From: a virus
Strand: one strand, 5' to 3'
Virus record (IMG/VR): IMGVR_UViG_3300017991_005548
Location: 186,001-250,000 of that record
DNA: 64,000 nucleotides
In this document: positions 1-64,000 of the stretch, piece after piece
Position numbering within the stretch: position 1 is the first letter of the stretch
Layout of the letters: each line of letters begins with the position of its first letter
Position numbers and translations under genes: made by a program
Notes under the pieces: model-generated
Database searches by the model: none
The model's input: only the letters and a program-made list of their open reading frames with translations
Told to the model about the DNA's origin: nothing

Positions 1-524
1 TTTGAATATTTACTGAGGATTCTCATGCCCTCTTCCGTTTCAACTGATTGCCCATAAACAGTAACTGTTATTCTGGACTCTTCTGATAATCCACCTTGAA
101 GGTAAATCCATTCATTCGAAATACTGACAGGTTCAACAGTAATTGCTACAGCATCTGTTGGAATAACTTCTCTATCCCCAAAAAGAACATTCTCTTCATA
201 AAGAGGATCATGACCTATTGTCTTCTGTATAAAAGCTCCATCAGAAACCAACCAATTATCGATAACATCAGTTGTTAACGTAATCGTTGTCGTATCAACA
301 ATCTCTTTAATAACCGCATACTCAAATCTTTGATAATGAGGAGATGTTTCGTCATTGTAACCATAGTCAATAAGAACTATCTCTTGATTAGGATGGAAGT
401 GAAAAGAGTTCTCTACACTAAGAGTAGTATCGCCAGTTGTCGCATCTGTTGTTAACTTAGTTTTGGCGATCAATTCTTCTTTGATCAAATCAATTATAGC
501 ATCAACTACTCCAGTAATTTCCAT
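1..524 (-). CDS. Partial virion-like protein (C-terminus outside window)
   Basis: An open frame starts at an ATG at 522-524 and runs off the left edge, giving about 174 residues with no stop in view. It starts MEITGVVDAIIDLIKEE and continues as a beta-rich, Thr/Val-rich sequence with alternating hydrophobic residues, typical of head-tail joining or baseplate proteins. The start codon overlaps the TAA of the next upstream gene (TAATG), which implies translational coupling. It follows the adaptor-like gene, so a neck or tail-completion role is an inference from position only. I do not recognise the family. Confidence 0.75.
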   Translation of the reverse strand, partial: MEITGVVDAIIDLIKEELIAKTKLTTDATTGDTTLSVENSFHFHPNQEIVLIDYGYNDETSPHYQRFEYAVIKEIVDTTTITLTTDVIDNWLVSDGAFIQKTIGHDPLYEENVLFGDREVIPTDAVAITVEPVSISNEWIYLQGGLSEESRITVTVYGQSVETEEGMRILSKYS

Positions 525-739
525 TATCCAGAATATCCCGTTTTTATATCGCGATACCAATCGCCAAGTCGCAATTCCATATCACCACTTTTCTCTTTTT
601 CAATCTCTTCCATGTTTTTTCTAAGTCTAGACATTGGTTTCAAACGCCCCTGATCCAATGTATCAAAAGATCCATTGACACAAGATTTGTAAATTTCCAT
701 TTTTCTAGCATATCTAGCGAATCTGTTCTTTATCCTCAT
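524..739 (-). CDS. Small basic protein of unknown function
   Basis: A 71-residue protein rich in Arg and Lys at its N-terminus (MRIKNRFARYARKMEIYKS), with an acidic patch (MEEIEKEKSG) in the middle. It overlaps the preceding adaptor-like gene by four bases (ATGA) and has GGGAG upstream, and its stop overlaps the next start (TAATG). This tight packing supports a real gene. No family is recognised. It may be a small neck component or assembly factor because it sits inside the connector cluster. Confidence 0.7.
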   Translation of the reverse strand: MRIKNRFARYARKMEIYKSCVNGSFDTLDQGRLKPMSRLRKNMEEIEKEKSGDMELRLGDWYRDIKTGYSG

Positions 740-1434
740 GGAGACTCCCTTCCAAATTGAATATCATCAGTAGGTGTTTTGTAAGAATCAAATAAACTAT
801 GTCTTGCGAATCTCTTGCCAACATGTTCTTGACCCATCAAGATCACATTTCCAGTAATAATACTGTCCATAGAAAACATAGCAAGCTTTCTTTGCTCTGT
901 TCCGTACTGAGAGACATCTGGAGACTGTTCTGCGGCAAATAGGCGGTCATACGCATACGATACGGCCAATCTAGCTGTAACCAAAGGAATAGGATCTGGA
1001 TATTCCAATATGCTGATTAAACTATCAGCGTCATAACTGGAAGTAACTGAGTTCAGAATCAATTGATCTAAATTAGGAATTGATTCAATAACCGCTTCTT
1101 CATAATCACATTCACTTTGAAGTCTAACTAACTGACCTTTGGCGAATGGCCCAGTATCATGAACTGAAACTTTTACATTTGTTCCAGAAGAAACATTATT
1201 GAGGATCTCTGTTTCATGGATTTTGATTCGCCTCAATGGACATACATATATTGGGCGAAGTCTTGCGTCAACTTCCTGTTGGGCAAACTTAATGAATTCG
1301 CAAATCTGATCTGGAGTAAATTTACTCCTATTTGTATTATCACATTTGCCAGGAACAGGAGTTCCTATGTTTCTGTCGCCAACTGTAACATTCTCAGGTA
1401 GTAATGTGATGGCATTTTGAACTGTACAATACAT
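736..1434 (-). CDS. Probable head-tail connector / adaptor protein
   Basis: A 232-residue protein. An N-terminal helical part (about residues 35-60, FTPDQICEFIKFAQQEVDAR) is followed by a beta-rich stretch and then another helical part (about 150-185). Helices flanking an insertion are the usual layout of gp6/gp15-type head-completion adaptors, which bind the portal ring and make the channel to the tail. The assignment rests on this layout and on the neighbouring structural genes, not on a diagnostic motif. The start has GGAGTGAAGT just upstream and lies right after an intrinsic terminator. The stop overlaps the next gene. Confidence 0.5.
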   Translation of the reverse strand: MYCTVQNAITLLPENVTVGDRNIGTPVPGKCDNTNRSKFTPDQICEFIKFAQQEVDARLRPIYVCPLRRIKIHETEILNNVSSGTNVKVSVHDTGPFAKGQLVRLQSECDYEEAVIESIPNLDQLILNSVTSSYDADSLISILEYPDPIPLVTARLAVSYAYDRLFAAEQSPDVSQYGTEQRKLAMFSMDSIITGNVILMGQEHVGKRFARHSLFDSYKTPTDDIQFGRESP

Positions 1435-1444
1435 ACTTCACTCC

Positions 1445-1490
1445 AAAAAAAAGCACTCTTGTTATTTATTTCAATAACAGGAGTGCTTTT
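1445..1490 (-). terminator. Intrinsic terminator
   Basis: A perfect-looking stem (AAAGCACTC with GAGTGCTTT, extended by TTGTTATT/AATAACAG) is followed on the minus strand by a run of eight T. It lies after the small gene at 1515-1730 and ends the actin-like operon before the connector gene. Confidence 0.85.
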
Positions 1491-1514
1491 CCCTATGGAG
1501 CTAGGTCTATAGTT

Positions 1515-1730
1515 TTATAGATCGTACAGATAATCCCCGATATTTATGAACTCAAAAGCTACATCATTTACTCTGTTCACTTTATCGGTTGTTTCTGAAT
1601 TCCTTTCACTACATTCACAAATTCCATCATACCAAGGAAAAGTACATTGCGTACATAATCCATTCGCTTTTGCCCAAGCGATATGATCTTTAAGATACTT
1701 TCGTTTCTCTTTCCGTTCTTGTTTAGTCAT
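1515..1730 (-). CDS. Small cysteine-rich protein
   Basis: A 71-residue protein with a basic N-terminus (MTKQERKEKRKYLKDH) and a CTQC...CEC cysteine cluster (residues about 26-40), likely a single structural zinc site. Its start overlaps the stop of the actin-like gene (TAATG), with no separate ribosome binding site, so expression is probably coupled to that gene. An intrinsic terminator follows 25 bases after its stop. The family is unknown; a partner of the actin-like protein is possible from the operon context only. Confidence 0.7.
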   Translation of the reverse strand: MTKQERKEKRKYLKDHIAWAKANGLCTQCTFPWYDGICECSERNSETTDKVNRVNDVAFEFINIGDYLYDL

Positions 1731-2818
1731 TATTTGTTTTTCTTTTGGAAATCTGCTTGCGCTCTAATGCAAGAACCCTGAGAAACAGAATAAAATGGAC
1801 TTTTGGAATGCCTTACTTGCCAGACATCAAATGGAAACTCAGAATCGTCCAAGCATTCCTTAAACATCTTACAATATCCCTTAGGCATCGAAGTCCCCCC
1901 AGAAATTACAATTTCAATTTCACCATCAATCTCTGCGTCTTTGGACCTAAATTCCTGAGACATATGATGGATAATACGATTGATTGTCTCTTGGTAGTAA
2001 ATTCTTAAAGCCGCGAGAACTCTATCACTCATATCAAATGATCCAAGATCAAGTTTCTTTTCTTTTTGCTTCAGAACTTTACTTGGAGCTACTCCTGTTA
2101 CTTTTGACGCTTGTTCGTCAATATAATCTCCACTCTTCGTAATTGAGAATGTGTTTAGACTCATTCCTTTCAAGCAAAGAGCAACATTTGTCATTCCACC
2201 TCCGCAACTAATTGCAACGCCAGTCAAAGGCATTTCACCGTCATCAGTTTTAGCAATAGGAGCGCAGTCATAGGCAACGGCCATACCTTCATTTACAGGT
2301 TTGGCATCATATCCCATTTGATCAAAGAAACTTTTAAGAACCATTTCGTGGAATCTGTTGTCCATATCTCGATCAAGAGGATTGGCAGGAACTGAGAACC
2401 TAAGTGGTTCGTTATCTACAATTGGTTCTCCAACAACAGCTTTGATAATGTAGAACAACAACTCAGAGGATTCTTTAAGATTTGGATTAAGAATACCATC
2501 TTTCATTGGTCGAACAACTTCACCTTTACCAATTGCATTTACAAGTCTCAAAGCGTCTTCGCCAACGATATAATATTTCTTTCCGACTTTTACATAAAGA
2601 TAGTCACTTCTATCCAAAAGATCGACAGCTTCTTCTGAAACGTCCAGTGGATAAAGCATATCTCTATGGAATCTGTTGACAAAAGTTCCATCTTCGGTTT
2701 GTCTTGCTACAACGATGTTGCTTGTTCCAACATCAACACCTACTCCAGGCTTGTACTTCTTTTTACCAGCCTTTTTCTCAACGGGAGTCTCATCTACATC
2801 AAGTATATCATCGCTCAT
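1730..2818 (-). CDS. Actin-like ATPase (ParM/MreB/Hsp70 superfamily)
   Basis: A 362-residue protein of normal length for a bacterial actin. Three superfamily motifs are visible: phosphate 1 (GVDVGTSNIVVA, about residues 27-38), phosphate 2 (ISCGGGMTNVAL, about 200-211) and the adenosine motif (EIVISGGTSMPKGY, about 305). Such proteins form ATP-driven filaments that move or position plasmids, phage DNA or replication centres in the cytoplasm. The start has GGAGG seven bases upstream. The disordered protein just upstream (2821-3159) and the small Cys protein downstream are candidate filament adaptors. The N-terminal 20 residues are charged and precede the core. Whether it is ParM-like or MreB-like cannot be decided by eye. 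Confidence 0.85.
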   Translation of the reverse strand: MSDDILDVDETPVEKKAGKKKYKPGVGVDVGTSNIVVARQTEDGTFVNRFHRDMLYPLDVSEEAVDLLDRSDYLYVKVGKKYYIVGEDALRLVNAIGKGEVVRPMKDGILNPNLKESSELLFYIIKAVVGEPIVDNEPLRFSVPANPLDRDMDNRFHEMVLKSFFDQMGYDAKPVNEGMAVAYDCAPIAKTDDGEMPLTGVAISCGGGMTNVALCLKGMSLNTFSITKSGDYIDEQASKVTGVAPSKVLKQKEKKLDLGSFDMSDRVLAALRIYYQETINRIIHHMSQEFRSKDAEIDGEIEIVISGGTSMPKGYCKMFKECLDDSEFPFDVWQVRHSKSPFYSVSQGSCIRAQADFQKKNK

Positions 2819-2820
2819 TT

Positions 2821-3159
2821 TTAGTCCTCCAGATCAGTTAGTAAATCGATTGTATTGTTAGTCTGATCATTATCTTTCTTTGTTTCTTTGACTCCACCCA
2901 AATCATCAAAGTTAGATGATTTATCACCTCTTTGTATCGTCATTGTTTTTGCCAATTGGTCCATTGAGGAAGTGTCATCAAATTCATCTTCTTCTTTGGA
3001 AGAATCCTTATATATTATACCAGAATTCTTGGGTAAATCTATACCTTGGGACACTTTATTTGCTATTAAATTAGCCAAAGCTTCGAGGTCAACATTATTG
3101 CCCTGTTGATCTTCTTTTGGCAGTTCCGCTGGTTTAGACCTTTTTCTATAATCAGCCAT
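2821..3159 (-). CDS. Disordered acidic protein next to the actin-like gene
   Basis: A 112-residue, low-complexity, Asp/Glu/Ser-rich protein with no recognised domain, except one probable short helix (VDLEALANLIANKVSQGI). I chose the start at 3159 because its ATG overlaps the TAA of the upstream zinc-ribbon gene, the coupling pattern used repeatedly in this window; an upstream in-frame start at 3210 is possible. It lies two bases before the actin-like gene. Short disordered proteins encoded with phage or plasmid actins often act as filament adaptors, but that role is only inferred. Confidence 0.65.
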   Translation of the reverse strand: MADYRKRSKPAELPKEDQQGNNVDLEALANLIANKVSQGIDLPKNSGIIYKDSSKEEDEFDDTSSMDQLAKTMTIQRGDKSSNFDDLGGVKETKKDNDQTNNTIDLLTDLED

Positions 3160-3362
3160 TAGAATATCTTTGTTTGTGGTAGTGGGGATTGTTTCTGTTT
3201 TTTCTGCCAACCACCAAAATCAAAAATATTTAGGTGATTGCATTTCTTGTTTCTACACTGGAACGAAAGTGTTTTTTGTTTAAAATCAAATTCTAGGCAA
3301 AGGTCATCATCTTTTTGCATAAAAAGATTTGTACAAGCTTCGCATCTACAAGCAATTTGCAT
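3159..3362 (-). CDS. Small zinc-ribbon protein
   Basis: A 67-residue protein with two cysteine pairs (CRCEAC near the N-terminus and CRNKKC near residue 36-41), which would form a treble-clef or zinc-ribbon fold. The start at 3362 follows a GGAG ribosome binding site. The in-frame ATG 30 bases upstream lies within the promoter-like box, so it is probably not used. Function is unknown; it opens the operon leading to the actin-like ATPase. Confidence 0.7.
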   Translation of the reverse strand: MQIACRCEACTNLFMQKDDDLCLEFDFKQKTLSFQCRNKKCNHLNIFDFGGWQKKQKQSPLPQTKIF

Positions 3363-3364
3363 AA

Positions 3365-3390
3365 GGCATCTCCTTTTGGAGATATTATAC
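3365..3390 (-). promoter_or_regulatory. GTATAATA box with ribosome-site hairpin
   Basis: On the minus strand a GTATAATA box (3383-3390) is followed at once by ATCTCC-AAAA-GGAGAT, a six-base-pair hairpin whose right arm is the Shine-Dalgarno sequence of the zinc-ribbon gene. The box matches those found after terminators elsewhere in the window. The hairpin could hide the ribosome site in the untranslated state. Confidence 0.5.
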
Positions 3391-3395
3391 AAATT

Positions 3396-6300
3396 TTACC
3401 AAGCCCCTTCGATACCAACATTCTCTTCTTCAGATGGTGTTTGATTTTCAGATGGTGTTTGATTTTCAGATGGTGTTTGATTTTCAGATGGTGTTTGATT
3501 TTGAGGGGGAGGTTGCTGTTGTTGTGGGTTCCAATAGTGATCATTAAGATATTTTTCAACAATATTGACCGATCTTTCTAATGTTTCAATCGATCCTTGA
3601 TTAAATGTAGAAGGATCTTTGCCCAAATAACTCTTTAACACATTCATATGAGATTTAAAATTCCCACTTTCCCCTGCTGAAATCTTTTTTAAGTTAAAAA
3701 TATGTCGATTTCCCTGAGCTTGATTTCCCTGAGCTTGGGTCAATGTTTTTAATAAAGCAACATATTCTTTTAAATCGTTAAATGATTCTTGAGTTACTTC
3801 ATTTATACGATTTGGATCTCCCAATATATCAACAACTTGTTGGGCAGATTGTCTTCGTGCAATTAGCTCATTATTTCCAGCCATTTGATTAGATCGTTGC
3901 TGTTGTTGTTGTTTAAATTCATTTAATTTAGCAATCACACCATTTCTGAAGTAATCTAGATTATTCTGGAATTCCTGAGAATTTACATCACCAAATATGT
4001 TGAGATTTTCTTGTACGATAGCATCCCCAAGAGTAAAATCGTTAGTCATATAATCTATCGCATCATCTGCACTATAACGTGGCATTACTTTTATATCTGT
4101 CGTAAACTCATTAAAAGATCTCATTATTAAATGATCTAAATTCTCGTCAATTATTCGTATAGGTGGCTGTTCTTCAGCAGTCTGCTCTTCAGCAGTCTGC
4201 TCTTCAGCAGTTTCTGCACCTTCTGTCACAACAGTAGCTCCATTATTGATCGCGGTAAAATATGAAAATAGCTTCTGAATTTCATTAAGGTCAAGATTCT
4301 GATAGCTACCCATTTTCTTAATAAGATTCTGCAACTCTGTAGTCAATTCTACTGTCTGACCGTTTTCAGCGGCCTCAACAATTCTTCTAATGGCACTGGC
4401 CGTTTGTTGGTTTGTTAATTTTTCACTGAGTTTATTTAAATAAGAAAGGACATAGCTTGCCTGCTGTTGATCAACACTCATCGTTGGGTTCTCTTCCAAC
4501 GTTTCAAGTAGTCTTGTACAATTTGCTTGTTGAGCTAGGGTAACATTTTCTGAAAGAACTTCAGCAGGAATACCACTTTCTTCTGGTTCAGTCTCAGATT
4601 CTGGTTCAGGTTCTGTCTCAACTGACTCAGGAATAGTATCTAAGAATCTCAAAATAGCATCTGCTTGAGACTTGGTGATCTTTGTAAATTCCCCTCTTAT
4701 GAAATCATCTAACCCTGCTACAGTTGAATCAGGAGTGTCTACTGGAGTTGTGCCAGTTGATCCAGATTCTTCTCCTCCCTCAGGAGCGGTAGGAGCAGTA
4801 GGAGTTGTGCCAGTAGATTCATTTCCTCCTGTTCCAGGAGTTGTGCCAGTAATCTCAGGAGCCGCAATTTTCTCTAACATTTCATTTGAAGACGCAACAT
4901 TAGGCATTATTCTTGTACCAGTAGGAGTAGATATTTGTTCAGGAGCCGCAGTGCCTCCAGGCAATGCGACTGGCATATCTGCTCCATCAACAGGTTCCGC
5001 TATAGGTATCGGATTATCAATAGTGTGTTTGATTTGTCCAAGGATCTTCTTGCAAAGCTCAATATTGGCCGCATTCATTCCTGTAACATTTGCACGATTG
5101 TTTTCCAAATCTGTCAATGCCGCTCTTATAGATGTTTCATCTGAACCGATTAGTTGTGCGATGTAATTCATGGTATTCTGGTCAGATCCAGACTCTTCTT
5201 CAACTTCTTCAGTACCTTCGGTTTCTTCAGCGCCTTCAGCACCTTCGGTTTCTTCTCTTTCCCCGCCAAATGTTTCCGCAAAATTCTCTCCCATCAATTC
5301 TTTGGTAAAATTGGTATTGAGAATCTTCTGAGCACTTGCTAACATAGCGTCTGCTTGTTGTTTTAGCTCTTGGATCTTTAATTCATATTCTTCGCCACCA
5401 TCTCTTCCATGCCATTCTCCTTCAAGGATACCTGCATCTCTAACATATCTACCAAAGAAATCAACAAGATTTTCCCAAGATCGTTTCAACCAATCAAGGT
5501 CTTCTGTGAATTGTTGATCAACATCCTCTTTATGCCATTGTTCGCCCTTCTGTTCACCTGGATCAACCAGTTGATAACCTTCTGGGACACCCTGCTTCCC
5601 TGTCAAGTTATCCCATGCCCCTCTAAGACGATCTCCGAGGCCCTGTGCGGTTCGAACGAACACTCTCGACTCTTGATTCAACTTAGCATGTCTAAGCAGA
5701 ATATTAATCTCCTTAGCGTCATAATAGGCTTGAGGATTGTTGTCTCTTAGATTCTTAGCATATGAAATGAGTTTCTCAGGTAAAAGTCCATAACCTTCAA
5801 GATTGGAAGAAAGACGAATTATGTCTTTTATATAAGCACTAGAAGGGACGAGGCTCTGCATGCCACCCATATTGGCCATGTATGCTTCAGCACTATTTAA
5901 TGTTTGCTCATAAATTACCCGAGCGGCATCGGCATTCTGATTCAACTGTTGAGCATTATTTTGAATTTCTTCTGTCTGAGTCATCAAAGTATTAACAATA
6001 TTTTGGAAGATTACTCTGTGCTGTTCTGTCATCATCTGAGCTTGAGGATATCTTTTCATGAAATCTGTTAATGTTTGGTCAACATTCAATGAGAAATCAT
6101 TCAAGCCTGTTTGCATTTCTTCCAATGCGTTATAAATATCTGTATTTTCTTGAATTGCCGCATCAATTTCACTAGATGGATCTGGCAAATTGGGCTGTTG
6201 AGCTATTTTTTTAATTTTCATATTTTTGTTCGCCTTCTTCCACTTTAAATTCTTGTATCTTGGCGGCAACTTGGTTTTAGCCTTATATCTTGCCTTAAAC

Positions 6301-6542
6301 TCTTCGTCTTTAACGCCATAATGGTCAATCAATTCCATAATCCGTCCAATCTCTGCACAAAGTAATTGAACTTCTCTTGGATTTGTATAAACCTTTGTTA
6401 ACTCTTCAGATGAAGGAAGTTGTCTAATTCTCTCATTAATGGTATCAAGTGCGTCCGTTTCAACAAAAGCCAATCCAGACATCTTCAGTCCATGAATAAT
6501 GGACATCATATCTTGTAAATCGATGTTTTGAATTGGCTCCAT
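3396..6542 (-). CDS. Large low-complexity virion-like protein with internal maturation motif
   Basis: A 1048-residue protein. The first 107 residues are helical. They end in KNMKIKKIAQQPNLP (residues 107-120), which is an internal copy of the MKIIKxA peptide found at the start of many other proteins here. The rest is coiled-coil-rich (about 130-330), then Glu/Thr/Pro-rich low complexity (TEGAEGAEETEGTEE, TEPEPESETEPEE), then helical, and it ends in four perfect SENQTP repeats plus a short acidic tail. A GGAG site precedes the start. Size, low complexity and position suggest an internal head or structural protein. I do not recognise the family. Confidence 0.75.
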   Translation of the reverse strand: MEPIQNIDLQDMMSIIHGLKMSGLAFVETDALDTINERIRQLPSSEELTKVYTNPREVQLLCAEIGRIMELIDHYGVKDEEFKARYKAKTKLPPRYKNLKWKKANKNMKIKKIAQQPNLPDPSSEIDAAIQENTDIYNALEEMQTGLNDFSLNVDQTLTDFMKRYPQAQMMTEQHRVIFQNIVNTLMTQTEEIQNNAQQLNQNADAARVIYEQTLNSAEAYMANMGGMQSLVPSSAYIKDIIRLSSNLEGYGLLPEKLISYAKNLRDNNPQAYYDAKEINILLRHAKLNQESRVFVRTAQGLGDRLRGAWDNLTGKQGVPEGYQLVDPGEQKGEQWHKEDVDQQFTEDLDWLKRSWENLVDFFGRYVRDAGILEGEWHGRDGGEEYELKIQELKQQADAMLASAQKILNTNFTKELMGENFAETFGGEREETEGAEGAEETEGTEEVEEESGSDQNTMNYIAQLIGSDETSIRAALTDLENNRANVTGMNAANIELCKKILGQIKHTIDNPIPIAEPVDGADMPVALPGGTAAPEQISTPTGTRIMPNVASSNEMLEKIAAPEITGTTPGTGGNESTGTTPTAPTAPEGGEESGSTGTTPVDTPDSTVAGLDDFIRGEFTKITKSQADAILRFLDTIPESVETEPEPESETEPEESGIPAEVLSENVTLAQQANCTRLLETLEENPTMSVDQQQASYVLSYLNKLSEKLTNQQTASAIRRIVEAAENGQTVELTTELQNLIKKMGSYQNLDLNEIQKLFSYFTAINNGATVVTEGAETAEEQTAEEQTAEEQPPIRIIDENLDHLIMRSFNEFTTDIKVMPRYSADDAIDYMTNDFTLGDAIVQENLNIFGDVNSQEFQNNLDYFRNGVIAKLNEFKQQQQQRSNQMAGNNELIARRQSAQQVVDILGDPNRINEVTQESFNDLKEYVALLKTLTQAQGNQAQGNRHIFNLKKISAGESGNFKSHMNVLKSYLGKDPSTFNQGSIETLERSVNIVEKYLNDHYWNPQQQQPPPQNQTPSENQTPSENQTPSENQTPSEEENVGIEGAW
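3431..3502 (-). repeat. Four tandem 18-bp repeats (SENQTP)
   Basis: Four identical 18-base units encode SENQTP near the C-terminus of the 1048-residue protein. The units are identical at DNA level, so the expansion is recent or actively homogenised. A second short array (15-base units, EQTAE) is present in the same gene near 4165-4210. Confidence 0.9.
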
Positions 6543-6555
6543 CTCAATTCTCCTT

Positions 6556-6945
6556 TTATGGAAGTCTTGGGATCGAAGGAACGTTTACCATGCGAATTTT
6601 GCCAACTGAAGCGGCTTGAGGTCTGTCACTTACAATCTCTTCAATTGGTTCTTCATCTAACTCTTCGTCGTCTTCCACAACTTCGTCTTCAATAGCTTCT
6701 AACTGTCTTTTGGACTTAATACCGTCTGCGGCCATTGCCAAAAGGACTTCTGCCATTTCATCAAGTTTGTCATAGAATACTTCTAGTTGTTGTTTTCTAT
6801 CAGCCAAATCCTGAGCATCGATACAAGTCTGAACTTTGTCTTGGAAATCTCCCAACTCTTTCATAAGAGTCAAGACAGCGCTAGTACCCGCACCTTTTTT
6901 CTTCTTGCTTTCAGATCCAGCGATTGTGATAATATTACTGTTCAT
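6556..6945 (-). CDS. Small helical protein, acidic tail
   Basis: A 129-residue protein. A helical middle (about residues 25-85) is followed by a strongly acidic stretch (EDEVVEDDEELDEEPIEE) and a basic/proline tail (GKIRMVNVPSIPRLP). I chose the start at 6945 because GGAGAATAAT lies directly before it; an in-frame ATG four codons upstream has no such site. It precedes the 1048-residue gene by 13 bases, so the two are probably co-expressed. A scaffold- or chaperone-like role would fit the composition but is not shown. Confidence 0.7.
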   Translation of the reverse strand: MNSNIITIAGSESKKKKGAGTSAVLTLMKELGDFQDKVQTCIDAQDLADRKQQLEVFYDKLDEMAEVLLAMAADGIKSKRQLEAIEDEVVEDDEELDEEPIEEIVSDRPQAASVGKIRMVNVPSIPRLP

Positions 6946-7004
6946 ATTATTCTCCATACTAAATAATCATTTAGATTTTTTCTCAAAAATGCAAAGCCAT
7001 CCCT

Positions 7005-7154
7005 TCAAATTTCGATGAACTCTCCACAATTCTGACAGATTATAACGACATAACTGTCTTCGTCATCAGAGACTTCGTCATCAGAGACTTCCTCTCTAAC
7101 AACTTCTCTTCCACAATATGGGCATCCGTCTTTTACCCAGTTATCATCTTCCAT
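7005..7154 (-). CDS. 49-residue zinc-ribbon protein
   Basis: A small gene that overlaps the stop of 7154-8653 (TAATG). It encodes MEDDNWVKDGCPYCGRE, then a direct repeat VSDDEVSDDE, then SYVVIICQNCGEFIEI and a TGA. The CPYCG and CQNCG knuckles make a classic zinc ribbon. The 12-base repeat in the spacer is visible in the DNA (gtcatcagagacttc twice). Function unknown; transcription- or translation-linked zinc ribbons are common in large phages. Confidence 0.75.
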   Translation of the reverse strand: MEDDNWVKDGCPYCGREVVREEVSDDEVSDDEDSYVVIICQNCGEFIEI

Positions 7155-8653
7155 TAGTTACCACTCTTATAGAGGTATCTAAACCACCTACTCCTACCTC
7201 CAGGTAATGTGTATTCAGGAGTAACTGCAATAGCAATCCCTGGCAATCTCTTGGACTTCACATTCTCTGCAAACTTCTCCCAAGTATCTTTATAATCAGC
7301 ATAAAGATCTTTGAAAGTTTGTTGAGCCGCTCTGGCGGCTTCTTCAGAGTTAATGTTGTCTGGACCACCAAAAATCAACATAACTTCTTGGAAATTCAAT
7401 CCAAAAACGAGTCGTCTTAATGCAAGTATAGCCGCCCACAACAAGATTCCAGCATCCCACTCTAATGGAGCTTGCTCTAAATTAGCATAATTCTGACTAG
7501 CAGGAGGAACGCTGTTCATCATCTGCAATCCAAATTTAAGGAACGACAATAGTTCTTCCTCACTAAAATATGCCATACTGTAGCAAACGTTAATATAGTC
7601 CTCTGGGGCCATTAGACGATCAAGATAAATCTTCCCTTTATAGTCAGCATGCCAACCATCATCCACAATTCTCGTATTATTCAAACGAACAATTGGTCTA
7701 GGATCTTGATTCCAGTTACGATTCATATTGTAAATACCAAAATCAAAGATGGTTGAGAACTTACTTGTCTTTTTGGTTACATCTGTAAAATTAATCGATT
7801 GAGAACCACATCCTTCAACTAAAGTCAGTTTGCCAGAAGATTGTGGGTCTCCTGTTCCTACAGTTGTTAGGATACTCGTTGGGACATAAGTTTGATCAGA
7901 ATCATGATGAAGTCCCTGAGATGTTGAGGATGAAGTTGTTGTTGAGCTTGAGTCTAAACTAGAAGAACTACTAGATGTACTTGTGCTACTAGAACCGCTG
8001 GAATTACTTTGAGAGTTTGAGCTACTGGAATCGATGCTTGAAGAACTACTAGAGTCAGTTGACGAAGAAGATTCATTATATAAATCCTGGTGAACGGTAT
8101 ACTTTTGTCCATTGTGGAAGTATATATCTCCAGCCTGAGCATGATAGTTATTGCCATCCAACTCAAAATAATAGAAATGCTTTCTTCTTTTTTGCTGATT
8201 CTCTTGACGGATTCTTCTGCCTTGTTCCCAATAAACAGGAATGTGTTGGGCTTCATATATGAAGTCATTGTTCAGATCTAATAACAACTGCCTAGCTCTG
8301 TTTGATGTCTTAATCGAAAGCCCTTTGCTTAAAAAGTTGATATAAGAATTCAAAGAGAAAACACTAAATACATTTGTAATTTCTTGTACGCTGTCGTTCC
8401 CACTCCATTGAAAAGTCCATTTGTCATAATACTCTCCTAATGGGAGGTTTGCAGGAACATACCAGTCTACATAGTAAATACCTGTTGCCTCTAATTGAGC
8501 AGAAGCAACATCAAGTACTGTAACACCATCAGTGTCGATAATTTCTACCATTGGTTGCCCAGATGGGTTGGCCAAAAGCCCATCGCTAATAAAGCGGGTA
8601 TGCAACCTGACAATCTCATTCTGTAGTGCATTAGTTCTTGACTGAACGGACAT
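7154..8653 (-). CDS. Virion-like protein with poly-serine linker
   Basis: A 499-residue protein in three parts. The N-terminal part (1-110) looks Ig-like or beta-sandwich (VEIIDTDGVTVLDVAS, PLGEYYDKWTFQW). A middle part carries a YYFELDG.YHAQAGDIYFHNGQKYTV strand pattern and then a linker of about 60 residues that is mostly Ser with some Thr and Asp (about 195-255). The C-terminal half (about 255-499) is mixed, with a helical stretch near 380-440. The domain style and neighbours suggest a neck, baseplate or capsid-surface protein. The Ser/Thr linker would be a natural O-glycosylation target, and a glycosyltransferase gene lies 4 kb away. Family not recognised. Confidence 0.75.
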   Translation of the reverse strand: MSVQSRTNALQNEIVRLHTRFISDGLLANPSGQPMVEIIDTDGVTVLDVASAQLEATGIYYVDWYVPANLPLGEYYDKWTFQWSGNDSVQEITNVFSVFSLNSYINFLSKGLSIKTSNRARQLLLDLNNDFIYEAQHIPVYWEQGRRIRQENQQKRRKHFYYFELDGNNYHAQAGDIYFHNGQKYTVHQDLYNESSSSTDSSSSSSIDSSSSNSQSNSSGSSSTSTSSSSSSLDSSSTTTSSSTSQGLHHDSDQTYVPTSILTTVGTGDPQSSGKLTLVEGCGSQSINFTDVTKKTSKFSTIFDFGIYNMNRNWNQDPRPIVRLNNTRIVDDGWHADYKGKIYLDRLMAPEDYINVCYSMAYFSEEELLSFLKFGLQMMNSVPPASQNYANLEQAPLEWDAGILLWAAILALRRLVFGLNFQEVMLIFGGPDNINSEEAARAAQQTFKDLYADYKDTWEKFAENVKSKRLPGIAIAVTPEYTLPGGRSRWFRYLYKSGN

Positions 8654-8655
8654 AC

Positions 8656-9666
8656 TTAGTCTTCCTTATCGTTTAACTTTTTTCTTTCTTGGTTTTTGAC
8701 TTTTTTGACACAACGCTCATATTTTTCAGGATCTTTGTCCTTATCGACTGTAGTGTGGCAAACTGCCCAAGGATTGTACTCAAAACTTTCAGCTTCTTCA
8801 GTTGACTTTTTCTTGGCGGTACAAACACTACATTGTCCAGCATCGCTCTCTTTCTTCTTTTTGCCTTTTCTTTTTCTTTTGGCGACATGTTGTGGGTCTT
8901 CTTTCTCAAGAAAAATTTGAGAATCGAGCTTACCTGATGGATTCTTGCCATGAGGTTGGTTCATGATCTTCCCAGGTTTACAAATTTTGATAATCCTGCC
9001 CTTACCACTCGCCAATGGGTAGTCTTCTACTCTTGGTGGAACATAAGATGCAAACTTATCTCTTATTGTTTTGAGTTTTTCAAGTAGGTTGGTGTATTTT
9101 TTGTCATACTCTTCCCAATGTTGGACGAACTTATCATCAACACCTCTCATCTCTTCCATTTCCTCATCAAGTCCTTCAGTCTCCTCACCAATACTTCTTT
9201 CAAGAAGTTTAATGAATTGATTCATGTCAACAAGTTTACTTGAGAAAAGGTCATAAAGATCTTTGTCGAATTTGTCCCCCATACTACTTTGAGAATGCCA
9301 AAGTCGATGATTATCTAGGAACAGAGCTTCTTCAAGAGGCTTCCCACTCAAAAGCTTGTAATAAATTCTTCTTGCAAGATAATCAGAACTTTCTGGTGCT
9401 TCATGAGAGAAGCCATTGAAGTATTCAGATTCTTGGGCTGTTTCAACAAATAACTTAATCAATTTGGTCATTTCTTCGTAAGACACAAACCTTTCCTGAC
9501 TATTAACCCAATTCTTGATAGTTCCTTCATCTACATACAAGTCACATTTTGGGCAATATCTCCCCTTCTCGTAACCATCACCCTCAGGGGTTTTCTTTTT
9601 AACCCAATAGGATTTATGATCAAGTATATTGCATCCAGAATCTTGTGCAGTTCTAATTAGCCTCAT
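8656..9666 (-). CDS. MKIIKxA-tagged protein with zinc knuckle and paired-Cys C-terminus
   Basis: A 336-residue protein starting MRLIRTAQDSG, the recurring tag of this window. A zinc knuckle (CPKCDLY near residue 38, with an upstream Cys/His) is followed by a helical region with acidic coiled-coil character (about 130-210). A basic stretch (KRKRKGKKKKE) and CSVC come next. The C-terminal segment NPWAVCHTTVDKD...YERCVKKVKNQ has two Cys spaced by a helical hairpin. A similar paired-Cys segment occurs in the protein at 45750-45953. Tag and position between virion-like genes suggest a packaged protein. Function unknown. Confidence 0.7.
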   Translation of the reverse strand: MRLIRTAQDSGCNILDHKSYWVKKKTPEGDGYEKGRYCPKCDLYVDEGTIKNWVNSQERFVSYEEMTKLIKLFVETAQESEYFNGFSHEAPESSDYLARRIYYKLLSGKPLEEALFLDNHRLWHSQSSMGDKFDKDLYDLFSSKLVDMNQFIKLLERSIGEETEGLDEEMEEMRGVDDKFVQHWEEYDKKYTNLLEKLKTIRDKFASYVPPRVEDYPLASGKGRIIKICKPGKIMNQPHGKNPSGKLDSQIFLEKEDPQHVAKRKRKGKKKKESDAGQCSVCTAKKKSTEEAESFEYNPWAVCHTTVDKDKDPEKYERCVKKVKNQERKKLNDKED

Positions 9667-9677
9667 TCCTGCACCTC

Positions 9678-10421
9678 TTAAGATAGAATTTCTTGATAAT
9701 CAACTGAGTAGTTGACAGTTAGCCCAGCCGTGTTGGTTTCAATCTTTATCGCTTCGTCCAAAGAAAGAAGGTGAGGGTCACTATTGTAATGAGACAAATC
9801 AGTATTGGCAGTTTCATCAATTATTGCCGTTTCTGCATCCAAGCCAGGAACCGCAGTATCACTTGTGATTGATGCGGCGAAGCTTGTGTTCTCATTAAGT
9901 CCGAAAAGATGTCCAGCTATACTATACTGATCTGGCAAAGTTCCGTGCTCGTTAAACTCCAAATATTTAATTGTTCCTGAGCTAGGGGTAACTGTATATT
10001 CCCCAGTTGCGGCATCATATGCTACTGTAAAAGTCAAGCCCAATGCACTAAATGCTGAATTAGCATCCATTTGAGTTTCGAGTTCAGTTGCAAGTTCAGT
10101 ACCTGTGTAGAATCCAGTGTCTAATGTGATCTTCTGAGGTAACGTTTGAGGTGTCTGGAACCAAAGAAAATCATTTAAGTTTTCAAGAACGCTCCTGCCA
10201 CCAATAATACTTGCAGAATAATCTTTTGCGTTAGCATTGCTGAAGGCAAACTTAATGCCAACCACTTTCCAGTCGAGATTAGGAGAAAGTACTGTATCAA
10301 TAGCTGAAGCAGTAATATCAGCAACACCTTTGAGACTTTTTACGGTATCTTTCTTAGTTATCGCATCGACAGGAGTTGGCAAAGCTCTGAACACTCTATT
10401 AGGATAATATTTTATGGCCAT
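9678..10421 (-). CDS. Beta-rich virion-like structural protein
   Basis: A 247-residue protein beginning MAIKYYPNRVFRAL. It is rich in Thr, Ala, Ser and Asp with alternating strands (ITLDTGFYTGTELATEL, FTVAYDAATGEYTVTPSSGT), a composition typical of abundant virion components. Its codon use is clean, it has its own GTATAATA-type box about 75 bases upstream, and it lies directly after a terminator, consistent with separate, strong late expression. The exact role (head decoration, tail or fibre-associated) cannot be decided from the sequence. Confidence 0.7.
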   Translation of the reverse strand: MAIKYYPNRVFRALPTPVDAITKKDTVKSLKGVADITASAIDTVLSPNLDWKVVGIKFAFSNANAKDYSASIIGGRSVLENLNDFLWFQTPQTLPQKITLDTGFYTGTELATELETQMDANSAFSALGLTFTVAYDAATGEYTVTPSSGTIKYLEFNEHGTLPDQYSIAGHLFGLNENTSFAASITSDTAVPGLDAETAIIDETANTDLSHYNSDPHLLSLDEAIKIETNTAGLTVNYSVDYQEILS

Positions 10422-10495
10422 TATATACTCCTTAGGTTAAATGAAAATAATGTTCGGTATATATTTCAAGAGATCACCCCCTTTACCCTTCTAGA

Positions 10496-10502
10496 TATTA
10501 TA
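10496..10502 (-). promoter_or_regulatory. TATAATA promoter-like box after terminator
   Basis: A minus-strand TATAATA lies about 75 bases before the start of 9678-10421 and immediately after the T-run of the terminator at 10504-10540. No TTGACA-like hexamer is seen 17 bases upstream, because that position is inside the terminator stem. Confidence 0.5.
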
Positions 10503-10503
10503 A

Positions 10504-10540
10504 AAGAAAACCCCTCCTACGAATGCAGGAGGGGTTCCTA
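10504..10540 (-). terminator. Intrinsic terminator of the tRNA/PTH2 operon
   Basis: The stem AACCCCTCCT / AGGAGGGGTT with a short loop is followed on the minus strand by TTTTCTTTT. It sits directly after the PTH2 stop codon and closes the transcript that starts upstream of the tRNA. Confidence 0.85.
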
Positions 10541-10542
10541 TC

Positions 10543-10875
10543 TTACGCCAGTGGAAATCCTTTAAAGTATTGCTCACCTTGTTCTTTGGTCATCGGATAG
10601 AAGGCTACAGCAGTCCAGCCGAATTCTTCGGGATAGTAAGTGTCATAGAAGAAGCGCATTTTTACGCCATCTTCTTTGGCTTTCTCAACAATGAATTCGG
10701 CTCTTCTTTTCTTAGCCTGAACCATGACCAAAGTCTGATCATAATTCACCCATTGTCCCATCCCTTCGTCCTATCCGTAGTCAAAGGTCAGCTTAGCCAA
10801 AGCATGAGCACCTTGGACTTTTCGCTGATCTCGACTAAGTTCAGATTTCGTCAATACAAAAACACACGTATCCAT
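10543..10875 (-). CDS. Peptidyl-tRNA hydrolase (PTH2 type) with in-frame amber codon
   Basis: From the ATG at 10873-10875 (GGAGG six bases upstream) the frame reads MDTCVFVLTKSELS, then KVQGAHALAKLTFDYG, then TAG (codon 35, bases 10771-10773). It continues in the same frame DEGMGQWVNYDQTLV...KAKEDGVKMRFFYD...GWTAVAFYP to TAA. Together these give 110 residues, the length of a PTH2 domain. The N-part holds the first strand and the KxxxQxAHA-type helix, and the C-part holds the remaining strands. PTH2 enzymes release peptides from peptidyl-tRNA. Neither half is a complete domain, so full-length product needs amber readthrough, and a tRNA with anticodon CUA lies in the same apparent operon. Alternatives: a broken gene, a sequencing error, or reinitiation at the Met four codons after the TAG. 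Confidence 0.75.
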
Positions 10876-10876
10876 C

Positions 10877-11254
10877 TTAGTCCTCCAATCCAGGAATGGT
10901 TAAATTGTAGTCAGACAGGATCTTCTTAAGCTCTCGAACGGCGAAAGAGTTTTCCCATCGTTCTCCACTAAAATCCGTAAGGAATTCCTGGTCAGACTCA
11001 TAAGAGCCAGTATGGGGGCGATTATGGCGAAGACGATTGTGGATGATATGACAAACAGTGATCCATCCACTACCAGCATAACGATGCTTTTCAAAACCTT
11101 TTTTGAAATCTTCGCGTTGTTCTTTGGAGGATTCGTACTTACCATCGTTCTCAGTAATGTATCCAACGATACAACCTTTGAGATAATCGATAGCTTTTCT
11201 TTGGGCGAGTTCTTCTTCGGACAGGATTGGTTGTTCTTTAACTTCAGTAGTCAT
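10877..11254 (-). CDS. Hypothetical protein in the suppressor-tRNA operon
   Basis: A 125-residue protein with a helical N-terminus (LSEEELAQRKAIDYLKG), a central GSGWITVCHIIHNRLRHN motif with clustered His, and a helical C-terminus. A strong AAGGAG site precedes the ATG. It lies between the tRNA and the PTH2 gene with no terminator on either side, and its stop is one base from the PTH2 start, so all three probably share a transcript. No family is recognised. The His-rich segment could be catalytic or metal-binding. Confidence 0.7.
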   Translation of the reverse strand: MTTEVKEQPILSEEELAQRKAIDYLKGCIVGYITENDGKYESSKEQREDFKKGFEKHRYAGSGWITVCHIIHNRLRHNRPHTGSYESDQEFLTDFSGERWENSFAVRELKKILSDYNLTIPGLED

Positions 11255-11394
11255 TTTTAGTTCTCCTTAATTTGATTTGACTATCTTTCATTACTTCTTT
11301 TGAACGAAAACGATAACCAACTCAAGGAGGACCTCGAATTACCTACGTGAAACCTTTAATTGTAAGAACCTATGTCATACCTTATCCTTTTTTT

Positions 11395-11469
11395 TGGTGC
11401 CCCTGCTGGGACTCGAACCCAGATTAGCAAGGTTAGAGCTTGCCGCTTTTGCCTTTAAGCTACAGAAGC
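11395..11469 (-). tRNA. Suppressor-type tRNA, anticodon CUA
   Basis: Read on the minus strand the 75-base gene folds as a standard class I tRNA. The acceptor stem is GCTTCTG/CAGGGGC with discriminator A and an encoded CCA. U8 and A9 are present. The D arm is GCTT/AAGC with GG in the loop. The anticodon stem GCAAG/CTTGC has loop CTCTAAC, and the T arm is CTGGG/CCCAG with loop TTCGAGT. The anticodon is CTA (11434-11436), which reads UAG. The T arm and the 4-base variable loop argue against a pyrrolysine tRNA. The charged amino acid cannot be determined; the short variable loop excludes bacterial Tyr, Ser and Leu types. Confidence 0.93.
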
Positions 11470-11483
11470 ATCTTCTACAGCCT

Positions 11484-11511
11484 ATTATAACTCATGATTA
11501 CTTGTTGTCAA
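11484..11511 (-). promoter_or_regulatory. Consensus sigma-70 promoter for the tRNA operon
   Basis: On the minus strand TTGACA (11506-11511) and TATAAT (11484-11489) are separated by 16 bases, with the predicted start point about eight bases before the tRNA. It is the best host-type promoter seen in the window, so the tRNA operon is probably transcribed by unmodified host RNA polymerase, possibly early. Confidence 0.8.
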
Positions 11512-11529
11512 ACTACTTTAAGAGATTTT

Positions 11530-12738
11530 TTAGAATCTTCTCCTAGAGTGTCTGGAAGCAACTGTTTTGGCTCCTTTAGAGTTCCTTCTGGATTGAGTTG
11601 GAACCTGCCTGTCGCCTTCTCTAATCGCAAATTCTTCACTGGCATGAATGTCAGATGCATACTGAGTTTCCCCCGATCCATGAAAAGATCTTCTAGTGTT
11701 GCCAGACAAAGTATTAATACTTCCTCCACTGGCAGTTGCTGGTCTGGAATTTCCTCCAGCCATCCTTAACATACGCATCTCTTCAGAATCTCCAGCCAAG
11801 TCAGTCGCTTCAAGATCAAGCATGGTTGCATTTGTAACGCCTCTTTCCCCACTTACTGTCGTCCCGTGAGTATAAATGTCATCTTCAGCTTCATATCTTG
11901 AATCATAAATCTCTAAACCAGGAACATACACTTCGTTCATATCTCCCGCGTTCTTAAGTAAATGATTCGCTTCATTTGGAGAAATGATACGGATTAATTT
12001 TTGCTTGAACAAATGCCAAAGATCTCGACTACTGGCAAGCTTTCTAGCTGAAACTGTTCCAAGATTCTTAGGCATATTTAATGGAAGATCTAACCCAATA
12101 TCGTTAATGGTTAAAGAAGCACAGTTCTCATTAACAACATAAGCATCCATTCCAATGGATTCCTCCATTGCCTTTCTCTCCATTAGCATTGCCTTCTCTT
12201 TCTTTACATTAATAGGGTCATCAGCGAAGATTTCAACTTGAATGTCTGATCTTTTATCCTTTGAATCTTTCACTGCTGATATCAACTCTTGATACGTCTT
12301 GATATAAGATAAGAAACTTGGATCTTGTGTTTGTTCAAACTGTCTGGGAACTTCCAACTCATCAGGAGTATAATAAGACCTATTGTTTTGACCTGGCTCT
12401 GGGGGCTGAGTCGCCGCTAATCTGTCAACAGGAGTCCTCTGTTGGTTCGAAATAGCTCCAACACCTGCCGTTTGCTGTTGATTATTGGAAAATATGTGAG
12501 AAACCGATGCATTCATCCCACCCTGGTCAATTGATGTCGGGGTGATCATAATACTAGTTTCCTTACTCATTAAATCATCAGCATTAATCTGATTATTACT
12601 ATGGTCTGAGAGGATTAATGTCCCTTCTCCCTTACCAGAATTAATTGAGTCAGCAGTTAAGACAATACTTCCGCCGTTTTGTAAGATGTTTCTCATCTTT
12701 TTACTCAAACTTATTTTACACTTTAAAGCAATTTGCAT
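11530..12738 (-). CDS. Hypothetical protein, partly disordered
   Basis: A 402-residue protein. It opens with a basic MQIALKCKISLSKKMR followed by a beta-rich part (IVLTADSINSGKGEGTLILSD), a Gln/Asn-rich linker (about 85-125), a structured central domain (about 130-280) and a disordered Ser/Arg-rich tail ending SRHSRRRF. A KxA-like motif (VSARKLASS) is near residue 235. It lies 11 bases after the glycosyltransferase, so they are probably co-transcribed. It could be a virion protein or the acceptor of the sugar. Family not recognised. Confidence 0.65.
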   Translation of the reverse strand: MQIALKCKISLSKKMRNILQNGGSIVLTADSINSGKGEGTLILSDHSNNQINADDLMSKETSIMITPTSIDQGGMNASVSHIFSNNQQQTAGVGAISNQQRTPVDRLAATQPPEPGQNNRSYYTPDELEVPRQFEQTQDPSFLSYIKTYQELISAVKDSKDKRSDIQVEIFADDPINVKKEKAMLMERKAMEESIGMDAYVVNENCASLTINDIGLDLPLNMPKNLGTVSARKLASSRDLWHLFKQKLIRIISPNEANHLLKNAGDMNEVYVPGLEIYDSRYEAEDDIYTHGTTVSGERGVTNATMLDLEATDLAGDSEEMRMLRMAGGNSRPATASGGSINTLSGNTRRSFHGSGETQYASDIHASEEFAIREGDRQVPTQSRRNSKGAKTVASRHSRRRF

Positions 12739-12749
12739 AATTTTTCTCC

Positions 12750-14240
12750 TTAAGCTCCATTTAACTCCATGATTCTTTTATAGACATTATCTATGGCCTG
12801 ATCCCAGGTGTAGAACTCTTCTAAATCTGACCTTAAATTATCAGCTTTGTCCAAAGAATCCTCGTAGTTTTCAAACACATATCTCATATGTGCTTTAGTT
12901 TCTTCAATCGCATTCCTTCCAAAATTTGGGAAGGTTTGGTCTTCATAAAAACGGCAGTGTTTTGCTAGTTTTCTCAGATGACCATTTGTTTCTGCTGTTA
13001 CAAGACCGTCTGGTGCAACCATATATGCATTGCTGTCGTTTAAGAAATCTGAATGACCAGAACAATCGCTTGCAATTACGGGCATTCCACTTGCTCCAGC
13101 TTCTGCATATGGAAGTCCAAATCCCTCACCGCGAGAGATTAAAACAAAGGCATCAGCAGAACCATAGATATTGGGCATATACCTTTCTGGAATCTCGTTA
13201 TCATACAAAGCGATATGAGGCAACTCATCATCACTTTTATTTATAGATTCTCTAATTCCTGCGAAATCTTTCTGGATCTGGTTTTGATCATTAAAAGCTT
13301 CTGCTCTGGATACAAGAAGTAATGTGACATTGTCATCTGCCGAAAATTCTTCCATAAATGCTTTTAGAAGTATGTCGTAACCTTTTCTATATCCCCATTT
13401 GAATACACTTAGAAAGACAAAATCATTTAACTCCTGATTGAAATCGAAATCTTTTCTGTCAGGAGTGTATCTATCCACATCAACTCCTAAAGGCATAACC
13501 AAAACTGGGGGATGAACCCCATTTTGCTTAAACATTTCTTGAGCGAATCTAGTTGGAACCCATATCTCATCAAAGAGATTAAGCTTCCCAACATAATCTG
13601 GATGCAGAGAACCAGAAGTTTCCATCATTGTGTAAAGAATTCTCCTTCCACCATGGAACATATTCAAAGGTATCGTAGCTCCAAATATTTTTGGGGCATT
13701 GTCAGCAATGGCTGTTCTACTCATTCTTCGAATTTGCTTCTCAGTTTCTTCATTCACATGAACATCTGACTCCTGAATATCAAGCTTAACTCTTAATCCT
13801 CTATTAGCAAGTCCAAATGCAAAGGCTCTATTCATTCGACTAAACCCTGCATAACTGGTGAAATGCCCGTACCAATGAACACTTGGGTTATTACTCAGGT
13901 CATAATTTATGTTGTAGGACTCTTGCACTTTTACCTCCCGTATAGGAATTTTTTTGGGCTTTATCTCTCTACTCTCTTTAACTGTGGGTTTATGACCTTT
14001 TAAAGCATCATATTCTTCAATTAAAGACACTGTTCCATTTGACCCATCCGATTCAATAACTACTGTTTGAAATTCTTGAGGGCCATCTGGATGCTTCCAA
14101 CACTCAACAAAATCTGGCAGTTCAATATCTGGATCGTCATTTTCAGTATTTAGAATCTTCATCTCTGGCTTTGGCACTATGACTCTTTCACATGCCAATT
14201 CATATGCCGACTTAATTTTTGACATAAGTAGAATTTGCAT
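12750..14240 (-). CDS. GT4-type glycosyltransferase
   Basis: About 496 residues from the ATG at 14240 (MQILLMSKIKSAYELA). The C-terminal half is a GT-B nucleotide-sugar binding domain: FLSVFKWGYRKGYDILLKAF (about 285-305) and the EGFGLPYAEAGASGMPVIASD motif (about 373-393), whose two Glu contact the donor sugar in family GT4. The N-terminal acceptor domain starts near HWYGHFTSYAGFSRMNRAFA. An N-terminal extension of about 120 residues has no match I know. Phage enzymes of this kind modify DNA, virion proteins or host surface. Start choice: the longer frame to 14411 would overlap the divergent plus-strand gene. Confidence 0.85.
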   Translation of the reverse strand: MQILLMSKIKSAYELACERVIVPKPEMKILNTENDDPDIELPDFVECWKHPDGPQEFQTVVIESDGSNGTVSLIEEYDALKGHKPTVKESREIKPKKIPIREVKVQESYNINYDLSNNPSVHWYGHFTSYAGFSRMNRAFAFGLANRGLRVKLDIQESDVHVNEETEKQIRRMSRTAIADNAPKIFGATIPLNMFHGGRRILYTMMETSGSLHPDYVGKLNLFDEIWVPTRFAQEMFKQNGVHPPVLVMPLGVDVDRYTPDRKDFDFNQELNDFVFLSVFKWGYRKGYDILLKAFMEEFSADDNVTLLLVSRAEAFNDQNQIQKDFAGIRESINKSDDELPHIALYDNEIPERYMPNIYGSADAFVLISRGEGFGLPYAEAGASGMPVIASDCSGHSDFLNDSNAYMVAPDGLVTAETNGHLRKLAKHCRFYEDQTFPNFGRNAIEETKAHMRYVFENYEDSLDKADNLRSDLEEFYTWDQAIDNVYKRIMELNGA

Positions 14241-14304
14241 ACCCTTTTGTGCATTATACATATTTTCAGGGTATAATTTAGTAAACCGCATAGGAGAACA
14301 GACA
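14241..14304. promoter_or_regulatory. Divergent promoter region
   Basis: The 64 bases between the leftward glycosyltransferase and the rightward island hold a minus-strand TATAAT (14253-14258) and a plus-strand TATAAT (14272-14277). The plus-strand box lies 28 bases before the first rightward ATG, which has AGGAG upstream. Neither has a good -35 element. This is the only divergent junction in the window. Confidence 0.5.
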
Positions 14305-14628
14305 ATGAAAAGATGGGAAGCTGTAGGTAAAAATGATAGTGAGATCAATGAAGATGACATCAATTGGGAGTTGGTAAAAAACAGAGTCAAGTCTCTCCAA
14401 TTAAACAACAATGGTCAAATCATCCGTTTGCCTGACAATATGGAATATATACAAGGGAAGACTGCCAGTGCCAATCTTATGGGTGGAAAAGTTCAGATTG
14501 AATCTAGGTATGTTGGCATAAAAGTTGGAAATAATATAGTTAAGATACGAGTGGATGAAAAAACCAACGATATTTCCATAGAGGTAGAAGATGACCCCAA
14601 TTACATACCTAATCCAAAACAGGACTAG
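14305..14628 (+). CDS. Hypothetical protein, first gene of plus-strand island
   Basis: A 107-residue protein (MKRWEAVGKNDSEINEDD...) with a helical start, then a basic strand-rich part (VGIKVGNNIVKIRVDEKTNDISIEVEDD) and a short tail. AGGAGAACAG precedes the ATG. The frame ends at TAG, and the next gene starts 38 bases before that stop in another frame. Reading through the TAG would give a sequence out of character with the region, so TAG works as a stop here. Function unknown; the small beta domain resembles virion accessory proteins. Confidence 0.7.
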   Translation: MKRWEAVGKNDSEINEDDINWELVKNRVKSLQLNNNGQIIRLPDNMEYIQGKTASANLMGGKVQIESRYVGIKVGNNIVKIRVDEKTNDISIEVEDDPNYIPNPKQD

Positions 14629-15016
14629 AATTCCCATCAATACTTTGGATGCAAAGTCCTTAACATTTGGTATGGTGGCTCCAAACGAAACGGCCCAAAC
14701 CAATATCGTACAGCTTTATGTACCAGATGCCGCCGCAATTACCAATATTCGACTTGCATTAATCGATACTGGAGGTATAATGTTTGGATCTACTACTTTT
14801 GGAGTAGATAACAGATCGTTTATCGACAATAATGTAGTACCCGAATCATTTTTTCAAGGTGTTAGCGACAAAAGCGTAAATTCGCCTTACAATATATCAG
14901 TAGCAAACCTAAATAGATTAGCCAGTGAGTACATATATCTGAATGTGGATATCCCAATTGGTCAAACTTTTATCGCTGGAACAATAAGATATCAATGGCT
15001 TTTTGACTATGCATAG
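14591..15016 (+). CDS. Small virion-like protein
   Basis: A 141-residue protein, starting at an ATG that follows GAGGTAGAAG and overlapping the previous gene by 38 bases. The sequence alternates strands and turns (TYLIQNRTRIPINTLD, NIVQLYVPDAAAITNIRLALIDTGG, YIYLNVDIPIGQTFIAGTIRYQW) and has few charged residues. This is typical of small baseplate or head-surface proteins. It stops at TAG followed one codon later by TAA. The family is not recognised. Confidence 0.65.
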   Translation: MTPITYLIQNRTRIPINTLDAKSLTFGMVAPNETAQTNIVQLYVPDAAAITNIRLALIDTGGIMFGSTTFGVDNRSFIDNNVVPESFFQGVSDKSVNSPYNISVANLNRLASEYIYLNVDIPIGQTFIAGTIRYQWLFDYA

Positions 15017-15023
15017 GGGTAAT

Positions 15024-17030
15024 ATGAGAGTACAAATACAACCAACAAAAGACGAACAAGAGCTTTTTGAACTATTAAGGAATACAGTTAAGAAAGTGGC
15101 CCCTGGAACTTCATTAAGAGTTGCAGGCGGGTGGGTTCGTGACAATCTTCTAGGGAAGAAGTCAAATGACATTGATTTCATGGTTGACAACATGTCTGGA
15201 GAGCAAATTGCTCGATTAATCACAAATGAGCTTGGTCTAAGTGGACCCCATGTTGTTCAAGCAAACCCAGATGCCTCCAAACATTTGGAAACCGCTGGAG
15301 CAGAAATCCCCATATCAAATGGCAAGGTGTTTGATCTTGATTTTGCCATCGCAAGACAAGAAATTTACCATGATGACTCAAGAATTCCTGAGATCAAACC
15401 AGCGACTCCAGAAGAAGACGCTTTCAGAAGGGATTTGACCATTAATTCTATGTTCTACAATATTATGACTGGAGAACTGGAAGATTTCACTGGAAGAGGA
15501 ATGGAAGATCTTAAGAGTAGAACAATTAAAACTCCTGAAGACCCACTGAAAACATTCAAAGATGACCCTTTAAGAATTTTCAGAACTATTCGTTTCGCTT
15601 CAAGGTACAATGGTAATATTGACCCAGAAACACTTTCTGCTATGAATAATCCAGAATTACATAGCGAAATTAGAGAAAAAGTGTCAAAAGAGAGGATTCA
15701 AGAGGAACTCTTCAAAACAATGAAGGGACCAAATCCTCTGATGGCCATCAATTTGCTGAAAGAAACTGGCATATTCAGAGACATCATAGAAGATGCTGTC
15801 AAAGGTAGTAAATTTGAAGGAAAAATCGCTCCACTTGACATGGAGCAGAACAATCCTCATCATGAGCTAACGGTTTGGGGTCACACCCTAAAAGTTGTCG
15901 AAAATCTGTTGATGTACTATCCAGACACAGATCCTGAGAAACGTGCTATCATGATCCTAACAGCGGTTATGCATGATTTAGGGAAGCTTTATTACGACAT
16001 TCATGTCGATAAGGGGGATCAAACTTCTTACTATGGACATGCAGACGCTAGTGGTGAAATTGCTGAGATGATTATGCGTTACTTGAAGTTTAATAACAAA
16101 ATGATTGATCAAGTCTCCAAGATGTCAAAGCATCATATGAGAGTTCACTTGGTTGAAAATGACAAAAACTTAAGTGGCGAAGGAAAACGTTTGGCATTTT
16201 TCAGAAAATTTATTAGAAAGATGCTGGCTGAAGGTATCGATGCGATGGACATAATGAATCTTTCTATTGCTGATGCTTATAGCAAAGGTCACAAAATTGT
16301 TGATCCTTCAGTAGTTAAAAACTATCAACTTTTAAAAACTCAACTTGAGCAGGCTTTGGCTTCAATAAGTGTTGACCAAAATCAAAAGAAAGTTGTCCCA
16401 GTGTTGAATGGACGAGAAATTATGACTATTCTAAACATTAATCCTGGGTGCATGGTTGGTGATGCGACTAGATTTGTTTATGAGTTAATGGATGAGAATC
16501 CTAAAATCACCAAAGATGAGGCCGCAGAAAGATTAGTTGAAGAGTTCGCACACAAAATTGACAACGAAGAAAAAATTAGGCAAGCTTCTGCATGTCCAAA
16601 GCATCTTCTGTTTAGCAAGATTGATGAAATAAAAGAAGCGATTAATGATGAGAATTGTGACAGAGCAATTACAATTATGACCACTCTCAAGAAAGAGAAT
16701 GAAGATGACGAAAGTGTATATGCAGAAATTGCGAACCGTATGCTTGATGTCTTGCTTATAGACCGTTCGAAAAGGAACTTTGAACTTCTAGGTTATGTAT
16801 TTGACAAAGCAATAGATAACTTCTTTGATGTAGAAGTTTGCATACCTGTTCTTGGAATCTTGTTACTCTTAAAGACAGGTACAAAAGAAGAGCATATAGA
16901 AACATTATGTGAAAGAATGAAGAACATGGCGAATGATAAATTACAAGTCATGTTAAAGAAATTACCTGATGATGCTTATCATAAGAAATTCATAAAAAGG
17001 TTAAAGAATGGAAGATGTAACTGCAAATGA
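15024..17030 (+). CDS. cca: CCA-adding-type tRNA nucleotidyltransferase / poly(A) polymerase with HD domain
   Basis: About 668 residues. The Pol-beta head has the class II signature RVAGGWVRDNLLG...NDIDFMV (about 32-54; the DID aspartates bind metal). It is followed by RRDLTINSMFYNIMTGELEDFTGRGMEDL and DPLRIFRTIRFASRY, the neck region that recognises tRNA. An HD hydrolase domain follows (HHELTVWGHTLKVVENLL, then MHDLGKLYYD near 315). An extra C-terminal segment of about 200 residues is not part of the family. The enzyme adds or repairs 3' CCA on tRNA. The phage tRNA already encodes CCA, so repair of host or phage tRNA ends is a likely use. I chose the start at 15024, after AGGGGTAAT. Confidence 0.9.
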   Translation: MRVQIQPTKDEQELFELLRNTVKKVAPGTSLRVAGGWVRDNLLGKKSNDIDFMVDNMSGEQIARLITNELGLSGPHVVQANPDASKHLETAGAEIPISNGKVFDLDFAIARQEIYHDDSRIPEIKPATPEEDAFRRDLTINSMFYNIMTGELEDFTGRGMEDLKSRTIKTPEDPLKTFKDDPLRIFRTIRFASRYNGNIDPETLSAMNNPELHSEIREKVSKERIQEELFKTMKGPNPLMAINLLKETGIFRDIIEDAVKGSKFEGKIAPLDMEQNNPHHELTVWGHTLKVVENLLMYYPDTDPEKRAIMILTAVMHDLGKLYYDIHVDKGDQTSYYGHADASGEIAEMIMRYLKFNNKMIDQVSKMSKHHMRVHLVENDKNLSGEGKRLAFFRKFIRKMLAEGIDAMDIMNLSIADAYSKGHKIVDPSVVKNYQLLKTQLEQALASISVDQNQKKVVPVLNGREIMTILNINPGCMVGDATRFVYELMDENPKITKDEAAERLVEEFAHKIDNEEKIRQASACPKHLLFSKIDEIKEAINDENCDRAITIMTTLKKENEDDESVYAEIANRMLDVLLIDRSKRNFELLGYVFDKAIDNFFDVEVCIPVLGILLLLKTGTKEEHIETLCERMKNMANDKLQVMLKKLPDDAYHKKFIKRLKNGRCNCK

Positions 17031-17616
17031 AGTCGCTTCATACGTTGAGGCATTAAATGTAGCCAATATGGATGGCGAGATAAAGAAACCAGAAGTGCTT
17101 GGAGTTTTGCAATCTCTTCCATCCCCAAATCACATCAAAAGATACTTATCAAATGAAGAAGCAAGAGTCTTGTTTGAAAGCATCCGATGGATTTGGAAAG
17201 AAACAAGTGGTAAAGATATTAGTGAGACATTTAATTTCGAGCCTGCTCCAGAATCATTGCTAGGAAATTACTGGATGCTAAGGAATGGTCTGATCTTTCA
17301 TGGTATCAACCATTATGGCATCATTAAAAGAAATATGACGCTCTTTTCTAACGTCCTGAAGTTAGAGCCGTTTGTACTGCATCAGAAGCTTGCAGGCATA
17401 CCACAAGACCTAATTAAGTACGTTATAGACAATGGGGGGATGAGAATCTTCGTTACGGCTGACAAAAGAGCATATTTCCAAATGAATGATCAGGTTTATG
17501 CCAATTGGGGTAGGGCCAAAGTTAAAGGACTGGACTTCGGAAACAAAGTGGTCAAACTTGTTGACCCCACTACCCGATTTGACGGTTGGAACTCTGGAAT
17601 TACCTTAAAACTCTAG
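17008..17616 (+). CDS. Hypothetical protein, last gene of plus-strand island
   Basis: A 202-residue protein that overlaps the end of the CCA-type enzyme by 23 bases, so it is translationally coupled. It is mostly helical at the N-terminus (ANEVASYVEALNVANMDG, SNEEARVLFESIRWIWKE) with a mixed C-terminal half (RIFVTADKRAYFQMNDQVYANWG). It ends at TAG. The stop bases CTAG are shared with the convergent gene at 17613. Function unknown; tRNA- or nucleotide-related activity is suggested only by the neighbour. Confidence 0.7.
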   Translation: MEDVTANEVASYVEALNVANMDGEIKKPEVLGVLQSLPSPNHIKRYLSNEEARVLFESIRWIWKETSGKDISETFNFEPAPESLLGNYWMLRNGLIFHGINHYGIIKRNMTLFSNVLKLEPFVLHQKLAGIPQDLIKYVIDNGGMRIFVTADKRAYFQMNDQVYANWGRAKVKGLDFGNKVVKLVDPTTRFDGWNSGITLKL

Positions 17617-19370
17617 TTCATAAAGAACGGGTCATCATCATCGTCGTCGTCATCAAATTCTACAGGTGGCAGATCTTCCTCAGGATGTTTTCTCTTAGGT
17701 GGCAATGGTTCGTCTTTCGTTGAAGGGCCAAACAATGATGCAAGTTCTGCTTCAAAATCTACATCATCCCATATCAACTCATCAAGATCTTCTTCTGCAC
17801 CAGGAGAAAGTGGGTCTGATGGATCAACTTCTGCACCATCGATAGCATCTCCAGTACCTTCATCAATGTCACCAGCATCTTTGTCTTCTTCATCTGTTTC
17901 GGTTTCCCAGAAACCAGTTTCATCCAACTGATCTTTGAATCGATTCAGAATTTCTTTCGCTTCTTCTTGATCACTAATAATATAACTTGATGCTTCGAAA
18001 AGCTCTTGTACTGGTCCAGCACCCATATATCCAACCAATCCTAATCCAACGATATCTTCTGGTTTACATTGCATGAATCTTCTGAAGTTCTCAGGACCAA
18101 TCTGCATTTGCATTTGCTCATTTACCAATTCATCTGATTCTTTTAGAATGGCAATCGCCTCTTCCATCTCCAAAGGACGTTGTCCTCTGCTTGCTCTAGA
18201 CTCATTGTCCAATTGGTGATCAGTTGCTTTTGAGAAAATACCCTTGGTAAGTTCCTGACAAATAATAATAAAGTTCATACCTTGAGCTACAGTGTTACCT
18301 TCATCATCATTATGACTCCAACCAGTTCCTTTTTGGCCTAACTGATCAGCCATCATCCTAACCATCTCTGGATCGATGTAATAAAAATGCTGACACATCA
18401 AATTAGAGAACTTTTCATAAAGTCCTAAGAGTTGAGGATTAATGTCATTGATCGCACCTTGGACTTCTTCCATCTCAGTTACATCAAATAATTCATTAAG
18501 TCCTGCGCCTTGAGCCAATGAATTCATGATGATGCGTTTGTTAATTTCACCTTCAAGTTCTGGAGTTATTTCAATATCTACTTCTGGGAAGTCTTCTTCA
18601 CCTGAAGGACCCATCTCTTCCATATATTTGATTTCTAACTCATCCCTATCAACATTCCATTTACGAGAGATAACGTCTTTTGCGAGGTCCATCAACTGCT
18701 CTTCATTTCCTTGTTCCAAAGCTTGGATTTCTCTAAGGAGTCCAAGAATCTGCATCATAACTTGTTGAATGTTAGTGTTTACAGGGATATCCTTCTCTTC
18801 TGCAATATTCGTAATATATTCATAGTTTGCGCGAGCTAGTTCATCACCATAATGAGAAAGCACTGGATTTTGAGAAAGGATATTGTTTTGAGGAATATCT
18901 TGCCAGAAATTTCTTACACCTCTTTGTACTGAGGCATCGTAATCAGCGGCGGCGACCTTCTGTTCAAGAAGACGGATTTCGTAACCACTTATCTTTTTTT
19001 TTAACTCCGAAGTAATGGTCGGCAAGTTATCAGGGGATACTTGTGCGGCCAATGGAAGATCTTCTTCTGGTTCTTCAGCTTTAGGTTTTGGTTGTACGAT
19101 AGGTTTAGGATTACGTGGTCTTCTTTTCCCAGGTTTTCCAGGCTTAGTCTTTTCTCCTGGTGTAGTTCTGGGTTTGGTTGTTGGAGCGGCTGGAGCAGGT
19201 CCTGATCTTTCGGTTGATGGAGCAGGTTCAGCTTCTCTTACCATATCTTCTGCTTGAACAACTAAATTGCCATCTTCGTCTAGCCATCCAGCTTTTTTAC
19301 CAAATTCTTCCCAATCTTTTTGAGACAATTTAACGGTCTTTTTGCCATTGGCGTTTTTTATAATTTTCAT
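17613..19370 (-). CDS. Tagged virion-like protein with KKAGW cassette
   Basis: A 585-residue protein. It starts with the tag MKIIKNANG and the cassette VKLSQKDWEEFGKKAGWL (residues 12-30), shared with the genes at 20400 and 24815. A Pro/Lys/Arg-rich linker follows (about 40-95). A K-x-A-like junction LPLAAQVSPD (about 100-109) precedes a helical core (110-480). The end is acidic, finishing in a run of Asp and PFFMN. Size and composition fit an internal head protein. It stops at TAG and overlaps the convergent plus-strand gene by four bases. Function unknown. Confidence 0.75.
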   Translation of the reverse strand: MKIIKNANGKKTVKLSQKDWEEFGKKAGWLDEDGNLVVQAEDMVREAEPAPSTERSGPAPAAPTTKPRTTPGEKTKPGKPGKRRPRNPKPIVQPKPKAEEPEEDLPLAAQVSPDNLPTITSELKKKISGYEIRLLEQKVAAADYDASVQRGVRNFWQDIPQNNILSQNPVLSHYGDELARANYEYITNIAEEKDIPVNTNIQQVMMQILGLLREIQALEQGNEEQLMDLAKDVISRKWNVDRDELEIKYMEEMGPSGEEDFPEVDIEITPELEGEINKRIIMNSLAQGAGLNELFDVTEMEEVQGAINDINPQLLGLYEKFSNLMCQHFYYIDPEMVRMMADQLGQKGTGWSHNDDEGNTVAQGMNFIIICQELTKGIFSKATDHQLDNESRASRGQRPLEMEEAIAILKESDELVNEQMQMQIGPENFRRFMQCKPEDIVGLGLVGYMGAGPVQELFEASSYIISDQEEAKEILNRFKDQLDETGFWETETDEEDKDAGDIDEGTGDAIDGAEVDPSDPLSPGAEEDLDELIWDDVDFEAELASLFGPSTKDEPLPPKRKHPEEDLPPVEFDDDDDDDDPFFMN

Positions 19371-19402
19371 AATATCAATATCCTCTAAAAACTAATTGAT
19401 GT

Positions 19403-19432
19403 TTAATTCCAATTAAGGTAGTAATAATCCTT
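19403..19432 (-). promoter_or_regulatory. AAGGAT-N17-GAATTA motif
   Basis: On the minus strand AGGAT, exactly 17 bases, then GAATTAA, ending 33 bases before the ATG of 17613-19370. It is one of nine such motifs in the window and is probably a phage-specific promoter. Confidence 0.5.
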
Positions 19433-20383
19433 TTATGGATTTACTTCTAGCCCCATTCTTGCATATTCTTCTAGATTTATCGCTGGATTTGAGGCTTTGA
19501 CTTTTACAAAAGTCGAATGGTCACATTCTTTCCACAAATCTTCTCTATCCTCTCCCCCTTCAAAGATTATCATATCATAATCTATGTGTGCGGGAGTCAT
19601 CCACTCTCCATTATGCCAAATCTGGAAATCCACATCTGCATCTCTATATTGGTTCAACTTGTTGATATGGACTTCTGCATAAAGGAAATCTGGTGGTTTT
19701 TCAATTTTTAATGTATATTTATTATAGCCTGCTGGGACTATCCAAGGGTTTTGGAAAACAAAATACAAATCTTTTGAAACTTTTAACAAATCACCTCTTT
19801 GTTGAACCCAATTCCCCTTTTCATACCAATTCTTATTTTGAGAGAATGAAACAATTCCCCTTCTAACAACATTTTGCTTATCCTTATATGTCCCATAATA
19901 TCCTGATTTAGCAATGGGACTGTAAAAAGTCAGATGACTTCCATCGGCCTCCACTTGTCTTCGAGCGTTATTAAAGGCTCTAACTTCTTCATCTTCCTCT
20001 TCTTCAATAGGATCAGCTTCTTGAGGAGCGTTCGGATCAGCTTCTTGAGGAGCGTTCGGATCAGCTTCTTGAGGAGCGTTCGGATCTATCCCTGCCAGAA
20101 GTTGAGCATTTCGTTCTCTCTCCAATAATTCAAAAAGATCATCTGGTTCATCTATGTCTGGAATTTTCATTTTTCCATCTTTCAACGCATCGTCTATTTG
20201 TTCTGGAGTTAGAGGTTTTTTATAACCTTTTATCTTCCCTTGTTTATCAAGTACTGGTTGCCTTTCTTCTTGCGTCCAGCCTATTTCTTTTAGCCTATTC
20301 TGATATTCTTTACATTCTATATAGTCTGCTCTTTGAGCCTCTTTAAGAAAAGAATAAAATTCAAATTGCTTGTACCAACTCAT
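19433..20383 (-). CDS. Tagged protein with DPNAPQEA repeats
   Basis: A 316-residue protein starting MSWYKQFEFYSFLKEAQRA, a longer version of the MNWYKKAQ tag. A helical N-terminal part is followed by three DPNAPQEA repeats and an acidic linker (about 98-135). A C-terminal beta-rich domain (about 150-316) contains GYYGTYKDKQNVVRRGIVSF and YTLKIEKPPDFLYAEVHI. The repeat linker probably separates two independent domains. The function is unknown. It is co-oriented with two other tagged genes immediately upstream and downstream. Confidence 0.7.
   Translation of the reverse strand: MSWYKQFEFYSFLKEAQRADYIECKEYQNRLKEIGWTQEERQPVLDKQGKIKGYKKPLTPEQIDDALKDGKMKIPDIDEPDDLFELLERERNAQLLAGIDPNAPQEADPNAPQEADPNAPQEADPIEEEEDEEVRAFNNARRQVEADGSHLTFYSPIAKSGYYGTYKDKQNVVRRGIVSFSQNKNWYEKGNWVQQRGDLLKVSKDLYFVFQNPWIVPAGYNKYTLKIEKPPDFLYAEVHINKLNQYRDADVDFQIWHNGEWMTPAHIDYDMIIFEGGEDREDLWKECDHSTFVKVKASNPAINLEEYARMGLEVNP
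20011..20082 (-). repeat. Three tandem 24-bp repeats (DPNAPQEA)
   Basis: Three identical 24-base units in frame inside 19433-20383, encoding an acidic, proline-containing linker. The perfect DNA identity indicates recent expansion or gene conversion. Confidence 0.9.
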
Positions 20384-20399
20384 AGAATCTCCTAAAAAC

Positions 20400-20807
20400 T
20401 TATAACATCATTAAATCACTAAAATCTGTATCTTCTCTTTCAGGTGGGTTACAAAGTTCCTCAAGCTGTTCTACAGAAAGGCTTGGCTTAATATTGTCAA
20501 GTCCTCTGAACTCAACAACTTGATCGGTCCCCTTGTTTTTAAGAACTATGGCGTAAAGATCTCCACTAATGAAGTAAACGGATATATCATTTCTAGCAAG
20601 ATATTCTCTGGCATAAGATTCTGACTGGACACTCCAACCACCTTCTTGACCCAGTTCCATTAGTCTTTTTACACCTGTAACATCTTCTTTCGTAAAATTG
20701 AAGTTTCTGTTTGCAGTTTTTAGCCAACCAGATTTCTGACCCATGACCAACCACTCTTTTTTAGACATTTGAACTGTTGTCTTTCCAGCTTTTCTAACTA
20801 GTTTCAT
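20400..20807 (-). CDS. Tagged small protein with KKAGW cassette
   Basis: A 135-residue protein. MKLVRKAGKTTV, then QMSKKEWLVMGQKSGWLKTANRN (residues 13-35), then FTKEDVTGVKRLMELGQEGG, a small mixed domain (SVYFISGDLYAIVLKNKG) and an acidic tail. The first 35 residues are a copy of the cassette in 17613 and 24815, and a K-T-A-N motif closes it. This layout suggests a removable N-terminal targeting unit. The cargo domain (about 36-135) is not recognised. Confidence 0.7.
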   Translation of the reverse strand: MKLVRKAGKTTVQMSKKEWLVMGQKSGWLKTANRNFNFTKEDVTGVKRLMELGQEGGWSVQSESYAREYLARNDISVYFISGDLYAIVLKNKGTDQVVEFRGLDNIKPSLSVEQLEELCNPPEREDTDFSDLMML

Positions 20808-20810
20808 TAT

Positions 20811-21089
20811 TTACTCCTCAACATTAGCAACATCTTTTTCAGATGGTGCTTGGCCATGTTCCAGATGCATTTTCATTGCATCACGTAGCTTGAATTTATC
20901 TGTATATCTAACAGTAATTACTCCACCTGGATAAATGAGGTCCCAGCAGATTTCACCATCACAATCTTTATTCCTAATCATCCCTCCAGCATCACGCCAT
21001 CTGTCGATTAGTTCTTCCATTTCTCTTCTAAAAACAAAGACATCATTCTCTCTTTGTAAAAATGGCATCGCTATTTTAATAATCTTCAT
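20811..21089 (-). CDS. Tagged small protein
   Basis: A 92-residue protein starting MKIIKIAMPFLQ. It continues with a helix (EMEELIDRWRDAGGMIRN), a strand-rich part containing CDGEICWDLIYPGGVITVRY, and a charged tail. The ATG at 21089 is used; one codon upstream is a TTG. An AAGGTT-N17-GAATAA motif lies about 32 bases before the start. No family recognised. The tag suggests the same fate as its neighbours. Confidence 0.65.
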   Translation of the reverse strand: MKIIKIAMPFLQRENDVFVFRREMEELIDRWRDAGGMIRNKDCDGEICWDLIYPGGVITVRYTDKFKLRDAMKMHLEHGQAPSEKDVANVEE

Positions 21090-21120
21090 CAAATATCCCC
21101 AAATGAATTGCTTATTCTAA

Positions 21121-21150
21121 TTTATTCTTCAATATCAACCATCTAACCTT
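21121..21150 (-). promoter_or_regulatory. AAGGTT-N17-GAATAA motif
   Basis: Minus-strand AGGTT, 17 bases, GAATAAA, ending about 32 bases before the ATG at 21089. The downstream part (GAATAAATTAGAAT) is the same as at 25246. Confidence 0.5.
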
Positions 21151-21159
21151 CATTAACAC

Positions 21160-21187
21160 AAAAAAAGCCCCTTGATTTCAAGGGGCA
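21160..21187 (-). terminator. Intrinsic terminator
   Basis: Perfect stem GCCCCTTGA/TCAAGGGGC followed on the minus strand by seven T. It terminates the DUF5662-like gene about 80 bases after its stop; the bases between (21190-21265) hold two short GCATTATTT direct repeats and nothing else I can see. Confidence 0.85.
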
Positions 21188-21266
21188 GAAATAATGCTCT
21201 GTCATTCAGGGAAGCAAAAATAATGCCTTATTCCCAAACAGCATCCATAAGTTCATATATTTATTT

Positions 21267-21842
21267 TTATTTATTCTCGCAGACATCTATTAACTCATAG
21301 ATTAAATCTTTTTGATCATCTGTGAATTTCCATCGGACATTAACATTTTTGTCTGCCCAGTCTTTTGCGCTATTACCTTTCTCTTGCCCCATACTGACCC
21401 AATCAGCCACCATTTCAGCTATGTCAATGTCCCCCATCTTAGTGCCATCAATCATTTTTTCGGGTGGTTTGTCTCTATCATTTCTGTTGATGAGATCGAC
21501 CGTTTCAGATGAATGAAACTCTGGATGATGCCTATTACTTTTTACATGATGCTCAGTAGCTTTATTCATCTTTTCATCCATCCCATCTGGCGGTTCCCAG
21601 TCTACACCATCATCTTTGCATTTATAACTCCATGTTACATAAAGATATGGTTCATACTCTGGATCTTCAAATTTACTATCGTCATGATGACTGGCCTGTT
21701 CGATAAGGTCTTCGAATTTGTCATCGTAGTCAGCAATCTTTTTGCAGTATTTCTGAACTCGCTTGATATGTTCTCTAGTTCTTTTTTCAAAGAACTCTTC
21801 TATTTCTTTCTTCTCACTTTTCGCTGTCCTGATTAATTTCAT
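21267..21842 (-). CDS. Tagged DUF5662-like (HD-type) protein
   Basis: A 191-residue protein starting MKLIRTAKSEKK at 21842, chosen because GGAGG lies ten bases upstream. The body has the DUF5662 pattern: a helix with EHIKRVQKYCKKI, then SHHDDSKF (an HD-like His-Asp pair, about 55-61), a YLYVTWSYK segment and ATEHHVKSNRHHPEF with clustered His, then DIAEMVADWVSMGQEKG. Proteins of this family are probable metal-dependent phosphohydrolases, but their substrate is not known to me. The tag suggests the enzyme is packaged. A GTATAATA box is 18 bases upstream of the start. Confidence 0.75.
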   Translation of the reverse strand: MKLIRTAKSEKKEIEEFFEKRTREHIKRVQKYCKKIADYDDKFEDLIEQASHHDDSKFEDPEYEPYLYVTWSYKCKDDGVDWEPPDGMDEKMNKATEHHVKSNRHHPEFHSSETVDLINRNDRDKPPEKMIDGTKMGDIDIAEMVADWVSMGQEKGNSAKDWADKNVNVRWKFTDDQKDLIYELIDVCENK

Positions 21843-21859
21843 TGTAATACCTCCATGAT

Positions 21860-21898
21860 TATTATACAAAAAACCCCTTGTAGAGACAAGGGGTTTAG
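21860..21898 (-). terminator. Terminator immediately followed by GTATAATA box
   Basis: Stem AAACCCCTTG/CAAGGGGTTT with a T-run on the minus strand (21867-21896), followed directly by GTATAATA (21860-21867). The hairpin ends the EF-hand gene and the box presumably starts the DUF5662-like gene. It is the clearest example of a terminator-promoter unit here. Confidence 0.7.
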
Positions 21899-21913
21899 AT
21901 GTACACAGAAAGC

Positions 21914-22228
21914 TTATTTTTCTGGTTTGGGTTGTGGAGGTTGGGGTCTGCCTTTTCCATGGCCTCTCATGCCTTTTCCAGGGCCATTACCATGTCTTCC
22001 CCTCATGCCTTCACGATGACGCTTCATCCTTTCTTTCATCATAGCAGTTAACTCTGAACGATCTAACTTACCATCTTTGTCAACGTCAAAGTTTTCCATG
22101 ACTCTGTCCAATACCTTTTCCAAACACTTCTCTGGACTTGGACGTTCAGGGCGTTCGGGTCTCTCGGTTTCTTGGGCTGAAAGAGTGCAGGCAAAAACTA
22201 GGGCGAGTAATACGATTAATGCTTTCAT
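21914..22228 (-). CDS. Secreted or lipid-anchored EF-hand protein
   Basis: A 104-residue protein from the ATG at 22228 (AAAGGAGAT upstream). Residues 1-19 are a signal peptide (MKALIVLLALVFACTLSAQ). VFAC could be a lipobox, or cleavage may follow LSA. After a Pro/Arg/Glu spacer comes one canonical EF-hand loop, DVDKDGKLDRSE (48-59, with Asp/Asp/Asp/Glu calcium ligands). A basic Gly/His/Arg-rich tail ends in PQPPQPKPEK. It is the only exported-looking protein in the window. It resembles bacterial EF-hand proteins more than phage proteins, so host origin is plausible. The open frame extends 40 codons upstream without a good start. Confidence 0.8.
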   Translation of the reverse strand: MKALIVLLALVFACTLSAQETERPERPERPSPEKCLEKVLDRVMENFDVDKDGKLDRSELTAMMKERMKRHREGMRGRHGNGPGKGMRGHGKGRPQPPQPKPEK

Positions 22229-22299
22229 AATAAGATCTCCTTTATTAAGCAATGAATTTGTTAACGCAAGTGCTGTGCCAAATGTTTTATTGGGTAAAT

Positions 22300-22352
22300 G
22301 GTCACTATAGTGCGCAAATATTAGAATTTTGGTAAAAATAGTGCGCAAAATA
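22300..22352 (-). repeat. Pair of 22-bp direct repeats upstream of EF-hand gene
   Basis: Two copies of ATATTTGCGCACTAT....ACC (minus strand), at 22331-22352 and 22300-22321, lie 31 bases apart, three helical turns. They are 70-125 bases before the EF-hand start. The core GCGCACTAT is not repeated elsewhere in the window as far as I can see. Likely an operator for a DNA-binding regulator. Confidence 0.6.
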
Positions 22353-22354
22353 TG

Positions 22355-22684
22355 CTATCTAAACTCATTTCCCCATTTGTCGAGGTTTTCGTATGGTATT
22401 GTAAACAAATAATCTTCAACTTTGCTTGAACGTGTCCCAAAAGAGACATCATAATATATCCCATCACATTTGACTAAAGCGTGGTTAACTCCATCCTTTC
22501 TACAAACAACAACATCTGCTTTGTATCCCGCTTCTCTTAATGCTTTGCAATACCTTCCACACAGATTACTGCAATCATTGGCATTGGGAATCTTCTTTTC
22601 TTTATTAAGTGACCAGAAAATATCTGGTAATGGTATTTTTTGAAAATTTAGTAATTTGTATAAGAACGATTTGAACCATTTCAT
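22355..22684 (-). CDS. Transglutaminase-like / papain-fold cysteine protein
   Basis: A 109-residue protein. After a basic N-terminus (MKWFKSFLYKLLNFQ) the order is NDCSNLCGRYCKALREAGY (candidate nucleophile Cys at the start of a helix, about residue 39), VNHALVKCDGIYYDVSFGT (His about 68, Asp about 78). Cys-His-Asp in this order with a helix followed by two strands is the transglutaminase/NlpC-type core. The reaction could be peptide cleavage, deamidation or cross-linking. It stops with TAG. The next gene upstream has the same architecture. Confidence 0.55.
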   Translation of the reverse strand: MKWFKSFLYKLLNFQKIPLPDIFWSLNKEKKIPNANDCSNLCGRYCKALREAGYKADVVVCRKDGVNHALVKCDGIYYDVSFGTRSSKVEDYLFTIPYENLDKWGNEFR

Positions 22685-22690
22685 GATCAC

Positions 22691-23107
22691 TTAACATTCG
22701 TATGATGTCCTCTTTTCATACTCTGGGCTTCTAGAATAGCTCGTTATAAATACATCAGGGTAATTAGCACCGAATTGATCTGCCGTAATGTCAATTATTA
22801 CCTTATTGTTTAATTCAACCCAGCAATGGTAACTCTTCATACAGTTCCCGCAAACTTTTTTGGCATCGAACCCTCTTTTATTAAGTTCTGCGCACAATTC
22901 TTCGCTCATCATTTCACAGAATGGAGGAGATAGGAATTTTCCCCCGCTAAGAATTTCGTCTAACCGTTCTCTTTTTTCATCATCGTTGTCATAATCTTCA
23001 TTAACTTCTTCAAGTAGCTCTGAAACATATTCATCCATCATTCTTTCTCTGATCTCTGAAGCGATCTCAAAAATAATCCCCATTCTTGCTACTTTAATGA
23101 TTTTCAT
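22691..23107 (-). CDS. Tagged transglutaminase-like cysteine protein
   Basis: A 138-residue protein starting MKIIKVARMG at 23107, which overlaps the previous reading region closely (TAATATG). A helical acidic part (about 20-60) is followed by FCEMMSEELCAELNKRGF (candidate Cys), SYHCWVELNNKVIIDITADQF (candidate His and Asp). This is the same Cys-His-Asp order as in the neighbour at 22355, so the two are probably paralogues. The neighbour lacks the tag. The longer frame to 23167 lies within the upstream gene and is less likely. Confidence 0.6.
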   Translation of the reverse strand: MKIIKVARMGIIFEIASEIRERMMDEYVSELLEEVNEDYDNDDEKRERLDEILSGGKFLSPPFCEMMSEELCAELNKRGFDAKKVCGNCMKSYHCWVELNNKVIIDITADQFGANYPDVFITSYSRSPEYEKRTSYEC

Positions 23108-23108
23108 A

Positions 23109-23390
23109 TTAACCAAGAGTATCTTGAACTCTGTCCTCTCGTAACCAAAATTCTCCACTTCCACCAACAGGTTTCAATTTATATTGTGTCCTGCCGAACA
23201 TTTTACGTTTACTAAGAACTTCAACAGGAAAGAAAACAGAAGTTGACCCTCTTCCAATTTCATAAAACTGAGCATATTTTATTTGTCCAACTTCGCTCTC
23301 ATCCAGTTCCATCTCTTCTGGCACTTTTCTTTCTGGCTCTTCCTTCTGTGGCATAGGAGGAATTACTTGAGCCGCCTTCATTATTTTCAT
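23109..23390 (-). CDS. Tagged small protein
   Basis: A 93-residue protein. The tag MKIMKAAQVIPPMPQ is followed by an acidic spacer and a C-terminal beta-rich domain (GSTSVFFPVEVLSKRKMFGRTQYKLKPVGG) that looks like a small barrel (SH3- or KOW-like). Both ends overlap neighbours in TAATG or similar fashion. Function unknown; a nucleic-acid- or protein-binding module is possible. Confidence 0.65.
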   Translation of the reverse strand: MKIMKAAQVIPPMPQKEEPERKVPEEMELDESEVGQIKYAQFYEIGRGSTSVFFPVEVLSKRKMFGRTQYKLKPVGGSGEFWLREDRVQDTLG

Positions 23391-23815
23391 TATCCATCTC
23401 CTTTTATTATCTCGAATCCATTATCTAACCAACCTGCAACTGGAACTCCTTCAACAGGAGAGATGCCCATGCCAAATTTCAAAGAGACGACATCATATCC
23501 AAGCATTCTCAAAAGAACCAAAGCTTGACTGGAAGTATGACCAACATAACAAACAAGAAGAATCTTTTTGTCTTTAGGTAATTTATCCAGGTTCTCTTTT
23601 TCTAATAAATCTAGCCAGAAAATGTTCTCTGCTCCTTCGATATGCCCTTCAGCAAAGTCTTCGGGCTTTCTTATGTCTAAGATGAAGAAGTTATCCAAGC
23701 CTTTTTCCTTCAACTCAACAGGAGTGATGTAGTTCCAAGTATCGTCTGTTTTGTCAATGAACTCTTTCAGCTTTTCCGTGAAAGTTAGATCGCATGATAT
23801 TTTTATGAGCTTCAT
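23390..23815 (-). CDS. Tagged rhodanese-domain protein
   Basis: A 141-residue protein starting MKLIKISCDLTF. It is a single rhodanese domain: YITPVELKEKGLDNFFILDIRKPEDFAEGHIEGAENIFW, then ILLVCYVGHTSSQALVLLRMLGY with the active-site loop CYVGHTS (Cys about 90). It ends GFEIIKGDG. Rhodaneses transfer a sulfane sulfur via a cysteine persulfide, supplying thiolation of tRNA, cofactors or cyanide detoxification. Length is normal. In a phage head region with the shared N-terminal tag it may be a packaged enzyme. Confidence 0.88.
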   Translation of the reverse strand: MKLIKISCDLTFTEKLKEFIDKTDDTWNYITPVELKEKGLDNFFILDIRKPEDFAEGHIEGAENIFWLDLLEKENLDKLPKDKKILLVCYVGHTSSQALVLLRMLGYDVVSLKFGMGISPVEGVPVAGWLDNGFEIIKGDG

Positions 23816-23845
23816 TCACCCTTCCTTAATTCATAAGTATAGTCT

Positions 23846-23853
23846 TATTATAC
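23846..23853 (-). promoter_or_regulatory. GTATAATA box before rhodanese gene
   Basis: Minus-strand GTATAATA 30 bases before the rhodanese ATG, about 35 bases after the preceding terminator. No -35 consensus is seen. Confidence 0.5.
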
Positions 23854-23884
23854 TTCTAAATAAGGTGTTAGTATCCCTACACAA

Positions 23885-23960
23885 AAATACCCCCTGAGGC
23901 GAACCTAAGCAAGTCCATCGCAAGCGATATACTCGCTTTGAGACGAATCCCAAGGGGCAA
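23885..23960 (-). terminator. Long branched terminator
   Basis: The outer stem CCCCT..GG / CC..AGGGGG encloses an inner hairpin (GCGAGTATATCGC) and ends in GTATTTTTGTG on the minus strand. The left half matches the terminator at 24748 and the right half that at 25873, as if two terminators recombined with about 30 bases between them. Confidence 0.65.
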
Positions 23961-23968
23961 ATACTAAG

Positions 23969-24322
23969 TTACCTGTTGGGTTTTATGACTATTACATCAA
24001 AAACTCCACTATTTTGATCATTAGCTTCATCTAATGAATCTATGTCAGGGGACATTCGCTCTACGGAATCTATGTGTCGCTCATCAGGTGTTATTTCCTC
24101 TAAGGAATCGACATACTGCTCATCAAACTCTTCTAAACTATCTGTAACTTTCATGACAACTTGGCGATTTTCTATTTCATCCCAAATGTCACTAAGATCG
24201 TTATGACTTTCTACGAAACCTAAGCTTCCAACTCTCATTTGGGTATTAGTATCAGTATTGTGTATGTAAATTACCCCAGTTTCATAAACCCTCAGTTCAC
24301 AATTCCTAATGATTATTTCCAC
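23969..24322 (-). CDS. Small acidic repeat protein
   Basis: A 117-residue protein starting at GTG with AGGAG nine bases upstream. The first 55 residues look like a small beta-sandwich (RNCELRVYETGVIYIHNTDTNTQMRVG). The next 50 contain four degenerate DSLEE/DSVER/DSLDE repeats about 12 residues apart, acidic and probably disordered. It ends GVFDVIVIKPNR. No tag is present. Function unknown. Confidence 0.6.
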   Translation of the reverse strand: MEIIIRNCELRVYETGVIYIHNTDTNTQMRVGSLGFVESHNDLSDIWDEIENRQVVMKVTDSLEEFDEQYVDSLEEITPDERHIDSVERMSPDIDSLDEANDQNSGVFDVIVIKPNR

Positions 24323-24352
24323 TTTTGGCTCCTAGTTTATTACAGTAATCCT

Positions 24353-24604
24353 TTATTCACCTTCTCTGTACCTTCTTCTTTCCAAACATCTATTGTAATT
24401 GTCTCGATAATTTAACTCTATGTCAGGATTTGGCAACAATCTAAGATTGACACTAATCTGGGTTATAATATCCTCTATGCTATCCCCAATTAGTACTTGC
24501 TTACCTTGTTCAACATTGCACGCAATATAATCTTCCACCAAATTTTCCTCTATCTCGCCAAGAACCTGAAATCCATTAAAAATAGTTACTAGCGTCTTCT
24601 TCAT
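24353..24604 (-). CDS. Small hypothetical protein
   Basis: An 83-residue protein (MKKTLVTIFNGFQVLGEIEENL...). It is mixed alpha/beta with a basic C-terminus (RDNYNRCLERRRYREGE). A TATAATG box lies about 35 bases upstream. It is followed closely by the acidic repeat protein, so the two probably share a transcript. Family unknown. Confidence 0.6.
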   Translation of the reverse strand: MKKTLVTIFNGFQVLGEIEENLVEDYIACNVEQGKQVLIGDSIEDIITQISVNLRLLPNPDIELNYRDNYNRCLERRRYREGE

Positions 24605-24739
24605 GATTTAACCTCTTTATGCTACTTACCATAAGGACATTATACAGATAACCTTGATTCATTTTTCTCTTGTAAAAAGCAACATTTTTCCACCTGGACT
24701 CTTACTATCAGAGATTCTGGTTTTCAAGCAAAATCGACA

Positions 24740-24773
24740 AAAAAAATGCCCCTTGGGACGAATCCCAAGGGGC
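24740..24773 (-). terminator. Intrinsic terminator
   Basis: Stem GCCCCTTGGGA/TCCCAAGGGGC with a TTCG-type loop, followed on the minus strand by eight T. It ends the KKAGW-cassette gene at 24815. The 95 bases between it and the TATAATG box hold no further signal I can see. Confidence 0.88.
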
Positions 24774-24814
24774 AAATATCTTTTACGAAATATCTACAGA
24801 GTAGGTGTAAATAA

Positions 24815-25213
24815 TTAGCTGTCTTGAATTCCTTCTCTTGCTTTTTGGAGTTTGTCCATTAGCATTTGGTGTTCTTCAGGAGTAGGTTCCTCTGGAACTA
24901 TGTCTTCCATTTCGTCATGCTCAAACAAATCCCAAAGCCCTTGCCTTTTTAATTGCTCTTCTATTATAGCCGCACGGAATTTATTGCATTTACCTTCGAA
25001 ATAATCATCTACTTCAGCCAAATCAAGTGGTTGGTTTATAGCATCTTGGAAAATTTTTCTGAACCTGGCTAATACAGCTTCTGTACCTCCATCCCAATCT
25101 CCTTCCAAATCGTTTGCTTTTTTCATCCACCCAGCCTTCTTCCCCATATCAGTCCACTCTTTGCGAGTCATCTTAATCCTAGTTTTTCCACCAGCAGTTT
25201 TAACTATTTTCAT
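24815..25213 (-). CDS. Tagged small protein with KKAGW cassette
   Basis: A 132-residue protein. MKIVKTAGGKTRI, then KMTRKEWTDMGKKAGWMKKANDL (residues 14-36) is the third copy of the cassette. The remainder is helical and acidic: AVLARFRKIFQDAINQPLDLAEVDDYFEGKCNKFRAAIIEEQLKRQG, ending in a charged tail. The cassette ends in K-K-A-N, another K-x-A motif. Function of the cargo part is unknown. Confidence 0.7.
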   Translation of the reverse strand: MKIVKTAGGKTRIKMTRKEWTDMGKKAGWMKKANDLEGDWDGGTEAVLARFRKIFQDAINQPLDLAEVDDYFEGKCNKFRAAIIEEQLKRQGLWDLFEHDEMEDIVPEEPTPEEHQMLMDKLQKAREGIQDS

Positions 25214-25245
25214 TTTAATCTCTCCATTAAGGTCTTAATTCTAAT

Positions 25246-25273
25246 TTATTCAAAATCTTTTCTTTTGATCCTT
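25246..25273 (-). promoter_or_regulatory. AAGGAT-N16-GAATAA motif
   Basis: Minus-strand AGGAT, 16 bases, GAATAAATTAGAAT, ending 33 bases before the ATG of 24815-25213. It shares its long downstream part with the motif at 21121. Confidence 0.5.
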
Positions 25274-25292
25274 TAATCAGCAGTAATTGTTA

Positions 25293-25820
25293 TTAAGCCT
25301 TTGCCCAAGCCAAGCCTACCCCATTTACACCTAAAGCATTTTTACATGCTTCTATCGTTGTACCTTTAGTTATTACATTATCAACAAAATAAACATTCTT
25401 GTTGTCTAAATCCATAACGTCTGCATCATCTCTGACAATCATATTGTGCTCTTCAACCGTGTAATTAGGAAGATTTTGCTTTCTCCTTTGATGAGATGGT
25501 TCTATACTAGAAGACCGACCCAATGGATCATATATCTCAGATCCAGTTATTTTAGCAATTGCCTCGCATAAAAGCATGTTTGACCCCCTATCCCCTGATG
25601 ATGATGGAACTGGTACTAAGAGGCTATTAGATGCAACATATTTCGCCATAGTATCAGCCGCTATCTTAATGGCATCTGAATTTTTGTTCTTTATTTCGTA
25701 AGATATCTTTCTAACAAAAGCTTCTTGCTGTGATAGTTCTCTTCTTCTAGGAGAAATATATTGATAAATGGCTATATTTTTGCCATCATTTAAAAATTGA
25801 GCTTTTTTATACCAGTTCAT
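25293..25820 (-). CDS. Tagged phosphoribosyltransferase (ComF-like)
   Basis: A 175-residue protein starting MNWYKKAQFLNDG. The PRPP-binding loop is VYFVDNVITKGTTIEACKNAL (about 139-159), matching the type I phosphoribosyltransferase pattern in which two acidic residues precede a T-x-G-x-T loop; here the second acidic residue is Asn. An upstream LLVPVPSSSGDRGSNMLLCEAIAK segment is the ComF-style pyrophosphate loop. Such enzymes either make nucleotides from free bases or, in the ComF group, act in DNA uptake. Base specificity cannot be read from the sequence. The gene appears leaderless, since the promoter-like motif ends eight bases before the ATG. Confidence 0.75.
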   Translation of the reverse strand: MNWYKKAQFLNDGKNIAIYQYISPRRRELSQQEAFVRKISYEIKNKNSDAIKIAADTMAKYVASNSLLVPVPSSSGDRGSNMLLCEAIAKITGSEIYDPLGRSSSIEPSHQRRKQNLPNYTVEEHNMIVRDDADVMDLDNKNVYFVDNVITKGTTIEACKNALGVNGVGLAWAKA

Positions 25821-25827
25821 AACAATA

Positions 25828-25857
25828 TTAATTCAAAAATCTGTTCTTCTGACCCTT
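25828..25857 (-). promoter_or_regulatory. AAGGGT-N17-GAATTA motif at start codon
   Basis: Minus-strand AGGGT, 17 bases, GAATTAATA, ending only eight bases before the ATG of the phosphoribosyltransferase. No Shine-Dalgarno sequence fits between, which suggests a leaderless transcript. Confidence 0.5.
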
Positions 25858-25865
25858 TGTAAACA

Positions 25866-25898
25866 CAAAAATATCCCCTGAGGCGAACCTCAGGGGAT
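25866..25898 (-). terminator. Terminator after major capsid gene
   Basis: Stem ATCCCCTGAGG/CCTCAGGGGAT with loop TTCG, followed on the minus strand by ATTTTTGTG. It lies about 33 bases after the capsid stop codon. Confidence 0.88.
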
Positions 25899-25930
25899 AA
25901 ATACTTTCTACGAGATATCTAAGCTTTCGC

Positions 25931-26794
25931 TTAGCTACCAGCGGTAACTGTGACCTTGGCTACTGCGTAGGTATTGATGATTACAATACCAACTTCCTCA
26001 TAAATTACCCAACCGAGGCGGAGCTTCTTTGGATCGTCTGCTGGGAGGACGGTGATATCCTGACGAATCGGGAATGCACCAACGTACTCAGCAGGAGCGA
26101 GCAAGAAGACGGTATCGGTAGGCATCTTTGAAGATACGTGAATATCAGCAGTAAAGAGATGTCCGAACAAACCAGTTGTAAGAACTTCTTTCTGTGTTGC
26201 TTCATCATAGACAGTCTTACCAAATCCACGAATGTCAGCGTAACGAAGAGCATGCATAACAAGCTTACCTACTGTGAGGTCGTGCTGTTCGATGGTTGCG
26301 AAAGCTTGGTTCAAGGCGTTAAGGGTAAGAGCACCACCAGTTGAAACAACGGTATGTGCGGCATCAATTGCGGCGGCGATAGCGTTGAAGATGTTAAGAT
26401 CTTCTTCCTTCTGAATCGCTTCTTTAGCTTTGATCTGAGCACGGTCTACAATGTAGAATCTACGAGCTTTAATCTCACTCAAGCGAATAGTAGGATTGGT
26501 TGCAATCTCGAACGTAGGAACGAGAATTTCTTCACCTTCGGTAATACCATCAGGTACAGCGCCACGACGAGGAATAACCTGGGCGGTCTGGCGAACGTCT
26601 TTCTCGTAACGTGCATAAGCGCCCTGAGGAAGCTCATCCACCATGAGAAGTTTACGTCCAACTGCTTGATATTCCAATGCTCTACGAATTGGCTCGACCA
26701 TGGCCTGAGCCAATGCTACTCTACCTTCAGGTGTCTCAAGCGCCTGAGCGATAAGAGCTTCTCTTTCTGCATTAACAGATCTTTTATTAATCAT
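25931..26794 (-). CDS. Major capsid protein (HK97-like fold)
   Basis: A 287-residue protein. The layout fits a HK97-type shell protein: a helical N-arm (MINKRSVNAEREALIAQALETPEGRVALAQAMVEPIRRAL), an extended E-loop-like part (VIPRRGAVPDGITEGEEILVP), a long spine helix (about 115-145, RAQIKAKEAIQKEEDLNIFNAIAAAIDAA), and a P/A-domain end (PAEYVGAFPIRQDITVLPADDP...GWVIYEEVGIVIIN). Its position between decoration gene and terminator, its own leader and the cleaner, G+C-richer codon use support the most highly expressed gene. No K-x-A processing motif is seen near the N-terminus. Confidence 0.85.
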   Translation of the reverse strand: MINKRSVNAEREALIAQALETPEGRVALAQAMVEPIRRALEYQAVGRKLLMVDELPQGAYARYEKDVRQTAQVIPRRGAVPDGITEGEEILVPTFEIATNPTIRLSEIKARRFYIVDRAQIKAKEAIQKEEDLNIFNAIAAAIDAAHTVVSTGGALTLNALNQAFATIEQHDLTVGKLVMHALRYADIRGFGKTVYDEATQKEVLTTGLFGHLFTADIHVSSKMPTDTVFLLAPAEYVGAFPIRQDITVLPADDPKKLRLGWVIYEEVGIVIINTYAVAKVTVTAGS

Positions 26795-26864
26795 TTTGTT
26801 TCTCTCCTAATTAGTTGTTCTATAGGGGGTAATAGCCTATAAAATAAACCTTTTTTACTATACC

Positions 26865-27386
26865 TTATACAAGAAGCTTGTATTCGATATAAGTGTTAGA
26901 GTTATCGCCAGCAAGGGCCTGATCGCCATTGATGTCGATGCCAGGTACGCCACTTGGGTATGAGCCAGCGGCACGAGTCAAACGAGCAACAGGAGTTCCA
27001 GTGGTCAAACCACCTTCATCTGTAGTGTCGAGTACACCAAGGGCATTACCATAAAGCAATGCGCCAGGATTGGCGGATGATACGTTTGAAGCGAACTGGT
27101 CGGTTGCAAACTCACCACCTGAGTGATAGACAGTCATTTTACCTGAAGCTTTGGTTTCGTCAAAATAATCGGAAACCCTGTTCTGCCATCCTGCTGAGAT
27201 GCCAGGCATTGCTGAAGCGCTAGTTGACTTGGTGTCACCAGCTACACCGTAAACGGCGGCGTTGGTGCTTGCAAGTACTACTTCGCCAGATGTATTAAGA
27301 GAGACAAGCTGTCCTTCTTTAATAGTTTCGCCAGAGGCGACATCCTGTTCAGCGGCTACTACATGAAATTTTTCTACAAGAGCCAT
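26865..27386 (-). CDS. Probable head decoration / stabilisation protein
   Basis: A 173-residue protein, Ala/Gly/Ser/Thr-rich and beta-rich: GETIKEGQLVSLNTSGEVVLASTNAAVYGVAGD is a pattern seen in head-stabilisation (decoration) proteins that bind the outside of the shell. It directly precedes the major capsid gene on the same transcript, the usual order. AAAAGGAG precedes the start. Codon use resembles that of the capsid gene. It has no tag. Confidence 0.65.
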   Translation of the reverse strand: MALVEKFHVVAAEQDVASGETIKEGQLVSLNTSGEVVLASTNAAVYGVAGDTKSTSASAMPGISAGWQNRVSDYFDETKASGKMTVYHSGGEFATDQFASNVSSANPGALLYGNALGVLDTTDEGGLTTGTPVARLTRAAGSYPSGVPGIDINGDQALAGDNSNTYIEYKLLV

Positions 27387-27605
27387 TTTTTGTTTCTCCT
27401 TTTAGAGTTAATTTTTTGTCAATTTTCATTGACGGTTTTTTAACCAATTTGGTAAACGAAAACCAGCTTAACGCTACGATCTTTCTTCATTGATTTACTG
27501 AAAAAGTTGCCGTCATCTTATTAATCAAAACTGCAAACATTGAATTACTTACCAACTTGTTATATCCCTTTGTTCTATATTAATAAGGTGATTTCCTGCT
27601 TACTA
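27387..27605 (-). promoter_or_regulatory. Long leader of the capsid operon
   Basis: About 215 bases lie between a GTATAGTA box (27599-27606, minus strand) and the decoration-gene ATG. It contains a GTCAAT-GAAA-ATTGAC hairpin (near 27415-27432) close to the ribosome site, several short non-coding repeats and a 17-codon open frame without a ribosome site. No riboswitch family is recognised. Such leaders often stabilise abundant capsid mRNA. Confidence 0.45.
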
Positions 27606-27654
27606 TACAAAAAAACCACGAAATATTGCTGATAAAAGCCATATTTCGTGGTTT
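27606..27654 (-). terminator. Terminator upstream of capsid operon
   Basis: Long stem AACCACGAAATAT/ATATTTCGTGGTT followed on the minus strand by seven T and directly by GTATAGTA. It insulates the capsid operon from the two small tagged genes. Confidence 0.85.
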
Positions 27655-27675
27655 TGGCACAAAAATGATTGTTGT

Positions 27676-27909
27676 TTATTCTTTTAGAGACTTTCTTCTT
27701 TGCAATTCTTTTTTCATAGCATCTCTGGTTTTATCTAACTCTTCTAAGTCATATCCCCAATCGATACCATAATTTTCCTGTTCAATAATTTGATTATCAT
27801 AATAAAGCCAAGCCAACTCATTTTCTAATTCTTCTGTTGGAATTTCTTCTATTGGTTCTTTAGATATAATGTATTTATGTTCTTTGTTAGACACTCTTAT
27901 TAATTTCAT
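27676..27909 (-). CDS. Tagged small protein
   Basis: A 77-residue protein starting MKLIRVSNKEHKY. The rest is an acidic helical hairpin (PTEELENELAWLYYDNQIIEQENYGIDWGYDLEELDKTRDAMKKELQRRK). It overlaps the upstream tagged gene by four bases (ATGA). Function unknown. Together with 27906-28157 it forms a two-gene transcript between protease and capsid. Confidence 0.65.
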   Translation of the reverse strand: MKLIRVSNKEHKYIISKEPIEEIPTEELENELAWLYYDNQIIEQENYGIDWGYDLEELDKTRDAMKKELQRRKSLKE

Positions 27910-28157
27910 AATTTCCCCAATATTTCATCTAATCTTGTTGAAATCTCGACATCTGATAATTGTCTGAATGGAGCCTTAAATACAGTCCCAGACGGCAATG
28001 TAACCTGCACCTTGTCTCCACCTCCCAACACCTCTCTAAACTCATGATAAGTTAATCTATTGGGCTTGGCTCTTAATCCCTTGACATATACGACATTGTT
28101 GTTTGAGTCTACCCAAACAATCGATGGAATTTTAGAAGATATCTTGATTATTTTCAT
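27906..28157 (-). CDS. Tagged small beta-barrel-like protein
   Basis: An 83-residue protein starting MKIIKISSKIPSI. It is a short strand-rich domain (VWVDSNNNVVYVKGL, VQVTLPSGTVFKAPFRQL) followed by a C-terminal helix. The promoter-like motif AAGGAA-N17-GAATTA ends six bases before the ATG and no ribosome site is present, so the mRNA is probably leaderless. Function unknown. Confidence 0.65.
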   Translation of the reverse strand: MKIIKISSKIPSIVWVDSNNNVVYVKGLRAKPNRLTYHEFREVLGGGDKVQVTLPSGTVFKAPFRQLSDVEISTRLDEILGKL

Positions 28158-28162
28158 AACAA

Positions 28163-28192
28163 TTAATTCACTAATATAAAAAGAACTTCCTT
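28163..28192 (-). promoter_or_regulatory. AAGGAA-N17-GAATTA motif at start codon
   Basis: Minus-strand AGGAA, 17 bases, GAATTAATTGTT and then the ATG. With 25828 it is one of two copies placed for leaderless transcription. Confidence 0.5.
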
Positions 28193-28200
28193 TAAGAATA

Positions 28201-28252
28201 CAAAAAAAAGCCGCTCCGGTTTGCTTGCGAACAAGCAGAAGAGCGGCTTTTA
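28201..28252 (-). terminator. Terminator after the protease polyprotein
   Basis: Stem AAAGCCGCTC / GAGCGGCTTT enclosing a second hairpin (CTGCTTGTTCGCAAGCA), followed on the minus strand by eight T. It ends the large head-gene transcript 14 bases after the stop codon. Confidence 0.88.
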
Positions 28253-28265
28253 GAGTTAACCGAAC

Positions 28266-31200
28266 TTAACGTTGGTCGTTGTCAATCAAGTTGTCATTTA
28301 ACAACTTGGAACCAATCGTAAACGCTCCAGCGATTTTGTCCTGGAAGCTAGGCTCCTGGGCAGGCTGTGATTGAATTACGATAGCTGGAAGACCAGTTCC
28401 AGCAGTTTTAACTTGCTGTTCAGTAGAAGCAGTTTTAACGGCCTTAACTGGGAACATAGTTTCCGCAACTGAAGCAATTTTATCAACTTCAAACTGAGCT
28501 AATGCAGTAACAACATTATCAAATGTGCTCTTATCAGAAGCAATTCTGTTGTTAGCGGCTAACCATGAAGCAGTACGAAGAGCTTCCTCTTTACGTGCTT
28601 CCTTGATTCTAGCAAGTTGTTCTTCTCTTTTCTGTTGTACCTGTTTGAGATACTTATCATTGATGCCAGGCATATCTGACTGAGTTTCCTTCTCAACGCC
28701 CATATAAGCGTTATCGATAGGTACATCAGGCTTAGGTGCGTTAACGTCGATGTTATCTGGTCCTTCCTGTCCCATAGTAGCTTTTGCTCTAGGAACGTCT
28801 GGATTTGCCATCTTTACATCGATGTTGTCAGCGCCTTCATGACCCAAAGAAGCATCGGCTCTAGGAACTCCAGCTTCAACATCACCCTCAACGGTGTCAA
28901 CTTCTTTCATCTTTTTCGCTAATGCAAGCTGTCTCTGAGCCTCTTTGAGGTTTTTCTCAGCTTCAGCAATTACAGTACCTTTAATCTCATTATTGATTGC
29001 AGGCATATCTGATTGAGTAGCTTTCTCAATTCCCATGTAGGAACTATCAACAGCTACGTCTGGCAGACCAGCAGGTGGATTAATGTTATCTGCGCCTTCA
29101 TGGCCCATGGTAGCATTAGATCTAGGAACCTGAGGTTTGGCCATAGGAACGTCAATATTATCTGCTCCTTCATTCATCATAGTTGCCTTACTACGAGGTA
29201 CTCCAGCTTCAACGTCTTTCTCAATAGTTTTGATGAGCTTAGGCTTACCTGCCAACTTAATGTTGGACTCAGCGCCAGAGCGTCTTACTCTTGAGGAATT
29301 CATTGCCAAAGCCTCTGCAAGTGCGTCGGTATCAAATGTTTCCATATCTTCTCCTTCTGGAACTTCTTCAGCTTCAAATGCAACGTCCTCTGCGATGTCC
29401 TCTTCCAAGGCTTCATCACCAGTATTTTCAACAACTTCGAGGTTGTCTCCAGTGATGGTTACAGATTCAACTGCGACTTCTTCTGGTTCTTCAATAATCT
29501 CATCAACCTCTACATCGACTGAGTCGAGTGGTTCGAGATCATCTCCGATTTCAACTTCTTCCAAGATAGCCTGAGCTTTCTTGGCTAAGTTTTCTTCTTT
29601 CTGAATGAACAATTCGTTCATTGTAGCGAGATCGTATTGGCTAAGTGCAATCTTTCCTTCTTTTGCTTCATCAGCAAAAGCTTGGACGTAAATGTTATCA
29701 GATTCTTCTTTAGCGAACTTCTTCTTAATGCAGTTGCAAATTGAAGTTGCTTGAACAACATCATGTCCTTTGCTCTTTTGATCTTCAATACATTCATCCA
29801 TTGGATCTACTTGCATTAAAGTGTCAGCCAATTTTTTCATTTGACGGACTTTGGTAAAACCAAGTCTCTTCAGTTCTTTGCATACGCATTCAGCCAATGG
29901 CTTATCTTTGCAAGGACCGAATCTAGCTACAGTGTTTCCACCATAAGTTCTAGCAATTCTTTCAACGCAGTTAGCAGTTGGGAACGTATCGGCGTTAGCC
30001 TGAGCAGTCTTCAACATTCCAACAACCTTAAGCTTAGAAGCGAACTTCCTTGCTTCTTCTTTGCATTCTGGGCAACTATTGTCAGGAGAAAGATCCCATT
30101 CAACTCTTAACAAGCCGTTTGAAGGATTCTTACTACTAACAATGAGGTTCTTCTCGAAAGAAGTTCCGCATTGTCCGCATTCGCATTTGGTGCGACCATC
30201 GCCGCTTGCGATGACATCACATTTCTTATTTCCGCAAGCTGGGCAGACATCGCCATGGGCCTCTCTGTTAGCGGCAATACGAACAATAGAATCTTTATCA
30301 ATTCTAGTTTGAGCGGCAACTGGAAGTGCTGGCATTTCTTCAGGCTCTTCAGGGCCTTCAACGTCTTCCATACCTTCTTCGCCAACGCTTTTGGTAGGTT
30401 TGATGATTCTAAATTCAATTTCTTTCTTAATGAGAGCTTCGTATTCGGCTCCGCAATTCTGGCAGTTACCGATAATTCCACCGTCATCTTCTTTAGTTAC
30501 ATCAACATCAGATGAACCACACTCTGGGCAAATGCTCCAAGGAGCTTGCTTTTCGCCAACAGTTGGGATCTCATCCTCTAACTCATCCTCATTACCAGTG
30601 GTGAGAGCTTGAAGAGCAGGATCTTCTCCCATTGGAGGAGCGTCAAGACCTTCCTCAGGAGCGCCTGGAGCGGCGACTTCGCCTGCGGCCCCTGGCATTC
30701 CGCCACCCATTGGTGACTGAGCAGTTCTTTTCATCTTCTTATTATTATAGGCAACCTGATTAAGGTTTTCCATTTCAATATCAGCGTCAAGTCCGTCCTC
30801 AATGCCTTCTCCTACGAGATCGCCTTCAGGAACGATTTCTTCTTCAATTGGTGCTACTTCTTCGCCAATCGGAATTTCAACTGACTCTTCGCCAGCATCA
30901 GTCTGGACAGCGATTTGAATGGTATTACCATCAATAGTAACATTAGTGATAGAAGCAAGCTTCATATTTTCAGTTGCTAAAGCGCCTTTAGCAAACTTAA
31001 CGATATCTTTCTTGAAAGTGGCAGAAGTCTTTTGAGAACCAAGTTCTTCGAAATCGGTTTCAATTACGATGTCTGCTCCATCAAGTTTTTCAGGATTAAG
31101 AATTTCTTCCTGAGCCTGGACTCGCTTTCTTGATTCCAAAGAAGCTAGAATTTCTTCTCTTTCAGCATCTCTTTTAGCCTTTTCGTTTTTAACGACAGCT

Positions 31201-33836
31201 TTGGTTGATGCTTCTTTAGTTTCTTTCTTCTCTTCTTTTTCTTCGCATTCTTCATCCTCTTCGTCACACTCTTCTTCTCCAGCGACAGCTTGCTTCAGAG
31301 CATTTCTAAGTTCGTCCTTAACGTTAACTTTTGCTACTGTAGAGGCTTCAGCAAGTTTTTCATCAACTTTCTTACTGATACTCTGTTCACCAAGTTCGCC
31401 ATCTGAGAGAACATCAACAGCATCAATAATAGTATCTGGATTAATAGTGTCATCAGATGCAATTACTCTCAACTTGTTAACAAGACAGTGTTCGACTTCA
31501 GTTGGGGAAGCAGTTGCAACTTTTACGTTTTTGGCGTTCCAATAGGATGATCGCTTCGAAAAAGAAGCAGATTCAGAAGATTGAGGTTCTTCTAACAAAG
31601 ATCCTGCTAATCTTACACGTTCCTTAGTGGTTGCAACGCAGTTGTTCGCAATTTCTTGCAATTCTTGTGGGGTTGCTCCAGTTTCAAGGGAAACCTCTGC
31701 AAACGCTTCAACGACAGCATCCATGTGTTCCTTAGCGGACTTAAATAGAGATGCATCTCTGTTGGCCTGACGTGCCCATGCAGGATCGACATTGTCTAAC
31801 TGCTTCTGGGTGATTACTTCAGGCTCATTGTTGGTACGATAGCCTTCACTATCCAATTGTTTTTGGGTGACAGTATGTTTGTCCTCATCCTTACGGGGAG
31901 ATACACCATTACTATCATTATCCAATTGTTTTTGGGTAATGACTTCAGGTTCGTCATCCTGTCTGGGGTTCAGCTTCAACTCGCTGTCATCCAACTGTTT
32001 CTCAGTGATAACTTCTTTTTCACCTTTTCTTGGACTCGCGTTATCATTGCTGTCCAGTTGTTTTTGTGTGATGACCTGCTGTTCTTCCCCAGTGCGACCG
32101 TGATACAACTCGGATCTGTGATCTTCGAGTTGTTTCTGAGTGATCACTTCTGGAGTTGCAAGAACGGTATTGGCACCAGCCTCTTTAGTTTCTTTACTCA
32201 TTCTTTCTACTCCTTCTCTTGGATTTGTTTTGGCGAATAAATCTAAAAATTGATGAGCCGCTACTTTTGGCGACTCACTGATTAAATTCTTATCTTGATC
32301 TGACAGATCGTCATAGGTCCAAATTTGCATTCTGTCAGAGTTAGTGTCCTCCGCGACGATGATAAATGAATCGTCTCTATTTTTCACTGCGAGTTTTAAA
32401 TTACCAATTTGCATTGATGGTACTTCTTTTATATACTCAAAAAAGCTTTGTTTTTCCTGCCACGAGTCAGATAAAACTTGCATAGCTTTTTCACGTTGTT
32501 TTTCTTTACTAGCTACGGTTCGTCTTTTTCCCATAGATTTAACTCCCGTTTTATTCATTTTATCGCACAGACTCGCGGCCTTTTGCAAAACAGAAGCTCC
32601 GAACTCATAATGATCTACGGCCTCATCTGCGACTCTCCTAATTAAATGTGAACTCTGGGCGGCTGGACGCATAGGTGCGGTAATAGGCATCTGCGGTGTA
32701 TTTACTGGAGGTTGCCCTGGCGCTCCAGTTGTCGTTCCAACTTCCATCGCTTGTTCTGAAGCAACTGGCATTGGTGCGGCATCTCTTGGAGCCGTTTCCA
32801 ATCCCCCTCCTGGTGTTGGTGGTACTTCCCCTGTTGGAGGCATACCTTCTTCTGGAGCGTTACCCTCGGTTCCAGGAACCTGAGATTCAACACTTCCATA
32901 TCCAGCCCCTACTAATTCATCTGACCAAGTTTGTAGACTAGCAATAATATCTACTAAATCACTTGCAAATTCAACTTCAACTTGTTGTCGGTTCTTAATC
33001 AAGTTAACAGCAATGTTCTCTAATGTTTCAAGAACCTGATTAATCTGATCAATTTCTTCCTGACTTGCATTTTTCTCAAGTGCCGCAGTCTTAATCATTC
33101 TAAGGTAATTCTCAACATTGGCAACTCTTGCAAGATAATCATCGTTTGGAATTATACCTTCAATATGGCAACTTGGGCAAGCAGGATCAACAACTCCACT
33201 TAACTCAATAAACTTGATCCCATAATTATGTTCAAATACTGGTTCGTCTTTGAATTCCTTCACTTCGCCAGTTCTAACGTTTCTGGCCCTACCAGTAAAT
33301 TTTCTGCTCTTTCTATTTCTAATATGTTCGCAGTAATCTTCAGTTCTCTCAGCTTTGTTTTCGCAAATACTGCAAGTACTGTATTCAACTGAAGCACCCA
33401 TGGAGACTCCAGTCATATATCCTTGTTCAATACCGCGACAAATATGAGGATAAGCATCTCTATCTACAAAAGCTATTGTATAAACAGCATTATCATCTTC
33501 GTTCCATTCGGCCCAGATGATCTTACCTTTAGCCTTTTCTATATCTTGATTTTCATGATTGGTAAAGAAAGGGACACCTTCGAAACTCTTATAAGCTTTA
33601 AGCAATTCTTCTTTCGAAAATGAATCACCATTACTATTAGGTTCGTCAGCTTTGATTGCTTTAGCCCTGAAAAATAAAGCATTTGGATGCTTTGTAATTT
33701 CTGCTTGAACAATCTTTTCTTTCTCTGAACCAGGCTCTATCAAAACTCTGCCAGAGGCAGTTTTAATCATAACCTCGTCTTCCTTAGAAATTTGCTCTAC
33801 AGGACAAGGTTCGGTTAAAGCAACTTTTATTAACAT
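28266..33836 (-). CDS. Prohead protease fused to a giant repeat-rich C-terminal region
   Basis: 1856 residues. Residues about 1-240 are a gp21/U9-type prohead protease with the herpesvirus-protease fold: RAKAIKADEPNSNGDSFSKEEL, FFTNHEN (catalytic His candidate, about 97), YMTGVSMGASVEYS (catalytic Ser about 145), with a zinc-like CSIC...CEH insertion and PACPSCHIEG. The protease normally matures the head from inside. The rest, normally absent, has Gly/Pro linkers, six ITQKQLD repeats (562-682), Glu-rich helices, three zinc-ribbon-like clusters (CPECG about 1103, CPACG about 1197, CPEC about 1255), a duplicated 111-residue unit (1538-1725) and many K-x-A sites (IKTAALEK, LKTAQ, LRTAS, VKTAS, VKTAG). 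It may be a protease-scaffold polyprotein that is cut at those sites. Confidence 0.8.
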   Translation of the reverse strand: MLIKVALTEPCPVEQISKEDEVMIKTASGRVLIEPGSEKEKIVQAEITKHPNALFFRAKAIKADEPNSNGDSFSKEELLKAYKSFEGVPFFTNHENQDIEKAKGKIIWAEWNEDDNAVYTIAFVDRDAYPHICRGIEQGYMTGVSMGASVEYSTCSICENKAERTEDYCEHIRNRKSRKFTGRARNVRTGEVKEFKDEPVFEHNYGIKFIELSGVVDPACPSCHIEGIIPNDDYLARVANVENYLRMIKTAALEKNASQEEIDQINQVLETLENIAVNLIKNRQQVEVEFASDLVDIIASLQTWSDELVGAGYGSVESQVPGTEGNAPEEGMPPTGEVPPTPGGGLETAPRDAAPMPVASEQAMEVGTTTGAPGQPPVNTPQMPITAPMRPAAQSSHLIRRVADEAVDHYEFGASVLQKAASLCDKMNKTGVKSMGKRRTVASKEKQREKAMQVLSDSWQEKQSFFEYIKEVPSMQIGNLKLAVKNRDDSFIIVAEDTNSDRMQIWTYDDLSDQDKNLISESPKVAAHQFLDLFAKTNPREGVERMSKETKEAGANTVLATPEVITQKQLEDHRSELYHGRTGEEQQVITQKQLDSNDNASPRKGEKEVITEKQLDDSELKLNPRQDDEPEVITQKQLDNDSNGVSPRKDEDKHTVTQKQLDSEGYRTNNEPEVITQKQLDNVDPAWARQANRDASLFKSAKEHMDAVVEAFAEVSLETGATPQELQEIANNCVATTKERVRLAGSLLEEPQSSESASFSKRSSYWNAKNVKVATASPTEVEHCLVNKLRVIASDDTINPDTIIDAVDVLSDGELGEQSISKKVDEKLAEASTVAKVNVKDELRNALKQAVAGEEECDEEDEECEEKEEKKETKEASTKAVVKNEKAKRDAEREEILASLESRKRVQAQEEILNPEKLDGADIVIETDFEELGSQKTSATFKKDIVKFAKGALATENMKLASITNVTIDGNTIQIAVQTDAGEESVEIPIGEEVAPIEEEIVPEGDLVGEGIEDGLDADIEMENLNQVAYNNKKMKRTAQSPMGGGMPGAAGEVAAPGAPEEGLDAPPMGEDPALQALTTGNEDELEDEIPTVGEKQAPWSICPECGSSDVDVTKEDDGGIIGNCQNCGAEYEALIKKEIEFRIIKPTKSVGEEGMEDVEGPEEPEEMPALPVAAQTRIDKDSIVRIAANREAHGDVCPACGNKKCDVIASGDGRTKCECGQCGTSFEKNLIVSSKNPSNGLLRVEWDLSPDNSCPECKEEARKFASKLKVVGMLKTAQANADTFPTANCVERIARTYGGNTVARFGPCKDKPLAECVCKELKRLGFTKVRQMKKLADTLMQVDPMDECIEDQKSKGHDVVQATSICNCIKKKFAKEESDNIYVQAFADEAKEGKIALSQYDLATMNELFIQKEENLAKKAQAILEEVEIGDDLEPLDSVDVEVDEIIEEPEEVAVESVTITGDNLEVVENTGDEALEEDIAEDVAFEAEEVPEGEDMETFDTDALAEALAMNSSRVRRSGAESNIKLAGKPKLIKTIEKDVEAGVPRSKATMMNEGADNIDVPMAKPQVPRSNATMGHEGADNINPPAGLPDVAVDSSYMGIEKATQSDMPAINNEIKGTVIAEAEKNLKEAQRQLALAKKMKEVDTVEGDVEAGVPRADASLGHEGADNIDVKMANPDVPRAKATMGQEGPDNIDVNAPKPDVPIDNAYMGVEKETQSDMPGINDKYLKQVQQKREEQLARIKEARKEEALRTASWLAANNRIASDKSTFDNVVTALAQFEVDKIASVAETMFPVKAVKTASTEQQVKTAGTGLPAIVIQSQPAQEPSFQDKIAGAFTIGSKLLNDNLIDNDQR
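28650..29225 (-). repeat. Duplicated 333-bp (111-residue) unit
   Basis: Two in-frame units 333 bases apart encode DVEAGVPR..AT/AS..EGADNIDV..., each with two VPRxxATxGxEGxDNI motifs, and end in YMGxEKxTQSDMPxIN. Divergence at the DNA level is moderate, so the duplication is older than the perfect 18- and 24-bp arrays. Confidence 0.8.
31788..32152 (-). repeat. Six ITQKQLD peptide repeats
   Basis: Six copies of (I/V)T(Q/E)KQL(D/E), spaced about 18-26 residues apart and separated by polar spacers, lie within the protease polyprotein. Related repeats occur at the N-terminus of the protein at 53105-54037. Confidence 0.85.
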
Positions 33837-33837
33837 A

Positions 33838-36800
33838 TTATCTTCCTTTTCTAAGATTCTTCGAGAACTTCTTTGCTAACCTTAAGAGTTCTAAAGATTC
33901 ATGTGATTTTCCTTCATTGTCCAATTCTTGGGACAACTTTATGATGTTTTTAAGAGCGTCAGTCGATGCCTGTGGGCCATCATCATCGTCATCATCCACA
34001 TCAAAATCTTCTTGAAGACCATCAAGAAGTCCAGGCAATGCAGGTGTTGCAGGTTGTTTTGCAGGAGGTTGCTCCCTTCTTTCCCCAGGTTGTTCTACGA
34101 CATCGACTTCTCTGTCAATAACAACCTCTGGCAAATCAGGTGTTACTTCTTCAGGACCTTCAGGACCTTCAGGAACAACCTCTTCAGCGCCATCACCAAC
34201 ATCATTTATTTCGAAATCTTCTTGATCCAACAAATCTCCTTCATCAAGTACCTGTTCAAGCTCAAGTGCAACCTGATCCAACATATCTTGATCAACATCA
34301 TGAACTCCTCTCATATAAGCGAGGTCTTCTGTGTTAATTCTAATCATTGCTTCGTCACCATATATCTCTTCGAAATATTTTCTCATGGTTTCATCACTTC
34401 TGATTGTTCTGTATAACTTTCTTTGAGCAGGTGTTCTGGCATAGAATTCATATGCCAATTGATTTGAAGTTACATTGTCTGCTGGAGGTCTCTGGAATAC
34501 CAACGCAATTCTTTGAATATTCTTGTCCCCATTCTCATCCATAGATATCAGTGGAGTCTTGGTCCCTGGATCTGTAAGTCTCGTTCCTTTCTCAACAAAC
34601 TCAAAAGCCATTGTTTCAGTTATTTCTCCAACATCAAGAAATGCATCTAACAAACTATTATGAACTCCAAATTGACTCATTTCTTGTTTATCTTCATCCC
34701 AAACAATACTAACAGCATTGCCAACATCTTCATCGGCACCTTTCTTTGTTCTCTTGCCATCAATTTGTTTTTGTCGTCTATAAACCTTTTCCATTTCATG
34801 AGCATAACTTCTTGCTTTCTTGGCTATGTCTTTTATTTCAGAATCAATTTGAATTTGTTCCCCATTTTCCCCTTCTTCAACATATGGTCTAAATGGCTCC
34901 AATTCTTTTATTTGTAAAGGTACATCTAATTGCCTTGCTCGAATAGCCCTTGTCATCATTGCTCTAACCTGACTTGGGAGAAACTTATTGGCATGTCCAT
35001 TCTCATTAAGGAAGATTCGGCCCCTTTCTACAGAATCTTTATCTATCTGTTCTCTGGTGGTAATATTGTTCTCACCCATGAACTCAGCCAAAGTGTCTAA
35101 AGCATTTTTCTTATCGAAGAATTGCAATACTTTCTCCATAGGAGTTCTAACTGTATTCTCATTAAAGCATCTTGGGAAACCATTGGCATCCAAAAATCGG
35201 ACTACAGTTTCGGCAGTACCTTGACCAACATGAGCAAAGTTATTTGCCTCCATACACTCAGCAACCTTCTTTTTAACAACTCTGTCCAAAACTTTAATCA
35301 TTAATGGCTTTACATTACCCTTATTAAATAATGGAGTATAATTGTTAAACTCATCTTTGTGTTTCTTTCTCTTACCCCTACCACTAGCACTTCCACCTGG
35401 GCCTTTGGGATCTCCACCAGCATTTAAGAAATCAACTACAACTTGCATTGAGTCTTCACTTATCTCTTCTATATTTCTAGAAGCCATAAATTCAGCAATT
35501 TCAGCAATAAGATTCTTCTCATTCTTCACATTTGATTTAATCTGAAGGGCTGAGTTTCTTAAAGCGCTACTAGGTTTAATGAATGCATGAGTCTCACTCA
35601 TTCTTTTGAAGTTCTTTCGCATAACATCAATACTTAATAACTTATCAATGTCTTCTTCTGCCAATTCTCTCTCTTCTTCTGTAGAGTCAGGGTCGCTAAT
35701 AATATCTTTGCGGTTTTTGATTTTTTCTTCAATTATGTTTTCATAGAAAGCAAATATATGAGTGACTAACTTATTAAAGATTCTGTTCCCACTATATCCA
35801 TTAAGAGCGCCATCTTTAGAGAAGTTAAAGTTATCTAGGTTAAGAACTCCACCATTAGTAACCTGTTGTCTTGGATCTGGGTTATCTGCCTGTCGTTGAC
35901 CTTCTTCCCATTCGTTCAGAGCTTCCTGCCTATCTTCAGAAACGCCACCAATTCCAGTTAGGAAATTAACAAATGTTCTAAAATCACTTGTAAAATCAAA
36001 CCCTGCTTGACCTGCTTGAGGGATTCCCCCAAGAAGTCTGTATCGGTATCTCTCTCCACCAGTTATATTTTGATCTTGGAGATAGGATCTCACATAATGT
36101 AAAAGATCTTCATTGTATTGTTTGAACTCTTCCATTCCCATCATGTTAGCCAAAAGTTTCCTTAAACCATTTCTATTTAAGAACATTCTTGTTCCATTTG
36201 GAGAAATGATCATGTTATTCTCAGCGGCTTGATTGTAATTAGCGAAAGAATAGATCTGACAATCAGGATCATTCATATAATTTGCGGGTAAAGTAGAATC
36301 TCTTTTAAGAAGACGATTGTCTACCATAGGACCAACAGCTTTTTTCTGGAAGAATCTTGGACCTTCTGTCTTCTTATCAAGATTATAAATAGTTCTATAG
36401 TTAAAGATGTAGGAATAGTCATCCAATCCGAACTTCTGAATAAGAGGTGATGGACTCTCGGGATTGGTTAAGCTTTCCACTTGTTGTTCCTGAGTAACAT
36501 GATCTTCTCCTAGATCTTGGAACATATCAAGTTTATGAATTTTGAGATTCTTTTCTAATTCTTCATTCTCTCTGTTTGGAGCAGGGACTGGATAGGATCT
36601 ATGGAATGCTTGGAATTTCCCAAATGCGTCTGCGTAATACAAACCTGCTAGGTTAAGAACTTGATCTCCTTGTATCTTTTTCCCTCTAACTTTTGCAAAT
36701 GCGGCATCCTTAGCTTTTCTTTTAGCCACTTCATCGGCGGCTTCCTGATCTTCATGTTTTGGATTTCTACGTTCTTCTTCTTGAATGTTTGGCAATAACA

Positions 36801-37755
36801 TTTGATAGAAGTGATCTTGAACCATCCCTTGAATTTGTCCAGATGACTTTTTGAGAAGTTGTATGATTGTTCCCATAGGGATATCTTCCCCATTTTCTGC
36901 ATGGGGGTACATTCCCATAATACGCAATGCGTCACACAATCTACCGTTATCCTCTGGGGCCATTAAATAAGGCCCAACATAAATAGCATGAAGACCATGA
37001 TGTTTACTAAATCCGACATAAGTCTTAAAAATCTTTCTCATTTCTGCGGCACCAGCAGGATCAACTAATTCATCATCTTGACCCTCTTTCGCATCTCCAT
37101 ATCCATACTTTCTTTTATAGTATGCATATCTCTTCCTCTTCTCATCTTTGATGTCTTGTAATGCGCCTTCGAATGACGGGTTGTCTGCTATAAACTCTTT
37201 CAAGTCATCAGCTTCGTCTAGCATAATCGCTTCATATGGAACCCAAATATAATCGACTCTGTATCTAAGAGCGTCTGCGCCCATAGCTTCTTTAATAATT
37301 ACATCGATATTGAACGATTCTAGTTTCTTTTCTCTCTCTTCTTCCCTCTCTTCCTTTTTCTCTCTCTTGGCTTTCCAATCATTCACTTTCTGAGAAAGTC
37401 CATGGAGTTGTTTTGAGGTATAAGGTTTCAAGCTACTGGGGGTGGGGACTCCCCAAGTTTCTTTAGCATATTTAGCGGCTGAGTCTAAACTGTCGAAATA
37501 TTTTCCACCAGCAGAGTAAGTAGCGGGTAGCTTTCTTACGCCTGCGAAGAATTTAGCTCTAGGAGCGTGTACTTTAGCTGGTCCAATAATACAATAGTAT
37601 CCGTCACCATTTGGGGCTTGCCCTTCAAAACGGAAATAACTGCCTGGACCGACAACATCTTCAAACTGATCTTTGAGAAATTGGGTTTTATCAGTATATT
37701 TCTCGCCCCACTTGATGTTTTTCTCAACGAGTTTTTCTTTGGATTCTTTGCGCAT
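33838..37755 (-). CDS. Large hypothetical head-region protein
   Basis: 1305 residues. The N-terminal part (about 25-115) looks like a small beta domain (GPGSYFRFEGQAPNGDGYYCIIGPAKVH) plus a helix. A Lys/Glu coiled coil follows (about 120-150). Long mixed regions contain several copies of a helical FLNxxG element (VRFLDANGFP, GRIFLNENGH, VDFLNAGGDP). The C-terminus is Asp/Glu/Pro-rich and ends LKNIIKLSQELDNEGKSHESLELLRLAKKFSKNLRKGR in parts, a helical hairpin. It lies between portal and protease, one base before the latter, so it is likely a head or portal-associated protein. Family not recognised. Confidence 0.7.
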   Translation of the reverse strand: MRKESKEKLVEKNIKWGEKYTDKTQFLKDQFEDVVGPGSYFRFEGQAPNGDGYYCIIGPAKVHAPRAKFFAGVRKLPATYSAGGKYFDSLDSAAKYAKETWGVPTPSSLKPYTSKQLHGLSQKVNDWKAKREKKEEREEEREKKLESFNIDVIIKEAMGADALRYRVDYIWVPYEAIMLDEADDLKEFIADNPSFEGALQDIKDEKRKRYAYYKRKYGYGDAKEGQDDELVDPAGAAEMRKIFKTYVGFSKHHGLHAIYVGPYLMAPEDNGRLCDALRIMGMYPHAENGEDIPMGTIIQLLKKSSGQIQGMVQDHFYQMLLPNIQEEERRNPKHEDQEAADEVAKRKAKDAAFAKVRGKKIQGDQVLNLAGLYYADAFGKFQAFHRSYPVPAPNRENEELEKNLKIHKLDMFQDLGEDHVTQEQQVESLTNPESPSPLIQKFGLDDYSYIFNYRTIYNLDKKTEGPRFFQKKAVGPMVDNRLLKRDSTLPANYMNDPDCQIYSFANYNQAAENNMIISPNGTRMFLNRNGLRKLLANMMGMEEFKQYNEDLLHYVRSYLQDQNITGGERYRYRLLGGIPQAGQAGFDFTSDFRTFVNFLTGIGGVSEDRQEALNEWEEGQRQADNPDPRQQVTNGGVLNLDNFNFSKDGALNGYSGNRIFNKLVTHIFAFYENIIEEKIKNRKDIISDPDSTEEERELAEEDIDKLLSIDVMRKNFKRMSETHAFIKPSSALRNSALQIKSNVKNEKNLIAEIAEFMASRNIEEISEDSMQVVVDFLNAGGDPKGPGGSASGRGKRKKHKDEFNNYTPLFNKGNVKPLMIKVLDRVVKKKVAECMEANNFAHVGQGTAETVVRFLDANGFPRCFNENTVRTPMEKVLQFFDKKNALDTLAEFMGENNITTREQIDKDSVERGRIFLNENGHANKFLPSQVRAMMTRAIRARQLDVPLQIKELEPFRPYVEEGENGEQIQIDSEIKDIAKKARSYAHEMEKVYRRQKQIDGKRTKKGADEDVGNAVSIVWDEDKQEMSQFGVHNSLLDAFLDVGEITETMAFEFVEKGTRLTDPGTKTPLISMDENGDKNIQRIALVFQRPPADNVTSNQLAYEFYARTPAQRKLYRTIRSDETMRKYFEEIYGDEAMIRINTEDLAYMRGVHDVDQDMLDQVALELEQVLDEGDLLDQEDFEINDVGDGAEEVVPEGPEGPEEVTPDLPEVVIDREVDVVEQPGERREQPPAKQPATPALPGLLDGLQEDFDVDDDDDDGPQASTDALKNIIKLSQELDNEGKSHESLELLRLAKKFSKNLRKGR

Positions 37756-37841
37756 TTGGTAATCTCCAACAAAAAAGATCTATTATCATTTTTTCTCTTT
37801 TCTAAAAAAATGACACAGATCCCTTTTTTATGATAAAAATG

Positions 37842-40064
37842 TTACTCTTTTGGTGCTTGATTTTGAATAGCCATTTCCTTTTTCATAATTGTCTGCACAA
37901 TTTTACTCATTGCCTGCTGTGGCTGTTTCTCTATCTCACTATCTTTAAACCTTAAAACAGTCCAGCCCATCTGGGCAAGTTGCCTATCTCTTTCTTGGTC
38001 TTTTTGAATCTGTTTTGGAGAATTGTGAAAAATCTCTCCATCTGCTTCAATAATAAGTCTCAAATGAGGGAGGGCAAAGTCTACAGGATGTTCCATATTT
38101 CCTATCATAATCTTATACTGAGGGATAATAGGATATTTAATAATCCCGTCTTTTTGATGTTGAACCATATGATCCATCAATTCTCTTTCAATTTTTGTAA
38201 AAGCGATTCTCCCCTTCTCATCTCTTACCTGTCCATCTTTCCCTTGCGAATAGGAAGATGGTTTTGCGGTCTCTGAACGCATTTTCTTTTGCTCAGAAAC
38301 TAATTTATCTCTGGTTTTCTTTTTCAAAACCTTTCCGCCAAATTGTGATGGATCAGCAACTTCCGCAGTCAATGGCCCTGTTTTTGCCAATACGGGTTCT
38401 CCACCTGTTGGTGCGGCTGGCGCTCCACCGAGATCTCCTCCTGGCTCAATAGGGGGTTCTCCCCCCATACCTCCCATTCCACCTCCAAGATCCATGCCTC
38501 CTGGCATTCCGCCGAAGCCACCACCCATGTCTCCTCCAGGCTGTTGCCCCATACCTTGTCCAAGGGCCATCATTTGAACGGCATCATAGCGTTTTCTTTC
38601 AATTTCTTGATCTGGGTCAATATCAAATGCTTCAAGAACAGTCTGCGCACTAACAAGACCCTTCTCGTACAATTGAATAATAAATGTTCTGTATTGCTGT
38701 TGATCTCTAAGATGCATGGAGTTCCATTTAATCTTAGGAACCAGATACTCTTCTTCTCCCGTCTCAGGATTTGTATCAATAAACCCTTGTCGTTTAGCTT
38801 CTGGGAGATATAGGAAATCTGTTATCCAATCAGCTATTTGACTTCTAAATGTGTCCAACCTGTGAATCATAGCTTCAATACCAACAGAAGCGCTTGCAAA
38901 TGTTGGACCTTCACCATTAAGAAGAGCATTGTTAATCATCATACCATCAAGGACTTCCTGATTGATGAATTCAAACTCATTACTAAGAGTAAGAACTTTG
39001 CCAGAAGCACCCACCCAGTCAAAATCAAATGCATGGTGTGTGACAATGGTAAGGTTAGGGTCATTAGCAGTTTCGGCAAGCTGTGCTTGTACAGCGGCAA
39101 TATCGGCAGGTCCAGCAGGACGTTCATCACTACCGACTTTAACAATCTTAATAGGAACGATTAGACGTTCTGCAACGATCCACTGAGCTACCATGAGCTT
39201 AGTTTTATATGAAAGTATAGGGAATAATCTACGGACCATTCCGATTCCATAACGAGTATATCCACTTTCACCATATTTCAAGTGAGAAACGTTACGATTA
39301 TCTAATCGGATAGGCTGACCTGACGAAACAAGTGCGATTACATCTGGAGAAAGTTTCTCATATCCAGGTGTTTTTCTCTGGACCATATTGATGAGTTCTT
39401 CATCTGGTTTCAAAGCGATAATCGGGTCAGGATTTAAAGGTGGGGTATAGACATCTACAAAGTCAGGGTTAAGGATGACCATTCTTCTGACCGTTCCTCC
39501 CTCATGATCGCAAATAATATCTCCGACCATTCCAGAGCCTCCACAATGCTCACAATGGATTTCTGCAAATGGGAAGCAATCGCCAAGCAAATGGACTTCA
39601 TGACTTATCAAACGACACCATTTAGTCAGTTCGAGTCTTTTTTTGAATTTATCAAAGTATAACTTAATCTCTCTATCTTTACACTCATGTTCCCAATCAC
39701 TCATTGGAAAATAACTGTAGAAATCAATTGCAGAAGCTACCTTGGGTTCGTTTTCATAGAAGAATCTTGCCCATTGATATTGTTCTATTCTTTTACTTGG
39801 GATCTGCCAGTTGATTGGAGTATGAACTGGGGAGAAAAATTGAGGCTGACCATAAATAGTTCCTGCACTTGCTACGGAACTAAATTTCGCCATACCATTT
39901 CCCCATTGGGTACTGGCACCAGTCGTTGGGGCATAGTTTTGTCTTGGGATAGGTCGATATGATTGGTGCTGTGGAACCTCGCTGGTAGCGAGTTTAGCGG
40001 GATCTCTATTTCTTAATGCTCTAAAAGTCTCTTCTAGATTGGTAGTTTGTAGGTGAACTTGCAT
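37842..40064 (-). CDS. Portal protein fused to a DUF559/Vsr-like nuclease domain
   Basis: 740 residues. Residues about 60-500 are a portal: RIEQYQWARFFYENEPKVASAIDFYSYFPMS in its parts, LNPDFVDVYTPP, ESGYTRYGIGMVRRLFP, ERLIVPIKIVKVG, HLRDQQQYRTF. A CEHCGGSG...CDH zinc-type insertion sits near 173. A Gly/Pro/Met-rich linker (about 500-590) leads to a C-terminal PD-(D/E)xK-type domain (about 610-735): FTKIERELMDHMV, MEHPVDFALPHLRLIIEADGE, DQERDRQLAQMGWTVLRFKDSEI. This is the DUF559/Vsr layout with Asp, Glu and Gln/Arg-rich helix. The ATG at 40064 follows AGGAATGTGTGC; an upstream GTG is less likely. Confidence 0.88.
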   Translation of the reverse strand: MQVHLQTTNLEETFRALRNRDPAKLATSEVPQHQSYRPIPRQNYAPTTGASTQWGNGMAKFSSVASAGTIYGQPQFFSPVHTPINWQIPSKRIEQYQWARFFYENEPKVASAIDFYSYFPMSDWEHECKDREIKLYFDKFKKRLELTKWCRLISHEVHLLGDCFPFAEIHCEHCGGSGMVGDIICDHEGGTVRRMVILNPDFVDVYTPPLNPDPIIALKPDEELINMVQRKTPGYEKLSPDVIALVSSGQPIRLDNRNVSHLKYGESGYTRYGIGMVRRLFPILSYKTKLMVAQWIVAERLIVPIKIVKVGSDERPAGPADIAAVQAQLAETANDPNLTIVTHHAFDFDWVGASGKVLTLSNEFEFINQEVLDGMMINNALLNGEGPTFASASVGIEAMIHRLDTFRSQIADWITDFLYLPEAKRQGFIDTNPETGEEEYLVPKIKWNSMHLRDQQQYRTFIIQLYEKGLVSAQTVLEAFDIDPDQEIERKRYDAVQMMALGQGMGQQPGGDMGGGFGGMPGGMDLGGGMGGMGGEPPIEPGGDLGGAPAAPTGGEPVLAKTGPLTAEVADPSQFGGKVLKKKTRDKLVSEQKKMRSETAKPSSYSQGKDGQVRDEKGRIAFTKIERELMDHMVQHQKDGIIKYPIIPQYKIMIGNMEHPVDFALPHLRLIIEADGEIFHNSPKQIQKDQERDRQLAQMGWTVLRFKDSEIEKQPQQAMSKIVQTIMKKEMAIQNQAPKE

Positions 40065-40091
40065 GCACACATTCCTGATTTAGATTTTTTT

Positions 40092-40099
40092 TATTATAC
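40092..40099 (-). promoter_or_regulatory. GTATAATA box before portal gene
   Basis: Minus-strand GTATAATA 28 bases before the portal ATG and between two closely spaced genes, preceded by TTTT. It has no -35 hexamer. Confidence 0.45.
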
Positions 40100-40105
40100 A
40101 AAATC

Positions 40106-41437
40106 TTAGAGTTCATCAATTTCGAATGTGTCTACCTCTTCAACCTCTTGAACATCTTGAACACCCATTTCTTCGCCAACTTCATTTAGACCAATCTCAT
40201 CTGCCGCATCCTGAATTGATTCAACTTCACCATTCTCGTCAAGTGCATCAAGGGCTTCAGTAAGATTTGAAATGTCAGTTTTGATAATGACAGTTTGACC
40301 GACCCCTTTCCCAGAAGCAATATCATAATTGCCTTGTGGAGTATTTGGGTCATCTACAAGAATTGTTCCCTGTAAAAGATTGACAGGAACATTCCCACCA
40401 TCTCCCATTGTTTCAGCCGCAAGGTCACTTAACAATCTGTAGGTTGACCTTGAATTTGCTGTTTTGACAGGTTTAACATCAAATGCATAAGCAATTTGAT
40501 CATGTTTCTTCACCATCGTATCAGCAAACTTTCCGATCTGTGCTACGTTCGTTATTGAAGTGTCGTAATGCTCAGAGATCAAATCCAACATATTCTCATA
40601 TCCGATGCCTGCCGCTTTCATATCCATGTAATCAGTAAAGATGCTATAAACAATATCATCAAACCTATTTACAGGGGTCTTACTAGCTGTTTTAACCAAT
40701 TTATTAAAAGAATTGGCAGTCGTCGTTACTTCAAGATCATAAGTCTCATTGCCTCTGGCCTCTTCCAGTCTTCTTTCAGTTGAATACTGATGAGGTCTTG
40801 GCTTTCTGGTCCTTTCATTCAGACCTAATTCCATTTGGTTTCCGCCATCTCTTGGAGCGTCTGGATTGGCAGGAGTACCAGCAGTAGGGTAAACATGGAA
40901 TCTGTCATTGATATATCCACCAACCCATTGTCCTTCTTCTGTTTTATACTCTCTGTAGAATTTGTCCATGACATACATTCTCCAGATAGCTTCCCCACTA
41001 TAAACACGATCAGGATCAGCGTCAAAAGAAATGGCATCTGGAGCATAATGAGTGAAATCAAAAAACTGATCTCTGTCAACTCTCCAAGGAGTGTCTTCAT
41101 TATAAGCATCTACTGCTCTATTCCATTTATTACGCTCTCCTCGCATCCAACCGTTTCTCTGTCTGCTTTGAGCTTTCTTTTCCATATAAACACCTTTATT
41201 TAATGCCTCTGTTAAATTGTGTTTGGACAAAATTTTATACAATACATTAGACGCATCTTCGTCATCATCATTATAGATCGCTGTACAAGCGTCTTTAATG
41301 TCCAACTCATCCTCAATAAAGTCAATGTCAGTAGTTATCTTCACTACCTTCATTAACTCGTTAAATGCATCTCCTAACGTATCTTTATCTCTAATCCAAT
41401 CATTAAGATCATTTGGATTTTTGAAAAAATTCGCCAC
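40106..41437 (-). CDS. Head-region protein with three K-x-A junctions
   Basis: 443 residues from a GTG start (AGGATAATTTT upstream, four bases after the previous stop). A helical N-terminal domain (1-85) ends in YMEKKAQSRQ. A second part (about 90-235) ends in KLVKTASKTP. A short helical part ends in VKPVKTANSRS. The last part is beta-rich with an acidic tail. The three K-x-A-[QSN] motifs fall at apparent domain boundaries, suggesting cleavage into pieces during head maturation. No known family. It precedes the portal gene. Confidence 0.7.
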   Translation of the reverse strand: MANFFKNPNDLNDWIRDKDTLGDAFNELMKVVKITTDIDFIEDELDIKDACTAIYNDDDEDASNVLYKILSKHNLTEALNKGVYMEKKAQSRQRNGWMRGERNKWNRAVDAYNEDTPWRVDRDQFFDFTHYAPDAISFDADPDRVYSGEAIWRMYVMDKFYREYKTEEGQWVGGYINDRFHVYPTAGTPANPDAPRDGGNQMELGLNERTRKPRPHQYSTERRLEEARGNETYDLEVTTTANSFNKLVKTASKTPVNRFDDIVYSIFTDYMDMKAAGIGYENMLDLISEHYDTSITNVAQIGKFADTMVKKHDQIAYAFDVKPVKTANSRSTYRLLSDLAAETMGDGGNVPVNLLQGTILVDDPNTPQGNYDIASGKGVGQTVIIKTDISNLTEALDALDENGEVESIQDAADEIGLNEVGEEMGVQDVQEVEEVDTFEIDEL

Positions 41438-41441
41438 AAAA

Positions 41442-42470
41442 TTATCCTAAATGTTTCTTCAACTCTTCAGTGAAGTGGTCACTAACCATTCTAGAAGGAG
41501 CGGCCTTGGTTTCTTCCCAAGTCCTATTTTCAGATTTAGTTTCTCTCTGAATAGAAGCTTTTCTAGTTTCGTTCTGCTGAGCTAAACTCTCACCAGCAGT
41601 TTTCTCAGGAAGATTTTTGAGGTCAGCTTCGCTATAAGCTCCCATGAAGCTACTACTAACTCCAGAGCCAACGTTCCCAACCTCAGTTGGGAAGACAACA
41701 CCTTGAGCCTCAAATCCATCAGCTTGCATTTCAGCGACCTTTTCTTCCTGCCAAGCTTGATGCTCTCTTTCTCTTTTCTTGGATCTTTCAAAATTATCAA
41801 AGACAAGCTTTTCGCCAGGAGTGAATGTTTCACTTTCTTCAAGCCTTTCAATGGCCCCAGGATCGGCAATAGAATTCTGATTAGGAGCAAGGCTAGGTTG
41901 ATTAGCAATTCTGTAATCCTCTCCACCTCTAATAGGACAAATACCTCCAAGCATAGCAACACCTGGAGCATCGCCTAATTTAGCCTCAGGAGCAACCTGT
42001 TGCCAATTTGCTTCTTTCATGTGGTCCATATTTGTTCTTTCATCGATATGGAACGGATCGCCAAGAACTTCTTTCAGAGCTTCTTCCATTGTGGAAGTCT
42101 GAGGTTCTGCACTGGCAGTCTTAACCATTTGTTCAGATGAAGCCGTTCTCTCTACTACGGATGTAGGATCAATTCCAACAATTCGGTCTGTACCAAGTCC
42201 ACATACAGAAGCGAACTCTTTAAGATGACGAACGTCTCTTTCAGACCAAGTTGAGTTATAGTAATAAGGTTGGTTGTTGGACGCACATTTCTCTATTTGT
42301 TCACATTCTTCGAACAAGCACATCTCATCAACCTTAGAAGCGGCTGTGACATTAAGCCTATCAATGCCAGCTTGAAGCAGTCTTTCATTCTCTTCTACTG
42401 CTTCTAAGTATGTTCCTGCGGTAACCCAATCAGGGACGTTATGAACATCTTGTGTTCTATTAATTTTCAT
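41442..42470 (-). CDS. Head-region protein, Cys-rich, with K-x-A motifs
   Basis: 342 residues starting MKINRTQDVHN, a weak version of the tag. The N-terminal region has five Cys (CLFEECEQIEKCASN...FASVCG). VVERTASSEQMVKTASAEPQ near residue 110-130 holds two K/R-T-A-S motifs. The remainder is disordered or helical and ends KAAPSRMVSDHFTEELKKHLG. Two promoter-like AAGG-N17-GA motifs are upstream. Function unknown; probably a virion or assembly protein co-transcribed with the portal. Confidence 0.65.
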   Translation of the reverse strand: MKINRTQDVHNVPDWVTAGTYLEAVEENERLLQAGIDRLNVTAASKVDEMCLFEECEQIEKCASNNQPYYYNSTWSERDVRHLKEFASVCGLGTDRIVGIDPTSVVERTASSEQMVKTASAEPQTSTMEEALKEVLGDPFHIDERTNMDHMKEANWQQVAPEAKLGDAPGVAMLGGICPIRGGEDYRIANQPSLAPNQNSIADPGAIERLEESETFTPGEKLVFDNFERSKKREREHQAWQEEKVAEMQADGFEAQGVVFPTEVGNVGSGVSSSFMGAYSEADLKNLPEKTAGESLAQQNETRKASIQRETKSENRTWEETKAAPSRMVSDHFTEELKKHLG

Positions 42471-42504
42471 GTTAATATCATCCTGTAATTAATGACTTTT
42501 CGAA

Positions 42505-42534
42505 CTTATTCGTTAAAAATAAACAAAAGTCCTA
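42505..42534 (-). promoter_or_regulatory. AGGAC-N17-GAATAA motif
   Basis: Minus-strand TAGGAC, 17 bases, GAATAAG, ending 35 bases before the ATG at 42470. Confidence 0.5.
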
Positions 42535-42548
42535 TTCCCATGTCATAC

Positions 42549-42578
42549 TTAGTTCAACAAATATTATACACAAACCTT
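42549..42578 (-). promoter_or_regulatory. AAGGTT-N17-GAACTAA motif with internal GTATAATA
   Basis: Minus-strand AAGGTT, 17 bases, GAACTAA; a GTATAATA box (42562-42569) lies inside the spacer. It directly follows the terminator at 42588 and is the second of two motifs in tandem before 41442-42470. Confidence 0.45.
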
Positions 42579-42587
42579 CATAAAACA

Positions 42588-42617
42588 CAAAAAAAGACCA
42601 CCCGAAGGGGTGGTCCT
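42588..42617 (-). terminator. Intrinsic terminator
   Basis: Stem GGACCACCC/GGGTGGTCT with loop CTTC, followed by seven T on the minus strand. It ends the AAA+ ATPase transcript. Confidence 0.88.
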
Positions 42618-42646
42618 TAATGGTACATTAGTATGTTAGAAAACGG

Positions 42647-42850
42647 TTACCAGTCGAAGTTTAACAGTACTTCTTCTTCAGGTTCGCATCCTATTGAAGT
42701 TAACCACTCTTCAATAGAACCTCCTATTTCTCCAACTGTTGTCCTAACGGCTGTTCTGTTCAAATCTCCGAGCCAACCGCCAATTTCTTTTCTAACTTCT
42801 TTTGGAGCGTCATTGACATCAACGACTTTCATTATTTGTACAGTACCCAT
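42647..42850 (-). CDS. Small hypothetical protein after AAA+ ATPase
   Basis: A 67-residue protein (MGTVQIMKVVDVNDAPKEVRKEIGGWLGDLNRT...) ending in an acidic EEEVLLNFDW. It starts two bases after the ATPase stop, with AGGAATAATC as ribosome site, and precedes the terminator, so it is in the ATPase operon. It could be a small cofactor of the ATPase. Family unknown. Confidence 0.65.
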   Translation of the reverse strand: MGTVQIMKVVDVNDAPKEVRKEIGGWLGDLNRTAVRTTVGEIGGSIEEWLTSIGCEPEEEVLLNFDW

Positions 42851-42852
42851 GA

Positions 42853-44877
42853 TTATTCCTCTTGAAATCCTTTGGTCTCTTTGAGCTTCTCAACATCCGT
42901 GACAGAGTCCTCGAACTCAACCTGGATTTCTTCAGGATCATCCTTGTAATAATCCCTATCGCCAAGTTTAAGCTCTCCAGTCGTTGCTCCCTTGACAGAA
43001 CCTTCGCTGTTCTCAAGAACCTTGACGAATGATTCAGTTGTCCATGGAATACCTCGGTCATCACCGTACTTATTGAAGTAGTAACGATGAGCCGCCATTT
43101 CAATCATAAGCATCTCAACATCACGAACGGTGAACTTCTTAGTCATTGCCAATTCAGACAACTTTTCGAGATCCAGACCGTTGATTGCTCTCTGGAAGTC
43201 TTCTTGATCCTCAAAACCAATAACATCAACGCCTCGATTGTGCATTCTTCTTGCGCAAGTCTCAAATGTTTCCATCATACTTGCGGAATCGAAGTTACCA
43301 ATGTCAATGGCAAGGTCAGTACGACCAGAACGAAGCAGAGGTCCAGTGAAATTCTCAAGATGGTTCGTAGTCAAAACGAGGAAGATATTTCTTTTAACAA
43401 AAAGATTCTCTTCCTGATTGTTCTGAAGCCAGTTCATGAACTCACTCTCAACCTGCTTATGAGCTTCATGCATTCCGCCACCTCGATCATTGGTGGAACC
43501 CATAGCTCTGTCATACTCATCAATTCGAATGATAATATGACTGGTTGAAGCGATTTTATCCAAAGACTTTCTCATCTGTTCGGAACCCTGACCAATCCAC
43601 TTTGAATGACATGCATTGATGTTGAAGTCCCAAACATCAATATCAAGCAATCCAGCCAAGTGAACGGGAAATGCAGACTTACCAACACCGCCCTGACCAT
43701 ACAGAACAATAACATGAGGCATTCTGGTTCGAAGATCCTCAATGCTTTTATCGAGGACAGACATTTGGTCTCTTGCCTCATTAATCTTCTTGGCTGATTT
43801 ATTCTTGCTCTTCTGATGGATCTCTTTCTTCTCGTCAGAAAGAAGATCAACCTCATCAAAATCACGCATCAACTTCTGAACATCATAGGTGAAGTTACTG
43901 TTCTTTGGACAGATATAGTCTTCCCAAGGTCTTCCCTGCAACTGAGTCAAACCAAAGCCATCCTTCATCAGGTTCTTATTGATCTTTGTTCTCAGAAGTC
44001 TCAGGGCTTCTCCCATGTCAATGTAGTCCTGACCGTTTGCATCTGTTGTAATCGCCCTTGGAAGGCAATATCCAAGAACATCACAAGCTTCACTGTAATT
44101 CAGACCAGCGAGTTTGCGGATTGTCTGGTTCATCTGAGATTCGGTGATCGAAAGACGAATGTTCTTTGCGCTGTAGCTCTTGACGTAAACATTGAAAAGG
44201 TGTTTAACCTCAAACTCGTCAACAGTACCAATCTCAACAACATCGACTTTAAAAGGGAACTTGAGTGGGACATTCGAAATCAGAACCAAAACACATCCAA
44301 GACGAACGGTTGGGTTTCTGAATTTATCAAACAGGAACAAAGCTCTGGTGTCTACAACTCCTGGCTCTTCTGGTTTGCAGAAATCAAGGCAGAAATCGAC
44401 ATTACTAATCAACAGAATTTTATCTCTGCACCCACCAGCTTCAGACTTTTTGCGAAGATCCTTTCTGGTTACAAGGCCATTCTCTTTTCTCCTGATCTCA
44501 CCAGTTTGTTCATTGATATCTGGCTCAGGATCTCCATTTGGCCCATTCTTGATTTTGTAAGCGCCATAGATCAACTCATCAAAGAAACGAACACTTGCTC
44601 CTTTCCCAGGTCTACCATGCTGTAACTCAACAGCATCAAATTTGGTTGTTCCATTGAAGAGTTGCTCTACACAGAACGTTTTCTTCAGGATGGACTGAAC
44701 GAGGTAAGGATTTTCATGATTGACAACGAAATTGACGATACCAGTTATAGAGATGGAGCAAGTAGACTTCATCTCTTTAATTACCTTATTAATACCTGGG
44801 CTGTTTTCCAGCAGGTAAGGCATTCCAGTTTTCTTCTGCTTGTTGTCTTCTGTGGCACTTTTCTTGTCTTCGCTCAT
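42853..44877 (-). CDS. Double AAA+ ATPase (Ycf46-like arrangement)
   Basis: 674 residues. The C-terminal AAA+ module is intact: Walker A YGQGGVGKSAFP (about 395), Walker B HIIIRIDEYDRA (about 450), sensor 1 LVLTTNHLEN, arginine-finger-like LLRSGRTDLAIDIG and a C-terminal lid. The N-terminal half looks like a second, degenerate AAA module: KILLISNVDFCLDF at the Walker B position, CVLVLISNVPLKFPFKVDVVEIG, and ITESQMNQTIRKLAGLNYSEACDVLGYC as a lid, but no P-loop. A dead plus a live AAA module is the layout of Ycf46-type ATPases. AAA+ enzymes remodel proteins or complexes with ATP. Substrate unknown; GGAG precedes the start. Confidence 0.8.
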   Translation of the reverse strand: MSEDKKSATEDNKQKKTGMPYLLENSPGINKVIKEMKSTCSISITGIVNFVVNHENPYLVQSILKKTFCVEQLFNGTTKFDAVELQHGRPGKGASVRFFDELIYGAYKIKNGPNGDPEPDINEQTGEIRRKENGLVTRKDLRKKSEAGGCRDKILLISNVDFCLDFCKPEEPGVVDTRALFLFDKFRNPTVRLGCVLVLISNVPLKFPFKVDVVEIGTVDEFEVKHLFNVYVKSYSAKNIRLSITESQMNQTIRKLAGLNYSEACDVLGYCLPRAITTDANGQDYIDMGEALRLLRTKINKNLMKDGFGLTQLQGRPWEDYICPKNSNFTYDVQKLMRDFDEVDLLSDEKKEIHQKSKNKSAKKINEARDQMSVLDKSIEDLRTRMPHVIVLYGQGGVGKSAFPVHLAGLLDIDVWDFNINACHSKWIGQGSEQMRKSLDKIASTSHIIIRIDEYDRAMGSTNDRGGGMHEAHKQVESEFMNWLQNNQEENLFVKRNIFLVLTTNHLENFTGPLLRSGRTDLAIDIGNFDSASMMETFETCARRMHNRGVDVIGFEDQEDFQRAINGLDLEKLSELAMTKKFTVRDVEMLMIEMAAHRYYFNKYGDDRGIPWTTESFVKVLENSEGSVKGATTGELKLGDRDYYKDDPEEIQVEFEDSVTDVEKLKETKGFQEE

Positions 44878-44949
44878 TGTTTACTCCAGTAATTGATGGT
44901 CGCCTTCTAGGTTTTCAAGTTAAACTAATATTAGTATATCCCCCTAAAA

Positions 44950-44992
44950 CAAAAAAGCAAGCCGATAAATGCATATCGACTTGCTTTTTTTC
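44950..44992 (-). terminator. Intrinsic terminator
   Basis: Stem AAAGCAAG(T/C)CGAT/ATCGGCTTGCTTT followed by six T. It separates the acidic protein at 45013 from the AAA+ operon. Confidence 0.85.
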
Positions 44993-45012
44993 GAGATTCT
45001 TGGGATTACGAC

Positions 45013-45687
45013 TTATTTTTCGTAATCTTTTACCATTAACTTGACAAAGTCTTTGGGGTATCCAAGCTGTCTTGACCAGTAATCGTAGATCTTCTTACGA
45101 TTCTTTGGACTGATCTCAGCAAGCTTTACCCAATCATCAGCGGAAGCTTCAACAACTTCATCTTCTTCGTCTTCGGCTTCTACCACTTCATCTTCTTCGG
45201 AAGCTTCAACAGTTTCTTCGGAAGCTTCAACAGTTTCGTTTTCATCAGTTGCACATTTTTGAGTTGGACACTCTTCGCCACCTTCGATAACTTCTTCCTC
45301 AACTTCCATTTCGAATTCCTCTACAGGAGCATCTTCAGTTTCTCCACCAAGACACTCAACAGCATCTTCAATGGCATCCTGTGCTCTTTCGAGACATTCA
45401 ACTGCGGCATCTTCGCCTTCAGCTACTTCTTCGACTTGACCTTCGAATTCAACACCGTCAGTTTCAACAGCATCAGTCTCTGCAAGCTCATCGCCACCCA
45501 TAGCCATGCCACAACCTTGTGCGGCTTCTTTTTCTTCGTAATTAGCCACTACTTGTTTTGCGGCTTCGAAAAGATCATCTCTATATTGTTCCTGTTCGGA
45601 AACTTCTCCTTCATTATTTGAAGCGGTTTTCACCATAACTTTGGGAAGCCAATCCGTAGAACCTTTTCCAGAAGGCATAATTCTCAT
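45013..45687 (-). CDS. Acidic head-region protein
   Basis: 224 residues. The N-terminus MRIMPSGKGSTDWLPKVMVKTASNNEG holds a K-T-A-S motif at about residue 20-24. A long Glu/Ala/Val-rich helical stretch follows, with scattered Cys. The C-terminal domain is WVKLAEISPKNRKKIYDYW...GYPKDFVKLMVKDYEK, a basic helical unit. Acidic body plus basic C-terminal unit is the usual composition of a scaffold, but no family match supports this. AAGGAG precedes the start. Confidence 0.65.
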   Translation of the reverse strand: MRIMPSGKGSTDWLPKVMVKTASNNEGEVSEQEQYRDDLFEAAKQVVANYEEKEAAQGCGMAMGGDELAETDAVETDGVEFEGQVEEVAEGEDAAVECLERAQDAIEDAVECLGGETEDAPVEEFEMEVEEEVIEGGEECPTQKCATDENETVEASEETVEASEEDEVVEAEDEEDEVVEASADDWVKLAEISPKNRKKIYDYWSRQLGYPKDFVKLMVKDYEK

Positions 45688-45749
45688 TTTAAACTCTCCT
45701 TATCTATGTTTTGTTGGTTTACACACTTGAAAAAGTATGGAATTCTCTC

Positions 45750-45953
45750 TTATTCTAAATAAGAGTCCTTTTTCCCTACATCTTTCTTGTCATATTTGTC
45801 TTGGCAGGTTTGCCATGCATCTTGAGGACTGTCCCCTTCATCAAGACACTCTTTCTGACAGTCCATCTTTTTCCTTTCTGGACGCATCAATTCTTGAGCA
45901 CCTTCATAAAAGGCTTTCTTTTTTAAATGCCTTTTCAAATTGAAAATAGCCAT
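45750..45953 (-). CDS. Small paired-cysteine protein
   Basis: A 67-residue protein with a basic start (MAIFNLKRHLKKKAFYEG) and CQKECLDEGDSPQDAWQTCQDKYDKK, three Cys in what should be a helical hairpin. The pattern resembles the C-terminal ends of 8656-9666 and part of the protease polyprotein. Its ATG is in the ribosome region of the DUF192 stop (AGGTGAATT upstream). Function unknown. Confidence 0.65.
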   Translation of the reverse strand: MAIFNLKRHLKKKAFYEGAQELMRPERKKMDCQKECLDEGDSPQDAWQTCQDKYDKKDVGKKDSYLE

Positions 45954-45956
45954 AAT

Positions 45957-46871
45957 TCACCTAATAATGTTTTTTAACCTGTCCCACAAATTTTGTGGTT
46001 CTTCTATTGTTTGTTCTTGTTCTGGAGAGGTTTCTCCTTCATCAACTTTTATTTCTAGACTGATTATGTTATCAATCAAGAAGTTCTTTGGCGTTCCCCC
46101 TTCAATACTCCATCCACTTCCATTAATAGTAGGAGAAGCATCATAAGCCGTAAAATATCTTCCGTTAGGTCCAGACTTAATTGGATACCCTTCACCTGGA
46201 ACTGGCATCAATCTTCTTGGTGGTAAAACCCTTCCGCTCAAAGTCCAGTAGACGATATCCATCTCCTGGTTATTTTGTTCTGCATACTTGATCTTAGCTG
46301 TCTGGTTCATGTTGTACTCAACAACTTGATTGGGCTGTGGAGGCTGTTCATACATTTGTTGTTGTTCAGGAGTAACTGGTATTTCTTCCATTGGGGCTTC
46401 TTGAAGAACTTGCTCTTCTTCGGGAGTTAACTCACCCTCTAAATCATTCGGCTCCATCAAAGGATCTTCATTCTCAACATTAACTTGAGCAAATCTTGAA
46501 AGATTCTTGTAAGTAACATTGCTTTTAAGAGTTCTCACCCAATCATCTCCATCAAACATCTGGAAACCAACATCAATATTGTTTTTGGAAAACCACCCTT
46601 TATTAACTTCAACAGCATATTGGCATGGGCTTGAGGAAGTCGTCATTCTTGTACTCATTGGGGCCATGGATTCTATTTGCATAATCTTTCCACTATCATC
46701 AAGAAAAGCAATATCCAATGGAATATAGGTGTTCTGCATCCAAAAACTTTGGGGATGCTTTCTAGGAAAGATGAATATCATTCCATCATTTTCCCCCAGT
46801 GTTTTACGATCCATTAAACCATAAGATCGTTTATGGGGAGTATCCGCTATTTCCAAACTCAAATAAGCCAT
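45957..46871 (-). CDS. DUF192-domain protein with extra C-terminal domain
   Basis: 304 residues. Residues 1-110 are a DUF192 domain: LEIADTPHKRSYGLMDRKTLGENDGMIFIF in its parts, SFWMQNTYIPLDIAFLDDSGKIMQIESMAP, and YAVEVNKGWF. The fold is a small beta-barrel usually found in secreted or membrane-linked proteins; its biochemical role is unsettled. A Glu/Pro/Gln-rich linker follows (about 140-200) and then NQTAKIKYAEQNN, a K-x-A-like junction. A C-terminal domain (about 205-280) contains WTLSGRVLPPRRLMPVPG. GAGG is upstream, inside the preceding gene. Confidence 0.75.
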   Translation of the reverse strand: MAYLSLEIADTPHKRSYGLMDRKTLGENDGMIFIFPRKHPQSFWMQNTYIPLDIAFLDDSGKIMQIESMAPMSTRMTTSSSPCQYAVEVNKGWFSKNNIDVGFQMFDGDDWVRTLKSNVTYKNLSRFAQVNVENEDPLMEPNDLEGELTPEEEQVLQEAPMEEIPVTPEQQQMYEQPPQPNQVVEYNMNQTAKIKYAEQNNQEMDIVYWTLSGRVLPPRRLMPVPGEGYPIKSGPNGRYFTAYDASPTINGSGWSIEGGTPKNFLIDNIISLEIKVDEGETSPEQEQTIEEPQNLWDRLKNIIR

Positions 46872-47127
46872 ATCTTACCTCTTCATCCCAAGGGATTCCG
46901 CTTTGATCCAAAGCATCGCAAAGCACTTCGGAAATTTCTCTATCCTCACACTCAAATTGGAGAACCTTAGAACCTGCTTTGTTGGTCATTTCAACTCCAC
47001 TAGGAATTTCTAAAGTTGCCAGACCATGAATTAGCATATTGTAATGTCTTCTTGACAATACAGCCCTAATAGCTACTGGTCCGTTTCCTGGTTCGTGTTT
47101 TTTATTCCTGATCAGCATCTTTGACAT
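46831..47127 (-). CDS. Small hypothetical protein
   Basis: A 98-residue protein (MSKMLIRNKKHEPGNGPVAIRAVLSRRHYNMLIHGL...) that overlaps both neighbours: 26 bases with the gene upstream and 41 with the DUF192 gene. The alternating basic and hydrophobic pattern and the C-terminal SEVLCDALDQSGIPWDEEV look like a real alpha/beta domain. Function unknown. Confidence 0.6.
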   Translation of the reverse strand: MSKMLIRNKKHEPGNGPVAIRAVLSRRHYNMLIHGLATLEIPSGVEMTNKAGSKVLQFECEDREISEVLCDALDQSGIPWDEEVRYGLFEFGNSGYSP

Positions 47128-47572
47128 TAAGATTGTTTGATGTGTTAGAGCAGAATTTTGGAATGCGATATCCTTCCTTCCCTCTCTTATCCATGCTTGC
47201 CATGATTTCTAAATAACTCTTATCCGATTTACCTTTCTCGAACTTATTACCTTCACCAAGGGCCATAACAGTAATAACCTGTCTCCCTCGTTCAGTTATT
47301 CTAACTTCAGAAGAATCACCAGAAACCAACCCATAGGTTTTCAGTCTCATGATATCTCGGTTACTAAGACCCATATCAGAAGAAATCACAAACTTATCAT
47401 CATTGTTCTCTGCTTCGAGCCAAATTCTCATCAAAATCTCTGCGTCTTTATTACTAGCAGTGATTTTCTTTCTTTTCTCATCACTCTTAATGACTTCTTG
47501 TGCAAGAAACGAATAATCAACAAAACGATTGTTTTCTTGTGGATCTTGCATTGGTCTAATAGGTATAGGCAT
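47102..47572 (-). CDS. Winged-helix-like protein
   Basis: A 156-residue protein. After an N-terminal arm, residues about 45-105 (DAEILMRIWLEAENNDDKFVISSDM...RDIMRLKTYGLVSGDSSEVRITERGRQVI) have the helix-turn-helix plus wing order in which an ITERG strand forms the wing. It may bind DNA or, as in several head proteins, use the fold for assembly. A tail of about 50 residues follows. It overlaps the next gene and is preceded by the HExxH gene by three bases. Confidence 0.6.
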   Translation of the reverse strand: MPIPIRPMQDPQENNRFVDYSFLAQEVIKSDEKRKKITASNKDAEILMRIWLEAENNDDKFVISSDMGLSNRDIMRLKTYGLVSGDSSEVRITERGRQVITVMALGEGNKFEKGKSDKSYLEIMASMDKRGKEGYRIPKFCSNTSNNLNVKDADQE

Positions 47573-47574
47573 AA

Positions 47575-49959
47575 TTACTCTCCAAAATCCAATATTTTAT
47601 CTAATTCATACTTCTTAAAAAGTTCCTGGGCTTCCTCTTCATTGAGTGACTCTATCTTTGCCTTCGCAAACTGCAAGAAGTCAACAGAATACTTTTCCAA
47701 AAGAACGGGAGCGTATTTTCCAATAGCTTCCTCTAATTCACTATCAATATCAAGACCAAGCTTGATTGACAAATACAACGCTCTCAATATAATGAATGGG
47801 TTGAATGACAATACATCATCTGCATCCATGACCGTTTCGATATAATTATCTCCATTAAAAGGAGTGATGAACGATCCAGTGTAAGGGTTATATCCTCTAG
47901 CATTAATAGTGAAATCCTTGTTGCAAATATCATGCAATACATGGCTGGAAGAATCAAGATCCTGTTTTTTCATCCATCTCTCGATAGTTGGGATCTTTTG
48001 TCCTCCATTGAAACAAATCTTCACGCCTTTGTGATTAAAACAAAAACATCTAGTTGCTGGATCAATCTCAGAGACCTGTTCTCCCAATTCTTCAGCCAAC
48101 AAACTTCCGAATTTATGGCAGTTTTGGGATGAATCACTTGTAAATTCAAGTTCCTCAACTTCTGGAGATCTGTTCCCAAAAGATTTCTCTCTTGCATAAG
48201 AACCGATAGCATAAACATCTTTGATATCGTATTCATGAGCCACACTCTTTGCGGCATCCATAATGCAACTAATAGCATCTTCAAGCGTTGGTCTGCAACC
48301 AACAACCTTTGACATAATCTCTCTTAGTTGTTCATCATTGTTCTGAATAGCATCTTCGACTTTTTCAATTTCTTCACTACCAACTCCCCTATGAATCCAG
48401 CAGGAGTATATCTCTTCTCCATCGGACTCTCCCAAAGAAAACATATCGACTCCAATAGGACTGCGCCCCATTGACTTTTCAATAACTGACAACATATCTT
48501 CACTACAAACAATCCTAGTTGCCTTCATATCGCCCCTAAGAATGATTGATCGTATTTTTCTCAACATATCAACAATATGTCCAAGCCCACCCGAAGCAAA
48601 ACGTTTTGCAGGATGAGTGTTGCTTAAGTCTCTTGTTGAATCAAACCAACTCTCTGGTTTGAACCTTGGCTCGATCCATCTGTAATAAAACCCCTTGATG
48701 TCATATGTTGGGTTATATCTAGGTTGTGACTTTATCCAGTCCTCTTCTTCTGAAAAACATTCATCTCTGTCATCCCAGGCCATGACTCTGTCACCTAACC
48801 CAGGAATAGTTGATCCATCAGAAATTTCGAGATTATTGTACCACCCAAAAACTGTCGCCATCTTTGTCATCTTTGATGCTTGCTTTAAAGGCATCATCAA
48901 TGGTTGTGGTCTAGTATCTTCCAGAAGATCTTCAGTGATTCTATATCCAGTATCGTCTTTGAGCCTGTCTTTGTCAAGCAATTCTTCAAAAATGAGATCA
49001 GGATCTAATTCCCAATCACCTTCAGTAAATTTCCTCAACTGAACTTCATAGATGTCATGTTCTGGAGATAGGTCTGGAGGGAGTGGAGCCTGATACTGTC
49101 TGCCAAGCATTTCTTCGATTGCTCGATTTTGATATTGATGGGCGATCATACCCCAATCTGGTTGGGCCTGGAAATTTGCTCCATGATCACCATATCTTCC
49201 TGACAAATCAGATCCTGAGGGAGGATAGAATGGAAAGTGGCTTTGAGCTTCTTTATACCAATTATTTGAGGCTCCTTGCCTTAAACTTAGTTCACCCTCT
49301 ATGCTGTATTTCTGCTGAATCTCTCTCATGGCAGATTCAAGTAATGCTGTCTCAACTTGAGTTGGACCTGCTTCGTCTTCTGCCCCTTTAGCATGAGTGG
49401 CTTCGTGAGCCATTGTAGCGGCCATGTGAGCTATCATAAGATCTTGTCTTAGCTCTGCATGCATTTCTGGTGGAACGATGTCCTGAAGGTTCCTAAAGGA
49501 TTGCTCCATCTCATTACGAGTGTCTGCTACATTCAGTCCTAGAACTGATCCTCCTTTACTTTCTAGATCAGCATATACTTGCTGGATTTCATTACGGATA
49601 GTTTCTTGGTCTTTCTCTTCTTTAGTGTCATACGCTCGAAGCATTCCATCTTCTTCGACAATTTCATAACCTCTTGATTCAAGTCTTTTTTGAAGTTCTT
49701 GGGTTTTGACTGCCCTATCTAGTGACGGAACATAAACTCCATAAACACCAGCTTTCGCGAAGTTGAACATATAAACAATATTCTGCAAAAGATTTGAGTC
49801 GAATCGATTGACTAAGTCAACTGATTTCTGGGCATCGCCAAATTGGGAAGAGATGTTGGAGATGTTAACACTTGGGCTTCCGATCAAACTACCTTTATAC
49901 TCTGGAGCATCACCAGAGTAATACCCTCCGTAGTCTTGAGATACTTTTATGATTTTCAT
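47575..49959 (-). CDS. HExxH metalloprotease-like domain fused to a degenerate CCA-type nucleotidyltransferase
   Basis: 794 residues starting with the tag MKIIKVSQDYGG. Residues 1-230 contain MAHEATHAKG (HEATH, 185-189), an HExxH zinc-peptidase motif with candidate third ligands Glu203/208. ASNNWYKEAQSH (230-240) repeats the MNWYKKAQ tag internally. A Pro-rich middle part ends in KQASKMTKMATVFGWY (about 358-372). The C-terminal half follows CCA-enzyme order: VYAIGSYAREKSFGNRSP (about 578-595), then HDICNKDFTINARGYNPYTG and PFIILRALYLSIKLGLDID. The two metal-binding Asp are not obvious (EVEELEF instead), so nucleotidyl transfer may be lost. The layout suggests a cleavable polyprotein. Confidence 0.75.
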   Translation of the reverse strand: MKIIKVSQDYGGYYSGDAPEYKGSLIGSPSVNISNISSQFGDAQKSVDLVNRFDSNLLQNIVYMFNFAKAGVYGVYVPSLDRAVKTQELQKRLESRGYEIVEEDGMLRAYDTKEEKDQETIRNEIQQVYADLESKGGSVLGLNVADTRNEMEQSFRNLQDIVPPEMHAELRQDLMIAHMAATMAHEATHAKGAEDEAGPTQVETALLESAMREIQQKYSIEGELSLRQGASNNWYKEAQSHFPFYPPSGSDLSGRYGDHGANFQAQPDWGMIAHQYQNRAIEEMLGRQYQAPLPPDLSPEHDIYEVQLRKFTEGDWELDPDLIFEELLDKDRLKDDTGYRITEDLLEDTRPQPLMMPLKQASKMTKMATVFGWYNNLEISDGSTIPGLGDRVMAWDDRDECFSEEEDWIKSQPRYNPTYDIKGFYYRWIEPRFKPESWFDSTRDLSNTHPAKRFASGGLGHIVDMLRKIRSIILRGDMKATRIVCSEDMLSVIEKSMGRSPIGVDMFSLGESDGEEIYSCWIHRGVGSEEIEKVEDAIQNNDEQLREIMSKVVGCRPTLEDAISCIMDAAKSVAHEYDIKDVYAIGSYAREKSFGNRSPEVEELEFTSDSSQNCHKFGSLLAEELGEQVSEIDPATRCFCFNHKGVKICFNGGQKIPTIERWMKKQDLDSSSHVLHDICNKDFTINARGYNPYTGSFITPFNGDNYIETVMDADDVLSFNPFIILRALYLSIKLGLDIDSELEEAIGKYAPVLLEKYSVDFLQFAKAKIESLNEEEAQELFKKYELDKILDFGE

Positions 49960-49991
49960 ATTTTAACTCAGGAAAATTGTACAATTGCATT

Positions 49992-50020
49992 TTTATTCTC
50001 ACTTTTCCGTTGAATGTCCT
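49992..50020 (-). promoter_or_regulatory. AGGAC-N17-GAATAA motif
   Basis: Minus-strand TAGGAC, 17 bases, GAATAAAAA, ending 33 bases before the ATG of 47575-49959. Same spacing and offset as at 42505. Confidence 0.5.
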
Positions 50021-50027
50021 ATTTGGG

Positions 50028-50066
50028 CACAAAAAAACGGGACTATTTCTAGTCCCGTATATTATA
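50028..50066 (-). terminator. Terminator preceded by GTATAATA box
   Basis: Stem ACGGGACT/AGTCCCGT (50036-50058) with seven T, after the DUF2997-like gene. A GTATAATA box (50060-50067) lies on its upstream side, the opposite order to other units, so this box would start a transcript that meets the terminator at once. It may be non-functional or an attenuator. Confidence 0.75.
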
Positions 50067-50088
50067 CATTTTATTGTGGGCCGAAAAC

Positions 50089-50436
50089 TTAGATGCCAAA
50101 ACCTCCTGCATCATAAGGATCAACGGCCATTGGGGAGTCGTCCAGAGGATTGTAGCCGTCCTCTTCCTCTTCTTCGTCATTTTCAAGTGGATTGAAAGTG
50201 ACAGAGGCTTGGCGATGCACCATCTCCCCCTTCTTTGTTAATTCTGGTTCCCCAGAAGATCCGCCAATTTGTTCAGCGATGTACTTCACAATTTTGGCAT
50301 TGATGTTTTCACCGTTTTCATCAATCGCAGTACATGAGACTTGCTCCCCATGGTCCAAGATTGTAACGGTGTACTTTCCTGTCAATTTGTCGATTTTTAC
50401 TTCGACATCGAGATGAGTTCCAAAAAGGTCAGCCAT
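50089..50436 (-). CDS. Small protein, possibly DUF2997-like
   Basis: A 115-residue protein. DVEVKIDKLTGKYTVTILDHGEQVSCTAIDENG (about 9-42) is a short strand pair plus a helix (NAKIVKYIAEQIGG), the order of DUF2997 proteins. The C-terminal half is acidic and disordered (NDEEEEEDGYNPLDD) and ends GGFGI. It lies ten bases downstream of the DUF1257-like gene, the gene pair expected in cyanobacteria and others. The similarity is weak by eye. Confidence 0.5.
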   Translation of the reverse strand: MADLFGTHLDVEVKIDKLTGKYTVTILDHGEQVSCTAIDENGENINAKIVKYIAEQIGGSSGEPELTKKGEMVHRQASVTFNPLENDEEEEEDGYNPLDDSPMAVDPYDAGGFGI

Positions 50437-50446
50437 TGTTATACTC

Positions 50447-50890
50447 CTAAACCATTCCGTTCAAAATGTCGTCACCATCGATCTTGAACTTGAAGATGAA
50501 GTTATCATCATCTTCTTCCTCGGTGAAGCCCAGTACGTCCAAACGATTGACCATCGTCTTGGCTTTGTACCTTCCGATTTCACCTGGGAGTTCATCTTCG
50601 AACTTCTTCTGGCGCTTTCCAGCGACAGAGCTATGACCACCCAAAGCAACAATCCATTTATTGCCTTCCCGTCTCATACCGAATTCCTCGTAGCAAACTC
50701 CTTTTGCTCCGACTGGAACGCGAATGTGATAGGTTGACTTGGCTTGTTGATAGCCACTTCTCAAAGAAATGTTTCCAGATTCAGAAGTGTCGATTTGACC
50801 TTTCCATTCTGGGACCATGTTTTCGAGAACTCTGGCCATTGTTTGGACATCGCAATTTGCTTGCACTTCACCATAAACATAGTGACTCAT
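50447..50890 (-). CDS. DUF1257-like (Ycf35-type) protein
   Basis: 147 residues from the ATG at 50890 (AAGGAG upstream): MSHYVYGEVQANCDVQTMARVLENM, then GYQQAKSTYHIRVPVGAKGVCYEEFGMRREGNKWIVALGG, then a C-terminal helix and strand (MVNRLDVLGFTEEEDDDNFIFKFKIDGD). The start MSHY/F, the order of elements and the length match DUF1257/Ycf35 proteins, whose biochemical function is not established. It stops at TAG. The in-frame Met 20 codons upstream lacks a ribosome site. Confidence 0.6.
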   Translation of the reverse strand: MSHYVYGEVQANCDVQTMARVLENMVPEWKGQIDTSESGNISLRSGYQQAKSTYHIRVPVGAKGVCYEEFGMRREGNKWIVALGGHSSVAGKRQKKFEDELPGEIGRYKAKTMVNRLDVLGFTEEEDDDNFIFKFKIDGDDILNGMV

Positions 50891-50916
50891 TGCTCTTCTC
50901 CTTGGTTGTTTTTGTT

Positions 50917-51978
50917 TTATCTTGCTACTTGAATACCATTCTTTTCGCAAAATTCGATGGCGTATATTGAGAATACTCCAGCACTCAATCCGTAGTTGTC
51001 GTTGTCTCCAACAATTGCAGTTATTACTCCGATAACCTTACCATCATGACGATTGATAATTGGACCGCCACTGTTTCCTGGTAATATTGCGAGATCTAAA
51101 AACATGTATAGAGGTGCTCCATTATGAGAATAGATCTCCCTGTCAAGAGAGCTAACATAACCGAAAGTTGTGTTGTTTTCGAATCCATGAGGACTTCCAA
51201 CTGCAAAAATTTCATCTCCGACATTAACGATTTGATCGAATTCAAAAGGTTTTGCATTGATATCGGCCTTCAGTAAAGCTAGGTCTTTAGCTCCATCAAA
51301 GGCTATAACCTCTGCGTTAACCATCTGATCTCCATCTTTGATCAGTACCCTTATCATATCCTCATATTCAGAGAAGTCAAGCGAGCTTTCAGTATTTTTG
51401 TTGTAATTTTTTACGACATGGGCGCAAGTAAGGAAATAATTAGGGGCTACGCAGAAAGCAGAACCCGTTTCCTCAGTATTCGTGCTGAAGTTCTGTGACT
51501 TTACAACAAACGTCTTTTCAAGAGCCTCATCAACTTGATTTGGTTCTGGTTCAGCTTGCGCTACTCTAGAGATCCATTTGACAAGAACTCCCCTCTCTTC
51601 CATCTTTCTTCGATATTGTTGAGCCGATTCCAAAGATGGGAAAGTTTTATAGCCACCTCTAACCTTTAACTTCCAAACCTCTTTATCACCAGAATTATTA
51701 GTAAGGTTTCTGAAGATGTCTAAATCTCTTTCTCTTCTTTTGTAATCGTCACCCTCATCTTTGTAAGATCCAGGTTGAGATTCTTCGTTCCTTGACCAAT
51801 CTCCCCAATCACCTTGTTGACCTGGGAGTTTATATTGTTTGCCAGTCAATACATCCCATATGGTATGCACATTATTGAAGGGCATAACGGATTTTGGAGT
51901 AGTGGGACTTAAGCCAGAGCCTGGATATAGAATCTCAGGCATTGTTGTGCGATAAGCTTTTTTCTTTTGTTTGCCCAT
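50917..51978 (-). CDS. Trypsin-like serine protease with N-terminal extension
   Basis: 353 residues. The N-terminal part (1-138) contains a KVRGGYKTFPSLESAQQYRRKMEERG unit and ends at WISRVAQAEPEP (137-148), a K/R-x-A junction. From about 150 it is an S1-type protease: TGSAFCVAPNYFLTCAHVV (His about 187), GAKDLALLKAD (Asp about 233), DLAILPGNSGGPII (Ser about 301), DNDNYGLSAGVFS. The catalytic triad is complete. No PDZ domain or signal peptide is seen, so it acts in the cytoplasm or within the head. It may cut host proteins or take part in virion maturation beside the gp21-type protease. Confidence 0.82.
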   Translation of the reverse strand: MGKQKKKAYRTTMPEILYPGSGLSPTTPKSVMPFNNVHTIWDVLTGKQYKLPGQQGDWGDWSRNEESQPGSYKDEGDDYKRRERDLDIFRNLTNNSGDKEVWKLKVRGGYKTFPSLESAQQYRRKMEERGVLVKWISRVAQAEPEPNQVDEALEKTFVVKSQNFSTNTEETGSAFCVAPNYFLTCAHVVKNYNKNTESSLDFSEYEDMIRVLIKDGDQMVNAEVIAFDGAKDLALLKADINAKPFEFDQIVNVGDEIFAVGSPHGFENNTTFGYVSSLDREIYSHNGAPLYMFLDLAILPGNSGGPIINRHDGKVIGVITAIVGDNDNYGLSAGVFSIYAIEFCEKNGIQVAR

Positions 51979-51994
51979 TTTTGATACCTAAATT

Positions 51995-52036
51995 AAGTGT
52001 ACTCTAACTTATTCAAAAAAAGTACACTTTGAACCT
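51995..52036 (-). promoter_or_regulatory. AAGGTT-N17-GAATAA motif within an inverted repeat
   Basis: Minus-strand AGGTT, 17 bases, GAATAAG (52008-52036), ending 30 bases before the protease ATG. A nine-base inverted repeat (AAGTGTACT/AGTACACTT, 51995-52029) overlaps the spacer, possibly a repressor site or hairpin. The motif also overlaps the end of the upstream gene. Confidence 0.5.
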
Positions 52037-52867
52037 TTAGACTTCAATAAAGGCATCTCCAAGTTGATCTTCTTCATCAACTTCATCTGGAATGAAGGCA
52101 TTTTCCACATCTTCATCTACAGGTTCTTCTTCATCGATAAAAGCATCTTCTACATCATCTCCGAAGATTTCATCAACATCTAGGAAATTTGCATCTGGTC
52201 TATCACCGAAAGCATTGTTTTTCATTTCAACCTGGGTTGCCTTGCCATTGCCAGCGCCAATAACAGCGGTTGTTCCCATTCTTTCAGATGGATCTAACAA
52301 AGATTCATCGATGGGTGTTTCTTCCTCAACCTCTTCCCCTGCCTCTTCTGCATCAAGCTTTGCGGCGGCTTTCATGGATGCCTCACAACGAGGCTCATTT
52401 TCATCAATTTCCCCATTCATCTTGTGAACCATCTCTTGAGTCTTAGGCCCTACATCAGTCATTACAACCACTTTCTCTTTTGGTTTTTCTTCCTTTTCAG
52501 CCTTCTTTTCAGTTTTCTTGCTTTTGCTCTTGCCTCTTCTTGACTTAGGCTTCCTTTTGGGCTTCTCTTCTTCAGCCTTTTCTTCAGGCTTTTCTTCAGG
52601 CTTTTCTTGGGGAGGTTCAGTGGTCAGAATCTCTTCTACCTTTTCTGCTTCTTTAGGTTTTTCTTCGATCACTTCCATACGAATCAAACCATAGTTGGCA
52701 ACTTGTCTGAGTTCACTTGCTTGCGCTTCGTTTTCAACTTCGATATTTAAAGCGTAACTACATCCATCACATTTTTTAGGATTGGGGTCATATTTACCCC
52801 TAAGCATCATGCCAATAGTGTTGAAGGAAATTGTAGCTTCTGTCAAACCATATACGTTAACTTTCAT
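52037..52867 (-). CDS. Protein with acidic DAFI-motif tail
   Basis: 276 residues. A small N-terminal domain (1-70, MKVNVYGLTEATISFNTIGMMLRG, with Cys pair CDGC) resembles a nucleic-acid- or metal-binding module. A Glu/Lys/Pro and then highly basic linker follows (KPKRKPKSRRGKSKSKK in part). The C-terminal 70 residues are acidic and carry three DAFI-type repeats (VEDAFIDEE, VENAFIPDE, LGDAFIEV). Such short hydrophobic motifs in an acidic tail usually dock partners. It is led by a GTATAATA box. Role unknown. Confidence 0.65.
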   Translation of the reverse strand: MKVNVYGLTEATISFNTIGMMLRGKYDPNPKKCDGCSYALNIEVENEAQASELRQVANYGLIRMEVIEEKPKEAEKVEEILTTEPPQEKPEEKPEEKAEEEKPKRKPKSRRGKSKSKKTEKKAEKEEKPKEKVVVMTDVGPKTQEMVHKMNGEIDENEPRCEASMKAAAKLDAEEAGEEVEEETPIDESLLDPSERMGTTAVIGAGNGKATQVEMKNNAFGDRPDANFLDVDEIFGDDVEDAFIDEEEPVDEDVENAFIPDEVDEEDQLGDAFIEV

Positions 52868-52899
52868 AATAAAACTCCCAATTTAGTCTTGGTGTTGTT

Positions 52900-52907
52900 T
52901 ATTATAC
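52900..52907 (-). promoter_or_regulatory. GTATAATA box
   Basis: Minus-strand GTATAATA 33 bases before the ATG of 52037-52867 and four bases after the stop of the -1 frame at 52911. Its position shows where the upstream coding region ends. Confidence 0.5.
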
Positions 52908-52910
52908 AAA

Positions 52911-53117
52911 TTAACCGAGCAGATCTAACCCTATGTTTTTGTCTTGCATAAAGGTGTTGATGTGTTTAAGGAAAAGAGCTTTCTCTTGTGGAGTAAAAAA
53001 TGCAGATGCAAGTAAACTACTCAACTCATCACTTGTCGCAGGGATATCATCCTCGTCAAACGATCTTTTGAATGAAACAAATGCTCGACTTACTTTCTGG
53101 TCATCTACTTTTTTTTT
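52911..53117 (-). CDS. -1 frame extension of the KQLD protein (probable frameshift product)
   Basis: After the A-run at 53109-53117 the -1 frame stays open for 68 codons and ends at TAA (52911-52913). It encodes KKKVDDQKVSRAFVSFKRS...TPQEKALFLKHINTFMQDKNIGLDLLG, natural-looking protein. There is no start codon or ribosome site for it, and its frame is closed by TGA just upstream of the A-run. A -1 slip on A-AAA-AAA would fuse it to the 53105-54037 protein. A homopolymer sequencing error would give the same picture. Confidence 0.6.
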   Translation of the reverse strand, partial: KKKVDDQKVSRAFVSFKRSFDEDDIPATSDELSSLLASAFFTPQEKALFLKHINTFMQDKNIGLDLLG

Positions 53118-54037
53118 GTAGCTTCAACGATTTGACGGTTTTTGAAATAATTGGATGCAAAGAGTCTATCTTCCTCATCCATTAGATCTTCTTCGTCTAA
53201 GTCAGTTACTTCAAAATCCTCACCCACTTCGTCAAGACCGATTTGGTAAGTTACAATGCCCTGACTAAGTTTTGAATCATCAAATGAAGCTAATGAAAAT
53301 GGAATTTCGCCATGATGTTTGGACATGAAGTATTCCAAATCGTCAGCGATATCTTCCAAAGTCAAACTACTTGTATCGTTTGTACCAGTTATTTCAAGTT
53401 TACCAACAGCGGTAGGGGTTCCACCTATGTCAATCTCTTCGTAGTAGACTTCTTTAACAGCTTCTAGAACATCATCGTCGTCTCCGAGGTCTTCTATTGG
53501 AAAATCAGGATCGATTTCATTAATTTCAAAGTCCTGTCCATAAGGATCATCTAGGATATCATCCATATTGTCTTCAAGACTACGATCACGTTCCACATAA
53601 TCCCAATCAATATCCATTGACTGAGCTTTCTTCTCGAAAGCTATTTTAAGGCCATCTTCGCTTTTGATTTCCCACCATCTTTGTCGCTTGGGAGTTTCTG
53701 AGGCTGTCTCATACTCCTCTCCTTCGATATTGTAATCGGCCAATCGTTTCTCTTCAAGCTTATTCATATCACCTTCATAAGCTTGAGCATTTCTGTGTTT
53801 AGAACCAAATTCATCTTTGGCTTCATCTAGGTTTTTCTCAATAACAACTTCTGCACTACCAGTTCTGTTGTTTTCAAGAAGCTTTTCCATAACTGAATCT
53901 TTGTCACCTACGTGATGAGGATCTAACTGCTTATCTGTAATTTCCTCTGGAATGTCGCCATGGGATTCTGACAACATGCGATCAGTATGGGCATCTTCAT
54001 CTAATTTTTCATAGACTACAAATTTATATTCAGACAT
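53105..54037 (-). CDS. KQLD-repeat protein before terminase, ends at slippery A-run
   Basis: 310 residues from the ATG at 54037. The N-terminal 100 residues hold five degenerate repeats (VVYEKLDED, EITDKQLDP, SVMEKLLEN, VVIEKNLDE, LEEKRLADY) like those in the protease polyprotein. RQRWWEIKSEDGLKIAFEKKAQSMDIDWDY (about 130-160) has a K-x-A-Q motif. The rest is acidic with a beta part (GGTPTAVGKLEITGTNDTSSLTLEDIADDLEYF in pieces). It ends ATKKK then TAG at nine consecutive A, where a -1 shift would add 68 residues. The GTG at 54046 is less likely because the ribosome site is too close. Confidence 0.7.
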   Translation of the reverse strand: MSEYKFVVYEKLDEDAHTDRMLSESHGDIPEEITDKQLDPHHVGDKDSVMEKLLENNRTGSAEVVIEKNLDEAKDEFGSKHRNAQAYEGDMNKLEEKRLADYNIEGEEYETASETPKRQRWWEIKSEDGLKIAFEKKAQSMDIDWDYVERDRSLEDNMDDILDDPYGQDFEINEIDPDFPIEDLGDDDDVLEAVKEVYYEEIDIGGTPTAVGKLEITGTNDTSSLTLEDIADDLEYFMSKHHGEIPFSLASFDDSKLSQGIVTYQIGLDEVGEDFEVTDLDEEDLMDEEDRLFASNYFKNRQIVEATKKK

Positions 54038-54080
54038 TTTATGCACTCTCCTGAAGAATATTTCTTATTTGTTCTTCTTC

Positions 54081-54087
54081 TATTATA
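54081..54087 (-). promoter_or_regulatory. TATAATA box after terminase
   Basis: Minus-strand TATAATA ten bases after the terminase stop and about 45 bases before the ATG at 54037. Confidence 0.45.
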
Positions 54088-54096
54088 AAAAATCCT

Positions 54097-55932
54097 CTAA
54101 AATCTCATCCTAACAGTTACAGGTTCTGGAAGAGCAGGGTTCAGTCCATCAGTAGCAGAAGAAACAGCCCCTACTAAGCAATCAACTACATCATCTGTCT
54201 TCACATCTGCATTTTTATCTGGCAGAAGAGAAATTCCTCTTGCAATTCTTTTGAATTTTAAGTGTTGCATCTCTGCTAACATATATGAAGCATGTCCATC
54301 ATCATCATAAAGATAAATTTCAGGATTTGGTTGATACTCCATCATCATCTTCATATTTCTATATAATTTCTGTTTAACACTTCTGTTATATTGAATCTTT
54401 TGACAATTTACTCCATGACTCCTCAAAAACTGCAAACTGTGTACAGACTGAAAGTCATCATAAGTAACTCTCAATGGTCTAAAGATTTTGCAAATAGTTA
54501 GAACATCTCTATCAATCTCATGGAATTGTAATCCAATACCTGGAACTGGTTTCCAGATCCATACGCCAGCTAATTCAACCATCCATCTCTTTTCCCCCTG
54601 ATTGTTTCTATATTTCTTAGCGGCAATCAAAACCATACTGAAGTTATTTCCGCCATTGGCTGGATCAACATGAGCATAATAATTGTATCCTGGTGCTGGT
54701 TTGGCATGAGGGCCAAGATCTGCCCTTACACATCTTTCAAGCAATCCTTCCTCAAAATAGTTACCATAAATACCGCCACTAGCCCATTGAGCGCCATACT
54801 CAATAGCAAACATTTCTGGGTTACTCTCTCTATCACCAACCATCTCTTTGTTATAAAAATCAATATCATCATTTACACACCAAGTTGGCAACTGAAACGA
54901 TAAGATAGAATCATCTTCTAATGATCTTCGATACATATCATAGAAAATACCCATCCTATTGTTCGGTGATGATATCATCACTATTCGAGCCGCATTATAT
55001 TTGTAGAATTTAGATAATGATGGCTTTAATCTGTTGAAGAAATAGGTCCCTGTTACCTTACCACTCTCATCATAGAATGCAATCTCGTCAAACAGAATAA
55101 GAATAGCACTATATCCAGCAAGTGAGTCTGGATTACTATGACCACAAAGAAGTAGAATAGATCCCGCAACTTCAATGTCAACTCCCTGACTTTTCTTTTC
55201 TAAGTCAGAGTCAGTATACAAACGAATCTCCGAAGAAATTGATTTAGCGATTCGTCCTTTGAAAAAAGGAGAGTTTCTAATTCTAGCCTGAATCTGTCCA
55301 AACAAACGTCCAGCCTGAGATTGTGACAAGGCAACATTAATAATTGCAATTTCATCATCACTAGGTAGATTATAGTAGCTATGGGGATTACCCTCATTAA
55401 TAACTAGTAACTTGTACGCTTCATACACAGTTATGATTGAAGCCATCAAGGTTTTACTTCCACGTCTACCTAAGACAAGATGCAACATACTAAAATATTC
55501 AGGTCGTCTGTCTTCTGGCTTCTTCCCCTCATTTTCATCATTCCCCTTGGCCTTCTCATCGTGGAACCTGTCCATCTCGATCATTTTTTTGATAACCTCT
55601 TTGATGTTCCTTTCATAAGTAACACCTTCAAGAGTCTCATCTTCTTCATTACCGTAAAGCCACTCCCACTCTTCTTTATTGAGATGAAGGTCTTCATTTC
55701 CTATAGTGTTCTTGTAGAAGCACTTAAGGATAACTCTTTGGGAAGTCCAGAGATCAAGCTGATTCTCTTCTGATGGTAAGTTTAGGTAGTCTGGATGATC
55801 ACAAAACGTTATGATATCGACTATCTCTTTGTAACCCTTGTTCTTTTTCAGAATCGGGTTTTTGGTATTAATCTGAAGTATTGCTTCTTCAAGTGGATTA
55901 ATAGCTTTCTGCTTCTTCTGGCGACTCGACAT
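54097..55932 (-). CDS. terL: Terminase large subunit
   Basis: 611 residues from the ATG at 55932 (GGAGGAATATT upstream). The ATPase half has Walker A LVLGRRGSKTLMASII (about 150-165), Walker B AILILFDEIAFYDE (about 275-288) and the coupling motif RIVMISSPNNRMG. The nuclease half has HVDPANGGNNFSMVLIA (about 417-433, first Asp), VTYDDFQS and DVKTDDVVDCLVGAVS (C-terminal Asp pair). The enzyme cuts concatemeric DNA and pumps it into the prohead at the portal. No small subunit is evident nearby. The gene ends at TAG and overlaps the NHL gene by 35 bases. Confidence 0.95.
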   Translation of the reverse strand: MSSRQKKQKAINPLEEAILQINTKNPILKKNKGYKEIVDIITFCDHPDYLNLPSEENQLDLWTSQRVILKCFYKNTIGNEDLHLNKEEWEWLYGNEEDETLEGVTYERNIKEVIKKMIEMDRFHDEKAKGNDENEGKKPEDRRPEYFSMLHLVLGRRGSKTLMASIITVYEAYKLLVINEGNPHSYYNLPSDDEIAIINVALSQSQAGRLFGQIQARIRNSPFFKGRIAKSISSEIRLYTDSDLEKKSQGVDIEVAGSILLLCGHSNPDSLAGYSAILILFDEIAFYDESGKVTGTYFFNRLKPSLSKFYKYNAARIVMISSPNNRMGIFYDMYRRSLEDDSILSFQLPTWCVNDDIDFYNKEMVGDRESNPEMFAIEYGAQWASGGIYGNYFEEGLLERCVRADLGPHAKPAPGYNYYAHVDPANGGNNFSMVLIAAKKYRNNQGEKRWMVELAGVWIWKPVPGIGLQFHEIDRDVLTICKIFRPLRVTYDDFQSVHSLQFLRSHGVNCQKIQYNRSVKQKLYRNMKMMMEYQPNPEIYLYDDDGHASYMLAEMQHLKFKRIARGISLLPDKNADVKTDDVVDCLVGAVSSATDGLNPALPEPVTVRMRF

Positions 55933-56746
55933 AATATTCCTCCAATATATAAACACAACCATTGTCTGATGGACAAAAGGTCAGAATTTTATTTCCAACC
56001 TTATATATTTCAAACAAATGAGTCGCATCTCCTTCAGAGGAAAGCATATGCACAGTATTGTCACTTAAAAAGAAAAGTTTGTTCTTGACATAATATATGT
56101 CTTTTAGGTCTTTGCAGTCATCGATAATTGTGTACGTTGAGTTTTTTCGTATCCCCCTTAAGCAATTGTTACCACTGTCTGCAAAACAGACAGTTTTTCC
56201 CATTATTGCAACTCCAGTTGGTTTAGAAATCCTCGTATTTTTTAAATTTGATATTGAGAATCCAGCCTTACCACAACCTATAAGTGGAAAGGCGTTCTCC
56301 TCATTCATTATAAAGCATCTGTGACAATTTGTAGTGCTCCAGATGACTTGATTTTCTAATGAAGTTACATAAGTCCTTGAGTCGCTTCTTCCAAGGACTT
56401 TTCTTCTAAATTGTTTAGCACTGTTTTTTGAGATCAAATTCTCAAAATCCATCAACTCCAAATCGACTTTGTGAATTCGGCTACCACCTTCTGAAACTAT
56501 ATATAAACAATCATAACTGGAATTATAGCATATCGAACTGAAAGTTGAAAAGTCTGGCTTCTCAGTATATGTGAGTTCATAACGCCAATCAGGATTGCAG
56601 TCGCCATTATTCATCTTTCCTATGCCATCATCATGTAGGAAAAACAGATTATCCCCAACACAACAAAAATCCTTGATCTCGAAGTTGATCTCGAAATTTC
56701 GTTGTTTTCGGGTGGTAAGGTTCTTTTCTGTAAGTTTATAGATCAT
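55898..56746 (-). CDS. NHL-repeat beta-propeller protein
   Basis: 282 residues from the ATG at 56746; a TTG one codon upstream is an alternative. Repeats of about 40 residues end in paired strands: CYNSSYDCLYIVSEGGSRIHKVDL, ISKPTGVAIMGKTVCFADSGNNCLRGI (a clear NHL unit), DLKDIYYVKNKLFFLSDNTVHML, and a closing VGNKILTFCPSDNGCVYILEE. NHL propellers are protein- or RNA-binding platforms. It is unusual beside the terminase. It overlaps both neighbours (35 bases with the terminase gene, 11 bases with the gene upstream), so expression is coupled. Confidence 0.65.
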   Translation of the reverse strand: MIYKLTEKNLTTRKQRNFEINFEIKDFCCVGDNLFFLHDDGIGKMNNGDCNPDWRYELTYTEKPDFSTFSSICYNSSYDCLYIVSEGGSRIHKVDLELMDFENLISKNSAKQFRRKVLGRSDSRTYVTSLENQVIWSTTNCHRCFIMNEENAFPLIGCGKAGFSISNLKNTRISKPTGVAIMGKTVCFADSGNNCLRGIRKNSTYTIIDDCKDLKDIYYVKNKLFFLSDNTVHMLSSEGDATHLFEIYKVGNKILTFCPSDNGCVYILEEYYVESPEEAESY

Positions 56747-58103
56747 CAATGATTTCGAACTGATCTTCTACCATTCTACAAATGTGATTACCAAAGTTAA
56801 TATCAACTTCCAAATGATCACCAAATGGTATAACTTGGACAACATGTCCTGTTTGTTGATAATAGCTTTCCAAAGTTGGATCAGTGCAAACAACAATTGC
56901 GCCTTTTCCATTTTGGTAGTAATCCTGTTCAGAGTATTTTGATCCTGCTTCTTTCGTCATTGAAGATGGATTAACAAACCAAGCAGGTTTGTCTCCTTTA
57001 AAAGAAACAGTAAAAGTTGATGCCGCCTTAGATTCTTTATCTATTGTTTCGAAAGTAGGGCTTTCATAGGGAAAGTCTTTAGGTATGTCTGGTAAACTAC
57101 GTCCCTCTAAATGTAATACAGATGAATTGTCTCCTACACAGCAATGCCCTATCTTCTCCACAATTGGCTTCCAATATGCTTGATAGAACTCCAGGGAGTG
57201 ATATGGATACATATCCCTGATTTTGCCCCCAGGTCTTATGTCTTGCAAAAACAAATCTTTCCCAATATCTAATGCGATTACAATATCGTCACCATCAAAT
57301 AAATCAATACCATGGGAATGTTTTACCCATACTGCACTTGGATGATTATTTTCAACTGCTGAACAAGCACGTTTGCCATACTCATTCATCAACTCTTGGA
57401 TTGCATCAGCGTCGATGTCTCCCCAAGCATCTTGATAAGAAGTAAGAGATTGGGCTTGCTTTATTAAAGACTTAGATGAGGCCATCGGCATTTCCATTGG
57501 ATCGGCCATTGGCATCCCTCCCATCGGATCGGCCATCGGATCAGCCATTGGATCAGCCATTGGGACATCTTCCTCTTCTTCACTTTCTTTTTTGTCCTTG
57601 GCTAAATCCTCAGAATAATATTTGTGGACAAGTTCCTTTATTTTAGAAATAATTCCGTTCAGTCTTTCTTCGCTTTTTTCTTTATCTTCTTCTTCAGCGA
57701 GTTCATCTTCGTCCATGTTGTCTATCACAAACAAAATTTCACTAACAACAGCTTTTGCTTCGAAGTAATTTACTTTCTTCTGATTCTTATCCTCTTCATC
57801 CATGCCATCCGCCGTATCCACGAGACCATCATAAATTTCTTCATAATGATCTGCTAATCTCGTCTCTGCCGAAACATCTTCTACTAATGGCTTTTGCAAA
57901 TCCTCTATAGCGAATTTTTCTAAAGCGTCAATGTGATAAGAATGTTTCTCCGCAATTTGTTTGGCATCGCTATATGCTTCCCAGGCGTAACGATACAAAG
58001 GTTCTGAGAATTTTGTAAGGTTACTGTGATGGATGGATGAGAATTTGTTTATTGTAAAACAATATCTGTCTTTTATCTTGAAAACTTTAATGTGTTTGTT
58101 CAT
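56736..58103 (-). CDS. Virion-like protein with PMAD repeats and K-x-A junction
   Basis: 455 residues. A helical, acidic N-terminal part (1-185) is followed by a Met/Pro/Asp/Ala low-complexity segment (about 187-215, PMADPMADPMADPMGG type), the junction KSLIKQAQSLTS (about 218-229) and then a C-terminal domain (about 230-455) with KACSAVENNHPSAVWVKHSHGIDLFDGDDIVIALDIG-like strands. The junction again sits between two domains. Function unknown. It is the first gene after the reductase terminator. Confidence 0.65.
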   Translation of the reverse strand: MNKHIKVFKIKDRYCFTINKFSSIHHSNLTKFSEPLYRYAWEAYSDAKQIAEKHSYHIDALEKFAIEDLQKPLVEDVSAETRLADHYEEIYDGLVDTADGMDEEDKNQKKVNYFEAKAVVSEILFVIDNMDEDELAEEEDKEKSEERLNGIISKIKELVHKYYSEDLAKDKKESEEEEDVPMADPMADPMADPMGGMPMADPMEMPMASSKSLIKQAQSLTSYQDAWGDIDADAIQELMNEYGKRACSAVENNHPSAVWVKHSHGIDLFDGDDIVIALDIGKDLFLQDIRPGGKIRDMYPYHSLEFYQAYWKPIVEKIGHCCVGDNSSVLHLEGRSLPDIPKDFPYESPTFETIDKESKAASTFTVSFKGDKPAWFVNPSSMTKEAGSKYSEQDYYQNGKGAIVVCTDPTLESYYQQTGHVVQVIPFGDHLEVDINFGNHICRMVEDQFEIIDDL

Positions 58104-58115
58104 AGCTAAAACCTA

Positions 58116-58159
58116 AAAAAGGCTGTATCGTGTTTATTTCCACAAATACAGCCTTTTTA
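58116..58159 (-). terminator. Terminator after ribonucleotide reductase
   Basis: Stem AAAAAGGCTGTAT/ATACAGCCTTTTT with the T-run continuing on the minus strand. It follows the reductase stop codon by about 13 bases. Confidence 0.85.
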
Positions 58160-58171
58160 CCTTTTATATGA

Positions 58172-61100
58172 TTACGAGTCTTTTTCGCTTAGCTTCTCAC
58201 GTATGGATACTCCAAGTGCTCCGCTTTCACAATGACCGCCTGAGCAAGCGTCTCCAGCCCCGCCACCATAATTGTCTAAATTGCCATATTCATCTTCATA
58301 ACATCCTGACCAGTCAACATCAATATATGTTCTAGTCAGATCTAACCACTTCTTCCAGTTCGCGACATCTTTAAGGCAATATGTCATTTTTCTAACATCA
58401 CCTTCAAAATAGCGATCTGCAAATTGTTTTGCCCTTCTGACCCAATCCAATTTTTCTTTGTAGTTTTCTACATTATGGTTAAGCCAAGCTTCAAGTAGTT
58501 TGTCTGGAGAGTCAGGGGACAATCCTTCGTTTTTCCACTTGATCCCATTTGTTTCAAAATCTCTGGAGATCTTATTTCTTAAAGGATCAACATAGATAAT
58601 CTCTCCAATGCCAAGCAAACAATCACAAGCTTCCCAAAGATTGTCTTTAAATACTCTCAATCCGTCAACAATAAGACCGCTGGCGAATAAACTGCCATCC
58701 CCATACTCTCTGACGATCTCTGTGATGGTCATAACTGCCGTAAAAGGCGCTTGAGGGTAATCTTTGTCCCCAGACATAGGTAACATAGAAATTCCCGCAT
58801 AATACCTTCTATTGCGATAAATGTGGTTAGCAACATCATCCCATTCATGTGGCTTGATGTTAATAGTGTTTGATACATTATGTCTTAGCCAAGGATAAAT
58901 AGCCGTATCATGTCTTGTCCCTGACTCAACCCAATTCTGTTGAGTAAGCTTAACATTCTCAAGAAGAGTTATGGCACCGACCTGATTTTTGGTTTTGGCT
59001 CCATCAGGAACTTCGCATAAGAAGGTAATAACAACATCAGTGTTATTATTTGACCATACTGATTCTTCGATAGCATCTGGGTTATGTTTTTCAAAATATT
59101 TCAGCGGAGTCTCAAGTTTGTTTGCTTGAACTCTCCTGAAATATCTTTTGGCATGATGAGGATGAATCCCAGATGCAGTTCCCAAAACACAACTCGTAGA
59201 TCCAGCAGGCTTAACACATGTAGCTCTTGCACATAAATTGATGCCAAGTATTCCTGCAATCTTCTCATTAGTTTTAAGAATAAGTTTAGCACCCTTCCTT
59301 TGTAATGCAGGATCAAAGGCCATATCAGGATTATCTGCCATACCTGTCATAGAAACACCGAGAAGTGCCTCAAGCTTTACGATTTCCTGAGTGATGTTGC
59401 CCAAATAATGAAAGGTATCATACGAAGCTTGAATAGTGCCAATGATTGCCGCCGCTTTACAAGAGTCAAGAAAATCCTCTTCGGTTTTAACCTTCTTTAC
59501 ATTGATCTCACATAAATTGCAAAATTGCCATCCGCTAAGATATTCATTATTGTCCTGAGCGATAACAGCAGAGGCAAATTCTTTGCGGAATTGATCATTC
59601 AAAGGGAGCTTTGGGACCATGCCGATTTCAACACAGTTATGTACATAAACTCCGTTTCCATCGAACGCATGAACAACGGGAACAGTACAATCATATACTT
59701 TTTCAATCCCCTTACTCTCTTTAGAGGCAACTGTAGCTATGAATTTACTCTTATTTGGTTTTCTTTTATATTGACTCAACAAACTATCAAGTTTTTGAAT
59801 TTTATATGGTTCTGAAAACCCGATCCTATTTCTATAAACCCAAATAGATTCATTTGAAATAACAAGTTCATGGGCCGTTTGGCAAAAATAATCTTTTTTA
59901 CCACCTTTTCCGTCAGGCATTGGTTTAAAACCCTCACCTCTACGGTTTTTATAAACTTTAGACACAATACCAAGGCGGAGGAGCATCCTTTGTACAGTTT
60001 TTAAATTGTTAAGAGAGATGCTGTGTAAACGTATTGACATCCCCTTCTTTAAATCGCCCTGGACAGATCCATCTGCATCAAAATACCCCTGAAGGAACCC
60101 TCTATACATATCTGAAGAACTTCCCTCTATTTTACACCCTATCTCCTTTTCACCACGTTTTATTCCGTAGTATTCTGCCATCTTTTTTAACCCAGAAGAA
60201 TATAACCTTAATTTACCGACATTTGACGTTTGTTTTCCTCCTGTCATTTCTTTATATGTATGAAGTCCTGACATTTTTATTCTTTTGATAGCCATCTTCA
60301 TCATATGAGACCTTGACTCTCCCCAATAGTCAAGCAATGCACTATTTTTAGTAAAGGTTCCGTCCCCAAGCAAACTGCCCAACAACCAACCTTTATCAAA
60401 GGTTTCATGAAACCCTTCTCCCTTCCATGTAAGATTTTGGTGATTATGTAAAACTATTTGATCTCCAACGTTTAGGTCTTTCAGTTCAACCCAACCCTCT
60501 GGAGTCATTATCTGGTGATTACTGGTCGCCTCTATGCAAAATCCCTCTTTAGTTTCTAAACCAAAAAGCTCTTTTTCCCCAGTTTCAAACATCCCCTTTT
60601 TTGTAGTAGGATATACTTGACCATCAACTATTGCTCCAAACTGTTTGCCCAAAAGATTTTTTGCTTTCTTCGGGCCATGATCTGTCATAACCCAAGTGTC
60701 ACCACTAACACATGGATTATAAACGATGTCATTACTTTCTGCCCAAACGAAGCCTGGTTCACCAAATTCTTTGTTCAATTCAATGAATTTCATGAACTGC
60801 TCTTTGGAGGTTTCGCTTCGCACTAAAATAACAGAATTATTTGATCTTCCTCTTTGAGGATTCTCTTTGCGCCAAGCGCCAGTTTTGGCTTTTGCCATCT
60901 CTTCGTCTTCAGGAGAGAATAAACAAATAGATGCACTGCGGCGAATTCCACCAGACAAAACAGCATCAGAGGAATGCATCATGATATCATAAGCATCAAT
61001 TGGCCTAAGACAGTCACCAAACTTACAACATCTATTAAGCAGAACATTGATATTATATAGTGATATTTTCAGTCCATCTGGTCCAGGGGCCTTGCTTCCT

Positions 61101-61675
61101 GAGGAAATTGGAGCACCTTCTGGTCGAATTTGGGAAAAATCGAAGATCACTTCATATCCTTGATATTCTGGGAAAGGAACGTCATCTCCAATAAAAAATG
61201 AAGATAACAAAACCCCGACAGAATCGGCCCATCCTTCGATGCTGTCTGGGATTACGAAAGTCTTAGTCCCTTTAGTCGGGTTGGCTATGCCAGGAAGCTT
61301 CGCGACATGGTGGGTTTGAACTGAAAATCCGATTCCACAACCACAAAGTAAAAGGAACATACCTTCTTGAAAAAATCTTGGTCTGTCACAATACGAGACC
61401 GTACAATTGTATAACTTCTCATGCTTGTCTAGAATTGGTTTCCCCCCAAACTGCAATGCCCTTTGAGATCCAAGAACCCTTTTTCTTCGAACCATTCGTT
61501 CTGCGAAATCCATTTCTTCTTTTAATTGCTCACAAATCTCTGGCCCAAGCTTCTTTCGATGCATGTCAAATACTCTAGTGACTTGTTCTTCCCAAGTCTC
61601 TCGTCTTTTCATCTCAGGTAGGTATTTGGCATACTTCGAAAAACGTGTATATTCTTGAAGTGCTCTGACGGACAT
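58172..61675 (-). CDS. nrdJ: Class II (adenosylcobalamin-dependent) ribonucleotide reductase with intein
   Basis: 1167 residues, of which 322-680 are an intein, leaving an enzyme of about 808 residues. Extein landmarks: RALQFGGKPI, NCTVSYCDRPRFFQEGMFLLLCGCGIGFSVQ (active-site Cys in the first conserved block), SGGIRRSASICLF, FGEPGFVWAESNDIVYNP|CVEIGM (the radical Cys/Glu loop), ARATCVKPAGSTSCVLG, and a C-terminal Cys pair region CSGGHCESG. The enzyme makes deoxyribonucleotides using a B12-derived radical and needs no separate small subunit, in agreement with the lack of nrdB. AAGGAG precedes the start. Confidence 0.92.
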   Translation of the reverse strand: MSVRALQEYTRFSKYAKYLPEMKRRETWEEQVTRVFDMHRKKLGPEICEQLKEEMDFAERMVRRKRVLGSQRALQFGGKPILDKHEKLYNCTVSYCDRPRFFQEGMFLLLCGCGIGFSVQTHHVAKLPGIANPTKGTKTFVIPDSIEGWADSVGVLLSSFFIGDDVPFPEYQGYEVIFDFSQIRPEGAPISSGSKAPGPDGLKISLYNINVLLNRCCKFGDCLRPIDAYDIMMHSSDAVLSGGIRRSASICLFSPEDEEMAKAKTGAWRKENPQRGRSNNSVILVRSETSKEQFMKFIELNKEFGEPGFVWAESNDIVYNPCVSGDTWVMTDHGPKKAKNLLGKQFGAIVDGQVYPTTKKGMFETGEKELFGLETKEGFCIEATSNHQIMTPEGWVELKDLNVGDQIVLHNHQNLTWKGEGFHETFDKGWLLGSLLGDGTFTKNSALLDYWGESRSHMMKMAIKRIKMSGLHTYKEMTGGKQTSNVGKLRLYSSGLKKMAEYYGIKRGEKEIGCKIEGSSSDMYRGFLQGYFDADGSVQGDLKKGMSIRLHSISLNNLKTVQRMLLRLGIVSKVYKNRRGEGFKPMPDGKGGKKDYFCQTAHELVISNESIWVYRNRIGFSEPYKIQKLDSLLSQYKRKPNKSKFIATVASKESKGIEKVYDCTVPVVHAFDGNGVYVHNCVEIGMVPKLPLNDQFRKEFASAVIAQDNNEYLSGWQFCNLCEINVKKVKTEEDFLDSCKAAAIIGTIQASYDTFHYLGNITQEIVKLEALLGVSMTGMADNPDMAFDPALQRKGAKLILKTNEKIAGILGINLCARATCVKPAGSTSCVLGTASGIHPHHAKRYFRRVQANKLETPLKYFEKHNPDAIEESVWSNNNTDVVITFLCEVPDGAKTKNQVGAITLLENVKLTQQNWVESGTRHDTAIYPWLRHNVSNTINIKPHEWDDVANHIYRNRRYYAGISMLPMSGDKDYPQAPFTAVMTITEIVREYGDGSLFASGLIVDGLRVFKDNLWEACDCLLGIGEIIYVDPLRNKISRDFETNGIKWKNEGLSPDSPDKLLEAWLNHNVENYKEKLDWVRRAKQFADRYFEGDVRKMTYCLKDVANWKKWLDLTRTYIDVDWSGCYEDEYGNLDNYGGGAGDACSGGHCESGALGVSIREKLSEKDS
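59636..60712 (-). mobile_element. Intein with LAGLIDADG homing endonuclease
   Basis: 359 residues. It begins CVSGDTWVMTDHGPKK (Cys1, block A), has the block B-type TSNHQIMTPEGWVELKDLNVGD, and two LAGLIDADG motifs LLGSLLGDGTF and FLQGYFDADGS. It ends VYDCTVPVVHAFDGNGVYVHN followed by Cys of the extein. Splicing joins NP to CVEIGM, so the insertion point is directly before the conserved radical-loop Cys. Terminal Asn and +1 Cys are both present, so it should be able to splice. Confidence 0.93.
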
Positions 61676-61686
61676 AAAGTGTCTCC

Positions 61687-62907
61687 TTATTTCTCTATTA
61701 AATCTTCTACAAAACTACTGACAACTTCGAACATAAACTGCTTTACATCCCCCCTAAAGTCATCCACATCATCGATTGGTTGATCCAATCGTTTCAATAA
61801 CTCTCTCCCATCTTCAACAATGTCTTCTGTGTCATCAAACGTTTGCAGTTTTATCAGAGCATCTTTGATTTCATCATGCACTTGCAATCTCCAGGGTTCT
61901 TTGCGATAAATATCACTACAATTTAACAATCTCAAGTCATGAACTTGGTTTTTGTCTGAAAAATTTCTGGAGATATGATAGCTATGAGTTGTTGTGATGA
62001 TTTGACTATCCTCAAAACATCTTTTCATAGCCCTGATTAAAGGTAAATGTCTTCCACTTTCAACATGCATTTCTACATTATCTATTAGGATTATAGATGG
62101 GACGTATTCTAAATTCAAAAGAGAAGAAAATGTTTTCATGATTTTCCTCTCTCCATCGCTACATTCTTTATAGTGAATTGTTTCATTGGGTTTGTGTACG
62201 TAGAACCCGAACACATACTCTTTTTTAATTCTGGAGTTTCCGACAGAGAATTCCGTTTCTTCTTCTTCTATCTCAAATCCAGTTACAGCTTCAAACAATT
62301 CTTTGAAGATCACCCATTTACCTCTGTCCAATTGGAACTTTCTTAGCTCCTGATCAAATCGAGTGAAGTAACATAATCTCATTACGAGATTTCTGATTTT
62401 TTCAGGGTGTCCTTTCTTAAATCCCTCCTTAGTGAGTATAACTTCATAATCTCCCAAAGATGTCCCCAGAGTTGCCCTAATGCAGAAGTCGGCATCCCCA
62501 TAAACACCTGACTTATCCCCTCCTTCCACATGACGAACAGCCTTACCAAGTATGGATTTTAGACGAACTTCATCATATTGTTCGTAATTAGTAAAAAGGG
62601 AGTAAATAATTTCAAGGGTTGTTGACTTTCCACAGCCATTGGGTCCGATAAAACAGGCAAAATTGCTGGTTTCATCTTTATAAGTAAAGTCTATTAAGAA
62701 GTCATGGAAGATTTTATAGTCTCTTATGTAGAGACGCTTCACTTTGACGTAAGGAAAATCTTTCTCTGAGAAATTGGGCATAGCAGAAATGAGCTTCTGA
62801 AGGTCATCAGTGACATTTGTCTCATTGGTTACCTGATCTTCGGCACAATCAAACTCAGTTTTGTTCTCTATGAAAAAATCTTTACCTTTTGTCGTCACTT
62901 CGTCCAT
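61687..62907 (-). CDS. ABC/SMC-type ATPase (AAA_21/OLD-like)
   Basis: 406 residues. VKRLYIRDYKIFHDFLIDFTYKD (about 53-75) is the usual N-terminal strand set, Walker A is FIGPNGCGKSTTLEIIYSLF (about 84-103), the signature region is YKECSDGERKIMKTFSSLLN (about 244-263; SDGE in place of LSGGQ), Walker B is IILIDNVEMHVESGRHLP, and ITTTHSYHIS is the switch His. This is the RecF/OLD-type head. No TOPRIM nuclease domain follows. Roles include DNA repair, exclusion or packaging control. The ATG at 62907 follows GGAGG and overlaps the small gene upstream. Confidence 0.82.
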   Translation of the reverse strand: MDEVTTKGKDFFIENKTEFDCAEDQVTNETNVTDDLQKLISAMPNFSEKDFPYVKVKRLYIRDYKIFHDFLIDFTYKDETSNFACFIGPNGCGKSTTLEIIYSLFTNYEQYDEVRLKSILGKAVRHVEGGDKSGVYGDADFCIRATLGTSLGDYEVILTKEGFKKGHPEKIRNLVMRLCYFTRFDQELRKFQLDRGKWVIFKELFEAVTGFEIEEEETEFSVGNSRIKKEYVFGFYVHKPNETIHYKECSDGERKIMKTFSSLLNLEYVPSIILIDNVEMHVESGRHLPLIRAMKRCFEDSQIITTTHSYHISRNFSDKNQVHDLRLLNCSDIYRKEPWRLQVHDEIKDALIKLQTFDDTEDIVEDGRELLKRLDQPIDDVDDFRGDVKQFMFEVVSSFVEDLIEK

Positions 62908-63070
62908 ACTTGCCTCCGCATAACTTCTTTGTTACTGTTCTATCAATAATCATTCGTCGTTTTTCATATTCAGTTTCAGGTTCAGGTGCAGGTTTATTTT
63001 CTGTATTTACTCTTGCACCATCTGGCACATGGACATAGAATCCACCCAATTCATATTTTTCATCATTCAT
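62882..63070 (-). CDS. Small hypothetical protein
   Basis: 62 residues (MNDEKYELGGFYVHVPDGARVNTENKPAPEPE...), with a strand, a Pro/Glu linker and a basic C-terminus (TVTKKLCGGKYGRSDDKR). It overlaps the ABC-type ATPase start by 26 bases and begins four bases after the previous stop. The coupling suggests a partner of the ATPase. Family unknown. Confidence 0.6.
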   Translation of the reverse strand: MNDEKYELGGFYVHVPDGARVNTENKPAPEPETEYEKRRMIIDRTVTKKLCGGKYGRSDDKR

Positions 63071-63074
63071 TCTA

Positions 63075-63545
63075 TTACCAATCCAAAGATCTGAGTTCTT
63101 CAGTAAGTATTCTGGGCAGTAGACTTATGTGAAATTTAAATTTTGCAACATTTCCGAGAACTGTTACACCAAACTTTCTATGAGTTTTTGACGATATCGC
63201 CTCAATATAATCTTGTGCTTCTAATTTAGAGGTTAACTCTACAAATTGGCTGATATTCTCTCTTACCAAGAACTCTCCCAAGAAGTCGATCATGAAAGTG
63301 GAGAAGAACTCTTTCTCATATTTGATGTAGGTTTCTCTATCAAACCCCATATCATCCATGAATACTGAGAAAGTGATATCTTCGGTATCAATCGCTTCTT
63401 CATTTTCATTTTGAGACTGGACAAAAGAAAGAGATCTGATTTGAGGCTTCGTTTTTATAAAGCGCTCAATCATTTCTCGACAATGAAAACACTTGCCTCC
63501 ATTCGAGTCTTGAAACAACTTATTGTTTGTTTGCTCTTTATTCAC
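63075..63545 (-). CDS. Hypothetical protein
   Basis: 156 residues with a CFHC pair near the N-terminus (GGKCFHCREMIERFI), an acidic linker and a helical middle (DRETYIKYEKEFFSTFMIDFLGEFLVRE). It ends in a beta-helix-beta part (FGVTVLGNVAKFKFHISLLPRILTEEL). The arrangement resembles small baseplate or head proteins such as T4 gp26-like helpers, but no match can be claimed. A TATAATA box lies 40 bases upstream. Confidence 0.6.
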   Translation of the reverse strand: MNKEQTNNKLFQDSNGGKCFHCREMIERFIKTKPQIRSLSFVQSQNENEEAIDTEDITFSVFMDDMGFDRETYIKYEKEFFSTFMIDFLGEFLVRENISQFVELTSKLEAQDYIEAISSKTHRKFGVTVLGNVAKFKFHISLLPRILTEELRSLDW

Positions 63546-63585
63546 TTAATCTTGCCCTTGTTAGATTATGGTTATAAGCCTTTGA

Positions 63586-63592
63586 TATTATA
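63586..63592 (-). promoter_or_regulatory. TATAATA box
   Basis: Minus-strand TATAATA between the stop of 63613-64000 and the ATG at 63545, preceded by AGGT. No -35 hexamer is seen. Confidence 0.4.
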
Positions 63593-63612
63593 ACCTGAGA
63601 CGACCCAAAATC

Positions 63613-64000
63613 CTAGAACTTTATTGTCATTTTTAGGCCGACCTTTAAATTTTTCTTAAGTTTATCTCCGATTTCTTGGATATCGTCGTTCATATAGTCT
63701 GGACCTTCGCCTTCTTTGAAAGGTGTAAGTCCAATATCTGGTCTGACATGTTTCTTTATAAAATTACCTATTCTTCCCAATCTCGTCTTGGGTCTTTTGT
63801 CGAATTCTGTCTCTTGAACTGGCTCAACACTCTCTAAAATTTCTTTCTTTTCTTCGTCTGTAAGTCTAAATATCTCGGTTTTAGTTGGCGGTTTTGAGTC
63901 TTCCGTTTCGACTATTTCCACCTTATCCTCTGAAGTTCCAAAAAGAGAGTTCAAATCGTCTTGGACATCTTCCAGTTTTTCCGTCTCTTTTTGTTTTTGA
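63613..64000 (-). CDS. Partial hypothetical protein (N-terminus outside window)
   Basis: The frame is open to the right edge and no good start lies in the window; a TTG at 63954 is in frame but the coding character continues upstream (QKQKETEKLEDVQDDL). The visible 128 codons are charged, with DSKPPTKTEIFRLTDEEKKEILESVEP and a C-terminal LKKNLKVGLKMTIKF. It stops at TAG. Function unknown. Confidence 0.65.
   Translation of the reverse strand, partial: QKQKETEKLEDVQDDLNSLFGTSEDKVEIVETEDSKPPTKTEIFRLTDEEKKEILESVEPVQETEFDKRPKTRLGRIGNFIKKHVRPDIGLTPFKEGEGPDYMNDDIQEIGDKLKKNLKVGLKMTIKF

Follow-up and report, generated by a model that had tools for sequence, protein, structure and literature searches.

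A locus on the minus strand of the window, the 64,000-nucleotide stretch of virus DNA analysed here, raises the question of why a phage would interrupt the gene for a peptidyl-tRNA hydrolase of the PTH2 family with an in-frame amber codon while placing a tRNA with the matching anticodon on the same strand nearby. The window comes from an IMG/VR contig of 296 kb, which shares sequence with a second contig of 476 kb; joined, the two represent a phage genome of 508 kb or more that encodes a tmRNA, a CCA-adding enzyme and about 60 tRNAs. The tmRNA lies at 192972-193352 of record G001 and the tRNA nucleotidyltransferase at 15009-17030 (+) of the window (PHROG E 8e-54); together they make up a large phage translation toolkit.

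On the minus strand, a promoter is followed by a tRNA(CUA), a 125-residue open reading frame, the PTH2 frame with its TAG and a terminator (Table 1). This is the arrangement that a first-pass annotation, made from the letters alone, had described. Our scans recovered its consensus promoter, its well-formed tRNA, its 125-residue gene, the GGAGG, ATG and codon-35 TAG of the PTH2 gene and the intrinsic terminator behind it. Its further statement that no terminator lies in between holds only in part and is uncertain, because the terminator scan lists a weak stem between the tRNA and the 125-residue gene; the tRNA, this gene and PTH2 are probably co-transcribed. Perfect promoter sites are rare in intergenic DNA of this phage, with only 2 in 508 kb, one of them here, and about 0-0.6 expected. 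As the promoter ahead of the tRNA is of the consensus host type, the earlier idea of an effect late in infection is not supported.

Table 1. Features of the tRNA-PTH2 locus, in window coordinates
Feature	Position	Strand	Basis or remark
Promoter TTGACA-N16-TATAAT, consensus sigma-70 type	11484..11511	-	12/12 positions match
Suppressor tRNA, anticodon CUA, A73, CCA encoded	11395..11469	-	ARAGORN; Rfam RF00005, 62 bits
Weak terminator-like stem in leader	11318..11341	-	Scan; between tRNA and 125-residue gene
125-residue protein ORF	10877..11254	-	ORF call
GGAGG Shine-Dalgarno site of PTH2	10882..10886	-	Overlaps 3' end of 125-residue gene
PTH2 ORF, 110 codons, ATG at 10875	10543..10875	-	TAG at codon 35
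PTH2 codons 1-34, strand 1 and helix 1, conserved Q21 and H24	10774..10875	-	Alignments A1, A3
In-frame TAG, codon 35, variable loop between helix 1 and strand 2	10771..10773	-	
Possible internal ATG restart, AGGA 7 nt upstream	10759..10761	-	Shine-Dalgarno energy -4.1
PTH2 codons 36-110 and TAA stop, conserved W42, T88, P94	10543..10770	-	Alignments, Pfam PTH2
Intrinsic terminator, strong, 14-bp stem	10507..10538	-	Terminator scan

The tRNA has a predicted canonical cloverleaf fold, and it is the only one with a CTA anticodon among the roughly 60 tRNAs of G001. Its closest phage tRNA is Arg(UCU), identical at 55 of 75 positions. A73 and U35 would presumably suit charging with lysine; a search for a phage synthetase of the Lys/Asp/Asn class that could charge it gave sub-threshold matches only. 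It lies 520 nt from the PTH2 gene. The 125-residue protein has no credible family in Pfam, PHROGs or NCBIfam and no relative in IMG/VR or INPHARED, and as far as the relatives of the locus show, its gene is outside the conserved tRNA-PTH2 pair. In the leader of this gene (11235-11394, -), the weak stem could alternatively pair with the Shine-Dalgarno site of the gene, CCTCCTT with AAGGAG; the z-score of such a fold is only -1.1, which is not significant, and a sequestering function is not supported.

Read through the TAG, the frame appears to encode a single PTH2 domain, as the first-pass annotation had proposed. The readthrough product matches Pfam PTH2 (PF01981) over residues 14-109 with E 1.6e-4 and 22.3 bits, just under the curated cut-off of 23, in a class whose short phage members score 17 to 41 bits; against PHROG families it reaches E 9e-7. 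The C-terminal half taken alone gives a weak Pfam match (E 0.015) and has a coding score of 12.4, and an early codon-score screen did not detect the 34-codon N-terminal half. A profile built from the phage relatives recovers solved Pth2 enzymes (2zv3, 1xty), and Q21, H24, T88, P94 and L109 are invariant in alignment A3, so that family residues flank the TAG on both sides. The pairing energy of its Shine-Dalgarno site, -9.3, is within the strongest 14% of the genome. The frame is unchanged past the TAG, which speaks against a +1 frameshift of the prfB type at this gene. A hairpin after the TAG (13 bp, z -2.8) was considered as a stimulatory element and rejected, being equalled by 11% of genic windows, and a single-sequence AlphaFold model of the protein (pLDDT 44) was unusable. 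The same phage carries a second, longer and intact PTH2 paralogue (G001:C1:74371-74724, -; 43 bits) with neither an in-frame stop nor a suppressor tRNA nearby.

Comparison with other phages shows that the interruption is not peculiar to this locus. IMG/VR and INPHARED hold no close relatives of the locus itself by protein, tRNA pattern or flanking genes, and the terminase relatives of this phage are fragments without it. With the RF1-like gene of the phage as bait, 80 viral loci were gathered, and a PTH2 search of 41 of these records revealed a short class of the gene, in most cases with a CTA or TTA tRNA beside it according to ARAGORN. A profile built on this class (A3) enlarged the set and tblastn added cultured phages. 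The same short PTH2 was found in 35 other phage records. In 29 of them, an in-frame stop stands at codons 3-9, directly before the domain (28 UAG, 1 UAA), or in 26 of 32 once near-duplicates are removed (G057 and G059 with G025, G066 with G038). The counted records include two kin groups, XbC2, GAP32 and pEa_SNUABM_47, and LR756502, LR756504 and LR745206. Start codons of the relatives are as we read them from the sequence. So read, the residues before TAG are MT in G025, G057, G059, G041, G049, LR756504 and Acinetobacter phage ME3; MS in G051 and LR756501; ML in G083 and Salmonella phage Arash; MK in G018; MI in G040; MTH in G030, LR756511 and Erwinia phage pEa_SNUABM_47; MAH in Xanthomonas phage XbC2; MAQ in Cronobacter phage GAP32; MKS in G023; MNN in LR745206; MKN in LR756502; MPDT in G013; MGFS in G015; ..GFT in G014; ..DKT in G038 and G066; MKAAL in G026; and MKLQLEGL in G039. 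G035 reads MA before TAA.

The commonest start is thus ATG-X-TAG, with example Shine-Dalgarno energies of -10.3, -9.3 and -7.6; a site is absent in G049 and G025. Because they begin in this way or similarly, the short PTH2 genes look truncated. The gene is unannotated in pEa_SNUABM_47, and in GAP32 its start has been called at an internal codon. Searching 1,191 open frames of these phages for the loose pattern of an ATG and a stop followed by no start returned 42 cases, of which 10 are PTH2. The window differs from its relatives in having the stop at codon 35 rather than near the start; in LR756501 and G015, the loop that joins helix 1 to strand 2 holds a second TAG, and it is in this loop that the TAG of the window lies. 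No clear early stop is seen in six records, namely G050, G069, RaK2 and XacN1, together with G045 and Myrna, both ambiguous in that a start is possible after the TAG. In XacN1 the PTH2 domain is fused to another open reading frame. The first-pass annotation had named relatives with the same tRNA and no amber in PTH2 as evidence against its proposal; XacN1, with CUA tRNAs and a stop-free PTH2, is in part such a case, set against the early stop in most of the records.

The short PTH2 gene is accompanied by a suppressor tRNA far more often than chance would give. In 12 of 22 IMG/VR records (G013, G015, G018, G025, G035, G040, G041, G045, G049, G051, G057 and G059; TTA in G035 and G045), a CTA or TTA tRNA on the same strand is found no further than 1.7 kb from PTH2, and often at a distance of 30-100 nt. 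The chance expectation is about 1-2% per record, at roughly one such tRNA per 150-600 kb genome. In G041, the tRNA stands 94 nt from PTH2 and is the only CTA among 38 tRNAs in 208 kb. In G035, the TAA-blocked gene adjoins a tRNA with the TTA anticodon (UUA), which matches its stop. Looser linkage is seen in pEa_SNUABM_47 (3.3 kb, the only CTA among 31 tRNAs), XbC2 (3.4 kb), GAP32 (2.8 kb, annotated Sup-tRNA) and LR756511 (8 kb). Several records, for example G026, G038 and G083, have the stop and no suppressor tRNA within the 3-20 kb examined. The linked tRNAs differ widely in sequence; it is therefore the reading of the stop that is conserved, and not a single tRNA lineage. As a control, 10 of 11 long PTH2 loci have neither an early stop nor a suppressor tRNA close by. 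The exception, L167 (G048), is a longer PTH2 with M-F-TAG upstream, a CTA tRNA 114 nt upstream and a later ATG. In Myrna (NC_011273), a tRNA annotated as Ser at 33522-33593, just after the PTH2 gene, is read by ARAGORN as CTA, and the PTH2 start comes after GTG-TAG.

What can be read directly from the DNA is the tRNA, the blocked frame, the PTH2 domain past the block, their recurrent linkage and the match of stop and anticodon. On these grounds, synthesis of the short PTH2 is very probably gated by a suppressor tRNA, in a cassette conserved among phages, and the first-pass claim that full-length enzyme would depend on the neighbouring tRNA is strongly backed by the relatives, most of which have the early stop and many a CTA or TTA tRNA beside the gene. 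PTH2 appears to be the gene that such suppressor tRNAs specifically target. We propose the following sequence of events. When the charged suppressor tRNA is lacking, the ribosome would terminate, usually after 2-8 residues (34 in the window), and no enzyme would be made; when it is present, the stop would be read and PTH2 completed. As completion would require suppression, PTH2 expression would thus be a readout of suppressor activity. The putative enzyme would then cleave peptidyl-tRNA to which the suppressor tRNA gives rise, either by early drop-off or by mis-reading; this would recycle the tRNA and limit the damage that suppression does to the many genes still ending in UAG. Feedback of PTH2 on suppressor activity, most likely as it seems, is the least certain step. 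Peptides of 2-8 residues are at the stage of frequent peptidyl-tRNA drop-off, where Pth is needed (PMC10192219). Most early stops would leave a peptide of just this length, which suggests that PTH2 acts on products of the same process.

The release factor of the phage may form the other side of this balance. An RF1-type gene (G000:C1, about 20200-20800, -; outside the window), with the PxT motif PPT and GGQ, encodes a homologue without domain 1. Its frame changes at CTT-TAG-C: the frame-0 part matches RF1 with E 1.5e-8, the +1 part scores 191 bits and the fused product 233 bits. This is a +1 site of the RF2 kind, as in prfB, that uses RF1's own codon. Of the 80 viral mini-RF1 loci, a set to which that of this phage belongs, 24 have a frame change, in every case by +1 at a CTT-stop site (TGA 19, TAG 4, TAA 1), with GGAGG just upstream in many. 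A bacterial survey found such frameshifting in prfB and not in prfA, with a motif that lacks TAG (PMC12421855). LR756511.1 (L074) apparently has two successive +1 sites at 545-700, CTT-TAA-C and then CTT-TGA-C. In L075-L078 and in 34 of the 80 loci (L080-L158) there are in-frame stops, nearly all TGA, and these genes apparently come from phages that recode UGA. Synthesis of the RF1 of our phage would hinge on decoding of UAG, as that of PTH2 would, so termination and suppression would be opposing, self-monitoring arms. The full scheme, in which a suppressor tRNA regulates itself by gating, via the stop that it reads, a hydrolase of peptidyl-(suppressor-)tRNA with RF1 as the opposing arm, is a tentative one, to which we give slightly under an even chance.

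The alternative that survives best accepts the cassette and the gating step, and holds that the gate serves timing or simple recycling and not feedback. In the timing version, PTH2 is wanted only after phage tRNAs replace the host supply, and PTH2 does sit among phage tRNA genes in several phages. However, timing would not need a stop codon, and the tRNA of the window has its own host-type promoter; we consider this reading possible, though rather unlikely.

Self-regulating gating also has to be weighed against a split gene, in which translation of an N-terminal peptide ends at UAG and begins anew for the C-terminal half at the ATG at 10761, whose AGGA overlaps the stop, and the two chains assemble into one PTH2 domain. 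The break does fall in a loop, and TAGGAG-N6-ATG, present here with identical spacing, is a normal gene boundary in this genome; most of the other strong in-frame TAG cases are junctions of this very kind. Yet the Shine-Dalgarno energy at the restart is weaker than that of about 77% of genes and is reached by 22% of random internal in-frame ATGs, and the restart methionine would stand where a hydrophobic residue is usual, three positions ahead of the conserved Trp. Moreover, in the 29 relatives the stop follows the start so closely that splitting the protein there would be senseless. A split gene is thus improbable.

Recoding of UAG throughout the genome, as in Lak or crAss-like phages, would make PTH2 one recoded gene of many, and the CUA tRNA is of the sort that recoded phages use (PMC10879173). 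The stops of 587 called genes are TAA in 338, TGA in 163 and TAG in 86 (15%). In-frame stops flanked on each side by coding signal number 38 for TAA, 8 for TGA and 6 for TAG, with no excess of TAG over its usage. The TAG of the terminase gene is conserved in relatives of 75% identity, and the sequence past it is not. From these counts and the terminase, UAG is a normal stop in this phage. Genes that end in TAG have no unusual downstream stops; G015 and G041, too, use UAG to end genes in the ordinary way (35 of 174 genes and 22 of 203, respectively); and the phage encodes an RF1-type factor that should read UAG. With UAG neither rare as a terminator nor frequent in frame, as code 15 would have it, genome-wide recoding is extremely improbable. 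The first-pass annotation had counted at least eight other TAG-ended genes in the window, where about 10 are called, and had suggested that their products may gain readthrough tails; these same results lend no support to such tails in general. Finally, a pseudogene or sequencing error beside an unrelated tRNA, for which the intact second PTH2 might be cited, is extremely improbable, as both overlapping assemblies (263,896 b shared, 8 mismatches) carry the TAG, which is therefore not a single-assembly error, PTH2 has no other defect and 29 further records have a stop of like kind, in many cases close to a tRNA that matches it.

Gene-specific suppression of a stop in phages of standard code, tied to a peptidyl-tRNA hydrolase, would give the suppressor tRNAs of jumbo phages, previously without known targets, a specific and conserved target that gene finders miss. 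The cassette also occurs in cultured phages, and so can be tested at once there and by reporters in E. coli. In the literature covered on phage suppressor tRNAs together with peptidyl-tRNA hydrolases, a coverage that leaves out preprints and most subscription papers, the cassette is not described. XacN1 and Atu_ph07 (PMC5852040, PMC6102473) are likewise large phages that combine a rich set of tRNAs with a suppressor tRNA and a PTH. The authors of the XacN1 study sought a target gene for its CUA tRNAs and could identify none (PMC5852040); the short PTH2 domain of XacN1, unlike that of the window, is free of a stop.

Two-codon minigenes of phage lambda (bar) cause peptidyl-tRNA drop-off. AUG-X-stop, the layout of these minigenes, is likewise the commonest start of the PTH2 genes; here, however, a long enzyme gene continues in frame. 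With the PTH2 family (PF01981; 2zv3, 1xty), the window protein shares the domain signature and the conserved Q, H and T residues, but it belongs to a short divergent phage class in which several usual residues are changed, and is best called a putative hydrolase. In prfB (RF2), too, an early stop makes the product depend on its decoding by an autogenous logic (PMC12421855), whereas in PTH2 no frameshift is involved, it is a suppressor tRNA that competes to decode the stop, and the gene encodes something other than a release factor. In code-15 phages, such as Lak and crAss-like phages (PMC9523058, PMC10879173), a phage suppressor tRNA likewise decodes a stop within the frame of a phage gene. 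There, the stop is reassigned genome-wide, whereas here it is gene-specific and UAG terminates elsewhere. The parts, suppressor tRNA and PTH2, are already known; we call the cassette a categorically new kind because phage-wide reassignment of a stop, which of the known kinds comes nearest, was tested for and does not describe this phage.
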